This document shows positions 1 to 46,888 of a stretch of DNA of 46,888 nucleotides, one piece after another (position 1 is the stretch's first letter; each line of letters starts with the position of its first letter). Where the stretch lies: the IMG/VR virus record IMGVR_UViG_3300031456_000007, positions 1 through 46,888 of that record. One strand, given 5' to 3'. A program made the translations under genes and the position numbers. Source of the DNA: a virus. The notes beneath the pieces are model-generated. The model was not told where the DNA came from, made no database searches, and saw only the letters and a list, made by a program, of their open reading frames with translations.

Positions 1-19
1 CACGACGCTCTTCCGATCT
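1..19 (+). other. Illumina adapter remnant
   Basis: Bases 1-19 read CACGACGCTCTTCCGATCT, the 3' end of the standard Illumina read-1 adapter. At the other copy of the terminal overlap (46763) the sequence just before it is different and continues an open reading frame. These bases are library sequence left on the contig end, not phage DNA. They artificially cut the gene that crosses the window origin. Confidence 0.95.
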
Positions 20-145
20 GGATGTGGGTCACGCCCTCTCCGTCCACGGAGCTGCCGACGACCTTGAACTTGGTCGGGTTAGCGAGATTGATTTCGCGTT
101 CCAGCCCGCTGCGCCCGACGCCGAGTTTGGGAGACAGTAAGTTCT
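20..145. repeat. Terminal direct overlap, copy 1 of 2 (126 bp)
   Basis: These 126 bases are identical to 46763-46888. The overlap lies inside one reading frame and merging the copies keeps that frame open. The simplest reading is an assembly overlap of a circular or circularly permuted phage genome. A genuine short terminal redundancy is possible but less likely, because the repeat sits in the middle of a gene and abuts an adapter remnant. Confidence 0.93.
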
Positions 146-2585
146 GCCCCTCATTCAGATGCTGAACTTCCAGCATCACCTTCTCCCCTCGCCCCTCTCG
201 AGCATGGGAGAAAGCGTCGGACAGATCCTTGTTGTAGCTGAGGGAAGTCGGCGCAGTCGTAGCGAACGAGCCGCTCTTGAGCGTCTCATCGATCTGCTGC
301 CGGCTCATCCGTGTGCCGTGATACAACGGGCCTGCCGCCGTTGGGTTCTGGATAGTGAGCTTCTTGACCGCGGACTGCCACTCTGGCGTGCCAACCTTGT
401 CTCCTTTGCGAGACGTGAAGGAACGGATGGCGTCCACTTCGCCCTCGGACAGGGCGGCCGCGGTCTCGTCGGATTGTTTGCGCAGGGCCTTGACCTTGTC
501 GGGAGACAAGACGGTGCTCTGGGCATCCCCAGCCATCGGCTGCTGGGCGCGCTGACGCTGGTTCTGCAATGCCTCATCGGGCAGCTCGCCTCGATCGATA
601 GCGGCCTGCACCTCGGGGGGCAGCTTGTTGGCGGAGACGGTATCGGCGAGTGCCTCCATGCGCCTGGCCTCGCGCTGCATTGGCCCACGCGCGTTGCGTA
701 GGCCCTCCAGTTCCATAGACTCCTGCTGTCCCTTGTGCACCTCGGGGCCTGGCCCGACCGGGACGGTGGGCGAGCCACGGAGAGCGCCGCGCCCTGGGGC
801 TGCCGGCGCTGGTGGTCCGGCAGTGGGTGGCCCTGCGGACTGCACAGGGGTAGGTCCGGCGCCGCTGGGCGGAGCGGATGAAGGGGGTTTCGATCCGGGA
901 GCTAGATCGCGGGTAAGGGACGGAGACAGGAAGGCTTCCGCTTCTTCAGGCGAAAGCTCGATGGCTCCCGGCTCAGGCTTCAGGGACACCTTGGCGATGT
1001 CTCCACTGAATTCGCCGCGTGCCGTGGCAACACCCTCCGCATTGCCCACGGGCCTGAGTTGCCCATCTGGCCCCGTGGTCATCTTCGACCGGAGATGCTT
1101 CAGGTTGGTCTCCAGCGTCTGGACAGGAGCCAGCGCGGCTTGCCCCTCTCGAGAGGAGAAGAACTGCTGTTTCAGCTCGCCGTGGCCTTTCTTTGCCTCT
1201 TCCTTTGCCTTGAGGGCACCCTGGAAGTTGCCCTGAGCTGCAGCGTTCTCAGCCTCCGCAATCTTCGGGGCGATGCGCTCCGCGATGACGTCCTGGGGAC
1301 TGATGTCGCGCGTCTTGCCTTCCTTGATAGCCGCCTCGGCAGCGTCAGTGCCTACAGGGCCCTGACCGAGTTTGATCTTTCCCCCAAGCTGCTCGACTCG
1401 CTCGACGTTGCCGTGGTAGCGGGGCGACCTGGCGATGCCCCGCGCAATGCCGCCAGCTGCCATCCCAGCGAGCTCGCCGCCGACGCCTAGTCCTAGGTTG
1501 GCGGGGTCTAGCCCCGCAGCCACGGAGCGATTAGCGGCCTCGCCGAGGGTCGTGCCGGCCTCGCCTGTCTTACCCAGGTTGGCTGCAGCCTCGACGCCTT
1601 CTCGGCCAGCCTGCATCGCGGTGCCACCAGCTGCCGCCGCTACGCCAGCACCTGCCAGCTTGGCTGCGCCCTGTGCGATGACTCCGCCGCCGGCCTTGGC
1701 CGCCAGCGCCCCAGCGCCATGGGTCAACAGGGACCCTCCTCTGCCCAGTAGGCCCAGCACGCCGGTGGGGGTGAACATCCCAGCCACCTGCCCTGCCGTG
1801 TGGAGCCCGGGGCTCTGCTCGATGAGCATCTCGTTTACGGCTTCGGGGTCTGCCCCGGCGATCGCCTCACCGGACACTCCGCCCGTAGCCGATGCCCCTC
1901 GCACGGTATCAGCCGCCGCGGTCGAGGGCCTATCCCCAGGGTCAGCACGGTCCAGGGCTTCCCCTGCGCGGCGACCGGCGCCGAAGGCAGCGGTATCGTC
2001 CATGCCCAGAAGGAAGGAGCTCGCCCCCTCGACGAGTGGGTCTATGGCTCCCCTAGCCTTGGTGGCTAGCGTACCTAGAGGGCTCAGCCCTGCTGCTGCG
2101 CCGTGGAGCCACGGGGCTTTCGAGTAGCGGTAGGCCGTCGTCCCCGAGTCAGCGGCAGCCCACCGGACATCGTCCCATTTCTTGTCCGCATACGCTTTGT
2201 AGATGTCCGAGTTGACGTCCATATTCTGGATGAACTCGGGCGGAATCTGTTCGTCAGGGAAGAGAGCGGCGACCAGCTGTGGATTGCTGAGCAGATCCTT
2301 CTTGGCCGTGGCCAACGGCGGCTCGTAGACCATCGTAGCCTTCTTGGCGGCATCGGTGCCCTTGACCACCCAGTCAGACTGCGCGGCCTCATCGCCCTTG
2401 GGATTGGTCGTCGCCGGCTGAGTGGAGAGCACCTGCGCGGGCAGGGACAGCGAAGGGTCGAGAACAGGAGCCAGCTCAGCTGCCTTGGCCTCGTCAGGGC
2501 TGGGCGGCTTAGCGTTCGCTTCCTCGGCTTCCAGGCGGTCCAGCTCCTCGAGCTCAGCCAGTTCTTTCTCTTCCTCTGGGGTCAC
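20..2585 (-). CDS. Large virion-type polyvalent protein with ADP-ribosyltransferase-like domain (N-terminal 856 residues; continues at 46762)
   Basis: The gene starts at GTG 2585, which overlaps the previous stop as GTGA and has GGGAG about 8 bases upstream. It runs off the contig start and resumes at 46762, ending at 45726, for 1200 residues in total. The N-terminus is charged and coil-like. Residues about 240-400 are Gly/Ala-rich with hydrophobic stretches that could insert in a membrane, and about 550-620 is Pro-rich. Residues about 715-840 resemble an ADP-ribosyltransferase: an acidic helix, YHGTR (His756), TSLSY (Ser781/Ser783/Tyr784), and ERE (Glu829, Glu831) followed by a TKFKVV strand, as in ExE-type toxins. 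Its place after the ejection proteins suggests injection with the DNA. The fold call is from motifs only, and YHGT replaces the YRG usual in the R-S-E clade. Confidence 0.75.
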
Positions 2586-4624
2586 GGCGTTCTCCCGTAT
2601 TTCTTGCGCAGCTCAGCCAGGCGGGCCTTGCGCGTGTCAGCCTCGTTGTCTGCAGCAGGAGGTTCGCTGCCGCCTTTACTGCGATACGCTGCTTTGATGC
2701 TGCCCACCGTGATGTCTCCGCCGTCTGCCGGGCGCCAGGGCTTGTTCTGGTCCCAGGCAGCAGAGCCCTTGGCATAGACGACCGTGCTGTCTGGCTTGCC
2801 CACGAAGGCTGGCGCGGCCACCGCCAAGGCGTAGTCGTCGGGCGGACTCTCCGCAGTGATGCCGGCATTCTCGAAGTACTTCACCACGTAGCGGACCTGG
2901 TCCTCGACCGGCATCTTGGCGAGTTCCTCGGTCGTGGTGCCCATGGCCTTGGCCGTCTCGGGCATGAACTGGATGAGTCCTGTCGCTCCGCTCGGGTTCT
3001 TAGCAGCCGGGTCTCCGCCGCTCTCCAGCTGGATGATGCGCTTGATCGCGTCGGTGTTCAGGTTGGCGGCGCTGGCTTCCAGGTCGAGCGCATAATCTAG
3101 CTCGCCCTCTGCCGGCTTCTCGCCGACGCTCGTGTCAACGCCTTCCGACGCCGAGATGCTGGCATTGACGCCGCGAGCCCGCTTCTCCTTCTCGTGCTCA
3201 GCCCGGATGTCGGCGGGGATAGTGGTCTTCCAGTAGTCCCTGACGCCCCGCGCCACGTCCTTATCAGTCTCTGGATCCTCCACCATGCTGAGCATGTTCT
3301 GTGAAGCAGTGCGCAGTTCGCCGTCGTTGCTGTCGATAGCCTTCTTGAGCACACCGATCAGGGCCCGCTTGTTGGGCTCGGGAATACCGCCCTCTAGCCT
3401 GCTCGACATCCAGCCCGTGATTTGGTCCCATGTGCTGGTGGCTGGCAGCCCGAGCGCACGGGCGACGTCGCCCTCGGTCGTGGCCCCCCGCTCACCGAAG
3501 GAGCGAGAGATGAGAGACAGAACCAGGTAGTCGTCCTCTTTGGTGCTGTTCGTCAGGATGTCTCTGGCCTGGACGTTGAGCGAGCGCGTCTGCTTGCGAC
3601 CCTTGAGATTGTACTGGTCGCCTATCTCTTTGCCGATCTTGCTGAAGCCGGTGTCGTAGCGATCGAAGCCTTCCTTGTCGGCGCCAGTGCGAGCGGCGTA
3701 TGCGGCAGCAGCTTCTGCGCGCTCGGCCTTCTGCTGGTCTTGCTCGCGGTTGAGTCCGCTGTTGATGAGAGCATTCGCATCACCCTGCTGCTTACCGAAC
3801 ATCTCCATCGACTTGGCGGCAGGCAGACCCAGCCCCCCGATGCCGCTCGCCGTCGAGCGTGCGCTATCCTGGTACTCCGGAGGCAGTCCACCGATGAGAC
3901 CGCTCATTGCAGGGTTCAGCCGCGCCATCGTCTGGGTATTGATGGCGCCCGTATCAATCACGTTCTTGGGAACTGCGCCCGTGTAGTCCGGGGCGTCGGG
4001 CTGCATGTAGGGCTGGCCCGTCTGCTCGGAATACTTGGATGCCTGCTGGGCCGCGCCGAAAGCGTCCGCCGTGCTCGAGATGCCGGGCTCCTGGGTCAGG
4101 GCCCCAGAGTCGTTGTTGGTGTCGTAGCCGATGCCAGCTGCGCCCATCTCATCGCCGGTCTTGGCGGCCCGGAAGCGCTGGTTCGTCTCCTGGTCTGCTT
4201 CGGCACCAGCGTCCATGTTAACGCGGTAGCGGGGCAGACCGCCGTCCTCGCCCTCTAGGTCCACGCCCATGCCGAGAGCGCTCATCATGGGGACCATGGC
4301 CCGGGCTCCCTCGATATCGCCTTCGCCGTTCAGTTTGGTGAACTGCTCATAGGCCTTCATCTTGGAAGCCTTGGTAGCGGCGGCTTGCTCGGCGTCCAGC
4401 TGCTGCATCTTGCCCTGGTGCTCGAGCTGGGCGCGCGCCATGCGCCCACTCTCCTCGAGGCGGGCCAGCTCTGCCTGCTGGGCCTGCTGCTGCTTAGTGT
4501 TCTCGAACTGCTCCTTCATCAGGCGCAGGCGCTCGCGCTCCAGGCTACGGTCTGGGCGCTGGCCACTAGTAAGCCCGCTGAGAGGGCTCATCTTCAGGAG
4601 CAAGTCTTCGGTTTGGATAGGCAT
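2582..4624 (-). CDS. Ejection-type virion protein with C-terminal lytic transglycosylase domain
   Basis: 680 residues. ATG 4624 is preferred over the TTG one codon upstream because it forms a TGATG junction with the preceding stop and has GGCGGA just upstream. The first about 100 residues are a Gln/Glu/Lys-rich coiled coil and the middle is helical and low in motifs. The last 160 residues form a lysozyme-like SLT domain. The catalytic Glu is about residue 534 in QLESGG, followed by the family signature GATGLIQFMPETA. Such virion hydrolases cut peptidoglycan locally so that the DNA-delivery channel can cross the wall. It lies between the Gln-rich protein and the ADP-ribosyltransferase-like protein, a gp14/15/16-like series. 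It is the only peptidoglycan-cutting domain I recognise in the genome. Confidence 0.85.
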   Translation of the reverse strand: MPIQTEDLLLKMSPLSGLTSGQRPDRSLERERLRLMKEQFENTKQQQAQQAELARLEESGRMARAQLEHQGKMQQLDAEQAAATKASKMKAYEQFTKLNGEGDIEGARAMVPMMSALGMGVDLEGEDGGLPRYRVNMDAGAEADQETNQRFRAAKTGDEMGAAGIGYDTNNDSGALTQEPGISSTADAFGAAQQASKYSEQTGQPYMQPDAPDYTGAVPKNVIDTGAINTQTMARLNPAMSGLIGGLPPEYQDSARSTASGIGGLGLPAAKSMEMFGKQQGDANALINSGLNREQDQQKAERAEAAAAYAARTGADKEGFDRYDTGFSKIGKEIGDQYNLKGRKQTRSLNVQARDILTNSTKEDDYLVLSLISRSFGERGATTEGDVARALGLPATSTWDQITGWMSSRLEGGIPEPNKRALIGVLKKAIDSNDGELRTASQNMLSMVEDPETDKDVARGVRDYWKTTIPADIRAEHEKEKRARGVNASISASEGVDTSVGEKPAEGELDYALDLEASAANLNTDAIKRIIQLESGGDPAAKNPSGATGLIQFMPETAKAMGTTTEELAKMPVEDQVRYVVKYFENAGITAESPPDDYALAVAAPAFVGKPDSTVVYAKGSAAWDQNKPWRPADGGDITVGSIKAAYRSKGGSEPPAADNEADTRKARLAELRKKYGRTP

Positions 4625-6627
4625 CAATCCGCCAAGTCATGGGCGTCGTCGAACGCCTCTTTGAGGCCATTCATCAGGTCAGCCTTCTCGCGCTGACTCA
4701 TATTGGCGTCCTGTATTTTTGGAGCAACCTCCGTGTTCACCCACTCATCGAAGGCGTCAGCGTTGTACTTGCTGGCGCTTTCCAGCGAGTTGCTGATGGT
4801 GTCGGACATCTGCTTGGTGACGCCAGCCATCGCGTTAATCTTCGCTATCTGACGAGACTGCCGCTGACTCTCCGCGCCCTGCGCCGTGTTGTTGAAAGCA
4901 TTCAACCGGTTGAGGTCGTTCTGCGAGGCCTGGTTGGCGATGTCTGCGGACAGCCGCGTGCCCGACTGGTCTAGCTGCGCAGCATTCCCGGCAGCGTTCT
5001 GCGAAGCCGTGTAGTCGGCGCGGTTGCCCGAGTCGACGTTGAGCGCGTTGTTGACGCCAGAGTTGAGCCTGTTCTGCTGCGTCTGATCAGCCGCGTTCAT
5101 GGCGCCAGTGCGGGCCTGGAAGCGGTTGGTCTCTGCCGTGTCTGCCTGGCCAGCAGCATTGCCGAGCGCGTTGAGGCCGCTGATGTTGGAGTTCTGGGCC
5201 CCGAGCGCCTGCGTGTCCGCGCCCTGAGCCAGGCTACCAAGCACCTGGTTGCGGCCAAGCTCCAGGTTGCCTTGCTGGTTATTGATGTTGGCGAAGGTTT
5301 GGGCGCCCTGCAGGTTCTGGTTGAAGGCGTCCGTCGCCGAGACGTCGGCCTGACGCGCCTGGTTGCCCAACATCGTCTGCTGTCCGAGCGCCTCGTTGCC
5401 AGCCTGTCCAGCCAGGTTGCCGAAGGTGCTGATGCCCTGGAGGCCGGCGTTGAAAGCGTTGATGCTGGATTGGTCACCAGCCTGCGCCTGCTGCCCGAGC
5501 AGAGCCTGACGCTGGCGCTGCTCCTGCGTGCGCTGCATCTCGGCATCGAAGGAGCGGTTGGCCCGCTGGGCCTCGATGTCGGTGATGACGTTGCCGACGC
5601 CAGAGAGCGCTTCGCTCGAGCCGTAGACGCCGCGACCCGCAGCATTTTGGTTGTACTTCTGAACACCTAGCTGCGATGCCCGATCGTAGAAAGGATCGAA
5701 CTCGGCAATCGGCAGGTCACCGAAAGCGCCCTGGGTCTGCGCGTACTGCTGCGCAGACAGGTTGGGGTCCGAGTAGGTGCCGGTCGTGCCGAACTGCCCC
5801 TGAACCTGGCTGTTGAACTGCTGGGCCTGGAGTGGGCCTGAGGCGGCATTCTGCTGGTATTGGCCTGCCGCGTTGTTCTGGCCCGTATACTGCCCCAGCT
5901 GGTCGTACTGCCCAGCGATCTGCCCCAGGCCCTGCTCGCCCTGGGTTCCATTCGCCAGCTGTTGCGAACTCTGGCCGTATTGGCCCTGCGTGTTGCCAGC
6001 GCCCTGGAAGTTGGTGAACTGGTCGCTCCGTTGCTGCGCCTGGTCGTTGAACGCGCCCGCGGCGCCGGTGGGGGCCATCTGTTGGGTGGCCTGGCGCGCG
6101 AATTGCTCGCCCTGGAAGGGGTCGTTAAACTGCCCCTGAACCTGGTTCCAGTACTGGTCGCCCTGGCCTGGGCCGTCGAGCGTGCCCAGGTTCTGGTTCA
6201 TGTAGTTCTGCCCCTGCGTAGGGGTGTTCGCGGCGTTGTACTGGTTCTGCAGCTGGCCCGCGGCAGGGTCCTCGAGCAGACGGTTCTGGGTGGTGTTGAG
6301 CGCCTGCTCGCCGTAGCCCTGGTTGACCAGGTTGTTGCCGGGGTCCTGCAGAGGAGGCAGGGCCTGCGGAGTGAAAGCCGACGTCCCGGCTGTTGGTGAG
6401 GAGGTGGTGGGCGTTGGCGTGTAGCGCTGCACTCCAGTCGAGAAGGCCGTGGAGGCAGCTGGCGGCGCTGCGTAGCCGGTAGTTGCCCCAGCGAAGGGGG
6501 TTGCGGTCGGCTGGGTAGCGAAAGCACCCGCCACGGATGCCCCTGTCCCGGTCGGCTTGGTCGGGACGGTGCTGACGTTGGCTGTAAGGCTCGAACGCGG
6601 GCGGGTTAGAAGTGGCGAAGTAGCCAT
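4624..6627 (-). CDS. Gln/Asn/Ala-rich putative ejection protein
   Basis: 667 residues, ATG 6627, overlapping the previous stop by one base (TGATG). The composition is extreme: long tracts of Gln, Asn, Gly and Ala with recurring short units such as GQYxQ and NxLGQQ, a Ser/Thr/Pro-rich first 80 residues, and a more ordinary acidic helical end. There is no catalytic motif, signal peptide or clear membrane helix. Its position between the tail hub block and the transglycosylase protein, and its size, suit an internal virion protein ejected into the periplasm. A Gln-rich tail component cannot be excluded. Confidence 0.7.
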   Translation of the reverse strand: MATSPLLTRPRSSLTANVSTVPTKPTGTGASVAGAFATQPTATPFAGATTGYAAPPAASTAFSTGVQRYTPTPTTSSPTAGTSAFTPQALPPLQDPGNNLVNQGYGEQALNTTQNRLLEDPAAGQLQNQYNAANTPTQGQNYMNQNLGTLDGPGQGDQYWNQVQGQFNDPFQGEQFARQATQQMAPTGAAGAFNDQAQQRSDQFTNFQGAGNTQGQYGQSSQQLANGTQGEQGLGQIAGQYDQLGQYTGQNNAAGQYQQNAASGPLQAQQFNSQVQGQFGTTGTYSDPNLSAQQYAQTQGAFGDLPIAEFDPFYDRASQLGVQKYNQNAAGRGVYGSSEALSGVGNVITDIEAQRANRSFDAEMQRTQEQRQRQALLGQQAQAGDQSSINAFNAGLQGISTFGNLAGQAGNEALGQQTMLGNQARQADVSATDAFNQNLQGAQTFANINNQQGNLELGRNQVLGSLAQGADTQALGAQNSNISGLNALGNAAGQADTAETNRFQARTGAMNAADQTQQNRLNSGVNNALNVDSGNRADYTASQNAAGNAAQLDQSGTRLSADIANQASQNDLNRLNAFNNTAQGAESQRQSRQIAKINAMAGVTKQMSDTISNSLESASKYNADAFDEWVNTEVAPKIQDANMSQREKADLMNGLKEAFDDAHDLAD

Positions 6628-7688
6628 CAGAATCTCCTGGCCGCTTGCGGCTTGCGTTGCTGGAGTGGGGCTGGGCCCTGCGGCGGCGGACCGAAGGCGC
6701 CGGCTACCTGTTGCTGGCGAGCCTGGTCAGCATTGGTGCGGTCGATGTCCTCGCGGTTCAGCGGCGTGCCTGGCGGAACGTTGTAGGCGCTCATCGGCTT
6801 GGCTCCGGGGTCTGCGGCCATCTGTCCCATTTGCTGGCCCGTGAAGGCAGCGTCAGGGCCGAACATCTCGGCCATCATGCGGTTTTGAGGAACGAAAGCC
6901 TGAATCTGCTGGCCCAGGCGATTCATGCCCTCTTGCTGGACCTGTAGCTGCCGAGCCTTGGCGGCCGCCGCGAGCTCCTCCTGTTTCTTGATCAGGTCCT
7001 TTTCGGCCTTGGTTCTGATCTGGCTCGCGACGATGCCGGCCGCATCCAGGGTCAGCCCCGCCAGCCCCAGGACGTTGCTGGGGGTCAAAAAGGGTGTCGC
7101 AGCCGCGACAGCTGGCGGGACCGTGGCTCCCGCAATAGCAGGCACGGTAGAGGCCAAGGCAGGAGCGGTCAGCGTCGGAGCCGTGACGGCGCCGCCGGTG
7201 GTGATGGCCGGCAACGCAGTCGTCGCTCCGGCTGCCCCCGCCTCGGTCAGTCCCAAGGCAGCTCCACCGCCTAGGGCCAAGCCTCCACCGACTACACCAT
7301 AGGGCGCAGCCAGGATTCCCATGGTAACCGGGTCACGAATCAGGTTCCCACCGAAGCTGCGCTGATGGGTCTTCTCCCATTCCTTCTGTTGGGCAAGAGT
7401 GCGGTACTCACGGCCCGTGATACCGGCAGCCAGGTCCGAGGCTTTCTTGGCTTCGGCATCATCTCCAATGTACATGGAACCGCCCTGACCCTTGGCGCGC
7501 TCGGCCTGGTAGGCTTGGTTGCGCTGGGCTACCGCCTGGGCATCCGCGGTGATCTGCGCCTGCCGGCGGATGGCCTCCTGGCGCTGCGCCTCGGCGATGT
7601 CCCCGGGCGACTGGGTTGGCGCGAATGCCCCGGTGAGAGTGCCCTCGCCAAGGAAGTCAGCGCCGGATGCTGTGTTGGTGTAGGGCAT
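6627..7688 (-). CDS. Putative internal/ejection virion protein with hydrophobic Gly-Ala centre
   Basis: 353 residues, ATG 7688, overlapping the tail hub stop by one base. The first about 100 residues are Gln/Ala/Lys helical. Residues about 120-215 are unusually rich in Gly, Ala, Val and Thr and include several hydrophobic stretches that could span or line a membrane channel. A Lys/Glu/Gln coiled coil follows, and then a Pro/Gln-rich tail ending in Arg-rich residues. This arrangement and the position right after the tail hub resemble the smallest T7 gp14-type ejection proteins. No sequence motif proves it. Confidence 0.6.
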   Translation of the reverse strand: MPYTNTASGADFLGEGTLTGAFAPTQSPGDIAEAQRQEAIRRQAQITADAQAVAQRNQAYQAERAKGQGGSMYIGDDAEAKKASDLAAGITGREYRTLAQQKEWEKTHQRSFGGNLIRDPVTMGILAAPYGVVGGGLALGGGAALGLTEAGAAGATTALPAITTGGAVTAPTLTAPALASTVPAIAGATVPPAVAAATPFLTPSNVLGLAGLTLDAAGIVASQIRTKAEKDLIKKQEELAAAAKARQLQVQQEGMNRLGQQIQAFVPQNRMMAEMFGPDAAFTGQQMGQMAADPGAKPMSAYNVPPGTPLNREDIDRTNADQARQQQVAGAFGPPPQGPAPLQQRKPQAARRF

Positions 7689-9289
7689 CAGTCTCCTTCA
7701 ATATCGAATTCTTCCGTGACTTTAACTAGGGACAGGCCAGCGGAGTCTGCGAAACGGAAGCGCCATTGCCTGCGTCTGTACACACCGAGGCTTCGCAAGG
7801 TTACCACGGGATTGAGGTCCCCGTCGTCAACACCGAGATCTAGCTCGACCACGCTCCACTCACTGGATAGGTCGTCGCGCCACTCGAGGAAGCAGGAAGT
7901 CCCGCCAGACAGCGCCGCGGTCCGCTTGAGCGTAAGCCTGACCGCTAGCGTCTGCTTCAGGTTGTCGGTCCCACGGTCGAGAAAGCCGGTGGTGACGTGA
8001 GCCACGATGGGCACCCCGAGGTCTGTCTCGTTGTCGAGCGACAGGGTACGTATGGTACCGTCATCCAGCCCAACGACGTTCAGACCGCCGTCAGAGCGTA
8101 GGTGGTGGCAGCACACCGGGAAGCGGGTGAAAGTCTGCGTGGCGGGCACCCAGAGGGCCCAGCGCCCCCATCCAATGTTCTGCTGCATCACCAGGGTCTC
8201 TGCGGCGCCCTCGAAGCGCAGGACCACGCAGTCCGCGAAAGACTCGTCGAACCGGTAGGCGTAGCAGTCCTCAGGCGTGGCCAGGTCGTTCAGCGTCTTC
8301 TGGATGGGCCCGCTCAGGTCGTCCCATTGCCGCCCGTCCGAGGCAATCCAGCGGGTCTGCTGGTCTAGCCAGTGGTACTTGTCGTCCACCTTGACGACGC
8401 TGTAGGGAGCCAGGCAGCCCGCCTCTCGAGTGATCGATGGGGCGAACGTAGTGGAGCCGTCGGGAGAGAACAGCTGCACAGAAGTAGTGCCGAAGCAGAA
8501 GATATCGTTGGTATTCTCGGCACAGGCCACGATGTAGTCAGCGCGCGCCTCGGCCGTGAAGAAGCCCGCCGCGCCCGGCGACGGGTCCCAGGTCTGGTGC
8601 CCCGAGAAGTCCACGATGCCCTGGCTGATGTCGCTGAAGCGGACCTTGGTCTGGTCGAGCTGGGTGTCGTTGGCCAGGATTCGCGAGCTGTTGGTGAAGA
8701 CGTGGCTCGCCAGTGGTGGGCAGCCCCCGAGGAACGACATCTCGTTGTAGTCGGCGTTGGTCGTGAAGTTGGGGGCCGAGAAGGTCTCCGGGCGGATGTC
8801 GATCTTCCCGATCAGGTCGCCACCGGCTATGACGAGGAGTGCCTCAGTCTCCGCGAACGTGGGCCTTGGGAAGCGCGTCGTCGCGACAGCTAACGGCGTG
8901 GAGAGGCGATCCTCGTCGGCCACACCTGTTCCCACGAGCGTGGCAGTGCCGCCCACAATCCGGTACACGTTTCGCCCACGGTTATGCCCTCCGCCCGCCG
9001 CGTTTATGGTGGCACCCACCGCGTAGAGGATACCGGGCGCGGTCCCGCTGACCTGGCTAGTCCCGCTGGTGTGGGCTACTCGGTCTTGAGTGAGATACAG
9101 CCCGAGGATGCCGCTTGCATCAACAGCTGTAGCAGGAGCGACCCCTGTGTAGGCGGCGAGTCCTGGTCGCTTGCGGATGGTTCCGCGTGCGTCTGCAATG
9201 ATGTTGACGGCTTCGGGGGAGCCACCGGCAATCTCCTCGCTGCTAGTTTCGAGCGTGGGGCCAAACGGGATGGCCTCGGAAGTGGACAT
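7688..9289 (-). CDS. P22 gp10-like tail hub / packaged-DNA stabilisation protein
   Basis: 533 residues, ATG 9289 with an AGGGGG ribosome site about 8 bases upstream. The protein is beta-rich. It opens with a conserved-looking segment in which a short N-terminus is followed by RPGLAAYTG, and it contains repeated Trp/Phe-rich strands such as IASDGRQWDDLSG and WGRWALWVPAT. This is the pattern of the P22 gp10 / T7 gp12 tail hub family, which plugs the portal and neck and attaches fibres. It lies directly downstream of the neck adaptor gene, as in other podoviruses. Its length is slightly above the 470-residue P22 protein. The family assignment rests on pattern and synteny. Confidence 0.75.
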   Translation of the reverse strand: MSTSEAIPFGPTLETSSEEIAGGSPEAVNIIADARGTIRKRPGLAAYTGVAPATAVDASGILGLYLTQDRVAHTSGTSQVSGTAPGILYAVGATINAAGGGHNRGRNVYRIVGGTATLVGTGVADEDRLSTPLAVATTRFPRPTFAETEALLVIAGGDLIGKIDIRPETFSAPNFTTNADYNEMSFLGGCPPLASHVFTNSSRILANDTQLDQTKVRFSDISQGIVDFSGHQTWDPSPGAAGFFTAEARADYIVACAENTNDIFCFGTTSVQLFSPDGSTTFAPSITREAGCLAPYSVVKVDDKYHWLDQQTRWIASDGRQWDDLSGPIQKTLNDLATPEDCYAYRFDESFADCVVLRFEGAAETLVMQQNIGWGRWALWVPATQTFTRFPVCCHHLRSDGGLNVVGLDDGTIRTLSLDNETDLGVPIVAHVTTGFLDRGTDNLKQTLAVRLTLKRTAALSGGTSCFLEWRDDLSSEWSVVELDLGVDDGDLNPVVTLRSLGVYRRRQWRFRFADSAGLSLVKVTEEFDIEGD

Positions 9290-9348
9290 TCAGACAGCCC
9301 CCTGTTCGCGAGACAACTGCCACAACGGTCGGATCCAAAGCGCGCCAT

Positions 9349-10095
9349 TCACGCCCACGACCTTCCGTAGCCCCACGCCGGATGCGTGAGCACGGCCGTA
9401 GCGCCCGTGTGCTCGAAGGCGTAGCTGACGCACTTCTTCTTCTTCATCTCGGACACGTTCAGCAAGAGGGAGATCTTGTCAGCCGGCATCGAGCTGTCCA
9501 CCGCCACGACGTACGCCAGGCACCACACCAGGGCGTCGTACCAGTAACGGTGGAGGTCAACCTGCTTCGTGCCGTCGGCGTTCGATCCGAGCAATCGCAC
9601 CGTTTTGAGACGCATGGTCCCCGCTTCACTCGGGACAGGCCAGAAGCGGAGCTCCACAGTCGCGCCCGACCGAAAGGCAGCGTACAGCGTTGGGCGCGTG
9701 GAGATTGACCCCTTGGTGGTCAGCGTTTGCCAGGTGGCAAGATCAATTTGCTTACAGACGAGCTCTCCCGTCGTGTGCTTGGTGTCGCGATTCACAGGCG
9801 AACCCGGAACGAACATGGCGTCCTCGAAGACGTCCAGGATGCTGTCAGGTAGCGTGTACTGCGACTCTCCGGCAATCATCGCCAGGTCGTAGAACTCCAT
9901 GGTCCTAGCCATGAAGCCGTCCGTGGCCAGGCCGTCAATGATGAGGTCGAGCAGCTGGCGTCCGTGCTCGAGCTTGGCCGTCATGTTGGCGCCGGACAGC
10001 TTCGTCTCCACCGGGATGACGCCCGCGCGCTTGAAAGCAAGCAATATCAAGGTATTGATTGATATCGGAGTGGATGGCAGCGGATTAATCGACAC
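9349..10095 (-). CDS. Neck adaptor / tail tubular protein A-like (gp4/gp11 type)
   Basis: About 248 residues from GTG 10095, preceded by GGTGG at good spacing; the 285-residue open frame upstream is shared with the HNH gene and is probably not translated. The helical N-terminus (INTLILLAFKRAGVIP, then LLDLIIDGLATDGFM) and the following QYTLPDSILDVFEDAMFV segment match the head-to-tail adaptor family that sits under the portal in podoviruses. The C-terminal half has WPVPSEAGTMRLKTVR, also typical. It is followed by the tail hub gene and preceded by an invading HNH gene. A 59-base spacer before the hub gene holds only a possible 20-codon leader. Confidence 0.75.
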   Translation of the reverse strand: MSINPLPSTPISINTLILLAFKRAGVIPVETKLSGANMTAKLEHGRQLLDLIIDGLATDGFMARTMEFYDLAMIAGESQYTLPDSILDVFEDAMFVPGSPVNRDTKHTTGELVCKQIDLATWQTLTTKGSISTRPTLYAAFRSGATVELRFWPVPSEAGTMRLKTVRLLGSNADGTKQVDLHRYWYDALVWCLAYVVAVDSSMPADKISLLLNVSEMKKKKCVSYAFEHTGATAVLTHPAWGYGRSWA

Positions 10096-10594
10096 GTGTG
10101 GCCACCGGAGATAGCCAGCTCGCGCTGAAGTTGGGAGTGAAATGCTCGGGGTCGCGCGCAAAACCAGCGGCGTCGTAAGCGCCGGCTGCGTCGATCTCAG
10201 ATTCAAAGAGTCCCACGTAGCGCCCGATGCCGTCCGTTCTTATCTGGACGAGCCACTTGCCGGTCGCTCTGTGCAGAGAGACGCCGCGGTACTGTGAGCC
10301 GCAGCCCTTGCGCTTCCGGGTATGGTTGTGAGCGTTCTGTTTGTTCGTGCAGATCCGCAGGTTGCCGCGCCTGTTGTTCAGGCCGTCACCATCAATGTGG
10401 TCCGTCTTCGCCTTGCCCTTGGGGGTGCCAGCGACAATCGCGTGCATGTACAGGTATGCGCCTCCGCACATTCTGACGGCATACCACGAGCCGCTAGTCG
10501 CCTTCAGCGCTGACCACTTGTGACGGCTCAGAGCCTCGAAGTCCTCGTCGTCAACGACGGCCTCCTTGCCCCGGGAAAGCTTGATGGTCTTCAT
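10085..10594 (-). CDS. Free-standing HNH endonuclease with AP2 DNA-binding domain
   Basis: 169 residues, ATG 10594. The N-terminus (VDDEDFEALSRHKW) is the common HNH-AP2 lead-in. The HNH core is KTDHIDGDGLNNRRGNLR with following HNH residues at about 65-95. The AP2-like domain (YRGVSLHRATGKW to YVGLFESEIDAAGAYD) occupies about 100-150. These are mobile homing-type endonucleases that cut sequence-specific phage DNA and spread between phages. It sits exactly between small neck-region genes and the neck adaptor, overlapping the adaptor start by 11 bases. A related copy lies at 31869. Confidence 0.9.
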   Translation of the reverse strand: MKTIKLSRGKEAVVDDEDFEALSRHKWSALKATSGSWYAVRMCGGAYLYMHAIVAGTPKGKAKTDHIDGDGLNNRRGNLRICTNKQNAHNHTRKRKGCGSQYRGVSLHRATGKWLVQIRTDGIGRYVGLFESEIDAAGAYDAAGFARDPEHFTPNFSASWLSPVATRVD

Positions 10595-10640
10595 GCCCCA
10601 CCATATACCACGAAACGACAGTGGACTGCACGGACAATGG

Positions 10641-10778
10641 TCACTGCAGCTCCTTGTGCAGCCAGACCTGGCACCCGTTGTCAGCGACGTAATCCACCTC
10701 AGGCTCGCACCAGCAATCGGGCGAGCACTCGTGCTCGCGCTCGAGCGGCATGACGTGGACGTCCTCGCTGTCGTCCAT
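10641..10778 (-). CDS. Small conserved phage protein with CWC-P motif
   Basis: 45 residues from ATG 10778, which overlaps the stop of the lipoprotein gene (TGATG). It reads as an acidic N-terminus, HECSPDCWCEPEVDY, then a short C-terminus ending near VWLHKEL. The spaced His/Cys pattern with CWCxP is widespread in tiny uncharacterised phage proteins and may bind a metal. Its function is unknown. It is translationally coupled to its neighbour and is followed by the HNH gene. Its small size makes it easy to miss. Confidence 0.75.
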   Translation of the reverse strand: MDDSEDVHVMPLEREHECSPDCWCEPEVDYVADNGCQVWLHKELQ

Positions 10779-10996
10779 CAGGGCCCCGCATCGGAGTGGA
10801 CTGCAGCGCAGCCCCGCACTCCATCGATCAGGGTCTTCATCGCCAGGTAGTCGATCTGTTCAGGGTCCTGGGGCAGGTTCAGCAGGATGCCCAGTTTGCA
10901 GACCAACTCGGCTGGAACCTGTGGCGTTGGCGGCAGCGTCGGCAGCGGCTGGGAGCCAGAGCAGCCGAAGAGAGCGAGAGCGATGAACTTGCGCAT
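10778..10996 (-). CDS. Small Pro-rich lipoprotein
   Basis: 72 residues, ATG 10996, two bases after the preceding stop. A short signal (MRKFIALALFGC) ends in a lipobox-like LFGC at Cys12, followed by a Pro-rich segment (PLPTLPPTPQVP) and a small helical end with two Cys. Small Pro-rich lipoproteins are typical outer-membrane spanin (Rz1-like) subunits, but no inner-membrane partner lies next to it. A superinfection-exclusion or structural lipoprotein is equally possible. Its place inside the structural operon is odd for a lysis gene. Confidence 0.65.
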   Translation of the reverse strand: MRKFIALALFGCSGSQPLPTLPPTPQVPAELVCKLGILLNLPQDPEQIDYLAMKTLIDGVRGCAAVHSDAGP

Positions 10997-10998
10997 GG

Positions 10999-11373
10999 TC
11001 AGAATCCCGGGAAGTTGTTCTTGGTGCCTGGATCCGCATAAGTAGGCACCCCTTCAGCGTAGACCTGCTCGACCGTCCGCCGCCGCGTCGTGCCGGGGTA
11101 GCTGGAGCTGCTGGACACCTGGCCCGTGCTGTCGACGTCTGGCCGAGCCCCATCTGCGGGAGTCTGCCGCCCGAGCCTCTGGGAGAGAGCAGACGCCCGG
11201 GCTGCAGTAAGTCTTGCCAGGGTCAGTTCGTTGCGACCTGGTAGGTCATTGTCGCACCGAAGAAGCCCATCCTCGCAACGCGCCAGCGAGCTGCGCAGAT
11301 ACATGACGCCGCACGTATCGCACATGGAGAGGTAGTCTCCACGGTGGTTGATGTTGCGAGGGACGCTGCGCAT
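10999..11373 (-). CDS. Neck-region protein with N-terminal Cys cluster
   Basis: 124 residues, ATG 11373. A zinc-ribbon-like start (MCDTCGVMYLRSSLARCEDGLLRCDND at about residues 17-43, Cys-x2-Cys and a second Cys pair) resembles a small protein family found between capsid and tail genes of many phages. The rest is Ser/Thr/Arg-rich and probably extended, ending in NNFPGF. Location suggests a minor head or neck completion protein. The function is not shown by any catalytic motif. Confidence 0.65.
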   Translation of the reverse strand: MRSVPRNINHRGDYLSMCDTCGVMYLRSSLARCEDGLLRCDNDLPGRNELTLARLTAARASALSQRLGRQTPADGARPDVDSTGQVSSSSSYPGTTRRRTVEQVYAEGVPTYADPGTKNNFPGF

Positions 11374-11377
11374 GGGG

Positions 11378-11677
11378 TCATCGGTTGTGGAAGATGGTCA
11401 GCGTATCGCCTATCACGCCCTCTGCGACCTGATCGATCAACGCATAGATCTCGTCCGGCGACGTCACATATAGCGCCACCGGCACTGTCCCGTGTTGACC
11501 GAATCGCAGACCATCAGTGACATGCGGGTTGGTCGCGTACTGGACTGCCATGTTGGGGCCGCCCAAAAACAGAAGAATTTGCCTCTCTGTTGCGATCAAC
11601 TCGAAGGAGCCCACGCGCCCGCCCGTGATCTCCACGGGCGTCGTGTTGTCGATGGCGACGGTGTAGACCTCGGCCAT
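11378..11677 (-). CDS. Small beta-rich structural protein
   Basis: 99 residues from ATG 11677, one base after the stop of the beta-helix gene; an upstream in-frame TTG/ATG region is shared with that gene. The sequence is beta-rich (VYTVAIDNTTPVEITGG, QILLFLGG) with alternating hydrophobic residues and no signal peptide or catalytic motif. In the head-neck cluster this suits a capsid decoration or head-completion protein. I do not recognise a named family. Confidence 0.55.
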   Translation of the reverse strand: MAEVYTVAIDNTTPVEITGGRVGSFELIATERQILLFLGGPNMAVQYATNPHVTDGLRFGQHGTVPVALYVTSPDEIYALIDQVAEGVIGDTLTIFHNR

Positions 11678-11678
11678 G

Positions 11679-12515
11679 TTACGCGAACGTTCCTGCTGGA
11701 GACAGCACGCCGCTTCCTCCCAAGTCATCCGAGCCGTAGTTCTCGGTAAGAGCAGTGGTCGTGAGCGTGCCGGCGCCCTGGGTTATGATGGTTGCCGGGG
11801 TGCTGGCGGCGGCCGTCTTCACGATGTTGCGGCTGATGAACCCGCTGATGCCGGCCGTGGCCGCGATGTTGATGCAAACGGTGCCGGTGCTGGTGCTGCG
11901 GATCAGGTTATCAGAAATCACCACGTTCGTTGACGTGGCGCCGGCTATACCGACCACGAAGGTGGTCGTATTGGCCACAATGTGATTGTTCGCCAGCGTG
12001 AAGTTGGGGGCGCCCGTCGCAAGGATGGGAACGTTCGCCGCCAACGCGCCGGTGAAGCTGATGAAGCAGTTGGCGATGGTGACGCCCGCTGCCGTAACCG
12101 CGATGGGGGCCACAACAGCCGCCGTTGCGCTGTTGATGTTCAGCCCGGCGATGGTCATGTTCGCCGCCGACAGCGCGATGGTGGCGGCCGTTGCGCTCAG
12201 CGTGACGTTGGGCGCGTTGGTCCCTCCTGGGAAGCCGGAGCCTACAATCTGAGCGCCTGCCACAGGCGTGAACAGCGTAGTCGTGACCGTCTCGGTGTGG
12301 CCCTGGAGCACCACCACAACGTCGTTGAGGCCAGGCCGGCAGCGAGCCACTCCGGCAGCGATGGTCGCCACCAGCAAGCCGGAGGCTGCGAAAGCATCGT
12401 CGCCAGACTGTGCGCCCGTGGAGCGCACGTAGGCCACGACGTTTCCACCGGGGCGAATGAATGTGCCCCAGGGGAAGGACACGCCGTCATAGGCGGCGAA
12501 GAACGGAGTCGCCAT
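11679..12515 (-). CDS. Predicted parallel beta-helix surface protein
   Basis: 278 residues, ATG 12515, overlapping the stop of the 45-residue gene by one base. After a short N-terminal part, residues about 60-260 are a regular series of Ala/Thr/Val/Asn-rich turns (NVTLSATAATIALSAANMTIAGLNI, ISDNLIRS, ISRNIVK). This is the pattern of right-handed parallel beta-helix proteins of the pectate-lyase type. No polysaccharide-lyase active-site residues are evident. Encoded next to the major capsid gene, it is best read as a head decoration or surface fibre protein that may bind a glycan. Confidence 0.65.
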   Translation of the reverse strand: MATPFFAAYDGVSFPWGTFIRPGGNVVAYVRSTGAQSGDDAFAASGLLVATIAAGVARCRPGLNDVVVVLQGHTETVTTTLFTPVAGAQIVGSGFPGGTNAPNVTLSATAATIALSAANMTIAGLNINSATAAVVAPIAVTAAGVTIANCFISFTGALAANVPILATGAPNFTLANNHIVANTTTFVVGIAGATSTNVVISDNLIRSTSTGTVCINIAATAGISGFISRNIVKTAAASTPATIITQGAGTLTTTALTENYGSDDLGGSGVLSPAGTFA

Positions 12516-12652
12516 TACTTCTTACCCTTCTTGCTCTTACCAGCCTTGGAAAGGGCGATGGCGACGGCTTGCTTCTGTGGCTTACCGGCGGCTACTTCTG
12601 TCTTGATGTTGGCGGACACGGCCGCCTTACTCTTGCCTGGTTTCAGTGGCAT
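12515..12652 (-). CDS. Small Lys-rich phage protein (MPLKPGKSK family)
   Basis: 45 residues, ATG 12652, stop overlapping the next start (TAATG). The sequence starts [16 protein letters not shown], continues with [15 protein letters not shown] and ends in a Lys-rich tail. The same small architecture occurs in many phages next to structural genes (DUF6496-like), with unknown role; DNA or nucleoid binding is a guess from its charge. It overlaps the end of the upstream HNH gene by 26 bases. Confidence 0.75.
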
Positions 12653-13160
12653 CTTGAATCAGTCCTTCTCGCGCCTGCTTGAGCGTGGCGTAACCGCGTT
12701 CTCCCTGGACTACCCGGCGAATCATGCCGTGGGTGGTCTGGAAGAGCTTGGCGATCGATCGATACGAAAGGCCTTGGGCGCTGAGCTCAGTCATCCTAGC
12801 TGCGTCTTCGGCTGTGAACCTGAGTGGCACAATCGGAGGATTGACGCCTCGCCCCTTGGCGATCTTGTCTTCCATGTTCTGCGCCGGAGTGCCCAGGAAC
12901 AGGTGCTTGACATTGCAACATCGGCGATTGTCGCAGACGTGGCACACGAGCATACCTTCCTGGATGTCTCCGTGTTCCAGCATCCAAGCCATTCTGTGGA
13001 CATGGACGTTGTGCTTCTCGCCGAGTTCAGGCACCAAGTTTCTCTTCACTCCGTAGCCGCGGTGCGTCAGGGCACCCTGCCATTCCCAGCAACCGTCCGG
13101 GTTACTGGTGTAATCAACCTTCTCCCAAAAATCCCTAATTTGCCTCTGCGTGAACGTCAT
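12627..13160 (-). CDS. Free-standing HNH endonuclease with C-terminal helix-turn-helix
   Basis: 177 residues from ATG 13160; the longer open frame starts inside the capsid gene. The N-terminus [21 protein letters not shown] is the lead-in common to phage HNH proteins. The core ([28 protein letters not shown]) has the metal-site His and paired Cys residues at about 60-100. The C-terminus ([22 protein letters not shown]) is a helix-turn-helix for target recognition. It lies just downstream of the major capsid gene, where a homing endonuclease can protect its own insertion. A related gene is at 15252. Confidence 0.88.
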
Positions 13161-13180
13161 CCACCATGGATAGCACGGTG

Positions 13181-14089
13181 TCACGCATTTGAGAACAAGA
13201 TTCCACGGGGGTTGGTCCACCCCCGGGCCCAACGAGCGGTAATACCATAGTTCATCATGGTCTTATCCTCAGTGACCCACGTGTTGGACTTCGGCTTACG
13301 GCGCCAGAACCACACGAGGCCGTTCTCAGCATCGGTACGGAGGAGCCAGTTGGTCGTGGTGTTGTTCCAGTACTTGACTGGCACCTTCTCGTAGGTCTCC
13401 TTGTAGATGCTGTTGACGGCGTTGAAGGCGCCCGGTGTCGGGTCCTTGGCGCTGTCGAGCACCTCGTCCCACACGCCCTCTTGCTGGACGGGGAACACGA
13501 CCTTCTTGATCTCGTAGCCGTCGATCAGGCCGTCATGGCCGACCTGTTGCCGGAGCTGAGCCCGCGCGATGTACATGGCCGCTTTCGAGGGCGACATGGC
13601 CACCGTGAGCATGTTCGAGTAGGTGCCGCCACCGGGTAGCGCATGCGTCAGGGACGCCAAGGGCTGGCCGTCGCCGCCGACGAAAGCCGTGTTGGTAGCG
13701 CGAACCAGAATGAGGACCGCGTCGAAGTCGGCAAGCTTCCAGAGCGAGCGGTTGTTCCGCTTGGCGGCCTGGATGACCTTGTCGTACTTCATGTCCTCCA
13801 TCGCCTCTTCCGAGACGATGATGCGCTGGCCGTAGGTTCGCGCGTTGTAGCGCGTCAGCGGGCCTTCCACGATGCCGCCGACCGGCATCGACTCGCCCTC
13901 GGGCTTCTCGCCCGCGAGCCCCGTGCCTGCGATCTCGTAGTCCTCTACGTAGTTGTCTGCCATCGACTTCACGTCGAGGTAGTGTGGGAAGACTGCTTTG
14001 GAACCTTCCGAGCCATGCTCGTCGGTATCGATTGCGCGGATGGTCTCTTTGAGAGCCAGGGCCGCTGTGCTGGTGAATACTTCTGACAT
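13181..14089 (-). CDS. Major capsid protein
   Basis: 302 residues, ATG 14089. The order of elements is that of HK97-like major capsid proteins lacking a long delta domain: an N-terminal arm, an E-loop region (GGIVEGPLTRYNARTYGQRIIVS), a spine helix (VIQAAKRNNRSLWKLAD) and a P-domain with AMYIARAQLRQQVG. The C-terminal strand contains MMNYGITARWARGWTNPRG. It comes downstream of the scaffold gene, separated by two structural genes, an HNH gene and a small lipoprotein gene. The exact subfamily was not determined, but size and position make the role likely. Confidence 0.85.
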   Translation of the reverse strand: MSEVFTSTAALALKETIRAIDTDEHGSEGSKAVFPHYLDVKSMADNYVEDYEIAGTGLAGEKPEGESMPVGGIVEGPLTRYNARTYGQRIIVSEEAMEDMKYDKVIQAAKRNNRSLWKLADFDAVLILVRATNTAFVGGDGQPLASLTHALPGGGTYSNMLTVAMSPSKAAMYIARAQLRQQVGHDGLIDGYEIKKVVFPVQQEGVWDEVLDSAKDPTPGAFNAVNSIYKETYEKVPVKYWNNTTTNWLLRTDAENGLVWFWRRKPKSNTWVTEDKTMMNYGITARWARGWTNPRGILFSNA

Positions 14090-14095
14090 TGGTCC

Positions 14096-14512
14096 TCAGT
14101 CGAAAAGAGACTTGTTGAATCCTGTGCACTCGGTGGCTAGCTCAAGATCGTCCTCCACCTCATAGTGAGGCGGAGGACCCGTCTTGCATGACCGCTCGAT
14201 GAAATGGCCGCTCTCTATGCGGTACGTAGAGCCGTAAATTCCCCCGCATGAAGTGTCAGGCCAATCATGCATCTCGGCGTGAGCGCGTTCGCCATAGCCG
14301 CGCTCATAGAACTCTTGCTGAGCCGGAGGACCCCAAGCCATCACGCTCCCGTCCAGGAACATGATGGCTTGATATCTATATCGAGAGTGCGCGACCGAAG
14401 TGCAGTCCACACGAGCCAGCAATGCGCCATGTTCCGCAAGGAATGCCTCGTCCACGTTCTGGCCAGTGCAACCAGCCAGAACTAGAAGAGCGGGAAGAGC
14501 CCATCGAATCAT
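14096..14512 (-). CDS. Lipoprotein inserted in the capsid operon
   Basis: 138 residues, ATG 14512, overlapping the previous stop by one base. A clear lipoprotein signal (MIRWALPALLVLAGC, lipobox LAGC at Cys15) is followed by a globular part with five further Cys residues, so disulfides in the periplasm or at the outer membrane are likely. The family is not recognised. A secreted lipoprotein between the major capsid gene and its neighbour is not a virion component in an obvious way. Host-surface modification or exclusion of competing phages would fit, expressed late. Confidence 0.7.
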   Translation of the reverse strand: MIRWALPALLVLAGCTGQNVDEAFLAEHGALLARVDCTSVAHSRYRYQAIMFLDGSVMAWGPPAQQEFYERGYGERAHAEMHDWPDTSCGGIYGSTYRIESGHFIERSCKTGPPPHYEVEDDLELATECTGFNKSLFD

Positions 14513-15210
14513 TAGGCGTTACTGGTTCCCCAGACGCCAGCTTCAGCATGAAGCGCGTTCTGTAGAGAGTTGAACATTACCTGCATGGTCGCGTTGACCG
14601 AGGTGTAATCCTGGTCATCATTGTACTTGCCCAGGCCAGTTATGATCAGCTGCGCCTGCACTCCGCCTGCCGTAGCGGTTACGGCTCCGATCAACGGATT
14701 CGCTTTGGGCTGCCCGATACCGCTCGTCAGCGGCGTGTAGAGAATCGGCGCCGTTCTGCCGACCAGGCCCAGGTAGTCCGATTTAAGGCCCGTGCCCTGG
14801 ACAGCCGAGAAGTCCATCTCGAAGATGTTGCCTTCGGCTGGGATGATGGCGCAGAGAGGAGCGTTGTCCGAGCCGATGCCGCCCGAATAGGTCGTGGTCG
14901 TGTAGAACGACCCGGGCCGCGGAGAACCGCCAACGATGACACGCGGGAAACCCACCACGACGCCGAAGATGGTCTCAAACCCAGCGTTCTGTTCCCCAGT
15001 TAGATCGACGCCAGCCGAGGTCAGACGGAGGGTTCCGTCTTCCCGCAAGCGGACCGGATCGCCAATGTTGATGTTGACAGCCGTTCCGCCGCCGCCGTCC
15101 AGCGTGTTCGGAGCATAGGCGCTCAGCATTGGGTACACGAGGATGGTGGGGGTGTCGTTGCCGTGTAGGCTGCGCTTCCAGCGGATGCCGTAGATGTGAT
15201 TGTTGGCCAC
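14512..15210 (-). CDS. Putative capsid accessory/decoration protein
   Basis: 232 residues, ATG 15210. It is beta-rich and Gly/Thr/Asn-rich, with a segment IGDPVRLREDGTLRLTSAG followed by FGVVVGFPRV and FYTTTTYSG. That arrangement is often seen in proteins encoded just before podoviral capsid genes. The C-terminal region (YTSVNATMQVMFNSLQNAL) is helical. There is no enzymatic motif. I infer a head protein from position and composition only. Confidence 0.6.
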   Translation of the reverse strand: MANNHIYGIRWKRSLHGNDTPTILVYPMLSAYAPNTLDGGGGTAVNINIGDPVRLREDGTLRLTSAGVDLTGEQNAGFETIFGVVVGFPRVIVGGSPRPGSFYTTTTYSGGIGSDNAPLCAIIPAEGNIFEMDFSAVQGTGLKSDYLGLVGRTAPILYTPLTSGIGQPKANPLIGAVTATAGGVQAQLIITGLGKYNDDQDYTSVNATMQVMFNSLQNALHAEAGVWGTSNA

Positions 15211-15251
15211 TGTGTTATTCCTTTGAGAACTGGCTTAAAATTCCCAGTCGG

Positions 15252-15743
15252 TTACTGGTTGCTCACGAGCCGAAGCTTCGCGATGGTTTTGATCTCGCCA
15301 CGCAGGTATCTGCTGACGAGCTGGTTGGAACAGCCAAGTCGCACTGCGATCTTCGGTTGAGACATGCCGCCTTCGCGGAGCGTGAAGATCTCCTCCACTT
15401 GCTCGGGGGTTAGTCTCTGGTTGCCGGGGGGATTTACTGCCCTGCCCTTGCGGGCACAGTCCCTGTGGTTGTCCAGATCTGTTCCCAAGAACAGATGCGA
15501 CGGGCGCACGCATTTGGGGTTGTCGCAGTGGTGGCAGACATGCAGCTCTGCTGGCACGTCCGAGTAGTGCAGGAACCAGGAGACGCGGTGCGCCTGCTGC
15601 ATCTGAGACTTGCTGCCCAGCATTGCCAGACGGAACTGACCGTAGCCCGCATGGTTCAATGCCGCGGTCCACTCCCAGCAGTTGCCGGTCTGGTCCACCT
15701 TGGACCAGAACCGCCGCAGAACACTAGTGTCTACGTCAGACAT
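15252..15743 (-). CDS. Free-standing HNH endonuclease with C-terminal helix-turn-helix
   Basis: 163 residues, ATG 15743, overlapping the previous stop (TGATG). The layout matches the HNH gene at 12627: a RRFWSKVDQTGNCWEWTAAL lead-in, a core with HRVSW and CHHCDNPKCVRPSHLFLGTD at about residues 50-92, and a final helix-turn-helix (GGMSQPKIAVRLGCSNQLVSRYL). The linker contains GRAVNPPGNQRLTPEQVEEI. It is a likely homing endonuclease placed between two head genes. The two are recognisably related but clearly diverged, so they are probably separate arrivals or an old duplication. Confidence 0.9.
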   Translation of the reverse strand: MSDVDTSVLRRFWSKVDQTGNCWEWTAALNHAGYGQFRLAMLGSKSQMQQAHRVSWFLHYSDVPAELHVCHHCDNPKCVRPSHLFLGTDLDNHRDCARKGRAVNPPGNQRLTPEQVEEIFTLREGGMSQPKIAVRLGCSNQLVSRYLRGEIKTIAKLRLVSNQ

Positions 15744-16231
15744 CAGAATTCCCAGGTATTCCTGTCATCGCCGCCGTAGCGTTTGGTTACGATGCCGCGC
15801 ATCCGTGCCTTCTCGGCAGGAGTCATCGGCTGGTCTTCGTCCGAGAGGTCACGACGCCTGATGGCATCACACACTCGGTCTGCCCACACTTGCCCGCCAC
15901 CCATGTTGGGGGCGCCTGTCTGGTCCAGCTTGGCCTTGTGCTCCTTCGAGCACTCCATGAGGACCATCCCGAAGGACTCAATCTTGTCCCCCTGCTTCAG
16001 CTCCTCGGTATACCCGAGCACCGGCTGTGCCTCGTCCGGGTCGTACTGAGTGAACCGATACCCCATGTTCCGGTAGCTGCCCGGATTAAGGGTGGGGTCA
16101 TTGACCGTGCTCACCCACACGTAGTGCTTGTCCGGGTCCTGCCCTGCGACGGCTACGCGATTGGTGGCGCCCTCTACAGGGCGCGGGTCTGGGTCGTTAC
16201 GCTTGATGCCTTTGGGACTTGCCTCTGCCAC
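15743..16231 (-). CDS. Head-operon protein of unknown function
   Basis: 162 residues from GTG 16231, with GGAGAG a few bases upstream. It is acidic with a Pro/Asp-rich start and conserved-looking aromatic segments (HYVWVSTVNDPTLNPGSYRNMGYRFTQY), then PVLGYTEELKQGDKIESFGMVLM and a charged helical end finishing NTWEF. No enzyme motif was found. Proteins of this size and style lie between scaffold and capsid genes in several podoviruses. The role is unassigned. Confidence 0.6.
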   Translation of the reverse strand: MAEASPKGIKRNDPDPRPVEGATNRVAVAGQDPDKHYVWVSTVNDPTLNPGSYRNMGYRFTQYDPDEAQPVLGYTEELKQGDKIESFGMVLMECSKEHKAKLDQTGAPNMGGGQVWADRVCDAIRRRDLSDEDQPMTPAEKARMRGIVTKRYGGDDRNTWEF

Positions 16232-16475
16232 GAACTCTCCGCTGGACCACTTGGTTCCAGACAGACAGCACTAGTGGGGAAAGGTGCAGCCGCCGAGCGC
16301 CCAACCCTTTCCAGGGCCAGGACTCGCTTATGTCAGCACAGATTGACCGGGCGGTCAAGAGCTAGACGACGGTAGTGGGTCAGCGCCAGGGGACCGGAGA
16401 GGTGGGGGGACAACATACAGCCCCCCGGCGCCACCACGAGACCAACATTGCATCGGGCTACTGTCCCGTCAACGG
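16232..16475. promoter_or_regulatory. Non-coding gap in late operon with dyad and G/C hairpin
   Basis: No gene is seen in these 244 bases, the largest gap in the late arm outside 25.3-25.8 kb. A perfect dyad TTGACCG-GG-CGGTCAA lies at 16343-16358. Read leftward, its TTGACC (16358-16353) is followed 18 bases later by GACATA and could be a promoter for the capsid genes. A GGGGGG/CCCCCC hairpin with an 11-base loop lies at 16404-16426, downstream of the scaffold gene; it lacks a T-run, so a terminator is not shown. Confidence 0.4.
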
Positions 16476-17375
16476 TCAGAGCACTCGGTCCTTGCGCAGC
16501 TGCTTTCCCGGCCCGTCAACCCAACGCTTGATCTTGGCCTCATCGGACAGCGGCTGTCCCTTGGCATCCGTCTCGCCGTTGTACATGGAAAGCGCCATGC
16601 TTCTCAGCTCTTTGGTCATCACGATGCCACCGCTCGGGCCACCGGAGTTGCCTCCGCCGCCTCCGCTCGAGCTGGTCCCGCTCAGCCGTGCCCGTTCGTT
16701 CTGAGAGGGCCCCTTGGGTTTGCCCAGCTTCAGGGTGGCCATGGTCTCCGCCATGACTTCGTCCACTAGCTCGACGGTTTCCTTTTCGCCGAGCGCCAGG
16801 CGCCTGTTTCGGGTCGCCTCAGCGAAGGCGTAGGCCTGCTTATTCTGGTACACTTCCGGGTACTTATCTTCCCACTTCTGTCTGGCGTTGTCCTGGCGGA
16901 GAGCGGGAATGCGCTGAGCTAGAGCGCGCTCGGTGTAGACCGTGCCCTTCTCGTCTTCGATCTCATTATTGACCTGAATGTAGTGGGCATTCCGCTCTTC
17001 AGTGTAGGTGCCGGCCTTGATCTCGGCTTGCATCTGCGCGAACTCCCGAGCCTGACGCTCACGGATGGTGGCGAGCCGAGCCGCGTATGGGTCCACCGGA
17101 GCCGCAGGGCGGGAGGTTGCCGCGACGGCTCCTTCGAGGCGCGCGACGCGCTCCGCCAGCGCCTGCTTCTCAGTGCGCTCACGAGCCAGGTCCTCTTTGG
17201 CCTGTTTGCCCTCATCAAGCTTCTGTTTGATGCGCATCGTGCGCCGCTCTTTGCGAGTGGCGCGTTCGACGGGGCTTAGGCCTGGAGCGTCATCGTTCTC
17301 TTCGTCTGGGCGCTCGACGTCGTCATCAGAGAACGGGGTTTCGATCTTCTCGTTGGTGGACACGTAGTCGCTCAT
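16476..17375 (-). CDS. Scaffolding protein
   Basis: 299 residues, ATG 17375 in an ATGA overlap with the previous gene. It is strongly charged: an acidic N-terminus (DDDVERPDEENDD), a long Lys/Arg/Glu/Gln coiled coil at about 30-90 (ERTEKQALAERVARLEG), a helical middle, a flexible Gly/Ser linker (SSSGGGGGNSGG) and a short basic C-terminal helix ending LRKDRVL. An acidic, coiled-coil, helical protein with a basic C-terminus upstream of the capsid gene is characteristic of procapsid scaffolds. The basic end would contact the capsid shell. Confidence 0.8.
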   Translation of the reverse strand: MSDYVSTNEKIETPFSDDDVERPDEENDDAPGLSPVERATRKERRTMRIKQKLDEGKQAKEDLARERTEKQALAERVARLEGAVAATSRPAAPVDPYAARLATIRERQAREFAQMQAEIKAGTYTEERNAHYIQVNNEIEDEKGTVYTERALAQRIPALRQDNARQKWEDKYPEVYQNKQAYAFAEATRNRRLALGEKETVELVDEVMAETMATLKLGKPKGPSQNERARLSGTSSSGGGGGNSGGPSGGIVMTKELRSMALSMYNGETDAKGQPLSDEAKIKRWVDGPGKQLRKDRVL

Positions 17376-17620
17376 TGGGCGCTCTCTGGGTCTTCGGCTC
17401 TTGCGCTCAGCGCGGCCGGGTCATTCACGCGGACCTCGACGACACAAGCTAGATCCTTCTCGCCCTGCGTGACCTCGCGGTATGCGTTTTCAAACGTGGC
17501 CCTCGGGGACCAAGAACGATACCCGTCCGGGTAGAGCATGCTGTAACCACATACGCCGCCTCGCTCTTCTTTGCAGGCCCTGACAATCTTTGCCCCGATG
17601 TACAGTTTCAGTTGGCTCAT
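17372..17620 (-). CDS. Small hypothetical protein
   Basis: 82 residues, ATG 17620, coupled to the scaffold gene by an ATGA overlap. The sequence (YIGAKIVRACKEERGGVCGYSMLYPDGYRSWSPRATFENAYR) resembles small phage proteins in which a PDGY-W-P motif ends in an amphipathic helix, but I know no function for them. There are no signal peptide or membrane helices. Its position before the scaffold gene suggests late expression. Confidence 0.65.
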   Translation of the reverse strand: MSQLKLYIGAKIVRACKEERGGVCGYSMLYPDGYRSWSPRATFENAYREVTQGEKDLACVVEVRVNDPAALSARAEDPESAQ

Positions 17621-17624
17621 TTGG

Positions 17625-18317
17625 TCACCAATTGTCCGCGATGAAGACGCCGCGTTTCTTACGGCCTTCGATGTTGTAGCAGTAGCTGTTCTCTCCGCCC
17701 TCGTCGACGATTCGCGTCACGCCCGCGCGCAGCTTCTCTTCCTGAGTCTCGTCGCCCGTCAGATCACCAGCGCGCATCACCAGGACGAACATGCTCTTGC
17801 CGTTGCACTTGAGCCTTGCGCATTCTTGCGCGTGTGGAGCGTTCCGGATGGTACGCACGATGTGCCCGATCTCGATACCGTGACTGATGCACTTGTCGGC
17901 CGCGTCCAGACCCATGCTGATCAGAATGCCACGGTGGGCGTTCTGCATGCTCCGCTGCTTGGACTCCTCTGGCTGCAAAATTGAGCCCCCTGGCGTGAAC
18001 GTCTCCACCTGCCCATGGAAGTCGATTGGGAAGACGTGAATCCGATCGAATACTGCGCGAGCATCAAACGCCGCGTCGGGTATGCCCCATTTCAACCTCT
18101 GCTGGTCGAGCAGTTCAGGCAGCCCCAGCGCGCCCGGCGGCGACATCAGGGTCTTGATCTCGGCCGTGCGCTCGATCGCGGCGTCGAGGAACGGATCGCG
18201 CATTGGGACCATCCCCATTCTCTCCAGCACGACGTCTTTTTCTGAAAGCTCGCGGCTAGTCCAGGACGTCGTCTTCTCGACCGATGGTATCGAGTAGACA
18301 CGTTGCTTGTCGTTCAC
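17625..18317 (-). CDS. Hypothetical late protein, 230 residues
   Basis: The gene starts at GTG 18317 in a GTGA overlap with the upstream gene. It is a soluble mixed protein with no recognised motif. The N-terminal half carries RMGMVPMRDPFLDAAIERTAEIKTLM and the middle VFPIDFHGQVETFTPGGSILQPEES. The C-terminal half has several Cys and His residues (CISHGIEIGHIV, CARLKCNG), which might bind metal, and ends GVFIADNW. Its place between portal and scaffold does not define a job. Confidence 0.6.
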   Translation of the reverse strand: MNDKQRVYSIPSVEKTTSWTSRELSEKDVVLERMGMVPMRDPFLDAAIERTAEIKTLMSPPGALGLPELLDQQRLKWGIPDAAFDARAVFDRIHVFPIDFHGQVETFTPGGSILQPEESKQRSMQNAHRGILISMGLDAADKCISHGIEIGHIVRTIRNAPHAQECARLKCNGKSMFVLVMRAGDLTGDETQEEKLRAGVTRIVDEGGENSYCYNIEGRKKRGVFIADNW

Positions 18318-18577
18318 GACAGCGTCTCCGGGATCGGCTCGGGCTCAGGGTCCAGGTCTACCCAAACTTCCTTGGCTGGCTCATAGTCTCCAGGGAAGAG
18401 ATACCCCGCTGCGCGCAGGACAGCCTTAATCTCTGTCGAGATGCCAAGTAGGTAAGCTCTCTCGCGGGCCGCCCAGGCCAGTTCCACTAACTGGGCAGCC
18501 TTAGCCGCCCTCTTGCGGAGGTTGCGCAGTTTCGTCTCGGCCTTCATGGCCTCTTTGGTGATATTGATGTTGCTCAT
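18314..18577 (-). CDS. Small helical protein
   Basis: 87 residues from ATG 18577, chosen because AAGGAGAG lies immediately upstream; an in-frame TTG at 18592 has no such site. The first 50 residues are a Lys/Arg/Ala helix (ITKEAMKAETKLRNLRKRAAKAAQLVELAWAARERAY) and the end is acidic and Pro-rich (DLDPEPEPIPETLS). Function unknown. It is coupled to the following gene by a GTGA overlap. Confidence 0.6.
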   Translation of the reverse strand: MSNINITKEAMKAETKLRNLRKRAAKAAQLVELAWAARERAYLLGISTEIKAVLRAAGYLFPGDYEPAKEVWVDLDPEPEPIPETLS

Positions 18578-18588
18578 TTCTCTCTCCT

Positions 18589-18894
18589 TCAACTCATGAA
18601 TTTCCGGATGAACTCACCCGGATCTGACTCTACCAACCTGATCGCTTCGCGCATCTTGCCGATCATGTCAATCTCGTGCGCAAGGATGGTAGCCCTGGGC
18701 AAACCCGAGAAGTCCCAAGCAAGAGCCGCCTTCTGAAGGCCGTCACGCTTCTCCTTCTGGAGCTTTACGAGCCACTCATCGAGTATCCCTAAATCGCGCG
18801 TAAATGCCTCCAGTTCTTGCCTCGCATGATTAGGCTTACCGCTGTCTGGGAGACCCCGTAACGGTCGCCAAGTTCCCGCTGAGAGACTTTGCAT
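18589..18894 (-). CDS. Small helical protein, start unresolved
   Basis: The open frame ends at 18589 in FIRKFMS. Its convincing coding part begins near 18830 (ARQELEAFTRDLGILDEWLVKLQKEKRDGLQKAAL), just where the helix-turn-helix gene ends. The only ATG within reach is at 18894, inside that gene in another frame and without a ribosome site. A GGAGG lies near 18806 but no ordinary start follows at usual spacing. The product is helical with no known motif. The frame is likely real and the start is doubtful. Confidence 0.45.
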   Translation of the reverse strand: MQSLSAGTWRPLRGLPDSGKPNHARQELEAFTRDLGILDEWLVKLQKEKRDGLQKAALAWDFSGLPRATILAHEIDMIGKMREAIRLVESDPGEFIRKFMS

Positions 18895-18974
18895 AGTAAG
18901 TAGTTGGCCCGTATATCCAGCACTTGCTTCCAAAATCTCTCACACGCAGCGGGCATCAGCTCAATTCGGTTCAT
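18789..18974 (-). CDS. Small helix-turn-helix protein
   Basis: 61 residues from ATG 18974, an ATGA overlap with the upstream gene. Residues about 30-55 (VSQRELGDRYGVSQTAVSLIMRGKNW) form a textbook helix-turn-helix. The same kind of module is fused to the C-terminus of phage HNH endonucleases, including those at 12627 and 15252. Here it stands alone with a short helical N-terminus, so it is either a small DNA-binding regulator or the remnant of a decayed homing endonuclease. Confidence 0.7.
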   Translation of the reverse strand: MNRIELMPAACERFWKQVLDIRANYLLCKVSQRELGDRYGVSQTAVSLIMRGKNWRHLRAI

Positions 18975-19156
18975 AATACCGCGCATATCTTCGCCACTTG
19001 CCCCAGATTCAGCCCAATGTGCGCGCAGGCCAGGAATGCCGTGGCGCCCCATGACTGCTTGATCTCACCGTTCTTGGTGGTGATGGTCCAGACGGTGCCC
19101 TGGCCCGGCGCTGGCCCAAAAGCTTCCTGTTCGTCGACACCTCGACGCTTGCTCAC
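18971..19156 (-). CDS. Small hypothetical protein
   Basis: 61 residues from GTG 19156, which overlaps the stop of the zinc-ribbon gene (GTGTGA) and has AAGGA just upstream; an in-frame ATG at 19183 lies inside that gene and is less likely. The sequence has a basic start (SKRRG), then VWTITTKNGEIKQSWGATAFLACAHIG, beta-strand-like then helical. Function unknown. It is followed by the helix-turn-helix gene in an ATGA overlap. Confidence 0.55.
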   Translation of the reverse strand: MSKRRGVDEQEAFGPAPGQGTVWTITTKNGEIKQSWGATAFLACAHIGLNLGQVAKICAVL

Positions 19157-19323
19157 ACGCGTTCCTTTTCGCACCGCGGGCATTGGCACTTCTTCGGCCA
19201 GCGCTTGGGGTCGTCTCGGCCGTCAAACTCCACTCCGCACTGCGGGCAATTGCTGGCAGAGAAAACCAACTGATGTCCACACTCGTAGCACCTGTTCCTC
19301 AACCATGAATCATAAGAGCTCAC
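19153..19323 (-). CDS. Small zinc-ribbon protein
   Basis: 56 residues from GTG 19323 with AGGTGG six bases upstream. It contains CYECG, CPQCG, and a final CQCPRC block, giving three Cys-x2-Cys type knuckles. That is enough for one zinc ribbon plus a partial second. The rest is basic and has WPKK before the last cluster. Such mini ribbons in phages often contact RNA polymerase or nucleic acid; here that is only an inference. It is too short to be found by a simple length filter. Confidence 0.7.
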   Translation of the reverse strand: MSSYDSWLRNRCYECGHQLVFSASNCPQCGVEFDGRDDPKRWPKKCQCPRCEKERV

Positions 19324-19456
19324 TGTGCACCACCTGCTGCGTAACCAGGGCCCCCAGTACCTGCTGAATCAATGGGCCTACCGTAGTCACCGGTACGCTG
19401 ACCCACTTGACGCCCTTTATCCCTCGTAGCCCATCCGACTGCATTCTGATTCTCAT
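19310..19456 (-). CDS. Tiny hypothetical protein coupled to portal
   Basis: 48 residues from ATG 19456, which shares an ATGA with the portal stop, and it ends at 19310. It overlaps the zinc-ribbon gene start by 14 bases. The sequence has a basic start (MRIRMQSDGLRGIKGVKW), then a hydrophobic or beta-like end (VTTVGPLIQQVLGALVTQQVV). No motif. The tight coupling and full use of the gap support it, but its size leaves doubt. Confidence 0.5.
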   Translation of the reverse strand: MRIRMQSDGLRGIKGVKWVSVPVTTVGPLIQQVLGALVTQQVVHSELL

Positions 19457-21615
19457 TGTGGTTGTCCCTGTTGTGGCGGCGGAGCGCCTTGACCCGTAGG
19501 CGCTCCGCCTGGTGGAGCTCCCGGAGGAGCCATTCCCGGAGGCGGCGCGGGCGGCGAGGTAGGAGCCCCGAACATATCCGGAGGAGGTGGCGGGGCGCCC
19601 AGCGTGGCCGTCAGGTCGTAGCGATTGCGCGCCTCCAGACTCTTCTTGATAACCTCGTAGAGCAGCGCGAAGTTGCCCTGTAGTGCAGGCACGCTATTTG
19701 GCAGCTGCACTAGAGCATCAGCCTCGGATATCCGCTGTTGGGTGCTGGTGAATTTGAGATCAGCCGATATCTCGACATCGTAGGGCCTGTCGTACATATC
19801 CCTGCCGACCGTGAAGCTCTGCACACCCATCTGCCCCAAGGCCGGGTCATGGTTGTTGACCGAGAAGAATTCAGCCTCATCGAGGAACACGGCATTGAGA
19901 GCAGCATTGTTCTCCAGTACCTGAGAGAGAAAATCCGCATACTTTCCGGTTGGAACCGATAGCATCTTGGTCGCCTGTTCGATGCGCGCCGATAGGCCCT
20001 GCGCAGTCTCTCCAGACTTTCCGGACTCGCCACTGAGCACCTCCGGGGTATTGCTGACCGTGTTGCCGTACTTGATGAAGTTCTCCACCAGCTGCAGCAG
20101 CTGAGGGTTGGCAGGACCGAAGTCGAGCGGCATGACCTCTTTGGCCAGGTCCACGCTCCCTTCTACCTTGTGGATCTTGCCTAGCCCCACCTCGAGCGTG
20201 CTCCCTCCGGGAAAGCGCACGTCGCCGCCCGTCAGGTAGTTCTTCATGTTGCCGAGCGCGGCCTGGTCGAAGAACAGCTGCAGCGCGGCGTTGGCGTTCT
20301 TGTTCTGCGCCAGGTGGATAGAGCCAGTCCCCAGCCCGATGATGCCCTGAATCGGCTCGATGTTGACGCCGTGCGCGAACATCCGGATAGGCCTAGTCGC
20401 CGCAGGCTCTGGCTGCGCCTCTGGGTCACCCTTCATCCAGTCCGGCATCGGCGGCTCGGGAGGCGGCTGCAGCTCCTCTACAGCCCGCGACATGGCCACA
20501 GCCTGTGCTGGCCCATCTCCTTGCGGGTCGAGCCCAGGGACGAGGCTGAGAGCAGAGAGCTTCGTCTCCTGCTGCTCCTGCATGAACATCTGAACCTCGT
20601 TCATGCCGCTCTTGTATTGCTCGAGCTGCTTCATCTGGAACTCGAAGCGCTTCTTGTCGTACGGGTCGATTCTCTCGTGAATGCCCAGCGACAGCACGCA
20701 ACTGGTGCTGTGGTCGATGATGATTTGGCAGTACCGATCGCGGCCCTGCCCCGGCAAGTTCAGCCAACCCTCATACTGGACTATCCGGTACTGACCTTTC
20801 TGGAAGGCCGAGGAGTCGATGCCCAGGGACTTGTCAACTTCGGCACGCAGTTCCTGCGATATCTCAGAGTCGTCCCAGTCTGGCGGAACCCGCTTCAGCG
20901 CGTAGGCGACATCCTCCCAGCCACCGTCCATCTTGCGCAACTCGTGCGCGTCCATGTAGATGATCTTCGCCACCCACGATACGTCCGAGTAATCGGGCAT
21001 CGTCGAGACGTGCGTGTTGGCACACACGAACTCGTTCGCCGTCAGAATTTCGTGTCGGTTGCTTTTGTGATTTGGGTCCCAATAGGAGTGGCAGGTGACG
21101 TCACCAAAGAGATCGAAAACAAGTAGGCCGCGGTGGCCAATCTGTCTCTTGAAGTCTTTGATGCGTTTACGTATCTGCCAGTTCCCATGAAGGGTGAGCA
21201 ATTTAGCGATATGCTCGTCATCAGGCCCGATAGGTGTAACTCCAAAGACGTTGGTCCAGTTTCCGAATAGCTCATAACATTGCCTAAATACCATGCGCAC
21301 CGTGTTCTCCATCAGGAGAGGCACGTGCGCGTTAGATAGCCCTTCGAATTGTTTGCCCTTGCCGTCTAGGTTGCCAGAGAAGTATTTCCAGATGTCAGCC
21401 TGGGTCTTGCGCATCTGCTCGCAAGCATCCCAGCTGTCCTTGAAGTTCTGGAGCGCGAGACAGCTCAGGCGCTTGAGCGCCGCTCTACCCTCGGGGTGCC
21501 CCTTGAACTCTGAAACTAGGTTGGGCGCGTCTTCGTCGTAGGTGAACTTCTCCTCGACTTTGGTGTCCTGTCCGACCTCAAAAACGTCTTCTTCTTTGGT
21601 GTCGTACTCAGCCAT
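19453..21615 (-). CDS. Portal protein (P22-size)
   Basis: 720 residues from ATG 21615, whose A is the last base of the terminase stop (TAATG). The layout is typical of large podoviral portals: an acidic N-terminus, a helical wing with EQMRKTQADIWKYFSGN, a beta-rich segment with SYWDPNHKSNRHEI and WVAKIIYMDAHELRKMDGG, a long stem/crown helical part, and a Pro/Gly-rich tail (PPPPPDMFGAPTSPPAPPP) ending in Gln-rich residues. The portal forms the dodecameric DNA channel and binds the terminase and the neck adaptor. Position directly after the large terminase agrees. Confidence 0.88.
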   Translation of the reverse strand: MAEYDTKEEDVFEVGQDTKVEEKFTYDEDAPNLVSEFKGHPEGRAALKRLSCLALQNFKDSWDACEQMRKTQADIWKYFSGNLDGKGKQFEGLSNAHVPLLMENTVRMVFRQCYELFGNWTNVFGVTPIGPDDEHIAKLLTLHGNWQIRKRIKDFKRQIGHRGLLVFDLFGDVTCHSYWDPNHKSNRHEILTANEFVCANTHVSTMPDYSDVSWVAKIIYMDAHELRKMDGGWEDVAYALKRVPPDWDDSEISQELRAEVDKSLGIDSSAFQKGQYRIVQYEGWLNLPGQGRDRYCQIIIDHSTSCVLSLGIHERIDPYDKKRFEFQMKQLEQYKSGMNEVQMFMQEQQETKLSALSLVPGLDPQGDGPAQAVAMSRAVEELQPPPEPPMPDWMKGDPEAQPEPAATRPIRMFAHGVNIEPIQGIIGLGTGSIHLAQNKNANAALQLFFDQAALGNMKNYLTGGDVRFPGGSTLEVGLGKIHKVEGSVDLAKEVMPLDFGPANPQLLQLVENFIKYGNTVSNTPEVLSGESGKSGETAQGLSARIEQATKMLSVPTGKYADFLSQVLENNAALNAVFLDEAEFFSVNNHDPALGQMGVQSFTVGRDMYDRPYDVEISADLKFTSTQQRISEADALVQLPNSVPALQGNFALLYEVIKKSLEARNRYDLTATLGAPPPPPDMFGAPTSPPAPPPGMAPPGAPPGGAPTGQGAPPPQQGQPQ

Positions 21616-23129
21616 TATACGCCATAACCTGTCCCGGTAGCCGCTGGAGCGCACTCCCGATCGTCATCGTCTCGCTCGCGCCGATCAAACTCATGGACAT
21701 CCATCACGATGCTCCCCCTCCCGCGGCTCGCGTGCGCGCAGGCGTACCCCGTCTCGTCGAACCAGTGCTTCAACCCGCTCTTCTTGTCGGGAATCGTCGA
21801 GTCGTTGTCGTCTACCCCGATGCCCGCGAACATCTCGAGCGTCTTCCTGCAGTTCTTGAAGACCATGAGCCCCGGGGGCCTATCCTGGTCATAGTCACGC
21901 AGGCGTGCCGTCACACGCTCGGCGTTGCGGCAGATACTCGCCTTGTCGGCGGGTTTCCAGTAGATGCCCTTTGATGCGAACACAGCGGCTTTGCTCTTAC
22001 CACTGTCCCCACGTTCTTCCCAGAGCTGAGTGTCCGCAGGGCCCGAAAGGCGGCTCTTCTTCTCGATCTTGTTCCAGAACCCGAACTCCTTCTCGATGTC
22101 GATCAGGCGCTCGGCGCAGTCCTCATCCTTCATCAGGCGGAAGTTAAACTCATAGAACTTATAGAGATTATCGTCGGGGTCCATCGCGTAGTAGCCGATC
22201 GTGCCGGGGGCTTTGAAACCCCAGTCCATCGAGCGGAACTTAGGCCAGTCCCGGGGAATCTTGAAGGCGTCTATGGCATGGACGCTCGGGTTGTAGTCGT
22301 CCTCGAAGTAGCCGCCTTCACACGAATTCCAGTCCCCGTAGAGGTACCGAGCCCGCATATGGGCGGGCTTCGAGAGTAGCTTGAACTTGTAGTCCTTGAC
22401 GAAGGCCTTGTCTGGGTTGTCGTCGAGCCGCGCCGGCAGGAACAGCATGGTCTTGTACCGAAACTCGCCCGTCTCGGGGTCCACGATCTTCCGGCGGAGT
22501 ATCTTGTTGCCCTCCGGGCATGGGTCGTAGAAGGTCTCCTTGACCCAGCCCGGCGCGGGGTTGCTCATCAGCCGGGTGCGCAGTAGTGGGCGTAGCACCG
22601 GGTCCGCGCTCCTTACGCGCGCGTCGAGCTCCTCATACTGCTTCTCGGTGAAGGAGAAGCACTCGTCCAGAGCTAGGTGTGTGTACTGCTTGGAGAGGTA
22701 GTCCTCATGGCTGTTCTCCTCGCGGCAATGGCCGAAGGTGTACTTGTAGCCGCTCGTGAAGGTCCAGCAATGGTCTTCCTTCGAATAGACGGCGCCCGGG
22801 TCGAACTTGGGAAACATGCGCATCGAGCGAGCAATGTTCTCCTTCAGCTGCGGCATAGAACGCCGCATGTGCAAAGCATGCCCCTCTGACTCACCAGGTC
22901 GGATCGGGTATTTGGCGCACAGCGCCTGGACCCAATCCGGGTAGCCCGCTGGGGCCTGCCCCAGCATGCGTGAGTGTTCGATGACTGCTTGAGAGATTAG
23001 CGGGTCGAAAAGCAGAGTAAGCGACTTGCCCATCCCGGCCGCTCCGCCCCCCATGACCACATCGGTCGTGGCGCTGTGATAGCGGAGCGCCCAAGGAGAC
23101 GGCTCATAGATGGAGCGATCGAAGTTCAA
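21615..23129 (-). CDS. terL: Terminase large subunit
   Basis: 504 residues from TTG 23129, with GGGAG four bases upstream and no ATG nearby. The ATPase domain has Walker A GGGAAGMGKS at residues 27-36 and a Walker B ending YTHLALDE (Asp155, Glu156). The nuclease domain begins around residue 290, with a likely metal-binding Asp302 in KFRSMDWGF and later acidic residues. This motor cuts concatemers and pumps DNA into the procapsid through the portal encoded next. Headful versus site-specific packaging cannot be told from sequence alone, but circular closure of the assembly favours permuted ends. Confidence 0.93.
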   Translation of the reverse strand: MNFDRSIYEPSPWALRYHSATTDVVMGGGAAGMGKSLTLLFDPLISQAVIEHSRMLGQAPAGYPDWVQALCAKYPIRPGESEGHALHMRRSMPQLKENIARSMRMFPKFDPGAVYSKEDHCWTFTSGYKYTFGHCREENSHEDYLSKQYTHLALDECFSFTEKQYEELDARVRSADPVLRPLLRTRLMSNPAPGWVKETFYDPCPEGNKILRRKIVDPETGEFRYKTMLFLPARLDDNPDKAFVKDYKFKLLSKPAHMRARYLYGDWNSCEGGYFEDDYNPSVHAIDAFKIPRDWPKFRSMDWGFKAPGTIGYYAMDPDDNLYKFYEFNFRLMKDEDCAERLIDIEKEFGFWNKIEKKSRLSGPADTQLWEERGDSGKSKAAVFASKGIYWKPADKASICRNAERVTARLRDYDQDRPPGLMVFKNCRKTLEMFAGIGVDDNDSTIPDKKSGLKHWFDETGYACAHASRGRGSIVMDVHEFDRRERDDDDRECAPAATGTGYGV

Positions 23130-23130
23130 T

Positions 23131-23325
23131 TCACTCCCTACTATGCTGGTCCAATATCGCCGCCACGACCGCGAACGTCAGCGAATCACCCTCGCCATCG
23201 CCGCCCTTAATCGTGCCACCCAGAGACTTGATACCTACTGTCGCATGCCACGTCCAGCCATCGAATGAAACCGTGCACGTCCTGATGGTAGGGGCAGCGT
23301 CCAGCCATCTTTGCAAGACTTCCAA
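23131..23325 (-). CDS. Small hypothetical protein upstream of terL
   Basis: 64 residues, ATG 23325, two bases after the upstream stop; it ends one base before the TTG start of the large terminase. The sequence (TIRTCTVSFDGWTWHATVGIKSLGGTIKGGDGEGDSLTFAVVAAIL) looks like a beta hairpin followed by a helix, the pattern of small phage proteins of unknown role. No membrane segment is evident. It may be coupled to terL. Confidence 0.6.
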   Translation of the reverse strand: MEVLQRWLDAAPTIRTCTVSFDGWTWHATVGIKSLGGTIKGGDGEGDSLTFAVVAAILDQHSRE

Positions 23326-23327
23326 GG

Positions 23328-23660
23328 CTACTTCCTCTGCTCCAGGTAATGCACGATCAGCTCCACCAGGTCCTGGTCATGCGAGGGCCTGGACCCGTAG
23401 GCCTCCCAGAATCTGAACGGCTCGTGAAGCTCCATGCTCCTGAGGCAGGAGTCAGCGCAGCGCGCCACCTCGAGCATCTCTTCTCGACGCATGGCGCGCG
23501 TTGGCTTCACTATCGGCTCCCACTTCTCGCCCTTGCCAGCGAACCGCTGCTCGCCTCGATCCACGTAGGCGATACGGGCAATGTCGCCCTCTGACTGCAC
23601 GACCAGTCCACGCATACCGTCGTCAACGCGCATCATCCTCTCTCCGACCACGAGGCTCAT
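23328..23660 (-). CDS. Small hypothetical protein
   Basis: 110 residues, ATG 23660, in an ATGA overlap with the preceding gene. The N-terminal half is a small beta barrel-like segment (GERMMRVDDGMRGLVVQSEGDIARIAYVDRGEQRF, like a KOW or SH3 strand set) and the C-terminal half is helical with two Cys. The function is not recognised. Its place between the small and large terminase genes makes late expression likely. Confidence 0.6.
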   Translation of the reverse strand: MSLVVGERMMRVDDGMRGLVVQSEGDIARIAYVDRGEQRFAGKGEKWEPIVKPTRAMRREEMLEVARCADSCLRSMELHEPFRFWEAYGSRPSHDQDLVELIVHYLEQRK

Positions 23661-23938
23661 ATTCCCAGTTTCTCCGCAGCCTCGATAGCCTCGCTCATCA
23701 CCTCGGCCACTCTCGGACGAGTCGAGAAGTAGCCGAAGCCCACCTTCAGCTGTCTGGCTGCATCCCAGCAGACTTCCTTGGCCCCATTGCTCATCCGCTC
23801 GAACACCTTCCAGTCCGAGGGGATGATGTCCGCCTTTGAGCGCAGTTCCTTTTCAATCGGTCCCATCAGAGTCTCCTTTGCCTGCTCCTTGATCCCGCCG
23901 CACAGGTCATGGCCTGCCTGTCCCCAAAACTCAGTCAT
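23657..23938 (-). CDS. Small helical hypothetical protein
   Basis: 93 residues, ATG 23938, using the ribosome site AAGGAGAG supplied by the last of three 26-bp repeats. It is soluble and helical with two Cys and a possible substrate or DNA-binding region (GYFSTRPRVAEVMSEAIEAAEKLGI). The family is not recognised. Its translation start depends directly on the repeat array just upstream. Confidence 0.6.
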   Translation of the reverse strand: MTEFWGQAGHDLCGGIKEQAKETLMGPIEKELRSKADIIPSDWKVFERMSNGAKEVCWDAARQLKVGFGYFSTRPRVAEVMSEAIEAAEKLGI

Positions 23939-23940
23939 TT

Positions 23941-24016
23941 TCTCTCCTTAAACGCTGTCTATGTCTTCTCTCCTTAAACGCTGTCTATGTCTTCTCTCCT
24001 TAAACGCTGTCTATGT
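23941..24016. repeat. Three tandem 26-bp repeats carrying stop codon and ribosome site
   Basis: Units start at 23941, 23967 and 23993 with period 26 and are identical over at least 24 bases. Read leftward each unit holds the last codons of the upstream gene (Asp-Ile-Asp-Ser-Val), its TAA stop and an AAGGAG ribosome site. Only the first copy in the reading direction acts as the real gene end, and only the last one sits at proper distance from the next ATG. There are no unique spacers, so it is not CRISPR. Slippage duplication is the likely origin. Confidence 0.9.
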
Positions 24017-24497
24017 CAATAACATCATACACTTCAGCGCCAGGGTGCTCCTGGCTGGTCGGTGCTGGCAGGGCGATCTTCACGTTGATCTGATTCAGCT
24101 GCCCGCGCCCCGTCTGGTGGCCATATGCGCGCGATATGCTGGTTCTGACCATCGCGGCGAGCTTTATGGCGCTAGGCGCCTGATTTGCCGGCATCCAGCC
24201 CGCCTTAGCGACGGCAAGTCGCTGCCGAGCAGCAGTTTCCCCGTATTTCTCGACCCAATCGGTGGGCGGGTCCTGCTGATCGTGTGAAACCTCGAAAAAC
24301 GCGAGATTCGCCTCGATAACCCCAGTGGCAATGTCGAAAACCCGGTCTTCTATCTCGGCGATGCGCGCCAGGCGCTTTTCTCTGCCCTTTTCCCCAAGGG
24401 AATCAGCTAGTTCTGTCTTCTTCTCTAGCTCGACCGTGGATAGGGCCTGAGTAGTTGGGCAAAATGGACGGCCGTTAGCCATAGTACACACCATCAT
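24000..24497 (-). CDS. Putative terminase small subunit
   Basis: About 165 residues from ATG 24497, with GGAAG seven bases upstream; ATG 24482 is an alternative without a ribosome site. The N-terminal half is a charged helix bundle (VELEKKTELADSLGEKGREKRLARIAEIE), then a central helix-rich region with WVEKYGETAARQRLAVAKAGWMP, then NQINVKIALPAPT and an acidic tail. Size, helical DNA-binding-like character and position upstream of the large terminase suit a small subunit. No classical helix-turn-helix is obvious, so the call is tentative. Confidence 0.5.
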   Translation of the reverse strand: MMVCTMANGRPFCPTTQALSTVELEKKTELADSLGEKGREKRLARIAEIEDRVFDIATGVIEANLAFFEVSHDQQDPPTDWVEKYGETAARQRLAVAKAGWMPANQAPSAIKLAAMVRTSISRAYGHQTGRGQLNQINVKIALPAPTSQEHPGAEVYDVIDIDSV

Positions 24498-24798
24498 GGC
24501 ACAACTTCCAGTTGTCGACGACCTGGGCATTTTCGATATCCCTGAGAAAGTCCAGGGAGAACGCGTCCTGTGCAGAGACCTGGCGCGCTTCCTCCGCTGC
24601 CGCTGGGACGAGGTGACTAGCTACGCCAAGGACAGGCAATGTTTGCATAAAATGCTCGAGGTAAGGTGCAAGTACGTCTACTACGTCAGCCCCTACGTGG
24701 CTGCTCGCATCATCGTGTATGTCCGCGCCATGCAGGAGCAGCGGAGACAGGCAGCTAAGGGCAGGAAGCGAGTCAAGCGGGTGCCCTCTCAGCCATGA
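24496..24798 (+). CDS. Small basic protein with possible MerR/excisionase-type fold, antisense within late arm
   Basis: 100 residues, ATG 24496 on the plus strand; its start codon overlaps the start codon of the divergent putative small terminase gene (24497) by two bases. Residues about 25-70 (VLCRDLARFLRCRWDEVTSYAKD, then KYVYYVSPYVAARIIVYVRAMQEQ) look like a helix-turn-helix plus wing of the MerR/excisionase type. The C-terminus is strongly basic (KGRKRVKRVPSQ). Codon use is orderly for a coding frame. A DNA-binding regulator placed against the late arm could steer terminase transcription. It overlaps the convergent gene at 24773 by 26 bases. No good ribosome site is seen. Confidence 0.55.
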   Translation: MAQLPVVDDLGIFDIPEKVQGERVLCRDLARFLRCRWDEVTSYAKDRQCLHKMLEVRCKYVYYVSPYVAARIIVYVRAMQEQRRQAAKGRKRVKRVPSQP

Positions 24799-24961
24799 GG
24801 GCGCACATGGCCTCGTAGTGGTCCTCGGGCGTCAGCCAGGGGTCGAAGGGGGAGACGACGATCGCCTCGGCGTCGCCATCCCAGGTCCGCTCGAGCGAAT
24901 CGGCAGTTCGTGGATGCTTCAGCGCCAGCGTCCGCATCATTGCGCGTATCTGGTCGTTCAT
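24773..24961 (-). CDS. Small hypothetical protein
   Basis: 62 residues from ATG 24961, in an ATGA overlap with the upstream gene; an in-frame ATG at 25006 lies inside that gene. The protein is soluble and helical then loop-like (WDGDAEAIVVSPFDPWLTPEDHYEAMCALMAE). The acidic PFDPWLTPEDHYEAM segment is distinctive, but no function is known. It ends converging with the plus-strand gene at 24496. Confidence 0.6.
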   Translation of the reverse strand: MNDQIRAMMRTLALKHPRTADSLERTWDGDAEAIVVSPFDPWLTPEDHYEAMCALMAERAPA

Positions 24962-25251
24962 TGGGTAGGGAACCGTGGGGAACGGGGTAGTTTCGGCGGC
25001 GTCCATTCACAGGAGAACTTGGTCTTCTTTTGGTCTTGTCGCTTCTGGTACCAAAAGAGCGGGACGCAGACCTTGCCGCGCTCGCCGAGCCGAAAGATGG
25101 TGGTCCCTTGGGCCAAGCACTTACGAGGTATCCAGAGCTCGGCATCAGGAGCCAAGTCGTCCAAGAACTTGACCAGGACAGCCCGAGGAGTCTCCTTGGT
25201 CAGGAGCGCATACCCGAGGTCCACGATCCTCTCAATCCTGTACTGCTGCAC
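24958..25251 (-). CDS. Small hypothetical protein, first gene of the leftward arm
   Basis: 97 residues from GTG 25251; a stop lies just upstream in frame, so no longer form exists. The sequence has a beta-rich start (YRIERIVDLGYALLTKETPRAVLVKFLDDLAPDAELWIPRKCLAQG) followed by a basic end. No motif is recognised. It is the first leftward gene next to the non-coding control region, so it is a good candidate for early or control use. Confidence 0.6.
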   Translation of the reverse strand: MQQYRIERIVDLGYALLTKETPRAVLVKFLDDLAPDAELWIPRKCLAQGTTIFRLGERGKVCVPLFWYQKRQDQKKTKFSCEWTPPKLPRSPRFPTQ

Positions 25252-25756
25252 AGCTCATACACTACATCGTCCTGACAGAGCTGTCTAGCGGTCAAGTTTG
25301 ACGTAGGCACATCGTAGAAAGTGAATGGTAACCATACGAGACTGCTGGTGTCTATCTACTAACTTGACAGTTGCGAGCCACAGCCATATGCCTAGCGGCA
25401 GCGTTGGCGTGTCGCGGAAACTCCGGTGGTGTGTATCTATTCGTCTTTAGCAACTGAGAGAAGGACCTAGTCCAGCGACTCTGTTCCTCTCTGCTTCTAA
25501 AGTCCACCATGTCTTTCTGGTCTCCCTAAAGCCCTGAGAGTTTTGATTTATTTGGCCCATTGGGTCCCAGTCTGCAGCGTGAGATGGGTGAGATGGGGTC
25601 CGCCCCCACCTCCCACATCTTCACAACCCCACCGGTACCCGGGGTACAGCAGCTGCGGTCTGATGTAGGTGAGTAGCGTACATCATCCGATAGGCTGCTT
25701 GGCTGAGCAGCACTGAGCAGATGTTCGAGAAACGCCCTTGACAGACAGAGAGTGGG
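25252..25756. promoter_or_regulatory. Main intergenic control region between divergent arms
   Basis: No convincing gene is present. I see dyads GACAG-AG-CTGTC (25274-25285), GTCAA-GT-TTGAC (25291-25302), GTACC-CGG-GGTAC (25635-25647) and TGATGTA/TACATCA with an 11-base loop (25661-25685). There is a tandem GAGATGGG repeat (25581-25598) and a T-rich patch near 25540-25552 in an otherwise GC-rich genome. A perfect TTGACA (25364) has only TATGCC 17 bases on. The divergent leftward and rightward gene sets start on either side. This is where early control and possibly repression should act. Confidence 0.55.
25266..25295 (-). promoter_or_regulatory. Possible leftward promoter, CTTGACCGC type
   Basis: Read leftward, TTGACC (25295-25290) is followed after 18 bases by GACGAT. 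The same CTTGACCGC, then TCTGT at the same offset, then GAC, occurs at 16358-16329 before the capsid genes. The -10 match is poor and the start codon at 25251 would be very close to the transcript start. It may instead be a binding site shared by the two places. Confidence 0.3.
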
Positions 25757-25784
25757 TTGACTGGTGTACGGACGGTGCTAGATT
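25757..25784 (+). promoter_or_regulatory. Early rightward promoter (sigma70-like)
   Basis: TTGACT at 25757-25762 and TAGATT at 25779-25784 are 16 bases apart, and the -10 is preceded by TGC, an extended -10. A second perfect TTGACA lies at 25738. The predicted start near 25791 gives about 35 bases of leader before ATG 25826. The same TTGACT-16 arrangement is found at 33696. It indicates use of host RNA polymerase. Confidence 0.65.
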
Positions 25785-25825
25785 GAGGGTGTGCAAGAGT
25801 TGCACTGTTGAAGGAGATGAGAGAC

Positions 25826-26188
25826 ATGAGCGGGATGAAGTGCTCCGGTTTTGAGGGTTCCGATCCTGAATGCGTACTTTCGGTAGGTGTTGATGACTCG
25901 GCGCAAACTTTGCGCGCAAGTGCAGAATCTGCGTCGGCTGTAGCGGCCGGCTCGGTGGACAAGGGTGACCTTGTGAGCTGCATCGAGGCATGCAAGGCCC
26001 GCATCGCAGCGGGAGCCTCGCTCGAGTACGTCCTCGGGCTGGCGTGGAACGCCGGCTTCATCGAGGGCGACCGCGACACCGCGCGCTCCGAGGCTGACAG
26101 CGAGTTCGACCGTCGAGTCGAGGAGCTCAATAGGGAGCTGGAGAATGTGGAGCGGGCTCGTTCGAACTCGGAGAGCTGGGAGCCATGA
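25826..26188 (+). CDS. First early protein, acidic with C-terminal coil
   Basis: 120 residues from ATG 25826, with AAGGAG nine bases upstream; earlier in-frame TTG and ATG codons overlap the ribosome site. The N-terminus is Ser/Cys-rich, the centre has SCIEACKARIAAGASLEYVLGLAWNAGFIEGDRD, and the end is a Glu/Arg coiled coil (RRVEELNRELENVERAR). The family is not recognised. As the first gene behind the early promoter it may act on host functions, but nothing in the sequence proves that. Confidence 0.6.
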   Translation: MSGMKCSGFEGSDPECVLSVGVDDSAQTLRASAESASAVAAGSVDKGDLVSCIEACKARIAAGASLEYVLGLAWNAGFIEGDRDTARSEADSEFDRRVEELNRELENVERARSNSESWEP

Positions 26189-26247
26189 TGAGCCCGCGTG
26201 CTACTGCGGCGAGCTGCTCACGTTCGACCCTTCGGATGAGCTGACCG

Positions 26248-26265
26248 GGCCCCCCTTCGGGGGCC
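26248..26265 (+). terminator. Strong GC hairpin, possible attenuator
   Basis: GGCCCCC-CTTC-GGGGGCC makes a perfect 7-bp stem with a tight CUUC(G) loop about 60 bases after the first early gene. No T-run follows, so a standard intrinsic terminator is not shown. It could protect an RNA end or reduce readthrough in the early operon. The surrounding 26189-26361 has no gene I can support. Confidence 0.4.
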
Positions 26266-26361
26266 TCGCTCTGGACGGCATGAGCGGCGCGCCAAAAAGG
26301 CTCTCATGCTGCCCGGAGCAAGGCCAACGAACCATTCATCAGAGAAAACAGGGAGATACAC

Positions 26362-26475
26362 ATGTTCAAGCAATTCGGATTCATGGTGGTATTCGCCGTC
26401 GTCATCAACCTGGCCTTTTGGCTGGGACTCGCTTACGGCGTGTTCGCAATCGCTCGCCACTTCGGGGTGCTCTGA
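26362..26475 (+). CDS. Tiny single-helix membrane protein
   Basis: 37 residues from ATG 26362 with GGGAGA upstream. One long hydrophobic helix (GFMVVFAVVINLAFWLGLAYGVFAIA) crosses the membrane once, with Lys and Arg/His at the ends. The stop overlaps the next start (TGATG). Such tiny early membrane peptides often target host envelope proteins or act as holin-like factors; neither can be decided here. Confidence 0.55.
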   Translation: MFKQFGFMVVFAVVINLAFWLGLAYGVFAIARHFGVL

Positions 26476-26603
26476 TGAAACCATTCATCACTTTGCTGGC
26501 GTTCGGCGCCGTTCTGGCGGGGCTTTTGACGGGCTGGGTGCAGGCTTGCGAGACCGTGCCTCGTGAGGGCGTGACGACCGTTGCTCACGTGAGGGCGTCG
26601 TGA
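26475..26603 (+). CDS. Tiny secreted or membrane-anchored peptide
   Basis: 42 residues from ATG 26475. A signal-like hydrophobic helix (FITLLAFGAVLAGLLTGWVQAC) is followed by a short polar tail. A Cys at about 24 follows VQA, an imperfect lipobox. The stop overlaps the next start (GTGA). Function unknown; it is paired with the preceding single-helix peptide. Confidence 0.5.
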   Translation: MKPFITLLAFGAVLAGLLTGWVQACETVPREGVTTVAHVRAS

Positions 26604-26923
26604 GCATCATCATCGCTACCCACTACGTCCGCTCGCCTTACGAGCGCTGCCTCGAGGCGGGAGAGACACGCCGGTTCGGTACCAGGGCTGCGGCTGTCGC
26701 ATGGGCTCGCAGCGTCCTGCCTCCGATCGTGACCACTAACGACTGCTACTGGCGGGACGTGGGGCGCGGCGAGAGCGTCGAGCTGAGCACGGAGCGCCCG
26801 TCGCGTCTGGGTTACGGTTTCACGCGCGGTCGCTGCCGTGCCAAGTCCACGACGCCAGCCGGCACAGTCGAGGCCCGCGTTGTCCTAGTGCCTAGCGTTG
26901 GGGAGTTGGGGTGGACGCCATGA
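26600..26923 (+). CDS. Early hypothetical protein, Arg-rich
   Basis: 107 residues from GTG 26600 in a GTGA overlap. The sequence is basic, with paired Tyr/Arg near the start (YVRSPYERC), a helix (AAAVAWARSVLPP) and an Arg-rich middle (SRLGYGFTRGRCRAKSTT). No motif is recognised. The composition is that of a small nucleic-acid or host-protein binding early product, but this is inference. Confidence 0.5.
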   Translation: MSIIIATHYVRSPYERCLEAGETRRFGTRAAAVAWARSVLPPIVTTNDCYWRDVGRGESVELSTERPSRLGYGFTRGRCRAKSTTPAGTVEARVVLVPSVGELGWTP

Positions 26924-27222
26924 ACCCACACGGACGCTACTTCCGCTTACCAGATGCACGCAACCCGGTACCTGCCTACATCACACCCCTCATCACGACC
27001 TGTCCGAGCTGCCAAGACCACTCGCTCGAGTACACTGAATACCCGGCTACGGCCTGCGCTTTCCCGGCCGAGCACTACAGGGAGTGCGAGACATGCGAGC
27101 AGTACTCACAGGACGAGATGGCTGCTTGGATACGAGAAGGGATCGAAGAGGCCATCTTTCTTCGCAACGACACCGGTCCTGTGTACCGTACCGACTTCGC
27201 AGAACAGGACGACGAACCATGA
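26920..27222 (+). CDS. Early Cys-rich protein
   Basis: 100 residues from ATG 26920, in an ATGA overlap with the previous gene; a GTG three codons earlier is an alternative. It has CPSCQ, a lone Cys in TACAF and CETC, consistent with one zinc knuckle, followed by an acidic helix (DEMAAWIREGIEEAIFLRND). Family unknown. It is one of several small Cys-pair proteins of the early arm. Confidence 0.6.
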   Translation: MNPHGRYFRLPDARNPVPAYITPLITTCPSCQDHSLEYTEYPATACAFPAEHYRECETCEQYSQDEMAAWIREGIEEAIFLRNDTGPVYRTDFAEQDDEP

Positions 27223-27464
27223 CCCCCAGGGATGAGTGCTCGGAGATGATTCAGGCCATCATCGCCAGGCTAGAAGCCCCACGTCGAGAGGCAGAGGCGG
27301 CTTACCAGGCTGCCGAAAGAGCCAAGGTAGACGCCTACAACAAGGCTAACCCTCACAACCCATGCGACGGCGTCATTGACGGCGCAATGGCCCTGGGAGG
27401 CGCCCTGGTTGTCGGAGCGTTCTGGCTCCTAGTCATCCTGGCTCTAGCGGCCGTGGCATTCTGA
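27219..27464 (+). CDS. Coiled-coil protein with C-terminal membrane helix
   Basis: 81 residues from ATG 27219 in an ATGA overlap. A charged helical part (IIARLEAPRREAEAAYQAAERAKVDAYNKANP) is followed by a hydrophobic helix of about 25 residues at the very end. This gives a tail-anchored topology with the coil in the cytoplasm. The function is unknown; membrane-bound early proteins can inhibit host envelope processes or help exclude other phages. Confidence 0.55.
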   Translation: MTPRDECSEMIQAIIARLEAPRREAEAAYQAAERAKVDAYNKANPHNPCDGVIDGAMALGGALVVGAFWLLVILALAAVAF

Positions 27465-27477
27465 GCTTAGGACGAGC

Positions 27478-27750
27478 ATGACACAAGAAGAAAGACAGGC
27501 GCTAAGGGATCAGAACGCTACCAGCCTTCAAGAGGCCGAGAAACGCAACCCGGTCAAGCCGGGCAAGTACCAAGACAATCGTTTCAGCGACGACAACGTG
27601 CGCACCATGCGCGAACAGGCGCTGGCGCGCCACAGGGCACGCATCATCGACAGGCTGGGTATGCGCCCTGAACACGAGTGCGCCAAGCCTTACACAGACA
27701 CGACGGACGAACTAGAGCGGTTCTTGCTGCTCACCATGCAGAACGACTGA
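27478..27750 (+). CDS. Early hypothetical protein
   Basis: 90 residues, ATG 27478, preceded by AGGACG. Highly charged and soluble: a Gln/Glu/Arg helix (TQEERQALRDQNATSLQEAEKR), a Lys/Asn loop, and a second helix (RTMREQALARHRARIIDRLGM), then ECAKPYTDTTDELERFLLL. No domain recognised. Fits the compact early operon. Confidence 0.55.
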   Translation: MTQEERQALRDQNATSLQEAEKRNPVKPGKYQDNRFSDDNVRTMREQALARHRARIIDRLGMRPEHECAKPYTDTTDELERFLLLTMQND

Positions 27751-27768
27751 AGAGAAAGGGTGGACACC

Positions 27769-28236
27769 ATGATGTTGATCACTAGAGACCTAGTTGCCTC
27801 ACTGAACCCATGCGACGAATACGACGTCGAGAAGCGCGCTGAGCTAATCCCGGAATCGGGCGTCTACATCTGCGACTCTCTGCCTGTCCTGTTAGGGCTA
27901 CCACATTGCGACTGCCGCTGGCTTCTGGCTAGACTCCTGCCAGTGCCACAGCGTGTGCTGTGGGCTAAAGCCTGCGCAGAACGCGCTATAGGCTACGCTG
28001 ATAAGGCGAGGGGGGCGGAGGCGGAGTGGGCGGAGTGGGCGGCGGAGTGGGCGACGGAGACGGCGGCGGAGTGGGCGGCGGCGGCGGCGGAGTGGGCGGC
28101 GACGGCGGCGGAGTGGGCGGCGGAGTTGGCGGCGGAGTGGGCGGCGGAGTTGGCGGCGGAGTGGGCGGCGACGGAGCATAAGCTGGCCGTCGAGCATGCC
28201 GTCGCTTTGCTGTGTGAGGTGCCCCATGCGAGGTGA
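27769..28236 (+). CDS. Repeat protein with EWA/AAEWA tandem units
   Basis: 155 residues from ATG 27769 (the next codon is also ATG, and GGGTGG lies upstream). The N-terminus MLITRDLVASLNPCDEY is shared with the 34-residue gene at 28760. Residues about 85-140 are a run of eight EWA units spaced by Ala, Thr and Leu (AEWAEWAAEWATETAAEWA and on), forming a Trp-studded helix. A short end contains a Cys and His. Similar A-x-W-A repeat proteins occur in other phages with unknown roles. The repeats may be helical and stack Trp on one face. Confidence 0.7.
   Translation: MMLITRDLVASLNPCDEYDVEKRAELIPESGVYICDSLPVLLGLPHCDCRWLLARLLPVPQRVLWAKACAERAIGYADKARGAEAEWAEWAAEWATETAAEWAAAAAEWAATAAEWAAELAAEWAAELAAEWAATEHKLAVEHAVALLCEVPHAR
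28015..28173 (+). repeat. GGCGGAGTGGGC-type tandem repeat inside a gene
   Basis: This stretch is built from short units such as GGCGGAGTGGGC and GGCGGAGTTGGCGGCGGA repeated about eight times. It has almost no C outside GCG and GAC codons and is strongly purine-biased on the plus strand. Codons stay in phase. It can expand by slippage and has G-runs that could fold into quadruplex-like structures. It encodes the Trp-rich segment of the surrounding gene. Confidence 0.85.
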
Positions 28237-28420
28237 CCTATGGGTATTCGTTTGCGAGGCCGCACTCGAAGACCGGCAAGACTTCATTCGCAGACTCAGG
28301 GAGAGACCCATGAAGCACGCGACTGAGGCTGAGAAGATAGCGCATGAGAGTGCGCTTTACCATGCACAGAGAGACATCATCGAGATCTGCGCTGATCTGG
28401 AGAAAGCCAGGGGACAATGA
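28226..28420 (+). CDS. Early hypothetical protein
   Basis: 64 residues from ATG 28226, overlapping the end of the repeat-protein gene by 11 bases. Mostly helical and charged (EDRQDFIRRLRERPMKHATEAEKIAHESALYHAQRDIIEICADLEKARG). No motif. It is followed by an ATGA-coupled gene. Confidence 0.5.
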   Translation: MRGDLWVFVCEAALEDRQDFIRRLRERPMKHATEAEKIAHESALYHAQRDIIEICADLEKARGQ

Positions 28421-28593
28421 CCAAACTGACATCTGAAGAGATTCTAGCTCTAGCCAAGTTCGACGTCGGCGTACTAACGGCGCCTGTAATGTCTGCCATC
28501 GGTAAGCTGATGAGTAATTATGCTCTGCTTCTCGAACTGAGCAGGCGGGGAGTGTTGCCTGATACCGGAGAGAAAGAAGAGGGGGAGACATGA
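28417..28593 (+). CDS. Tiny hypothetical protein
   Basis: 58 residues, ATG 28417, linked on both sides by ATGA overlaps. A helix (TSEEILALAKFDVGVLTAPVMSAIGKLMSNYALLLELSRRG) and an acidic tail. No membrane segment or motif. Overlap at both ends supports translation. Confidence 0.5.
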   Translation: MTKLTSEEILALAKFDVGVLTAPVMSAIGKLMSNYALLLELSRRGVLPDTGEKEEGET

Positions 28594-28760
28594 CTCAACT
28601 AAGACTACTGGCGCCAGTGCGCCCACAGAACCCACGACACATCGCTAACCAGGCCCGTATTCTGGCCTACGATACTCAGCGCGAGTTGAGCACCACCAAC
28701 AAGCAGATTGTCATACTGTGGCTCGCTGTCATCGCCCTGGCCCTGAAGGTGTGCCTGTGA
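28590..28760 (+). CDS. Tiny tail-anchored membrane protein
   Basis: 56 residues, ATG 28590. A basic soluble N-terminal part (RPQNPRHIANQARILAYDTQRELSTTNKQ) precedes a C-terminal hydrophobic helix (IVILWLAVIALALKVCL). The stop overlaps the next start (TGATG). Function unknown. It is one of several small early membrane proteins. Confidence 0.5.
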   Translation: MTQLRLLAPVRPQNPRHIANQARILAYDTQRELSTTNKQIVILWLAVIALALKVCL

Positions 28761-28864
28761 TGCTCATTACACGAGAACTGGTTGCCTCGCTAAACCCCTG
28801 CAATGAGTACGGACCCGAGAAGCGCGCGCTAGAGGCGGCCCACAAGGCCAGGCGTGGGCTATGA
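28760..28864 (+). CDS. Truncated paralogue of the EWA repeat protein
   Basis: 34 residues, ATG 28760. MLITRELVASLNPCNEY matches the start of the gene at 27769 almost exactly, then the frame ends after a Lys/Arg-rich tail (EAAHKARRGL). It is either a duplicated and shortened copy or a genuine mini-protein. Both ends overlap neighbours (TGATG, ATGA), so it is probably still translated. Confidence 0.55.
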   Translation: MLITRELVASLNPCNEYGPEKRALEAAHKARRGL

Positions 28865-29343
28865 CCGTCCTGCAATTCAAGCCACGCCAAGACGTGCGTC
28901 AGTCGCCCAGGCGCCTAGCGCACAAGCCTGCGTGCTCCGTAGTGCCGATAACTCGCAACTCTTACGCCCTGTACGTGGCAGCATGCGCGATCGACGACAA
29001 GGAGCCTGGGCGCGCAGCCATCATGTACAGGGCTGTCTTGGTGAGCCACCCAAAGCACGCCCCGTCGATGGTGAACCTGGGCAACATCAGCTTTCGCAAA
29101 GGCGATTGCAAGGCCGCAAAGGCCCTGTACAGGCAGGCCATAGAGGCCCAGCCCTCTCTGCCTGAGGCCCACTACAACCTGGGCTACATGGCCCTTGAAT
29201 ATGGCGAGCTGTCGGATGCGGTAGCTCTGCTCGAGACGGCCGTGGCGCTAGACCCGGCATTCAAGGATGCGCACGAGAACCTGGCTCATGCCAGAAAGCG
29301 CCTGGCTCGAGCTATGGCGGGCGCTTCCAATCGAACGACGTGA
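28861..29343 (+). CDS. TPR-repeat protein
   Basis: 160 residues, ATG 28861 in an ATGA overlap. After a basic start, residues about 36-150 contain three to four tetratricopeptide units (ALYVAACAIDDKEPGRAAIMYRAVL, MVNLGNISFRKGDCKAAKALYRQAIEAQP, HYNLGYMALEYGELSDAVALLETAVALDP). These have the Gly/Ala/Tyr consensus and final Pro. TPRs bind other proteins, so this is likely an adaptor to a host or phage factor. TPR proteins are uncommon in phage early operons. It converges with the gene at 29312 with a 32-base overlap. Confidence 0.8.
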   Translation: MTVLQFKPRQDVRQSPRRLAHKPACSVVPITRNSYALYVAACAIDDKEPGRAAIMYRAVLVSHPKHAPSMVNLGNISFRKGDCKAAKALYRQAIEAQPSLPEAHYNLGYMALEYGELSDAVALLETAVALDPAFKDAHENLAHARKRLARAMAGASNRTT

Positions 29344-29527
29344 GGTCGAGGGATTGGGACCAACCACGCTCGACCACCCGCTGCAACCTGGATTGCCTGG
29401 CCTCCAGGGCACCTAGGCGCGCTTCCAAGGCGTCTAGGCGCCTGTGGGCCATCAGGTTCTCGACGCCCGCCCAGGCCATCATGAGGCCACACAGGGCCAG
29501 GACAAATCCTAGCCCGAGTCCGCTCAC
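29312..29527 (-). CDS. Membrane protein with coiled coil, partner of RHH regulator
   Basis: 71 residues, ATG 29527 in an ATGA overlap with the upstream RHH gene. An N-terminal membrane helix (GFVLALCGLMMAWAGVENL) is followed by a leucine-type coil (RRLDALEARLGALEARQSRLQRVV) and a polar end. The topology resembles inner-membrane spanin-like or membrane-anchor proteins. On the minus strand with a DNA-binding gene inside the early arm, it may be part of a maintenance or exclusion pair rather than lysis. Confidence 0.6.
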   Translation of the reverse strand: MSGLGLGFVLALCGLMMAWAGVENLMAHRRLDALEARLGALEARQSRLQRVVERGWSQSLDLTSFDWKRPP

Positions 29528-29733
29528 CAGCCTCTCGCCTTTGCCATTGCTGCGTTGAGCTTAGCACGCTCGATTATCCGGTGCTCCTCCGCTGCCACGA
29601 GCCGCCTAACCAGGTCGCTCATGTTCGTCTTGGCCCACTTGGCCATTGCCTTGATTCGCTCGCGCTCTTCTGGCGTTACGCGAATGTCTAGGCGTACGTC
29701 GCTACGCTGCGCTGCGTCTTTCCGATGTGACAT
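29524..29733 (-). CDS. Ribbon-helix-helix DNA-binding regulator
   Basis: 69 residues from ATG 29733; an upstream in-frame ATG at 29799 reaches into the divergent gene control region. The N-terminal half is a ribbon-helix-helix: strand VRLDIRVTP, then ERERIKAMAKWAKTNMSDLVRRLV. Such proteins dimerise through the strand and bind palindromic operators. It is transcribed away from the replication initiator gene, so it most likely represses its own gene and the initiator from the 92-base region between them. It is followed by a membrane coiled-coil gene in ATGA overlap. Confidence 0.75.
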   Translation of the reverse strand: MSHRKDAAQRSDVRLDIRVTPEERERIKAMAKWAKTNMSDLVRRLVAAEEHRIIERAKLNAAMAKARGW

Positions 29734-29825
29734 GACGGTGTGTACACTACCCCTGAACCCGCGATCACGCAATGACCCATACAGAATCACTTGACGCATG
29801 TAACGTTTCAGGTAACGTAACGACC
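29734..29825. promoter_or_regulatory. Divergent control region between RHH regulator and initiator
   Basis: This 92-base segment separates the two divergent starts (29733 minus, 29826 plus). It has the perfect palindrome GTGTACAC at 29740-29747 and three TAACG elements near 29806-29823 that recur inside the initiator gene. TTGACG at 29790 may be a -35 box, but no good -10 follows. It is the likely operator for the ribbon-helix-helix protein. Confidence 0.45.
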
Positions 29826-30680
29826 ATGGGATACACCAAGCTATTCAGCTCACTTGTCATGTCCTCAGTTTGGAGAGCTCCAGACCACGTGCGCATCGTC
29901 TGGATCACCATGCTCGCTCTCAAGGACGAGCGTGGCGAGGTGAGGGGATCGGCTGGCGGTCTGTCGGACGCTGCTCGAGTAAGTCGAGAGATGTTCGAGG
30001 ATGCTGTGCGCGTTCTGGAGTCGCCCGATCCGGACAGCTCCAACCCAGAGAACGAAGGGCGAAGGATAGAGCGCATAGTGGGCGGGTGGTTCGTCTTAAA
30101 CCACTCTCATTACAATAGGTTAATGAGCGCAGACGACATTCGAGCCAAGAACGCTGAGCGTCAGCGTAGGTTCAGGCAGTCACGTCAGCCATCACGTGAT
30201 GTAACGGATGTAACGGATGTAACGCCATCAGATCAGATCAGATCAGACCAAAACAGATCAGATCAGACCAAAACAGATCAGATCAGAGATCCAATATCGA
30301 TTGGAGTAGTAGTCGCCGCTCCTACGCCCGCCGCCGTCGCAGAGCTGTACGACTCGCTGTCGCGACGCAAGAGCAAGAGCAAGCGCATCACATGGCACTT
30401 CGTTCCCGAAGACTGGGAGCCCAACAAGAAACACCGCGACAAGGCTTTCGAGATGGGGTGGACGACCGGAGAACTCGTGGAGGAACTGGGGAGATTCAGG
30501 GCACATGAGTTCAAGGTGCCCAAATCGGACCCTGACAAGGCTTTCACCGCCTGGATGGCCTCCGAGATTGCCAAGCAGGGAAAGGGGCTAGGAGGTGCCA
30601 CCAGGGCCCGGCAAATGGGCACGTCGCCCAACAGCAGCGTCTACGCCCACATCTTCAGGAAAGCCACAGAAGGAGAGTAG
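29826..30680 (+). CDS. Replication initiator, phage O/DnaD-type layout
   Basis: 284 residues from ATG 29826; an in-frame ATG at 29772 would add 18 residues but lies in the control region. Residues 1-100 are a winged-helix domain of replisome-organiser type (MGYTKLFSSLVMSSVWRAP, VRIVWITMLALKDERG, LSDAARVSREMFEDAVRVLESPD). A basic stretch (KNAERQRRFRQSR) follows. Residues about 123-157 are a low-complexity linker encoded by DNA repeats. The C-terminal 125 residues contain the likely loader- or helicase-binding part (WHFVPEDWEPNKKHRDKAFEMGW). This is the arrangement of lambda O, whose gene contains the origin. Confidence 0.75.
   Translation: MGYTKLFSSLVMSSVWRAPDHVRIVWITMLALKDERGEVRGSAGGLSDAARVSREMFEDAVRVLESPDPDSSNPENEGRRIERIVGGWFVLNHSHYNRLMSADDIRAKNAERQRRFRQSRQPSRDVTDVTDVTPSDQIRSDQNRSDQTKTDQIRDPISIGVVVAAPTPAAVAELYDSLSRRKSKSKRITWHFVPEDWEPNKKHRDKAFEMGWTTGELVEELGRFRAHEFKVPKSDPDKAFTAWMASEIAKQGKGLGGATRARQMGTSPNSSVYAHIFRKATEGE
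30197..30292. repeat. Iteron and GATC cluster in the initiator gene, candidate replication origin
   Basis: Three GATGTAACG units (period 9) occupy about 30198-30224. They are followed by two exact 20-bp direct repeats at 30241-30260 and 30261-30280, with partial copies on both sides. The 20-bp period is not a multiple of three, so the two copies are read in different frames and the protein sequence is not conserved between them. That points to selection on DNA. Eight GATC sites lie in 61 bases (30231 to 30291). The location matches the lambda O gene origin. Confidence 0.7.
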
Positions 30681-30686
30681 AGAGGT

Positions 30687-31220
30687 ATGACCAATTCAGA
30701 GTGTTACAGACTCATCGGGGTTCTGTTCACCAGCTTCCCCAATTCCAAGCTCAGCCAGGAAAACGCAGACGCTTATGTAAGCGGGATAGCTGACCTGCCG
30801 TTCGACGCGGCCAGCAAGGCCATCGATCGCCTGCGTAAGACTTCCGATCCGTTCCTGCCAAGCATCGCCAGCATCCGCCGGGCTGCCGCCGATGTCGTCC
30901 TGGGTCCCGCCCGCTCGGGCGAGGAAGCGTATGGCGTGCTGCTCGAGGCTATCCGCAGGTATGGGCAATACGAGGCGCCTAAGTTCAAGGACCCGCATCT
31001 GACTCGAGCCTTGGGCGTCTGGGGCGGCTGGGTTCAGGTCTGCCTAAGCCCAGAAGACGACCCGGGCGGGCGGGCGCGCTTCATCGAGCTCTATGAGAGC
31101 CTGGTGAGGCGCGAGAGGGACGACATCGTGTCGGGCATACCATTGCCTGCTCCGCGTGGCAGCGAGTACGCTTTGCCAGAGGGAAAGGGGCCGAAGAATG
31201 GCCGAAAACCTATCCGCTGA
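30687..31220 (+). CDS. Putative replicative helicase loader
   Basis: 177 residues, ATG 30687, with GGAGAG nine bases upstream. The helical N-terminal 65 residues (CYRLIGVLFTSFPNSKLSQENADAYVSGIADLPFDAASKAIDRL) resemble the N-terminal domain of phage helicase loaders such as G39P, which bind the host helicase. The middle has PSIASIRRAAADVV and the end is basic (KGPKNGRKPIR). The gene directly follows the initiator, as loader genes usually do. No Walker motif is present, so a DnaC-type ATPase is excluded. Confidence 0.6.
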   Translation: MTNSECYRLIGVLFTSFPNSKLSQENADAYVSGIADLPFDAASKAIDRLRKTSDPFLPSIASIRRAAADVVLGPARSGEEAYGVLLEAIRRYGQYEAPKFKDPHLTRALGVWGGWVQVCLSPEDDPGGRARFIELYESLVRRERDDIVSGIPLPAPRGSEYALPEGKGPKNGRKPIR

Positions 31221-31443
31221 GATTGACGCAGTCATCCTGAACACTGCTTATGGCCTGGCTCGCACCAACAGGCTCGAGCACGATGGCGTTATCTGGTGTT
31301 GGAACTGCTCAGAGAAGCGTGCGCTGATGCCGTCCCTGCACTGCCATGTCTGTTTGGCAGCGAATCACCGGCGCGAGAACAGGATAGCGCCATTGTGTGT
31401 GAACCGGGCGCAGACAACCGCTGATGTGGAGGCATGCAAATGA
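31198..31443 (+). CDS. Small zinc-finger protein
   Basis: 81 residues, ATG 31198, overlapping the previous gene by 23 bases. After a helical start it has WCWNCSEKRALMPSLHCHVCLAANHRRE with two Cys pairs and His, a likely zinc ribbon, then a basic end. Such proteins may bind DNA, RNA or RNA polymerase. It is followed by an overlapping tiny gene (ATGA). Confidence 0.65.
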   Translation: MAENLSAEIDAVILNTAYGLARTNRLEHDGVIWCWNCSEKRALMPSLHCHVCLAANHRRENRIAPLCVNRAQTTADVEACK

Positions 31444-31604
31444 TCGTTGGTTTCGCCTTAGGAGTTTTGACCTGCATAGTCAAAGACTGTATCGAGGTAG
31501 TCCAGGCTGGCAAGTGCGTGCCTGGGGAAAAATTGGATGCGTGCACTTATTGCCCGAGGTCTGGGCTGAAGGCTTACGCCGTCAAGGAGTACCCGTTGCC
31601 GTGA
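31440..31604 (+). CDS. Tiny Cys-rich protein
   Basis: 54 residues, ATG 31440 in an ATGA overlap, stop in a GTGA overlap. Six Cys residues: CIVKDC, a Cys in AGKC, then CTYC. The N-terminal hydrophobic stretch (IVGFALGVLTCIV) is short for a membrane helix. It may bind one zinc. Function unknown; below the size of most automatic searches. Confidence 0.5.
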   Translation: MIVGFALGVLTCIVKDCIEVVQAGKCVPGEKLDACTYCPRSGLKAYAVKEYPLP

Positions 31605-31867
31605 CACGCCGAAAGAAACCTGACGCTAGGCAGCTACCGCTCATCGATGAGTCGTGCCCACATCACGGGCCAGAGAACGTGTGCACTGCATGCCCACAGC
31701 GCTACAGTACGGATGGGCATGGGTTCGTGCATCCACGAGATGCCAGTGGACGCGAGCCGCTTCGTAGGTGCGACCACTGTGGCCTCTACAAGACGCGAGC
31801 CACATGGAGCCTAACCGACTACTTCTCCTGCCGTGATTGTGCGACAGCCTTGAACAGGGAGCGATGA
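31601..31867 (+). CDS. Small multi-Cys zinc-binding protein
   Basis: 88 residues from GTG 31601 in a GTGA overlap with the upstream gene. It has a basic start (TRRKKPDARQ), then CPHHGPENVCTAC, CDHC and CRDC clusters, consistent with two zinc sites. The segment LRRCDHCGLYKTRATW is ribbon-like. Likely nucleic-acid binding. The HNH-AP2 gene begins one base later. Confidence 0.65.
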   Translation: MTRRKKPDARQLPLIDESCPHHGPENVCTACPQRYSTDGHGFVHPRDASGREPLRRCDHCGLYKTRATWSLTDYFSCRDCATALNRER

Positions 31868-31868
31868 G

Positions 31869-32330
31869 ATGAAGCTGATACAGTTGTCCGCTGGGTTGTA
31901 CGCGATGGTTGACGACGAGGACTTCGAGGCGCTGAACGCCCACAAGTGGTCTGCTGCGAAGAGGAAACACACCCATTACGCGGTGCGTACGCTCACGGGC
32001 GGAAGACTGGTATACATGCACCGCGTTATCCTAGGGGCTGCGCCAGGCACAGATACCGACCATGTTGACCGCAACGGGCTGAATAACCAAAGAAGCAACC
32101 TACGCAATGCGACTAGACAGCAGAACCTTTTGAACCGTGGCAAACGCAAAGGCACTGCGTCTATCTTCAGGGGAGTATCGCCTAACCGCGGCCGATGGGG
32201 TGCGTGGTACGCCGGGCGTTACATCGGTGGTTTTGACCTGGAGACGGACGCTGCCTGCGCCTACGACCGTCACGTGTTGGAATTGTGCCGAGAGTTCGCT
32301 CAGCCCAATCTATGGCGAGGGACTCTGTGA
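31869..32330 (+). CDS. Free-standing HNH endonuclease with AP2-like domain
   Basis: 153 residues, ATG 31869. Starts LIQLSAGLYAMVDDEDFEALNAHKWSA, the same lead-in as the gene at 10085, followed by an HNH core (DTDHVDRNGLNNQRSNLRNATRQQN) and a shortened AP2-like segment (FRGVSPNRGRWGAWYAGRYIGGFDLETDAACAYD). It is a mobile homing-type endonuclease. The two relatives lie in opposite arms, one late and one early, which suggests independent spread of the same element family. Confidence 0.88.
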   Translation: MKLIQLSAGLYAMVDDEDFEALNAHKWSAAKRKHTHYAVRTLTGGRLVYMHRVILGAAPGTDTDHVDRNGLNNQRSNLRNATRQQNLLNRGKRKGTASIFRGVSPNRGRWGAWYAGRYIGGFDLETDAACAYDRHVLELCREFAQPNLWRGTL

Positions 32331-32376
32331 TCAAAGACTGCGCAGTGGCGCTCAACAAGGAGAGAATGGGAACCAA

Positions 32377-32700
32377 ATGAAGAGAATTATTGCCGCCCTG
32401 ATAATTGTAACGGGCTGTGGAGATGAACCAGATGACGGCGTATGCATATTCCGTGGAAGTTATGACATTGGGCTGACCCCACGGGTTAGCGGATGTCAAT
32501 ATCTATCTGAAGGATCATTCTTCTTGGACGAAGAAGGGGAATGCAGCTCCGGCATAGACCAGCTGTCACTGGAAGGCGTATGGCAGCGCGGGTTCATATC
32601 ATGCGAGCCAGGCGATCCTGTGGTTAAGTGCGCCGGCTTCTTGAATGATGCAAATGGGTGCTCGTGGGACCTGTATATGAGACGGATTGTCCAGCCATGA
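32377..32700 (+). CDS. Small secreted lipoprotein
   Basis: 107 residues, ATG 32377. A signal peptide (MKRIIAALIIVTGC) with lipobox VTGC at Cys14 precedes an acidic Cys-rich domain (six further Cys), so it is probably disulfide-bonded in the periplasm or on the outer membrane. The family is not recognised. It lies at the head of a block of secreted proteins with the gene at 32915. Envelope defence against other phages or host adhesion effects are possible. Confidence 0.65.
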   Translation: MKRIIAALIIVTGCGDEPDDGVCIFRGSYDIGLTPRVSGCQYLSEGSFFLDEEGECSSGIDQLSLEGVWQRGFISCEPGDPVVKCAGFLNDANGCSWDLYMRRIVQP

Positions 32701-32918
32701 GCGTCAATATTCAAGTGCCGGGATGGGCCGATCAAATGGGCCTGGCATTGGCCAGCAAGGACGAGGGCGTGCGAGCGGAGGCCATCGGCCTACCACGCCT
32801 CCGCTGCTTCCGTCGCAGCGCAACCAAGGACGCTCAGAGCTGTAGCCGTGGTGGCGAGCTGGGAGCGATAAGTCGAAATGCAAAACGCAAGTTAGGAACA
32901 AAGAAGGAAACAACATGA
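32697..32918 (+). CDS. Small basic hypothetical protein
   Basis: 73 residues, ATG 32697 in an ATGA overlap with the lipoprotein gene; stop overlaps the next start (ATGA). Composition: a hydrophilic start (VNIQVPGWADQMGLALASKDEG), then an Arg/Lys/Cys-rich end (RLRCFRRSATKDAQSCSRGG, KRKLGTKKETT). No motif. Coupling on both sides supports it. Confidence 0.5.
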   Translation: MSVNIQVPGWADQMGLALASKDEGVRAEAIGLPRLRCFRRSATKDAQSCSRGGELGAISRNAKRKLGTKKETT

Positions 32919-33691
32919 AAACAATACCATTGGCAATCACACTGGGCCTCGTCGCATGCGGGGCCCCGATCGACGATGAGGACATTGGGGAAGACGAGCT
33001 CGGTCAACTCGAGCAGGGGATGAGCGCACCCACCACGCCCACCTACCAGTATGGCACGCGGACAGCCACGGCGCGCGGGCGCTGCAACAAGACTGCGGCA
33101 GGCCAGGTCTGCCAGGTGCCGCCGACGAAGGCGATCAATTGGACATTGACCGCTGACCTGCTCCATTACTTCCCTGGTACCGAAACGCATGCCGTCATCA
33201 ACGGCTTCGATGCTGCCACAAACTTCTCGTTCACGGAGATTCCGCAGGCAGATCTTCTGCCACAGCGGCACATTAGCATCAGCCTAAATGACGACGCCTG
33301 TGGCACAGTGGGCACCGCTAGCAACGACGTCCGCAACTACTCGTGCTTCAACTGGTCTGCCCCGAATGGCATGACCGAGGTAGCCGGCACCGTCGGTAGC
33401 TACCAATGGTCGCTGCTGTGCAACATCACGCTTGACGTGACGGCAATCAATAACAAGGGCACGAACGCAAGCCAGCGCGGGTTCTTTACGCGGCACGCGA
33501 TAGCGCATGCTGTGGCGGGCTGCCTGGGCCTAGGCAACCGCACCGAGGCCAGCGCAGTGGCGACACGCCAGGACATGAACAGCGGCGTCGAGAGGTCGGC
33601 GCTTACGTCCGGCGAGATCTGCACGCTCAATGCTTTCGCCTCCGGGACGCCGACCGTGTGGGGTAGCGGCGGGGTTTGCCCAACCGATTGA
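32915..33691 (+). CDS. Secreted metzincin-like lipoprotein lacking catalytic residues
   Basis: 258 residues, ATG 32915. Signal and lipobox end at VAC (Cys15), followed by an acidic linker DDEDIGEDELGQLEQG of a type common in myxobacterial lipoproteins. Residues about 50-258 resemble a metzincin protease. The HExxHxxGxxH site is HAIAHAVAGCLGLGN (residues 194-208): the catalytic Glu is Ala195 and the third His is missing. The Met-turn MNSG (Met221) is kept. The fold is probably intact but proteolysis is unlikely, suggesting a binding role, for example to a host surface peptide. Confidence 0.7.
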   Translation: MKTIPLAITLGLVACGAPIDDEDIGEDELGQLEQGMSAPTTPTYQYGTRTATARGRCNKTAAGQVCQVPPTKAINWTLTADLLHYFPGTETHAVINGFDAATNFSFTEIPQADLLPQRHISISLNDDACGTVGTASNDVRNYSCFNWSAPNGMTEVAGTVGSYQWSLLCNITLDVTAINNKGTNASQRGFFTRHAIAHAVAGCLGLGNRTEASAVATRQDMNSGVERSALTSGEICTLNAFASGTPTVWGSGGVCPTD

Positions 33692-33695
33692 GGCC

Positions 33696-33723
33696 TTGAC
33701 TTCCCGGGGACCGTCCGTACAAT
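33696..33723 (+). promoter_or_regulatory. Internal early promoter (sigma70-like)
   Basis: TTGACT (33696-33701), 16-base spacer, TACAAT (33718-33723). It lies in the 49-base gap before the gene at 33741 and would start the recombination block. The same -35 and spacing are found at 25757. The predicted start is around 33730, a leader of only about 10 bases, so translation of the first gene may be leaderless-like or the second gene is the main target. Confidence 0.65.
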
Positions 33724-33740
33724 GAGAGCAGTAGCAATAG

Positions 33741-34190
33741 ATGTCGGATGAACGACGGTGCTTGTGTGGGTGCGGGCGGTCCCTCGAGGGGAGGGACCCA
33801 AAGGCGCAGTATGCTAGGCCTTGTGTCGAGCTTCGAGAGAAGGCGCGGCGCAAGACCAAGGACGCCAGGTACAAAGACAAGGTCCGCCACAGTAAGCACA
33901 GCAAGCTAGTGGAGAGCCAGCGCAAGAGCTTGGACAATGGAGCACATCATGTGGTGGGCCGCAGGGACCCGTCGGACCCCGTTCGTGATGCACGGAAGAT
34001 GTGCCCAGTCTGCTTGGATATGTCGTGGATACGTGTTGGTGTATGCGTTGGATGCGACAAGGCATTCGAGCTCGAGCCAAGACCAGAGGGGTTGAGTCCG
34101 ATGCAATCGAACATGGGATCGCTCATTAGTGAGGGTAGACTGTACGGCTATTCAGGAGTTGGAGGTGGACACCATGGAAAAAAAGCTTGA
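33741..34190 (+). CDS. Basic protein with two zinc clusters
   Basis: 149 residues, ATG 33741. An N-terminal CLCGCGRSLEGRDPKAQYARPC segment binds zinc in the style of small phage DNA-associated proteins. A basic helix (REKARRKTKDARYKDKVRHSKHSK) follows, and a second cluster (CPVCLDMSWIRVGVCVGC) lies at about 88-105. The end is Gly/Tyr-rich. Likely nucleic-acid binding. It opens the recombination block and overlaps the Rad52-like gene by 17 bases. Confidence 0.65.
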   Translation: MSDERRCLCGCGRSLEGRDPKAQYARPCVELREKARRKTKDARYKDKVRHSKHSKLVESQRKSLDNGAHHVVGRRDPSDPVRDARKMCPVCLDMSWIRVGVCVGCDKAFELEPRPEGLSPMQSNMGSLISEGRLYGYSGVGGGHHGKKA

Positions 34191-34977
34191 CGGATTGGCG
34201 CTGCTTAGGGCGCCGTTCCCTGATAATCAGGTCAGCCAGCTGCCAAAGGGGACCAAGGAACAGAATACGTGCCCCGCTTCAGAGAAGCGGAACTGTGATG
34301 TGTGCGGAGGATGGCACCATCCTAGGGTTAGGCATCTTAGCTATGTTGGGCACGCTGCGCTGACTGACCGTCTGCTAGACGCAGACCCTCAGTGGTCTTG
34401 GGAGCCCATGGCTCTGACTGTAGATGGACTGCCCCGCTTCGACGCCAGCGGCGGATTGTGGATCAAGCTGACCGTGTGCGGCGTAACCCGCCTCGGGTAT
34501 GGGCACGCCAAAGCCAAAGGCGAAGACTACGCAGATATTGGATCACGCGAGAAAGAAGTGATTGGAGATGCCCTGCGCAACGCAGGGATGCGCTTCGGGG
34601 CAGCGCTGGACCTGTGGCACAAGGGCGAGCTGCACGCGCACCAGGAGGAGGAACGCAGCGAGTTGAGGCACGTGCTGCCAATAAATGAGCCTAGGCACGT
34701 TCAGGGCATCGATAGGTTCGCTGGCGAAGTGGCGCCAACTTTCCAGAGTCTGGGCTGGGTCAGCGACGCTGACGAGTCGCTAGCGGCTGGGGCTACCCCT
34801 GAGGACACGGCCATTGCTCTGCTGTCCGCATTCGATCGGGCCAAGACCGCAGCAGATGTTGAGGCGGCCAATGAGGCCATCAAGGAAGCGTGGCCTCGCA
34901 TACGGGGCGTGACAGGCATCACGGAATCAGCCAAGGCCATGCGGGTGAACGCCAGGCTCAGAATCAAGGGCTCGTGA
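34174..34977 (+). CDS. Rad52-like single-strand annealing protein
   Basis: 267 residues from ATG 34174, with GGTGG five bases upstream; a GTG at 34129 lies in the previous gene. A Cys/His cluster at about 33-49 (CDVCGGWHH) is followed by the annealing-fold core: HLSYVGHAALTDRLLDADPQWSWEP, then DASGGLWIKLTVCGVTRLGYGHA, then KEVIGDALRNAGMRFGAALDLW. This pattern is typical of phage Rad52/Sak-like proteins. The C-terminal 100 residues are an extended Ala/Glu helix. With the exonuclease next to it, it would anneal 3' ends to form concatemers. Confidence 0.75.
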   Translation: MEKKLDGLALLRAPFPDNQVSQLPKGTKEQNTCPASEKRNCDVCGGWHHPRVRHLSYVGHAALTDRLLDADPQWSWEPMALTVDGLPRFDASGGLWIKLTVCGVTRLGYGHAKAKGEDYADIGSREKEVIGDALRNAGMRFGAALDLWHKGELHAHQEEERSELRHVLPINEPRHVQGIDRFAGEVAPTFQSLGWVSDADESLAAGATPEDTAIALLSAFDRAKTAADVEAANEAIKEAWPRIRGVTGITESAKAMRVNARLRIKGS

Positions 34978-34978
34978 A

Positions 34979-35719
34979 ATGCTGGTGCTCGTTGACCTAG
35001 GCCAGCTGTTTTGGTCGTCAGCATACGGCGGAGCTCAGCCGATGCTTGGATACGAACAAACCCTGGAAACGCTGGATTGGTATCGGCGCGAGTATTCGCG
35101 CATCGTGGTGTGTGCTGACTCGCCGCGAAGCATCCGCAAGGAGATGTCGGCAGAATACAAGGCAAAGCGACCGGTCAAGCCGCAGCCTGCTGTAGAGGCG
35201 CTGGCGGGCGTCATAGCCCGCGTCAAGGCCTGGGGAATGCCCCTAGTGATGGTGGATGGCTGGGAAGCAGACGACGTCATCGCCACTCTGACGTCGCAAG
35301 CTTGGCCTGAGACGGTTCAAATCATCGGTACGGAGAAGGACCTGTACTGCCTCATCGAGGATGGTCGCGTAGGGCTGGTGGGCAAGAAGGGCCCAATCGA
35401 CAGCGCTGGATGTTACGACAAGTTCGGTGTGGCGCCATCTCAGATGGTAGACTGGCTGGCTCTAGTGGGCGACGCATCTGACGGTGTGACGGGCTGCGAA
35501 GGATGCGGGCCAGCGCGAGCCACAGCGCTTCTGGAGCGCTTCGATAGCCTGGTTGGCATAATGAATGCGAAGCATGAGGAGATATTGGCGGTAGACGGAG
35601 TTGGGAAGAAGACGCTTGCGGGCCTGCTGGAATGGGACCACGAGAAGACGCTGAGCCTGCTACGCATGAACACGGCTTTGCCGATAGACCTAAACGAGAT
35701 ACTGGGAGACAACAAATGA
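34979..35719 (+). CDS. 5'-3' exonuclease of the FEN/PolI N-terminal family
   Basis: 246 residues, ATG 34979. FEN family features in order: an N-terminal Asp6 (VDLGQLF), Asp47, the acidic EADD (residues 96-99), GTEKD (Asp121), and GDASDG (Asp165, Asp168). The helix-3-turn-helix DNA-binding part follows (GCEGCGPARATALLERF). The enzyme removes flaps and RNA primers or resects 5' strands. It is adjacent to the Rad52-like gene and probably acts with it. It is about the length of T5/T7-type exonucleases. Confidence 0.88.
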   Translation: MLVLVDLGQLFWSSAYGGAQPMLGYEQTLETLDWYRREYSRIVVCADSPRSIRKEMSAEYKAKRPVKPQPAVEALAGVIARVKAWGMPLVMVDGWEADDVIATLTSQAWPETVQIIGTEKDLYCLIEDGRVGLVGKKGPIDSAGCYDKFGVAPSQMVDWLALVGDASDGVTGCEGCGPARATALLERFDSLVGIMNAKHEEILAVDGVGKKTLAGLLEWDHEKTLSLLRMNTALPIDLNEILGDNK

Positions 35720-36009
35720 TAGACAGTGAAGATTACGAGAGGCTTAGTATGGTGTGCGATGAGGCGGACGAGATGCGGAAAAAGTTGGAGTCTCAGCTCC
35801 GCTTGGCCGTGGACGGCCGAGACTTCGTGCTAGACAAGCTTGTCGAAGCCAACGACCGGATTGCCGAGCTGGAGATTATGGTCGACCAGCATGCCTGCGC
35901 CAAATCCGAAGCCGCGTCCCTGCGCGCGCTATTGCAAGAAGCCATGTTGTGCGTGCCGTCCGGATTGAGTGCTCGCATCCTTGATGAGCTGTCTGGAGAA
36001 AAGTCATGA
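35716..36009 (+). CDS. Small coiled-coil protein
   Basis: 97 residues, ATG 35716 in an ATGA overlap with the exonuclease gene. Mostly a Glu/Lys/Leu coiled coil (DEADEMRKKLESQLRLAVDGRDFVLDKLVEANDRIAELE) and a short helical end with one Cys pair. Could dimerise or bridge partners. It is followed by another coil protein in ATGA overlap. Confidence 0.6.
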   Translation: MIDSEDYERLSMVCDEADEMRKKLESQLRLAVDGRDFVLDKLVEANDRIAELEIMVDQHACAKSEAASLRALLQEAMLCVPSGLSARILDELSGEKS

Positions 36010-36467
36010 AGTGCAGGTGTCAGACGCAAGCGATAGGTTCTGAGAGCTGGGAAGAGGCCCATGCGCGCCTGGCCCAAGAATTGGCCACTGCGGTGTGCGA
36101 AGCCGCGGACCTGCGCTCGGAGGTGGCGGAGCTCGTCAAGTGCAATGGCAGCCTGGCCGCACTCAACGGCGACCTGCGCCGCGAGGTCATTGCTGCGAAC
36201 AAGGCTTGCGACCTGGCCAGCGGCTCGCGAGACGCGGCACTCGCAGAAGTGGAGCGCTTGCGACGAGAGCCCGCATTCGAACTGGGCTACGCTGACGGTT
36301 GGCTTCAAGGGCAGCGTGACGCGCCAACCAAACAGCTGCAGTCCACCCTCGCCGAGGCGCGCGCGTTGCTCGAGCAAGTGTATGACGTCGACGATCGCTA
36401 CATCGGGCGGAAACTTGACGACGACATCGGCACCTGGTTCCTCAACAACCCCGAGGTGAAGTCATGA
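36006..36467 (+). CDS. Coiled-coil protein
   Basis: 153 residues, ATG 36006 in an ATGA overlap. After a short Cys start (MKCRCQ), residues about 15-75 are a long coil (ARLAQELATAVCEAADLRSEVAELV), then GYADGWLQGQRD, a helix and an acidic end. No enzymatic motif. Size and composition suggest a scaffold for a protein partner; function unknown. Confidence 0.6.
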   Translation: MKCRCQTQAIGSESWEEAHARLAQELATAVCEAADLRSEVAELVKCNGSLAALNGDLRREVIAANKACDLASGSRDAALAEVERLRREPAFELGYADGWLQGQRDAPTKQLQSTLAEARALLEQVYDVDDRYIGRKLDDDIGTWFLNNPEVKS

Positions 36468-36739
36468 CTGAGCGACATCCGGCATTCAGGCAGGAAAAAC
36501 CAAGAACGGGCAGACATCCTGCGTTCTGCAACAGAGGGACAACGATGAAGGGTAGCGACGATCAGCCGCATTCCTTGACGCCGGTGCAGAGAGAGCATGT
36601 GCTGCACTGCATCGAGGTCAACTGTAGGCCGTCGATGTACGTGCTAAAGAAACTGCTGCGCCTGCATGACGAGCGCACTGCGGCGTGCCAGCATTTGATG
36701 CGACAGATGAACCTGATCGGCGACCCGGAGCTAGGATGA
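36464..36739 (+). CDS. Hypothetical protein with duplicated RHPAF segment
   Basis: 91 residues from ATG 36464 (ATGA overlap); an internal ATG at 36545 has GAGGG upstream and would give a 64-residue core form. The N-terminus has RHPAFRQEKPRTGRHPAF, an imperfect duplication. The core is helical (LTPVQREHVLHCIEVNCRPSMYVLKKLLRLHDERTAACQHLM). Likely regulatory; family unknown. Confidence 0.55.
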   Translation: MTERHPAFRQEKPRTGRHPAFCNRGTTMKGSDDQPHSLTPVQREHVLHCIEVNCRPSMYVLKKLLRLHDERTAACQHLMRQMNLIGDPELG

Positions 36740-36921
36740 CCGTCTCGGAAGTGATGAAGCGCGTCCGTATTGCTGGCTACGCATGGCCAGCAGACGGCGA
36801 GGAAGGCCCGCGAAACCGAGGCGAATGCGTCTACTGTGGTGGTCCGTGCGGAGGAGTCACCATGAATTGCGAGGCCAGGGTGTTCCACGATGCTCAGGCG
36901 CTGAGGGGCGATGCGCGCTAG
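36736..36921 (+). CDS. Small protein with Cys knuckle
   Basis: 61 residues, ATG 36736 in an ATGA overlap. Helical start (VSEVMKRVRIAGYAWPADGEEG), then GECVYCGGPCGGVTMNCEAR with four Cys, a likely zinc knuckle. Basic end. It overlaps the nuclease gene by 11 bases. Confidence 0.6.
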   Translation: MTVSEVMKRVRIAGYAWPADGEEGPRNRGECVYCGGPCGGVTMNCEARVFHDAQALRGDAR

Positions 36922-37210
36922 GAAGGTGGACGCCAACCAGAAGGCGCTGCGTGACGCCTGGCTAGCGATGGGCGGCAGCTGGCTGGTGATCTGCCCAGAA
37001 CAAGGCGGGGAGCCCGATGCGCTCGTTGGGTTCCAAGGAATGGATCAGTTGGTCGAGATCAAGCTGCCGCTGGGCAAAAAGGGCGGCACTGCCCACTCGA
37101 AAGTTAGCCCCGATCAGGCCAAGTGGCACGCGTCCTGGAAAGGAAGGCCGGTGGTAACGGTGCGCACGCTCACGGATCTGCTGATCGCTTTCGGGCGGGA
37201 ATGGCTATGA
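36911..37210 (+). CDS. PD-(D/E)xK nuclease of VRR-NUC type
   Basis: 99 residues, ATG 36911. The core GEPDALVGFQGMDQLVEIKLP contains the Asp and the ExK of the restriction-like nuclease fold, and a later Gln/Lys helix (SPDQAKWHASWKGRPVVTVRTLTDLL) completes the VRR-NUC arrangement. Phage VRR-NUC proteins resolve branched DNA or Holliday junctions before packaging. It is the last rightward gene of the recombination block and overlaps the convergent gene at 37170 by 41 bases. Confidence 0.75.
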   Translation: MRARKVDANQKALRDAWLAMGGSWLVICPEQGGEPDALVGFQGMDQLVEIKLPLGKKGGTAHSKVSPDQAKWHASWKGRPVVTVRTLTDLLIAFGREWL

Positions 37211-37322
37211 CCCTGGACTTGACGGCCTTGACGCGGGCCCTCTCGCGCTTCACCTCGTCCCACAGCTCGAGCGCCAGTACGTAGGCGCTACGGACCAGTG
37301 AGGCCACCCCGCGCAGGGTCAC
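37170..37322 (-). CDS. Small basic helical protein of the candidate lysis cassette
   Basis: 50 residues from GTG 37322 in a GTGA overlap with the upstream membrane gene. A helix with hydrophobic and basic faces (ASLVRSAYVLALELWDEVKRERARVKAVKSRV) and a short basic end. Function unknown; gene order next to two membrane proteins suggests a lysis partner. It overlaps the plus-strand nuclease at its end. Confidence 0.45.
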   Translation of the reverse strand: MTLRGVASLVRSAYVLALELWDEVKRERARVKAVKSRVIAIPARKRSADP

Positions 37323-37663
37323 CCGGCAGCTCCCGTCAGGATGTTGATCAGACTCTGGATGGGGCCGACCAGGTTGGGGCGGAAGGCGCTGGCAATCTGC
37401 GCTGCCACCGTCAGAACGAGCGTGGCGACCCCGAGCCACTTCGTGGCGCCCACCACCTTGGCGCCAGCCGACTTCTCCACAGCGGCCACCCTGGGCACCT
37501 GGTCCGTCAAGATAGCCCGGACCATGGAGAGCTCAGAGTGGAAGGCGTCTAGGCGGTCGTTCAGGTCGAAGCGAACCAGCGTAATCTGACGACTCAGATC
37601 CTCGAGCGTAAGCTCCGAAGGGACCAGAACGGGACGACGCGGCGGGCGCGGAAAGTCGCTCAC
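37319..37663 (-). CDS. Holin/XhlA-like membrane protein
   Basis: 114 residues from GTG 37663 (GTGA overlap). A Pro/Arg-rich start, then an amphipathic coil (LEDLSRQITLVRFDLNDRLDAFHSELSMVRAIL), then a single hydrophobic helix (VVGATKWLGVATLVLTVAAQIASAF) and a short end (GPIQSLINILTG). The coil-then-one-helix layout is shared with XhlA-type lysis proteins. No enzymatic motif. In this place between late and early arms it is the best holin or spanin candidate. Confidence 0.5.
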   Translation of the reverse strand: MSDFPRPPRRPVLVPSELTLEDLSRQITLVRFDLNDRLDAFHSELSMVRAILTDQVPRVAAVEKSAGAKVVGATKWLGVATLVLTVAAQIASAFRPNLVGPIQSLINILTGAAG

Positions 37664-37767
37664 GAGCAGGCCTGAAAGATGAAGCTGGCCGCGAAGAAGA
37701 GCGCCAGCGAGACCACCCACGCGGTCAGAATCTGTGAGATTGGGCCCGGTACGTCAGGGATGGTCAT
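37660..37767 (-). CDS. Tiny membrane protein of the candidate lysis cassette
   Basis: 35 residues from ATG 37767. A single hydrophobic helix (ISQILTAWVVSLALFFAASFIFQAC) fills most of the protein. The stop overlaps the next GTG start. Holin-like or a pinholin-like peptide is possible. There is no ordinary endolysin next to it, which weakens the lysis interpretation. Confidence 0.45.
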   Translation of the reverse strand: MTIPDVPGPISQILTAWVVSLALFFAASFIFQACS

Positions 37768-37880
37768 GTGGCGTAAGACTACGCCCTGCTCGGCCCGTGA
37801 GCACCACTTATTTACCTGGCCTTAACCCTGGAACGCGCTAATATTGTGTGTACAGTGGTTAGAAACGAGAGGTTATCGCC

Positions 37881-38393
37881 TTGCGGGATTTCAAAGAAGC
37901 CATTTGGCCGATTCTCCTTTGGTTTGCCTGGGGGATGCTCCTGGCGGCCATCGCTATGCAGATGGGGTGCGGCCCGCAGCCTCCGCCCGATCACATCAGC
38001 ATCTCGAGCGACTTCTCGACGCCAGAGGCTGAAACCATTCGGTCCGCGATCGACGACTGGTGCGATGCGGTTGGCTGGTGCCCGCTCGAGGTAATCAGGG
38101 CGGAGCGCGGTCGAGTACTGTTGCTAGACGACCTTCCAGAGCGTAAGCCGTGCCCGGTCGGTACCACCTGCAGCACCGCTGCCAACAACGACGGGGACAC
38201 GATCAAGGTGGCGCGCAACCGCATGGCTGCCGAGGACATGACTCAGCTCTGGGTGGCTGTGGCCCATGAGATTGGGCACTACTGCATACGTGGGCACACG
38301 GGGACCGGGCTGATGGCGGAGTACCATCGGATTGGCGACCCAGTCGAGATAGACCAGGTCGCCATCAATGCCTGGCGCGCCGGCTGCGACTGA
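37881..38393 (+). CDS. Secreted zinc metzincin-like protease, lipoprotein or signal-anchored
   Basis: 170 residues from TTG 37881, with GAGAGG eight bases upstream. A hydrophobic helix (residues 9-29) ends in MQMGC (Cys30), a weak lipobox, so it is anchored or lipidated and faces the periplasm. The active site is HEIGHYCIRGH (His129, Glu130, His133, His139), and LMAEY (Met145) can serve as Met-turn. The family Gly of HExxHxxGxxH is Ile. All metal ligands and the catalytic Glu are kept, unlike the relative at 32915. It may open or modify the host envelope. A weak -10 box TAATAT lies at 37839. Confidence 0.7.
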   Translation: MRDFKEAIWPILLWFAWGMLLAAIAMQMGCGPQPPPDHISISSDFSTPEAETIRSAIDDWCDAVGWCPLEVIRAERGRVLLLDDLPERKPCPVGTTCSTAANNDGDTIKVARNRMAAEDMTQLWVAVAHEIGHYCIRGHTGTGLMAEYHRIGDPVEIDQVAINAWRAGCD

Positions 38394-38445
38394 CACGTGC
38401 ACCCAAGCCCGACTGGGCCGCCGCAGGTTCGGCAGACCACGGGTG

Positions 38446-38670
38446 TCACTTGATGGTTTGCCCGCCGACACCAAGGCGTTGGGCCAGCCCAAGGTAGGCC
38501 GCCTCAACCGCTGCCAGTCGCTTCTGGAGTTGCTGAATGGTCTCACACTGCGGCCGTGGCTCATGCGATAGACAGCAAACAGTGCAATACTTTAGCGCGA
38601 CCATTGGGGGATTACAGGACGCACATGAGGGATAGATATAGTGGCCGCCCTGGCAATAATGGGCAGTCAT
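38446..38670 (-). CDS. Small Cys/His zinc protein with coiled tail
   Basis: 74 residues from ATG 38670, in an ATGA overlap with the methyltransferase gene. HYCQGGHYIYPSCASCNPP and KYCTVCCLSHEPRPQC provide two Cys/His clusters, followed by a leucine-rich coil (IQQLQKRLAAVEAAYLGLAQRL). Likely a zinc-binding partner protein. Its coupling to the methyltransferase suggests related work, possibly on the tail or cell surface. Confidence 0.6.
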   Translation of the reverse strand: MTAHYCQGGHYIYPSCASCNPPMVALKYCTVCCLSHEPRPQCETIQQLQKRLAAVEAAYLGLAQRLGVGGQTIK

Positions 38671-39347
38671 TTCACTGCCTTGAGGACGGCGATGAAGTCC
38701 TGGCTGAAGTTCCAAGTACGGTCGAATCTGTGCTGCTGGTCGAGGTTCTTGCGAGCGATCCACTTCTGCTTGTCGTCGCTCGAGTCAGCGCGCAGGGCCA
38801 TGATCTTGTCCTCCTCCGTCTCCGGGTCGACCTGGATGGTGGGCTGCACCGTGCCTACCCAGTTGCAGGTGGCGCCGTAGTGAGAAACGCCCATGCCCGT
38901 CCGTCCCTCGGTTGAGAGGTAATGAATCATCGTGTGCGGGATGAAGCGCCGGTGGGTGGGGTCTTGGAACGCGCGCACGCTCTGCAGCGCTGGCCACTGT
39001 ACCGTGAAGACTGCCCCGGGCTTGGCGATGCGGAAGGCTTCATCGAAGAAGAACAGCAGGGCGTCTAGCCTAGGGCCTGGCATCCCGCCGGGTATGTGGG
39101 GATGCACGTAACCAGCATCTATGTGCTCGATAAAGTGGGACGATCTAAGTTCGTCGACGGTGCTCTCCAGAATGGGCCATTTCTGGCCGCTACACAGGTC
39201 GAAGGTGTAGTCGGTCTGACCCGGCACGATATCCACGCCCTTGAAGCCTGGCGCTGGCCGTGGCCCGCTGCCTAGGTCCAGGCGTAGCGGCTCTGGCTCG
39301 CGGTAGATGGTGGGTGTTTTTCTCTTGAGCTTTCGTTTGGTTGCCAT
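38667..39347 (-). CDS. SAM-dependent methyltransferase
   Basis: 226 residues, ATG 39347, with GGAGAGAG just upstream. Motif I is LRLDLGSGPRPAPGFKGVDI (residues 21-40), with the Gly-rich loop and an acidic Asp39 that would bind the SAM ribose. The following region has VDELRSSHFIEHI, which is the usual post-motif. The target is unknown; the glycosyltransferase upstream suggests methylation of a glycan or of a tail protein, but DNA methylation is not excluded. A class I methyltransferase is certain from the motif. Confidence 0.82.
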   Translation of the reverse strand: MATKRKLKRKTPTIYREPEPLRLDLGSGPRPAPGFKGVDIVPGQTDYTFDLCSGQKWPILESTVDELRSSHFIEHIDAGYVHPHIPGGMPGPRLDALLFFFDEAFRIAKPGAVFTVQWPALQSVRAFQDPTHRRFIPHTMIHYLSTEGRTGMGVSHYGATCNWVGTVQPTIQVDPETEEDKIMALRADSSDDKQKWIARKNLDQQHRFDRTWNFSQDFIAVLKAVK

Positions 39348-39358
39348 CTCTCTCCTAG

Positions 39359-40093
39359 TCAGTAAACCACCACTGGGTTAGCGGTCCAGTCGGCGTGGCC
39401 CACGCGCACGCGTGCGTCGACCGCGAAGCGCTTACCGACAGCACAGGCCTTCGAACAGAAGTGCAGGTCCTGCGTGTTGTGCGGGTTAGTCTTGAACCAA
39501 GGCCGCGGTACGTCCTTGAACATACTAAGCTTATACAAGCTGCAACCCATCGCGATGCCATTGCAAGGCACGACCATCCCCTGCTTGACGGCTGCACTCA
39601 TGTCCCGAGGGCGGAAGTCCAGCACGCCGGTGCGCTGGAACTCGACCGGGTCCCCGTAGCACTGGCCCATCGCCATGTCCCCCTTCAGGAAGTAGAGCCC
39701 GCCCACCGCGTCGAAGGGGCCCAGCTCTATCGCCTCGAGCAGCAGCGTAATGGCGTCAGGCGGCAGCAGGTTGTCGTCTTCGACCGTGAGCAGGTACTTC
39801 CACTTGCCCAGCTCGGTGTGTGCCAGGACGGCCGCCAGCTGCTCCTCGTAGGCCTCTCCTACCTCAGCCCCCGTGACGTGGAACTTGGCCCGCTTCTGGT
39901 TCATCGGGTACTGCAGAGCATCCATGGCCTGCACGAACCGGGTGTGGAGGAAGGGCGTCCGGCTCGGGATGATGATGACCATCGAGTTATCCCGGTAGCT
40001 GGCCTTGGACACGTGCTCGACACGCTCGAAGCCCAGCGGGCTGAGCCCCTCGACGGGGAGCCAGTCCGCCGAGGGCTTCTTTGCTTTCGTCAC
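39359..40093 (-). CDS. GT-A glycosyltransferase
   Basis: 244 residues from GTG 40093; a TTG at 40129 would extend it but lacks a ribosome site. The GT-A core shows MVIIIPSRTPFLHTRFVQAMDAL at the start and VEDDNLLPPDAI (Glu105-Asp107) as the metal-binding DxD-like motif, then a substrate part (AVGGLYFLKGDMAMGQCYGD) and the C-terminal VRVGHAD. It probably adds sugar to a phage tail protein or a host surface glycan. It is followed by the methyltransferase gene. Confidence 0.82.
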   Translation of the reverse strand: MTKAKKPSADWLPVEGLSPLGFERVEHVSKASYRDNSMVIIIPSRTPFLHTRFVQAMDALQYPMNQKRAKFHVTGAEVGEAYEEQLAAVLAHTELGKWKYLLTVEDDNLLPPDAITLLLEAIELGPFDAVGGLYFLKGDMAMGQCYGDPVEFQRTGVLDFRPRDMSAAVKQGMVVPCNGIAMGCSLYKLSMFKDVPRPWFKTNPHNTQDLHFCSKACAVGKRFAVDARVRVGHADWTANPVVVY

Positions 40094-40135
40094 CGGTCTG
40101 TCCGTACCATCGCACGGGCCGGTGGTCAAGAAGGG

Positions 40136-40435
40136 TTAGCCGTAGGTCAGGTCGTACACGGGCCCGGTGGCCCCGAAAACGTCGACGTACAGCACGCCAG
40201 CGCCCTCGAAGTCGAACGCGCCCTGGACGGAGCCCGTCGCTGACCCGGGCAGGATGGCCGAGGTCTGGCTGGTGAAGGAGCCCAGGCTGTCGGTGGAGTC
40301 CAGGCGGACTTGGATGGCCGTGCCGCCGAGCGGCGTGTTGATGCCAGCCCAGTAGGGGACGCGAGACAGGACGCCCGAGCTGCCGATGGTGGCGCTGGAG
40401 TAGGGACCGGTCTGATTTACGATGTGGGTACTCAT
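40136..40435 (-). CDS. Fibre-associated small beta protein, paralogue 2
   Basis: 99 residues, ATG 40435. It is beta-rich and shares its whole length with the gene at 40451: GVLSxxxYWxGIxTP, TSAILPGSA, and a final strand with VDxxG. That places it as a duplicated small tail or fibre tip protein. No signal or catalytic motif. It precedes the glycosyltransferase in the operon. Confidence 0.65.
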   Translation of the reverse strand: MSTHIVNQTGPYSSATIGSSGVLSRVPYWAGINTPLGGTAIQVRLDSTDSLGSFTSQTSAILPGSATGSVQGAFDFEGAGVLYVDVFGATGPVYDLTYG

Positions 40436-40450
40436 TGACGGCGGACCGTA

Positions 40451-40765
40451 TCAGGTTCCCGTCTGGACTTTCCAGTCGTATTCGACCGGAAGGCCCAGGG
40501 AATCTACGAAGAACTGTCCGTTGAATGAATCGGCGCACTCATAGACGAAGCTTCCGCTAATCGCCCCAGCGGCGGAGCCAGGCAGGATGGCGCTAGTCTG
40601 TGTGGTGGGGAAGGTCAGCGAGTCTTCGCTTTCAAGCCTGGCCTGTAGTGCCGAGCCCGCCGCAGGTGTGCGGATCCCTACCCAATAAGAAATGGTCAAG
40701 ACGCCTGTCCCGGACACCGTTTGGGTGATCGATCCAGTGACGTGATCGTTTTGGAAGAGTTGCAT
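40451..40765 (-). CDS. Fibre-associated small beta protein, paralogue 1
   Basis: 104 residues from ATG 40765 (a TTG five codons earlier is possible). Beta-rich, with GVLTISYWVGIRTPAAGSALQARLESEDSL and TSAILPGSAAG, matching the protein at 40136. Likely a structural protein at the fibre or tail tip, downstream of the fibre gene. Tandem duplicates of this kind can widen host recognition. Confidence 0.65.
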   Translation of the reverse strand: MQLFQNDHVTGSITQTVSGTGVLTISYWVGIRTPAAGSALQARLESEDSLTFPTTQTSAILPGSAAGAISGSFVYECADSFNGQFFVDSLGLPVEYDWKVQTGT

Positions 40766-40815
40766 AAATGCAGACGCCAACGGCGCAAGCGGGTCTCATT
40801 AAATTAACCGCTACG

Positions 40816-43800
40816 CTATCCCCAAGCGCCAGCCATCAGAGCCTGGACAGACAAGGCTGGGATAAAGGCCATGAGTGCGGCACTGGCGGCTGAGGTAGCC
40901 TGTAGGTTCGAAGACACGAAGCTAGCCGGCAGCGCACCAGTAGTGAAAGTCACGTACCCCCCGAAGGGGTTGCCTCTGGAGTTGGCCACGTTAGCCACGC
41001 CCACCAAACCAGAATGGGCCAGGAACCCGGCATTCGCGTCACCGTGAAACGCCCCCCTAGGGTCGTTCGAGCTGCCCTGGCTAGCCAGTAGCGCCACCCA
41101 ATATTGGCCAGCAGATAATCCCGTCGCCGCTGACCAATCAGTCTGATTGAACTTGAGCCAACGTGGGCCCTGCATCAGATTGCTCTGACTATTGGAAGAG
41201 GCGGAGAATGTACGCGACGCGCTGTTCACTAGGGTAAGCGTGCCAGCCGTGCCGCTCACCACAGAGTACAGCCCGATCCGTACCGTTAGAGAATAGTTGG
41301 AGTTGGACACGGTCGTGCCAACTCCGGCGCGCGTACTATCGAACGTCTGCCCAACATACCAGTCTCCGATTGATAGGTCATTACCGCGACCAAACGGAAC
41401 CAGCGGGGCGCCCTTGAACGGCTGGAACAGGTAGGGTCTGTTGTGGAACGAACTATAGTTAGAGAAGGCGGCCCCAGTGATTCCGTTCCACTGCCCACCT
41501 AGACGCGGCGGGTCGTAATACATTGAGAGCTGAGAGCCGGCCATCTCAGCGTTGACGCGCAGGTTATTGCGCCCGTCGCCAGCGGGGAAGATGGTTAGGT
41601 TCACCGTGCCGGCGCTGACAGAGTTGCCGGGAGCGCTGATAGCCAACGGAGCATAGCTTGCTGTGAGCTGTACGAAGCGACCGTCAGCATTGGATGTAGA
41701 TTGGGCGTTGAACGTGATGCCATTGGCGTTGTTGAACACGATCTTAGTCATGCCCGAGCCTGCCGTGTCAGTCGCGTTTAGATTGTCGCCTACGCGAATC
41801 ACGGCTGTGGCGCGCACGATACTCGACGCGCTCATATCGAACATGACGTTGTTGGTAAGCGCCAGCGCCGCTGCGCCAGTCAGCGCGGTTCCTAGGCTGG
41901 AGAATAGCACTGTCCCGCTGGTTGCCGTCTGCGTGCCGGCAGCCAGCGCTATGCCGCCGCCAGCTGCAGCGTCCACGCTGGCCGTGATGGTCGAGCCATT
42001 GATTCCAAACGACACGCCACTGCCGTTGGCAAAGCTGAAGTTGCTGATCAGGTTGTTGGTCGTGCCCGCTGAAATTCGAATGCTGGCCTGGGTGCTAGCC
42101 ACGGTGACCGAAGCCGTGATAGTCGAGCCCGCCTGACCAAAGCTGACGTTATTGCTGTTGCTCCAGACGACGGTCCCCGCCGATGCGCTGGCGCCCGCTG
42201 CGCTCACAGCCAGAGCATGGGTAGAGAACGAGCCAGAGAGTGTGGCCGCGTTGCCCGCTGCCGTGCTGAGCAGGAAGCTGAAGCCGTTGGCGTTGGAGAA
42301 CGTCAGGCCCGTAGCCATGACGGAGCTCGCGGCGTTGGACAGGGCGAATGCCGTGATGCCGCCTCCACCGCCCGCTGCCACGGAGGCGATGAGTGTCGCC
42401 GCTCCCGCTGCCGTCGAGAGAGAGAAGGTGACGTTGCTCGCGTTGGAGAACGCCAGCTGGCTCACGCTCGAGACGACATTGCCGCCGATGTGGCTGACGA
42501 TGCCTATCTCGCGCGTGGCCGCCACCGTGGCTGTGGCCGTGAGCACGCTGCCGGCGAGGCCGAAGCTGACGTTGTTGCTGTTGCTGAACGTCAGGTTGCT
42601 GAGCAGGTTAGTGACACCTGCTGCTGCGAAGTTGATACTGGCCTGGGTGCTAGCGACAGTAGCGCTGGCGTTGAGGGTGGCGCCGTTCAGCGTGAAGCTG
42701 ACGTTGTTGCTGTTGGCAATTGAGAAGGCGGAGGCCAGCGTGTTGGTAGTGCCGGCGGAGATCTGAATGCTGGCTTGCGTGGAGGCGACGGTGACGCTAG
42801 CCGTGATGCGTACCAGCCTGCCGACACCAGCCAACGCCAGCGTAGAGGCGCCGAAGGATACGTTGTTAGAGTTGGAGAGAGCGAACGCAGGGGCGAAGCA
42901 AGAGCCGACTGCCAGAGTGCCGGCGATGGCTGCGATCGAAGCCGCCCCCATCAGGGTGTTGCCGCTCATTCGGAACTGAACGTTAGCCGCTGAGTGGTTC
43001 GTGTCCGAGGCGCTCAATAGCGCGACTGTCCCGGTGGATATAAGTGCGTCAGTGGCGTTAGTGACTGAGCCGGACTGGCTACCGGCTAAGCTCACTAAGC
43101 TGAATGCGGCCGGCGCAGCGTTCACCGATGCCAGCACAGTCGCCGCATTCGCTGCAGTGCTCAGGGACCAGGTGACGTTGTTGCTATTCTGGAATGCCAG
43201 ACGACTGACGCCAGTGACGGAGTTGCCGCCGATGTGACTGACCAGGCCCACCTGCTTGAGCGTGGCAATGGGCGCGGCACCGCCCGATGCTACGCCGGGG
43301 ATGAAGGAGACAAGGATCGGGTCCCCATCCGCGAACGGGTTGTCGTGGCTAGACTCGACAGCCACGACGGTCAGGTCCCAGTAGGTGCCGCGGTCGACGA
43401 CATCGGTCAGGTTGAAGCGGATGAAGCGCGCGGGAGTCTTTGCGTGGGTTACGGTGACGACTCCAATGGGAGATGTCACTCCACCGTCCATGACGGTCAG
43501 CCACGTGGCTACGTTGGCACGGAGCGAGTTGATCTCGGATACGCGCAGCAGGGTCGATGAGTCTTGCGGTGTACCGTCTAGGCCTGCGCGACCGGTCGCA
43601 GTGGTGAGCACGCCAGACCCGGCACCCAGCCCACCCAGGGCTGTACCGTTGAAGCCGTTTACGGAGTGGTCGATAACCCCACCCGGGTCGTCGCTATCTA
43701 CGCCGTCCAGCTTGGCCCAGTACTGCAGGTCAGTGGCCATCGAAGTGGCCAGCAGGTTCGGCGGCGAGCCAGCGTTGTATGTCTCTAGCTGTTCAGCGGC

Positions 43801-44529
43801 CGATAGGTCGTCGCCCCACATGGCGATATGCCGCAGAGTCCCCGCGCCGAACACCCCGATGGTCAGCGTCCCTGTGTTCAGGGTAGTCGCCGATAGATTA
43901 TTGTCGACCGTTACCAGTGCTTGGCTCACCCCATTGACGTAGATGGTGACGCCTGCTGGGGTGCTCGTGCCGGTGTAGACGACAGCGAAGTGGAACTCGA
44001 CGCCAGTGTTGACAGCGACCGATGTCTCTACGGTCAGAACGTTCGTGTTTGCCGTGTTGGATAGAGCGAACCGTAGCTTACCACCAAGGGATACCTGGAC
44101 CGCGTATCCTCTGACAGATGGTGAGGTGACGTACTTGCGGAAGATGTCCCGACCCAGCGTGGTTGTCTTAGCCCATCCGGTTACGCTGAACTGATCGGTG
44201 CGCTCCTTGTCGAGTACGTTGGATATCTCGACGCGATCGTCAACGCCATCGAAGACCCAGTTGTTGGCAGCTCCCGTCCCGATGTCGAAGAAGTAGGTGA
44301 GCGGGTTCGCGCTGGGCGCATTATCCGCTACCTGCAGGAAGATGTCGTTGACCTTGTCCCGCGCCTGCTTGACGGCTGGGAACATCTCACGGTTGATGTA
44401 GTCGACCAGGTTCTCAGGTGTCGCCGCGCCACTGAAGGGGCGGACTGCACGCGCCACGCCGCCACGAGTCTGAGAGAAGGCCGCTTCCCGGAGACTCTGC
44501 GCGATTTGGCGGTCAGTGCACGACGTCAT
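40816..44529 (-). CDS. Large tail fibre / tailspike with LamG-like domain
   Basis: 1237 residues, ATG 44529. The N-terminal 50 residues are helical and may attach to the tail. Residues about 85-290 form a LamG/concanavalin-like domain (NWVFDGVDDRVEISN, FSVTGWAKTTT, GVTIYVNGVSQALVTVDNN). Residues about 460-950 are Ser/Asn/Ala repeats (FSNSNNVSFGLNGS, ISAGTTNTL) typical of shaft segments. The last 250 are a different beta domain. The protein should bind a carbohydrate receptor. It is by far the largest receptor-type gene in the genome. Confidence 0.85.
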   Translation of the reverse strand: MTSCTDRQIAQSLREAAFSQTRGGVARAVRPFSGAATPENLVDYINREMFPAVKQARDKVNDIFLQVADNAPSANPLTYFFDIGTGAANNWVFDGVDDRVEISNVLDKERTDQFSVTGWAKTTTLGRDIFRKYVTSPSVRGYAVQVSLGGKLRFALSNTANTNVLTVETSVAVNTGVEFHFAVVYTGTSTPAGVTIYVNGVSQALVTVDNNLSATTLNTGTLTIGVFGAGTLRHIAMWGDDLSAAEQLETYNAGSPPNLLATSMATDLQYWAKLDGVDSDDPGGVIDHSVNGFNGTALGGLGAGSGVLTTATGRAGLDGTPQDSSTLLRVSEINSLRANVATWLTVMDGGVTSPIGVVTVTHAKTPARFIRFNLTDVVDRGTYWDLTVVAVESSHDNPFADGDPILVSFIPGVASGGAAPIATLKQVGLVSHIGGNSVTGVSRLAFQNSNNVTWSLSTAANAATVLASVNAAPAAFSLVSLAGSQSGSVTNATDALISTGTVALLSASDTNHSAANVQFRMSGNTLMGAASIAAIAGTLAVGSCFAPAFALSNSNNVSFGASTLALAGVGRLVRITASVTVASTQASIQISAGTTNTLASAFSIANSNNVSFTLNGATLNASATVASTQASINFAAAGVTNLLSNLTFSNSNNVSFGLAGSVLTATATVAATREIGIVSHIGGNVVSSVSQLAFSNASNVTFSLSTAAGAATLIASVAAGGGGGITAFALSNAASSVMATGLTFSNANGFSFLLSTAAGNAATLSGSFSTHALAVSAAGASASAGTVVWSNSNNVSFGQAGSTITASVTVASTQASIRISAGTTNNLISNFSFANGSGVSFGINGSTITASVDAAAGGGIALAAGTQTATSGTVLFSSLGTALTGAAALALTNNVMFDMSASSIVRATAVIRVGDNLNATDTAGSGMTKIVFNNANGITFNAQSTSNADGRFVQLTASYAPLAISAPGNSVSAGTVNLTIFPAGDGRNNLRVNAEMAGSQLSMYYDPPRLGGQWNGITGAAFSNYSSFHNRPYLFQPFKGAPLVPFGRGNDLSIGDWYVGQTFDSTRAGVGTTVSNSNYSLTVRIGLYSVVSGTAGTLTLVNSASRTFSASSNSQSNLMQGPRWLKFNQTDWSAATGLSAGQYWVALLASQGSSNDPRGAFHGDANAGFLAHSGLVGVANVANSRGNPFGGYVTFTTGALPASFVSSNLQATSAASAALMAFIPALSVQALMAGAWG

Positions 44530-44532
44530 GCG

Positions 44533-44865
44533 TTACGTCGTCTGTGGCTCAATCCCCGAGATGAGAGAGTGGCGGACCAACAGCGTCTCTGGCGCATTGA
44601 CCAGAATAAAGTCACCGGTCAATCGCCACTGGCCCGTCACGCGCTCTGGCTTGCGGGTGCGATAGGCCACACTGAACAGGCCTGTGCCGCCCGTGGCCAT
44701 GGCGACGAACCCAGCAGGGAAAGCAGAGGGCGACAACACCCACTGCAACTCGGTGCCGTCGATCTCTTCGCGCAGCCAGAACTCCAGTGTGGTGGGGTTC
44801 GCTAGTGTGCCAGACGGGTTGGTCACTGACTGCGAAAAGGTGTGGGACTCGCCTAGGTCTGCCAT
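44533..44865 (-). CDS. Small fibre-region structural protein
   Basis: 110 residues, ATG 44865; ends three bases before the fibre start. Beta-rich (LEFWLREEIDGTELQWVLSPSAFPAGFVAMATGG), with VAYRTRKPERVTGQW. It could be an adaptor or short fibre. Function inferred from position only. Confidence 0.55.
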   Translation of the reverse strand: MADLGESHTFSQSVTNPSGTLANPTTLEFWLREEIDGTELQWVLSPSAFPAGFVAMATGGTGLFSVAYRTRKPERVTGQWRLTGDFILVNAPETLLVRHSLISGIEPQTT

Positions 44866-44866
44866 G

Positions 44867-45292
44867 TCACACGAACGTGAAGCTGGCCTCGACGGACAGC
44901 GCGCCCGTTGAGGCCATGCGAATGATGAATGTGTTAAGACGCTGCGCGGCGATGGTTGTGGTAGCGATAGTTACACTCGGCACCTGGATGTCTCCTCCGC
45001 CGCCGACGCCGGAGATAGTGCCCGACAGCCCAAGCACGACAGCCTCGCTGTTGAGCGTGAAGTTGTTGGCGTTGCCAAGGACTGCCACCGCCGCATTCGT
45101 AATGGGCGGAGTCGTGATGATAATGCTGTCCGACAGCGCTGTCGCGAAGGGCGTGGTGTTCAGGCTGAAGGTGACTAGCACTAGGTTTGTCTGCCTAATG
45201 ACGAGCGTCGACGCCGTGACCGCGTCGTTCATGAACGTGGCCACGCCGTTAAGCATGGCCGCGCGTAGCAGGAGCGAGGCGTTCAGGGTCAT
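44867..45292 (-). CDS. Fibre-region beta protein
   Basis: 141 residues, ATG 45292 in an ATGA overlap. Beta-rich and Thr/Asn/Ala-rich (LVLVTFSLNTTPFATAL, IITTPPITNAAVAVLG), with a Gly-rich loop (GVGGGGDIQV). Similar composition to the fibre repeats. Likely a tail or fibre accessory protein. Confidence 0.55.
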   Translation of the reverse strand: MTLNASLLLRAAMLNGVATFMNDAVTASTLVIRQTNLVLVTFSLNTTPFATALSDSIIITTPPITNAAVAVLGNANNFTLNSEAVVLGLSGTISGVGGGGDIQVPSVTIATTTIAAQRLNTFIIRMASTGALSVEASFTFV

Positions 45293-45729
45293 GGGAAGGT
45301 GACTGCGTTGACGAGCCTGTCGGCAGCCGCATGCTTGCTCGTGGGCTTGTGCGGGTTGAGCGCTAGGTTGGCGCTGAACGTGCTAGTGTTGGCCGCAGGC
45401 ACAAAGACGAACTGCACGTCACGGTATATGCCGACATACACCTCGTCGGCGATCGTTGTGATGGTGCCAACAGCGGTCGTGCCGGTGTAAAATGGCTGCC
45501 AGTTTAGGCCATCGTCTGAGAAGTTTCCCGTCACTGTGCCGCCGCCCGCTGCGGTGAATCTGAGAGCAAACTGGAACCACTGCAGGCCCAACAGATGGAA
45601 GCTGCCGCCCGCCGGGGTCTTAGGGGCAGGGAATGCCACGATGCTGTCGAACAGAGTGACCCCTGTTGGGTTAACGGGCAGTGCTACGCCCTGGTATTTG
45701 ACGATTGTCTGTCCGCAACTGCCCATCAT
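45289..45729 (-). CDS. Small structural protein after the polyvalent gene
   Basis: 146 residues, ATG 45729 in an ATGA overlap with the stop of the 1200-residue gene. Beta-rich (VKYQGVALPVNPTGVTLFD, FQFALRFTAAGGGTVTGNFSDDGLNWQPFYTG, VYVGIYRDVQFVFVPA). Position between ejection proteins and fibres suggests a tail or fibre connector. No named family recognised. Confidence 0.6.
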   Translation of the reverse strand: MMGSCGQTIVKYQGVALPVNPTGVTLFDSIVAFPAPKTPAGGSFHLLGLQWFQFALRFTAAGGGTVTGNFSDDGLNWQPFYTGTTAVGTITTIADEVYVGIYRDVQFVFVPAANTSTFSANLALNPHKPTSKHAAADRLVNAVTFP

Positions 45730-46888
45730 TTCTGTGCCTCTTCGTCTTTCTTCTTCTTCAACTGTAGCGCCTTGGTGCCCAGGAGCCCACCGCGCAGATG
45801 GCTGGCGTCAGAGCCCGCAGACTTCATCCCGGGGTATAGGGCCCTCAGGGCCATCTGGTCGGCGATCGATCCGATGATACCGGTCTTGCCTCCGGGCGTC
45901 GACCTGCGCGGGGTCATGCCCTGCCGTAGCTGCTGGAGCGGGTCGAGCAGGCGGAGGTCCCTAAGATCCTGTGACACGCCAGCTCGACCGCCAGCGGCTT
46001 CGATCTCCTTCTTCAGCGGGAGCTCGCCAGGCTTCTGCGCAGCATACCGCACGAGCCGCTTGGCTGCCGTCCCGCCGGGCGCCTCCCGGTTGGCTGAGCC
46101 CTTCTTCTTGGCGTTCGCCTCGGCCAGCGCCAGGCTCTCGTCGAGCCGCCTGAACTCCTTGCTGGCCGCGTCCTGCATAGCCGACCAGGCACCAGGCTGC
46201 CCGTTCATGGGACGCTGCTGGCGGTCGCGCAGGGCCGCCGCGTAGCGCTCCTTGGACTCTCGAGCGCCGGGCGCCTTCGGGTCCTTGGTCAGGTCCTGGA
46301 GCTGCCCGATCCGTACCTCGTGCTGCTGCGCGTCATAGCGGCGTGGCACTGCGTAAACTTTGCGTACCCCGCGCTTCTTCAGGGCCAGCGCCAGGCCGAC
46401 GGCGGAGGCGCCCACTGCCCCGCTGTCGCTGTCGCCAGCTGCCAAGGCCGCGCCGGTGCCCACGATGGCGGCCAGGGCTGTGGGGTCGATAACGCGGATG
46501 GGGTTCAGCTTCATCCCCTTCTCGGGGCCAGGAAGCATGTCAGCCTCCTCGGCCTTGGAGAAGCGTCCCTTTAGCGCGCCCTCAGGGCGTAGCTCGATGG
46601 CGCCTCGCTGTTCCGCCTCGAGCAGTGCCTTGTGGGCTGCCGTCCGATCGCCGCCCATGGCCTTGACCACTGCCGAGACGGAGGACAGTCCGCTCTTGTC
46701 GGTGGTCGACTTGATCGCTTCAGCCAGGCCCGAGCCGCCAGAAGCAGAGGCATCCTGCAGGCGGATGTGGGTCACGCCCTCTCCGTCCACGGAGCTGCCG
46801 ACGACCTTGAACTTGGTCGGGTTAGCGAGATTGATTTCGCGTTCCAGCCCGCTGCGCCCGACGCCGAGTTTGGGAGACAGTAAGTTCT
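45726..46888 (-). CDS. Large polyvalent virion protein, C-terminal part (joins 20-2585)
   Basis: This is the end of the gene that starts at 2585. Reading leftward across the junction, codon 856 begins at 46763/20 in the same frame, and 344 further residues lead to the stop at 45726. A helical region (STTDKSGLSSVSAVVKAMGGDRTAAHKALLEAEQRGAIEL) looks like a winged-helix or DNA-binding part. It is followed by a hydrophobic Gly/Ala stretch (TALAAIVGTGAALAAGDSDSGAVGASAVGLALAL) and a long basic helical tail ending KKKKDEEAQK. It comes after the ADP-ribosyltransferase-like domain. A GTG at 46790 is an internal codon, not a start. Confidence 0.8.
   Translation of the reverse strand, partial: NLLSPKLGVGRSGLEREINLANPTKFKVVGSSVDGEGVTHIRLQDASASGGSGLAEAIKSTTDKSGLSSVSAVVKAMGGDRTAAHKALLEAEQRGAIELRPEGALKGRFSKAEEADMLPGPEKGMKLNPIRVIDPTALAAIVGTGAALAAGDSDSGAVGASAVGLALALKKRGVRKVYAVPRRYDAQQHEVRIGQLQDLTKDPKAPGARESKERYAAALRDRQQRPMNGQPGAWSAMQDAASKEFRRLDESLALAEANAKKKGSANREAPGGTAAKRLVRYAAQKPGELPLKKEIEAAGGRAGVSQDLRDLRLLDPLQQLRQGMTPRRSTPGGKTGIIGSIADQMALRALYPGMKSAGSDASHLRGGLLGTKALQLKKKKDEEAQK
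46763..46888. repeat. Terminal direct overlap, copy 2 of 2 (126 bp)
   Basis: Identical to 20-145. The sequence before it (from 46762 down) continues the reading frame that the adapter interrupts at the other end, so this copy is the undisturbed one. It shows the contig is circular or permuted with a unit length near 46,743 bp. Confidence 0.93.

Follow-up and report, generated by a model that had tools for sequence, protein, structure and literature searches.

A candidate replication origin within the initiator gene of an IMG/VR virus, and a similar layout in related phage initiator genes

The DNA analysed here is a 46,888-nucleotide stretch of a viral genome (IMG/VR record IMGVR_UViG_3300031456_000007, positions 1 to 46,888), and this whole stretch is referred to as the window. 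A gene that we regard as encoding a replication initiator lies on its plus strand at 29826..30680. The reading frame is open from 29772, but the conserved domain begins at the ATG at 29826, which is the likely start, and the stop codon ends at 30680. AlphaFold2 modelling placed a winged-helix DNA-binding domain followed by a long helix at residues 19-138 (29826..30185, plus strand), and both parts of this domain model are confident (mean pLDDT 92), the confident stretch in the model of the protein being residues 26-138. The linker that follows is predicted to be disordered, mostly with pLDDT below 50, and a C-terminal helical domain, modelled with moderate confidence and variable among relatives, occupies 30327..30677 on the same strand. 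The protein scored 151 bits over residues 20-138 against a profile of 104 relatives, described below. A fold search with the winged-helix domain returned generic winged helices only, and the protein itself matched nothing in PHROGs or Pfam, nor in tblastn searches of phage isolates and plasmids or in peptide-pattern scans. The next gene (30687..31220, plus strand) is helicase-loader-like, its product matching phrog_9804 (2e-14), phrog_10105 (8e-12) and the helicase loader phrog_2289 (0.002), and its PHROGs are also found beside two of the relatives (L004 and L119). Divergent from the initiator gene is a ribbon-helix-helix (NikA/Arc-like) gene on the minus strand (29524-29799), which shares with it the promoter region that contains the upstream GTAACG copies described below. 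Elsewhere in the window, an imperfect 12-bp array (GGCGGAGTGGGC) at 28005-28170, inside the ORF at 27760-28236, encodes an Ala-Glu-Trp-rich repeat (AEWAAEWA) whose tryptophan content is unusual.

Two adjacent repeat elements were found in the linker-coding DNA. The first, E1 (30198..30224, plus strand), consists of three copies of GATGTAACG starting at 30198, 30207 and 30216; these are putative initiator-binding sites, equivalent to the ladder of sites seen in relatives. The three GTAACG copies are spaced by 9 bp and fall in one reading frame, where they encode V-T-D, and their lag-9 identity of 18 equals the maximum of 18 among synonymous shuffles. Since the triplet is in phase and its repetition is not beyond shuffling, the argument that its DNA is conserved comes from the relatives. 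The second element, E2 (30227..30287, plus strand), is an AT-rich array of 12 pentamer units of the (CAGAT)n type (CAGAT/CAGAC/CAAAA) and a putative opening or loading element; measured over 60 bp, its GC content ranks among the lowest 0.1-0.3% of values in the window. When the sequence was compared with 5000 shuffles that preserve the protein and the codon usage, the period-5 match between 30227 and 30287 was 46/56 (shuffle mean 28.7, maximum 42) and the period-20 match was 38/41 (maximum 33), so that at both lags E2 is more regular than its encoded peptide requires. A 20-bp higher-order unit is repeated 2.7 times, with exact 20-mers at 30241 and 30261, and E2 contains or abuts eight GATC sites between 30231 and 30291. 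This number in 61 bp is the window maximum, and 100 second-order Markov sequences never held more than five.

An initial annotation of this DNA had reported the two 20-bp repeats, the 9-bp triplet and the eight GATC sites, and all of them were found where it had placed them; its GATC cluster and 20-bp periodicity also exceed chance, the one by the Markov sequences and the other by the synonymous shuffles. Given the pentamer array, both features are by-products. The same annotation took the 20-bp repeats for iterons, a role that we reassign: it is the GTAACG copies that resemble iterons, with the 20-bp/5-bp array forming a second element downstream of them. It also held that DNA and not protein is conserved because the 20-bp period breaks the codon phase. 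A pentamer, however, encodes one and the same cycle of five residues (S-D-Q-I-R) whichever frame is read, and this break is by itself no proof of conservation at the DNA level. Overlooked at that time were three further copies of GTAACG, at 29800, 29812 and 29817, just 5' of the likely start codon, which make up a putative operator (29800..29822, plus strand) with motif-specific counterparts upstream of the gene in relatives. These three copies compare with an expected 0.08 GTAAC. GTAACG occurs 16 times in the 46.9 kb, and six of these 16 copies lie directly upstream of or within the initiator gene.

Relatives were collected with a degenerate DNA pattern for EGRRIxxxxGGWxxLN, a motif of prophage replication genes. 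Contigs carrying the pattern numbered at least 120 for viruses and 21 for bacteria, and the family profile was built from 104 of these. The comparison set consisted of 115 members sharing less than 75% identity, 74 in sample 1 and 41 in the later-gathered sample 2; both samples comprise sequences carrying the search motifs only, and most relatives are metagenome contigs. The family is frequent in IMG/VR and has members among bacterial genome contigs from several phyla; cultured, prophage-bearing hosts of relatives include Thermomonas (L123), Solimonas (L136) and Luteimonas (L140). With two of its members as tblastn queries no match was obtained in 50,697 isolate phage records (INPHARED), in a search where tblastn itself was shown to work. 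The relatives match PHROGs for replication initiation protein, primosomal protein, DnaD-like helicase loader and O-like proteins, and the genes downstream of them encode DnaB, DnaC-like loaders or primase-helicase. DnaB was present in 8 of 10 neighbourhoods, a set picked by ORF length that gives no estimate of frequency. The N and C halves of the initiators reassort, the winged-helix N-domain being joined to many unrelated C-terminal modules. The linker thereby also marks a breakpoint, with 34 C-terminal homology groups among 71 members (loci L002-L199).

A ladder of one 5-mer repeated at 8-12 bp was present in the linker of 45 of the 74 members of sample 1 and 26 of the 41 of sample 2, whereas the success rate of the same finder was 10% on synonymous-codon shuffles and 1-9% on control regions taken from these genes. 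The copies occupied at least two reading frames in 58-59% of members, compared with 6% of synonymous shuffles. Typical spacings are 10 and 11 bp in alternation, with the result that translation of GTAAC alternates between -SNA- and -VT-. Compared at the sequence level, the relatives thus strongly support conservation of the linker ladder as DNA, and on this point the initial annotation appears to have been right. Direct repeats predominate among the copies (322 forward, 31 reverse), and the site varies between phages, with GTAAC, GTCAC, GTCAA, GTCCC, GTCCG, TCGAC, GTAGA and GTGGA among those found. How similar the sites of two phages are is weakly related to the N-domain (r 0.09, p 0.024) and shows no relation to the C-terminal domain (p 0.6).

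The linker site of a phage also recurs in front of its own gene. Within about 110 bp upstream, 71 copies of the own site were counted in sample 1, as against a mean of 24 and a maximum of 48 when sites were exchanged among phages (2000 swaps per sample), and sample 2 gave 39 against a mean of 8 and a maximum of 29. With the GTAAC type excluded the counts were 30 against 8 and 37 against 8, values not reached in 2000 swaps. From this pattern we infer an initiator that binds its promoter as well as its origin, for which such recurrence would be the expected trace. The own-site copies before the gene are the clearest result of the analysis, and they would also suit a system in which upstream and internal operators merely autoregulate the initiator operon while the origin lies elsewhere. 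Inside the gene, however, the sites are present in greater number and at more regular intervals than in front of it, and the E2 array that follows them has no obvious regulatory role, so that we consider regulation without an origin unlikely.

Tandem arrays of 6-bp units were found in 60 of the 115 linkers, the window E2 being a 5-bp variant of this usual unit, and 51 of the 60 contain CAGA. In 47 of these CAGA is on the coding strand, nearly always in one frame, which gives AE, TD, AD or PD, the remaining two frames (KQ, RD) being represented by single cases, and in four it is on the opposite strand, where the arrays read SA, SV and SE. Such an array was present in 9 of 3108 other 300-nt segments used as controls, none of them with CAGA. 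E1 lies 5' of E2 in 35 of 36 cases, and the gap is usually 7-46 bp. Neither element was detected, at the thresholds used, in 28 of the 115 relatives, and the expectation of the initial annotation that an intact initiator would be accompanied by repeats therefore holds only in part.

In a reverse test, viral contigs were scanned for (CAGAT)4 alone. Of the 14 stretches found, at least 10 are in initiator genes; two of these initiators belong to the EGRRIxxxxGGW family (L208 and the more distant L213), and the others match different initiator or loader PHROGs. In several, an E1 ladder precedes the array: AGGTC eight times at 11 bp (L200), TCGAC eight times (L213) and GTCAC four times (L203). Two stretches (L207 and L212) are located near the start of a DNA methyltransferase gene, outside any initiator. 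A scan for (GCAGAA)4 yielded 69 new loci, 29 of them in the EGRRIxxxxGGW family by profile; others belong to unrelated initiator families, including reverse-strand cases (L257, L269, L277 and L292), and some non-replication proteins carry the array as well. An E1 ladder stood beside the array in 19 of the 29 family loci and in 6 of 38 others (Fisher p 4e-5), and a ladder in this position marks members of the family. As a control we used (CAAGT)4, which has the same composition and is open in all frames, and 4 of its 11 stretches were in initiator genes; CAGA is thus a preference and not a rule, and initiator linkers attract short arrays generally. Another control array, (AGATA)4, was dropped because stop codons in the sense direction make it a poor control.

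These scans bear on the possibility that the repeats are neutral microsatellites, accumulated by slippage in a tolerant, disordered linker and without function. The predicted disorder of the linker, the shortness and variability of the repeats, the (GCAGAA)4 arrays of non-replication proteins and the (CAAGT)4 arrays of initiators all fit this explanation, which nevertheless leaves unexplained why E1 runs through alternating frames, why upstream copies are specific to the motif of the linker, why the order of E1 and E2 is fixed and why CAGA arrays occur on both strands. We think it quite improbable that slippage accounts for the linker. A possible function for the array is suggested by E. coli DnaG, which starts primers at 5'-CTG (PMC5429622). 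CAG, the complement of this triplet, is present in 53 of 59 hexamer units, and E2 might conceivably be an array of primase start triplets; because CAAGT arrays lack CAG, this idea remains a conjecture.

The initial annotation had named a GC-skew minimum around 30.2 kb as a check, but the cumulative minimum was found near 24-24.5 kb, and in the relatives skew does not change consistently at the linker, so that GC skew was uninformative as an origin marker. Close to the minimum of the window is a perfect AT-rich tandem repeat of 26 bp x3 at 23940-24017, situated between two leftward ORFs, which was considered as an origin. Each minus-strand unit of it contains AAGGAGAG and the last unit abuts the ATG of the ORF at 23657-23938, so that from its appearance we judged it a ribosome-binding leader that has been triplicated; the skew minimum also coincides with the point from which genes start to change direction, and there is little chance that replication starts here. 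The reassortment of N and C halves raises the further possibility that the linker repeats mainly aid the exchange of C-terminal modules, but E1 sites that differ among phages offer little homology for exchange and upstream copies of the own site are not predicted, so that such a recombination junction is very improbable. An oriC-like cluster under the control of Dam methylation, as proposed in the initial annotation from the eight GATC sites that form the window maximum, is hardly credible, since 92 of the 115 relatives have 0-1 GATC in the linker and the cluster, a by-product of CAGATCAGAT, follows mechanically from repetition of CAGAT.

The reading that we prefer, with a probability of roughly three in four, is that E1 and E2 together form an intragenic replication origin in the linker, accompanied by an autoregulatory operator upstream of the gene. 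The initial annotation had likewise placed an origin-like element between the winged-helix and C-terminal domains, in the position of the origin within lambda O, and this placement stands. The winged-helix domain would bind the short GTAACG sites of E1, and in relatives, where the sites are about one helical turn apart, protein molecules could be arranged side by side along the same face of the double helix. Judging from the order of the elements, their composition and the neighbouring genes, the assembled initiator may then strain or open the adjacent AT-rich E2, where the C-terminal domain and the product of the next gene would load the replicative helicase and primase. The three GTAACG copies at 29800-29822 would allow the initiator to repress its own synthesis, a role to which the motif-specific upstream recurrence points. 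The layout, though not the sequence, recurs in many phages that are only distantly related and for the most part known from metagenomes. The literature searched, which covered a minority of subscription journals and part of the work on lactococcal and other phage origins, yielded lambda O and P1 RepL but no account of the linker element of this family, and priority is uncertain.

Hardly any uncultured phage has a known origin. If an origin does lie in the linker, then for a widespread and largely uncatalogued family the linker directly reveals the origin, the recognition site of the initiator and its operator. The puzzling dipeptide and pentapeptide repeats of phage replication proteins would also be explained, the DNA being under selection and the peptide a by-product. 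Because E1 sites vary among phages, the family is a natural data set for the evolution of winged-helix DNA specificity. A broader proposal, on which we are evenly divided, is that a phased ladder followed by an array is a general and unrecognised origin architecture common to several unrelated phage initiator families. The ladder would consist of a helically phased, fast-evolving short site and the array of 5-6 bp units, often with CAGA (TCTG on the other strand) and possibly supplying start triplets for the host primase, both of them hidden in a coding linker. Were this true, peptides such as AEAEAE, TDTDTD, SASASA, KQKQKQ and SDQIR in phage replication proteins would simply be translated origin DNA, and the origins of many uncultured phages could be identified by sequence.

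Parts of the proposed arrangement are familiar from known systems. In iteron plasmids (F RepE and others; for a review see PMC5043065) Rep binds direct repeats in the origin and, at the promoter of its own gene, sites related to them, and the present pattern of putative origin repeats and operator sites resembles that of such an autoregulated Rep. The plasmid origins are outside coding sequence, whereas the candidate origin here is inside it, and the sites here are shorter and, as far as seen, direct in both places. In oriC, double-strand DnaA boxes stand beside an opening element of short periodic sequence, the single-strand DnaA-binding repeats, and the same two-part logic of double-strand sites and a periodic opening element is suggested for E1 and E2. 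Here, in contrast, the initiator is not of the DnaA type, the relatives show no dependence on GATC, and the E2 units are of 5-6 bp and not trinucleotides. The oriL of phage P1 also lies within the coding sequence of its initiator, in repL, where synonymous mutation showed that an A/T-rich coding stretch is needed for replication (PMC9948254). RepL is another protein, and the abstract of that report describes no ladder of sites of the E1 type. In lambda ori, within gene O, O-binding iterons are followed by an AT-rich tract inside the gene (PMC7466680), and this origin, in lambdoid and Stx phages, shares with our candidate the plan of initiator-binding repeats, putative in our case, and AT-rich tract in mid-gene and a helicase loader gene, or here a loader-like one, downstream. 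By sequence the window initiator belongs to a protein family different from lambda O, although some relatives match O-like PHROGs. The lambda iterons are about 18 bp long, whereas the sites here are of about 5-6 bp at a spacing of 9-12 bp. Also unlike lambda ori, E2 is a tandem array of 5-6-bp units, and copies of the phage's own site precede the gene.
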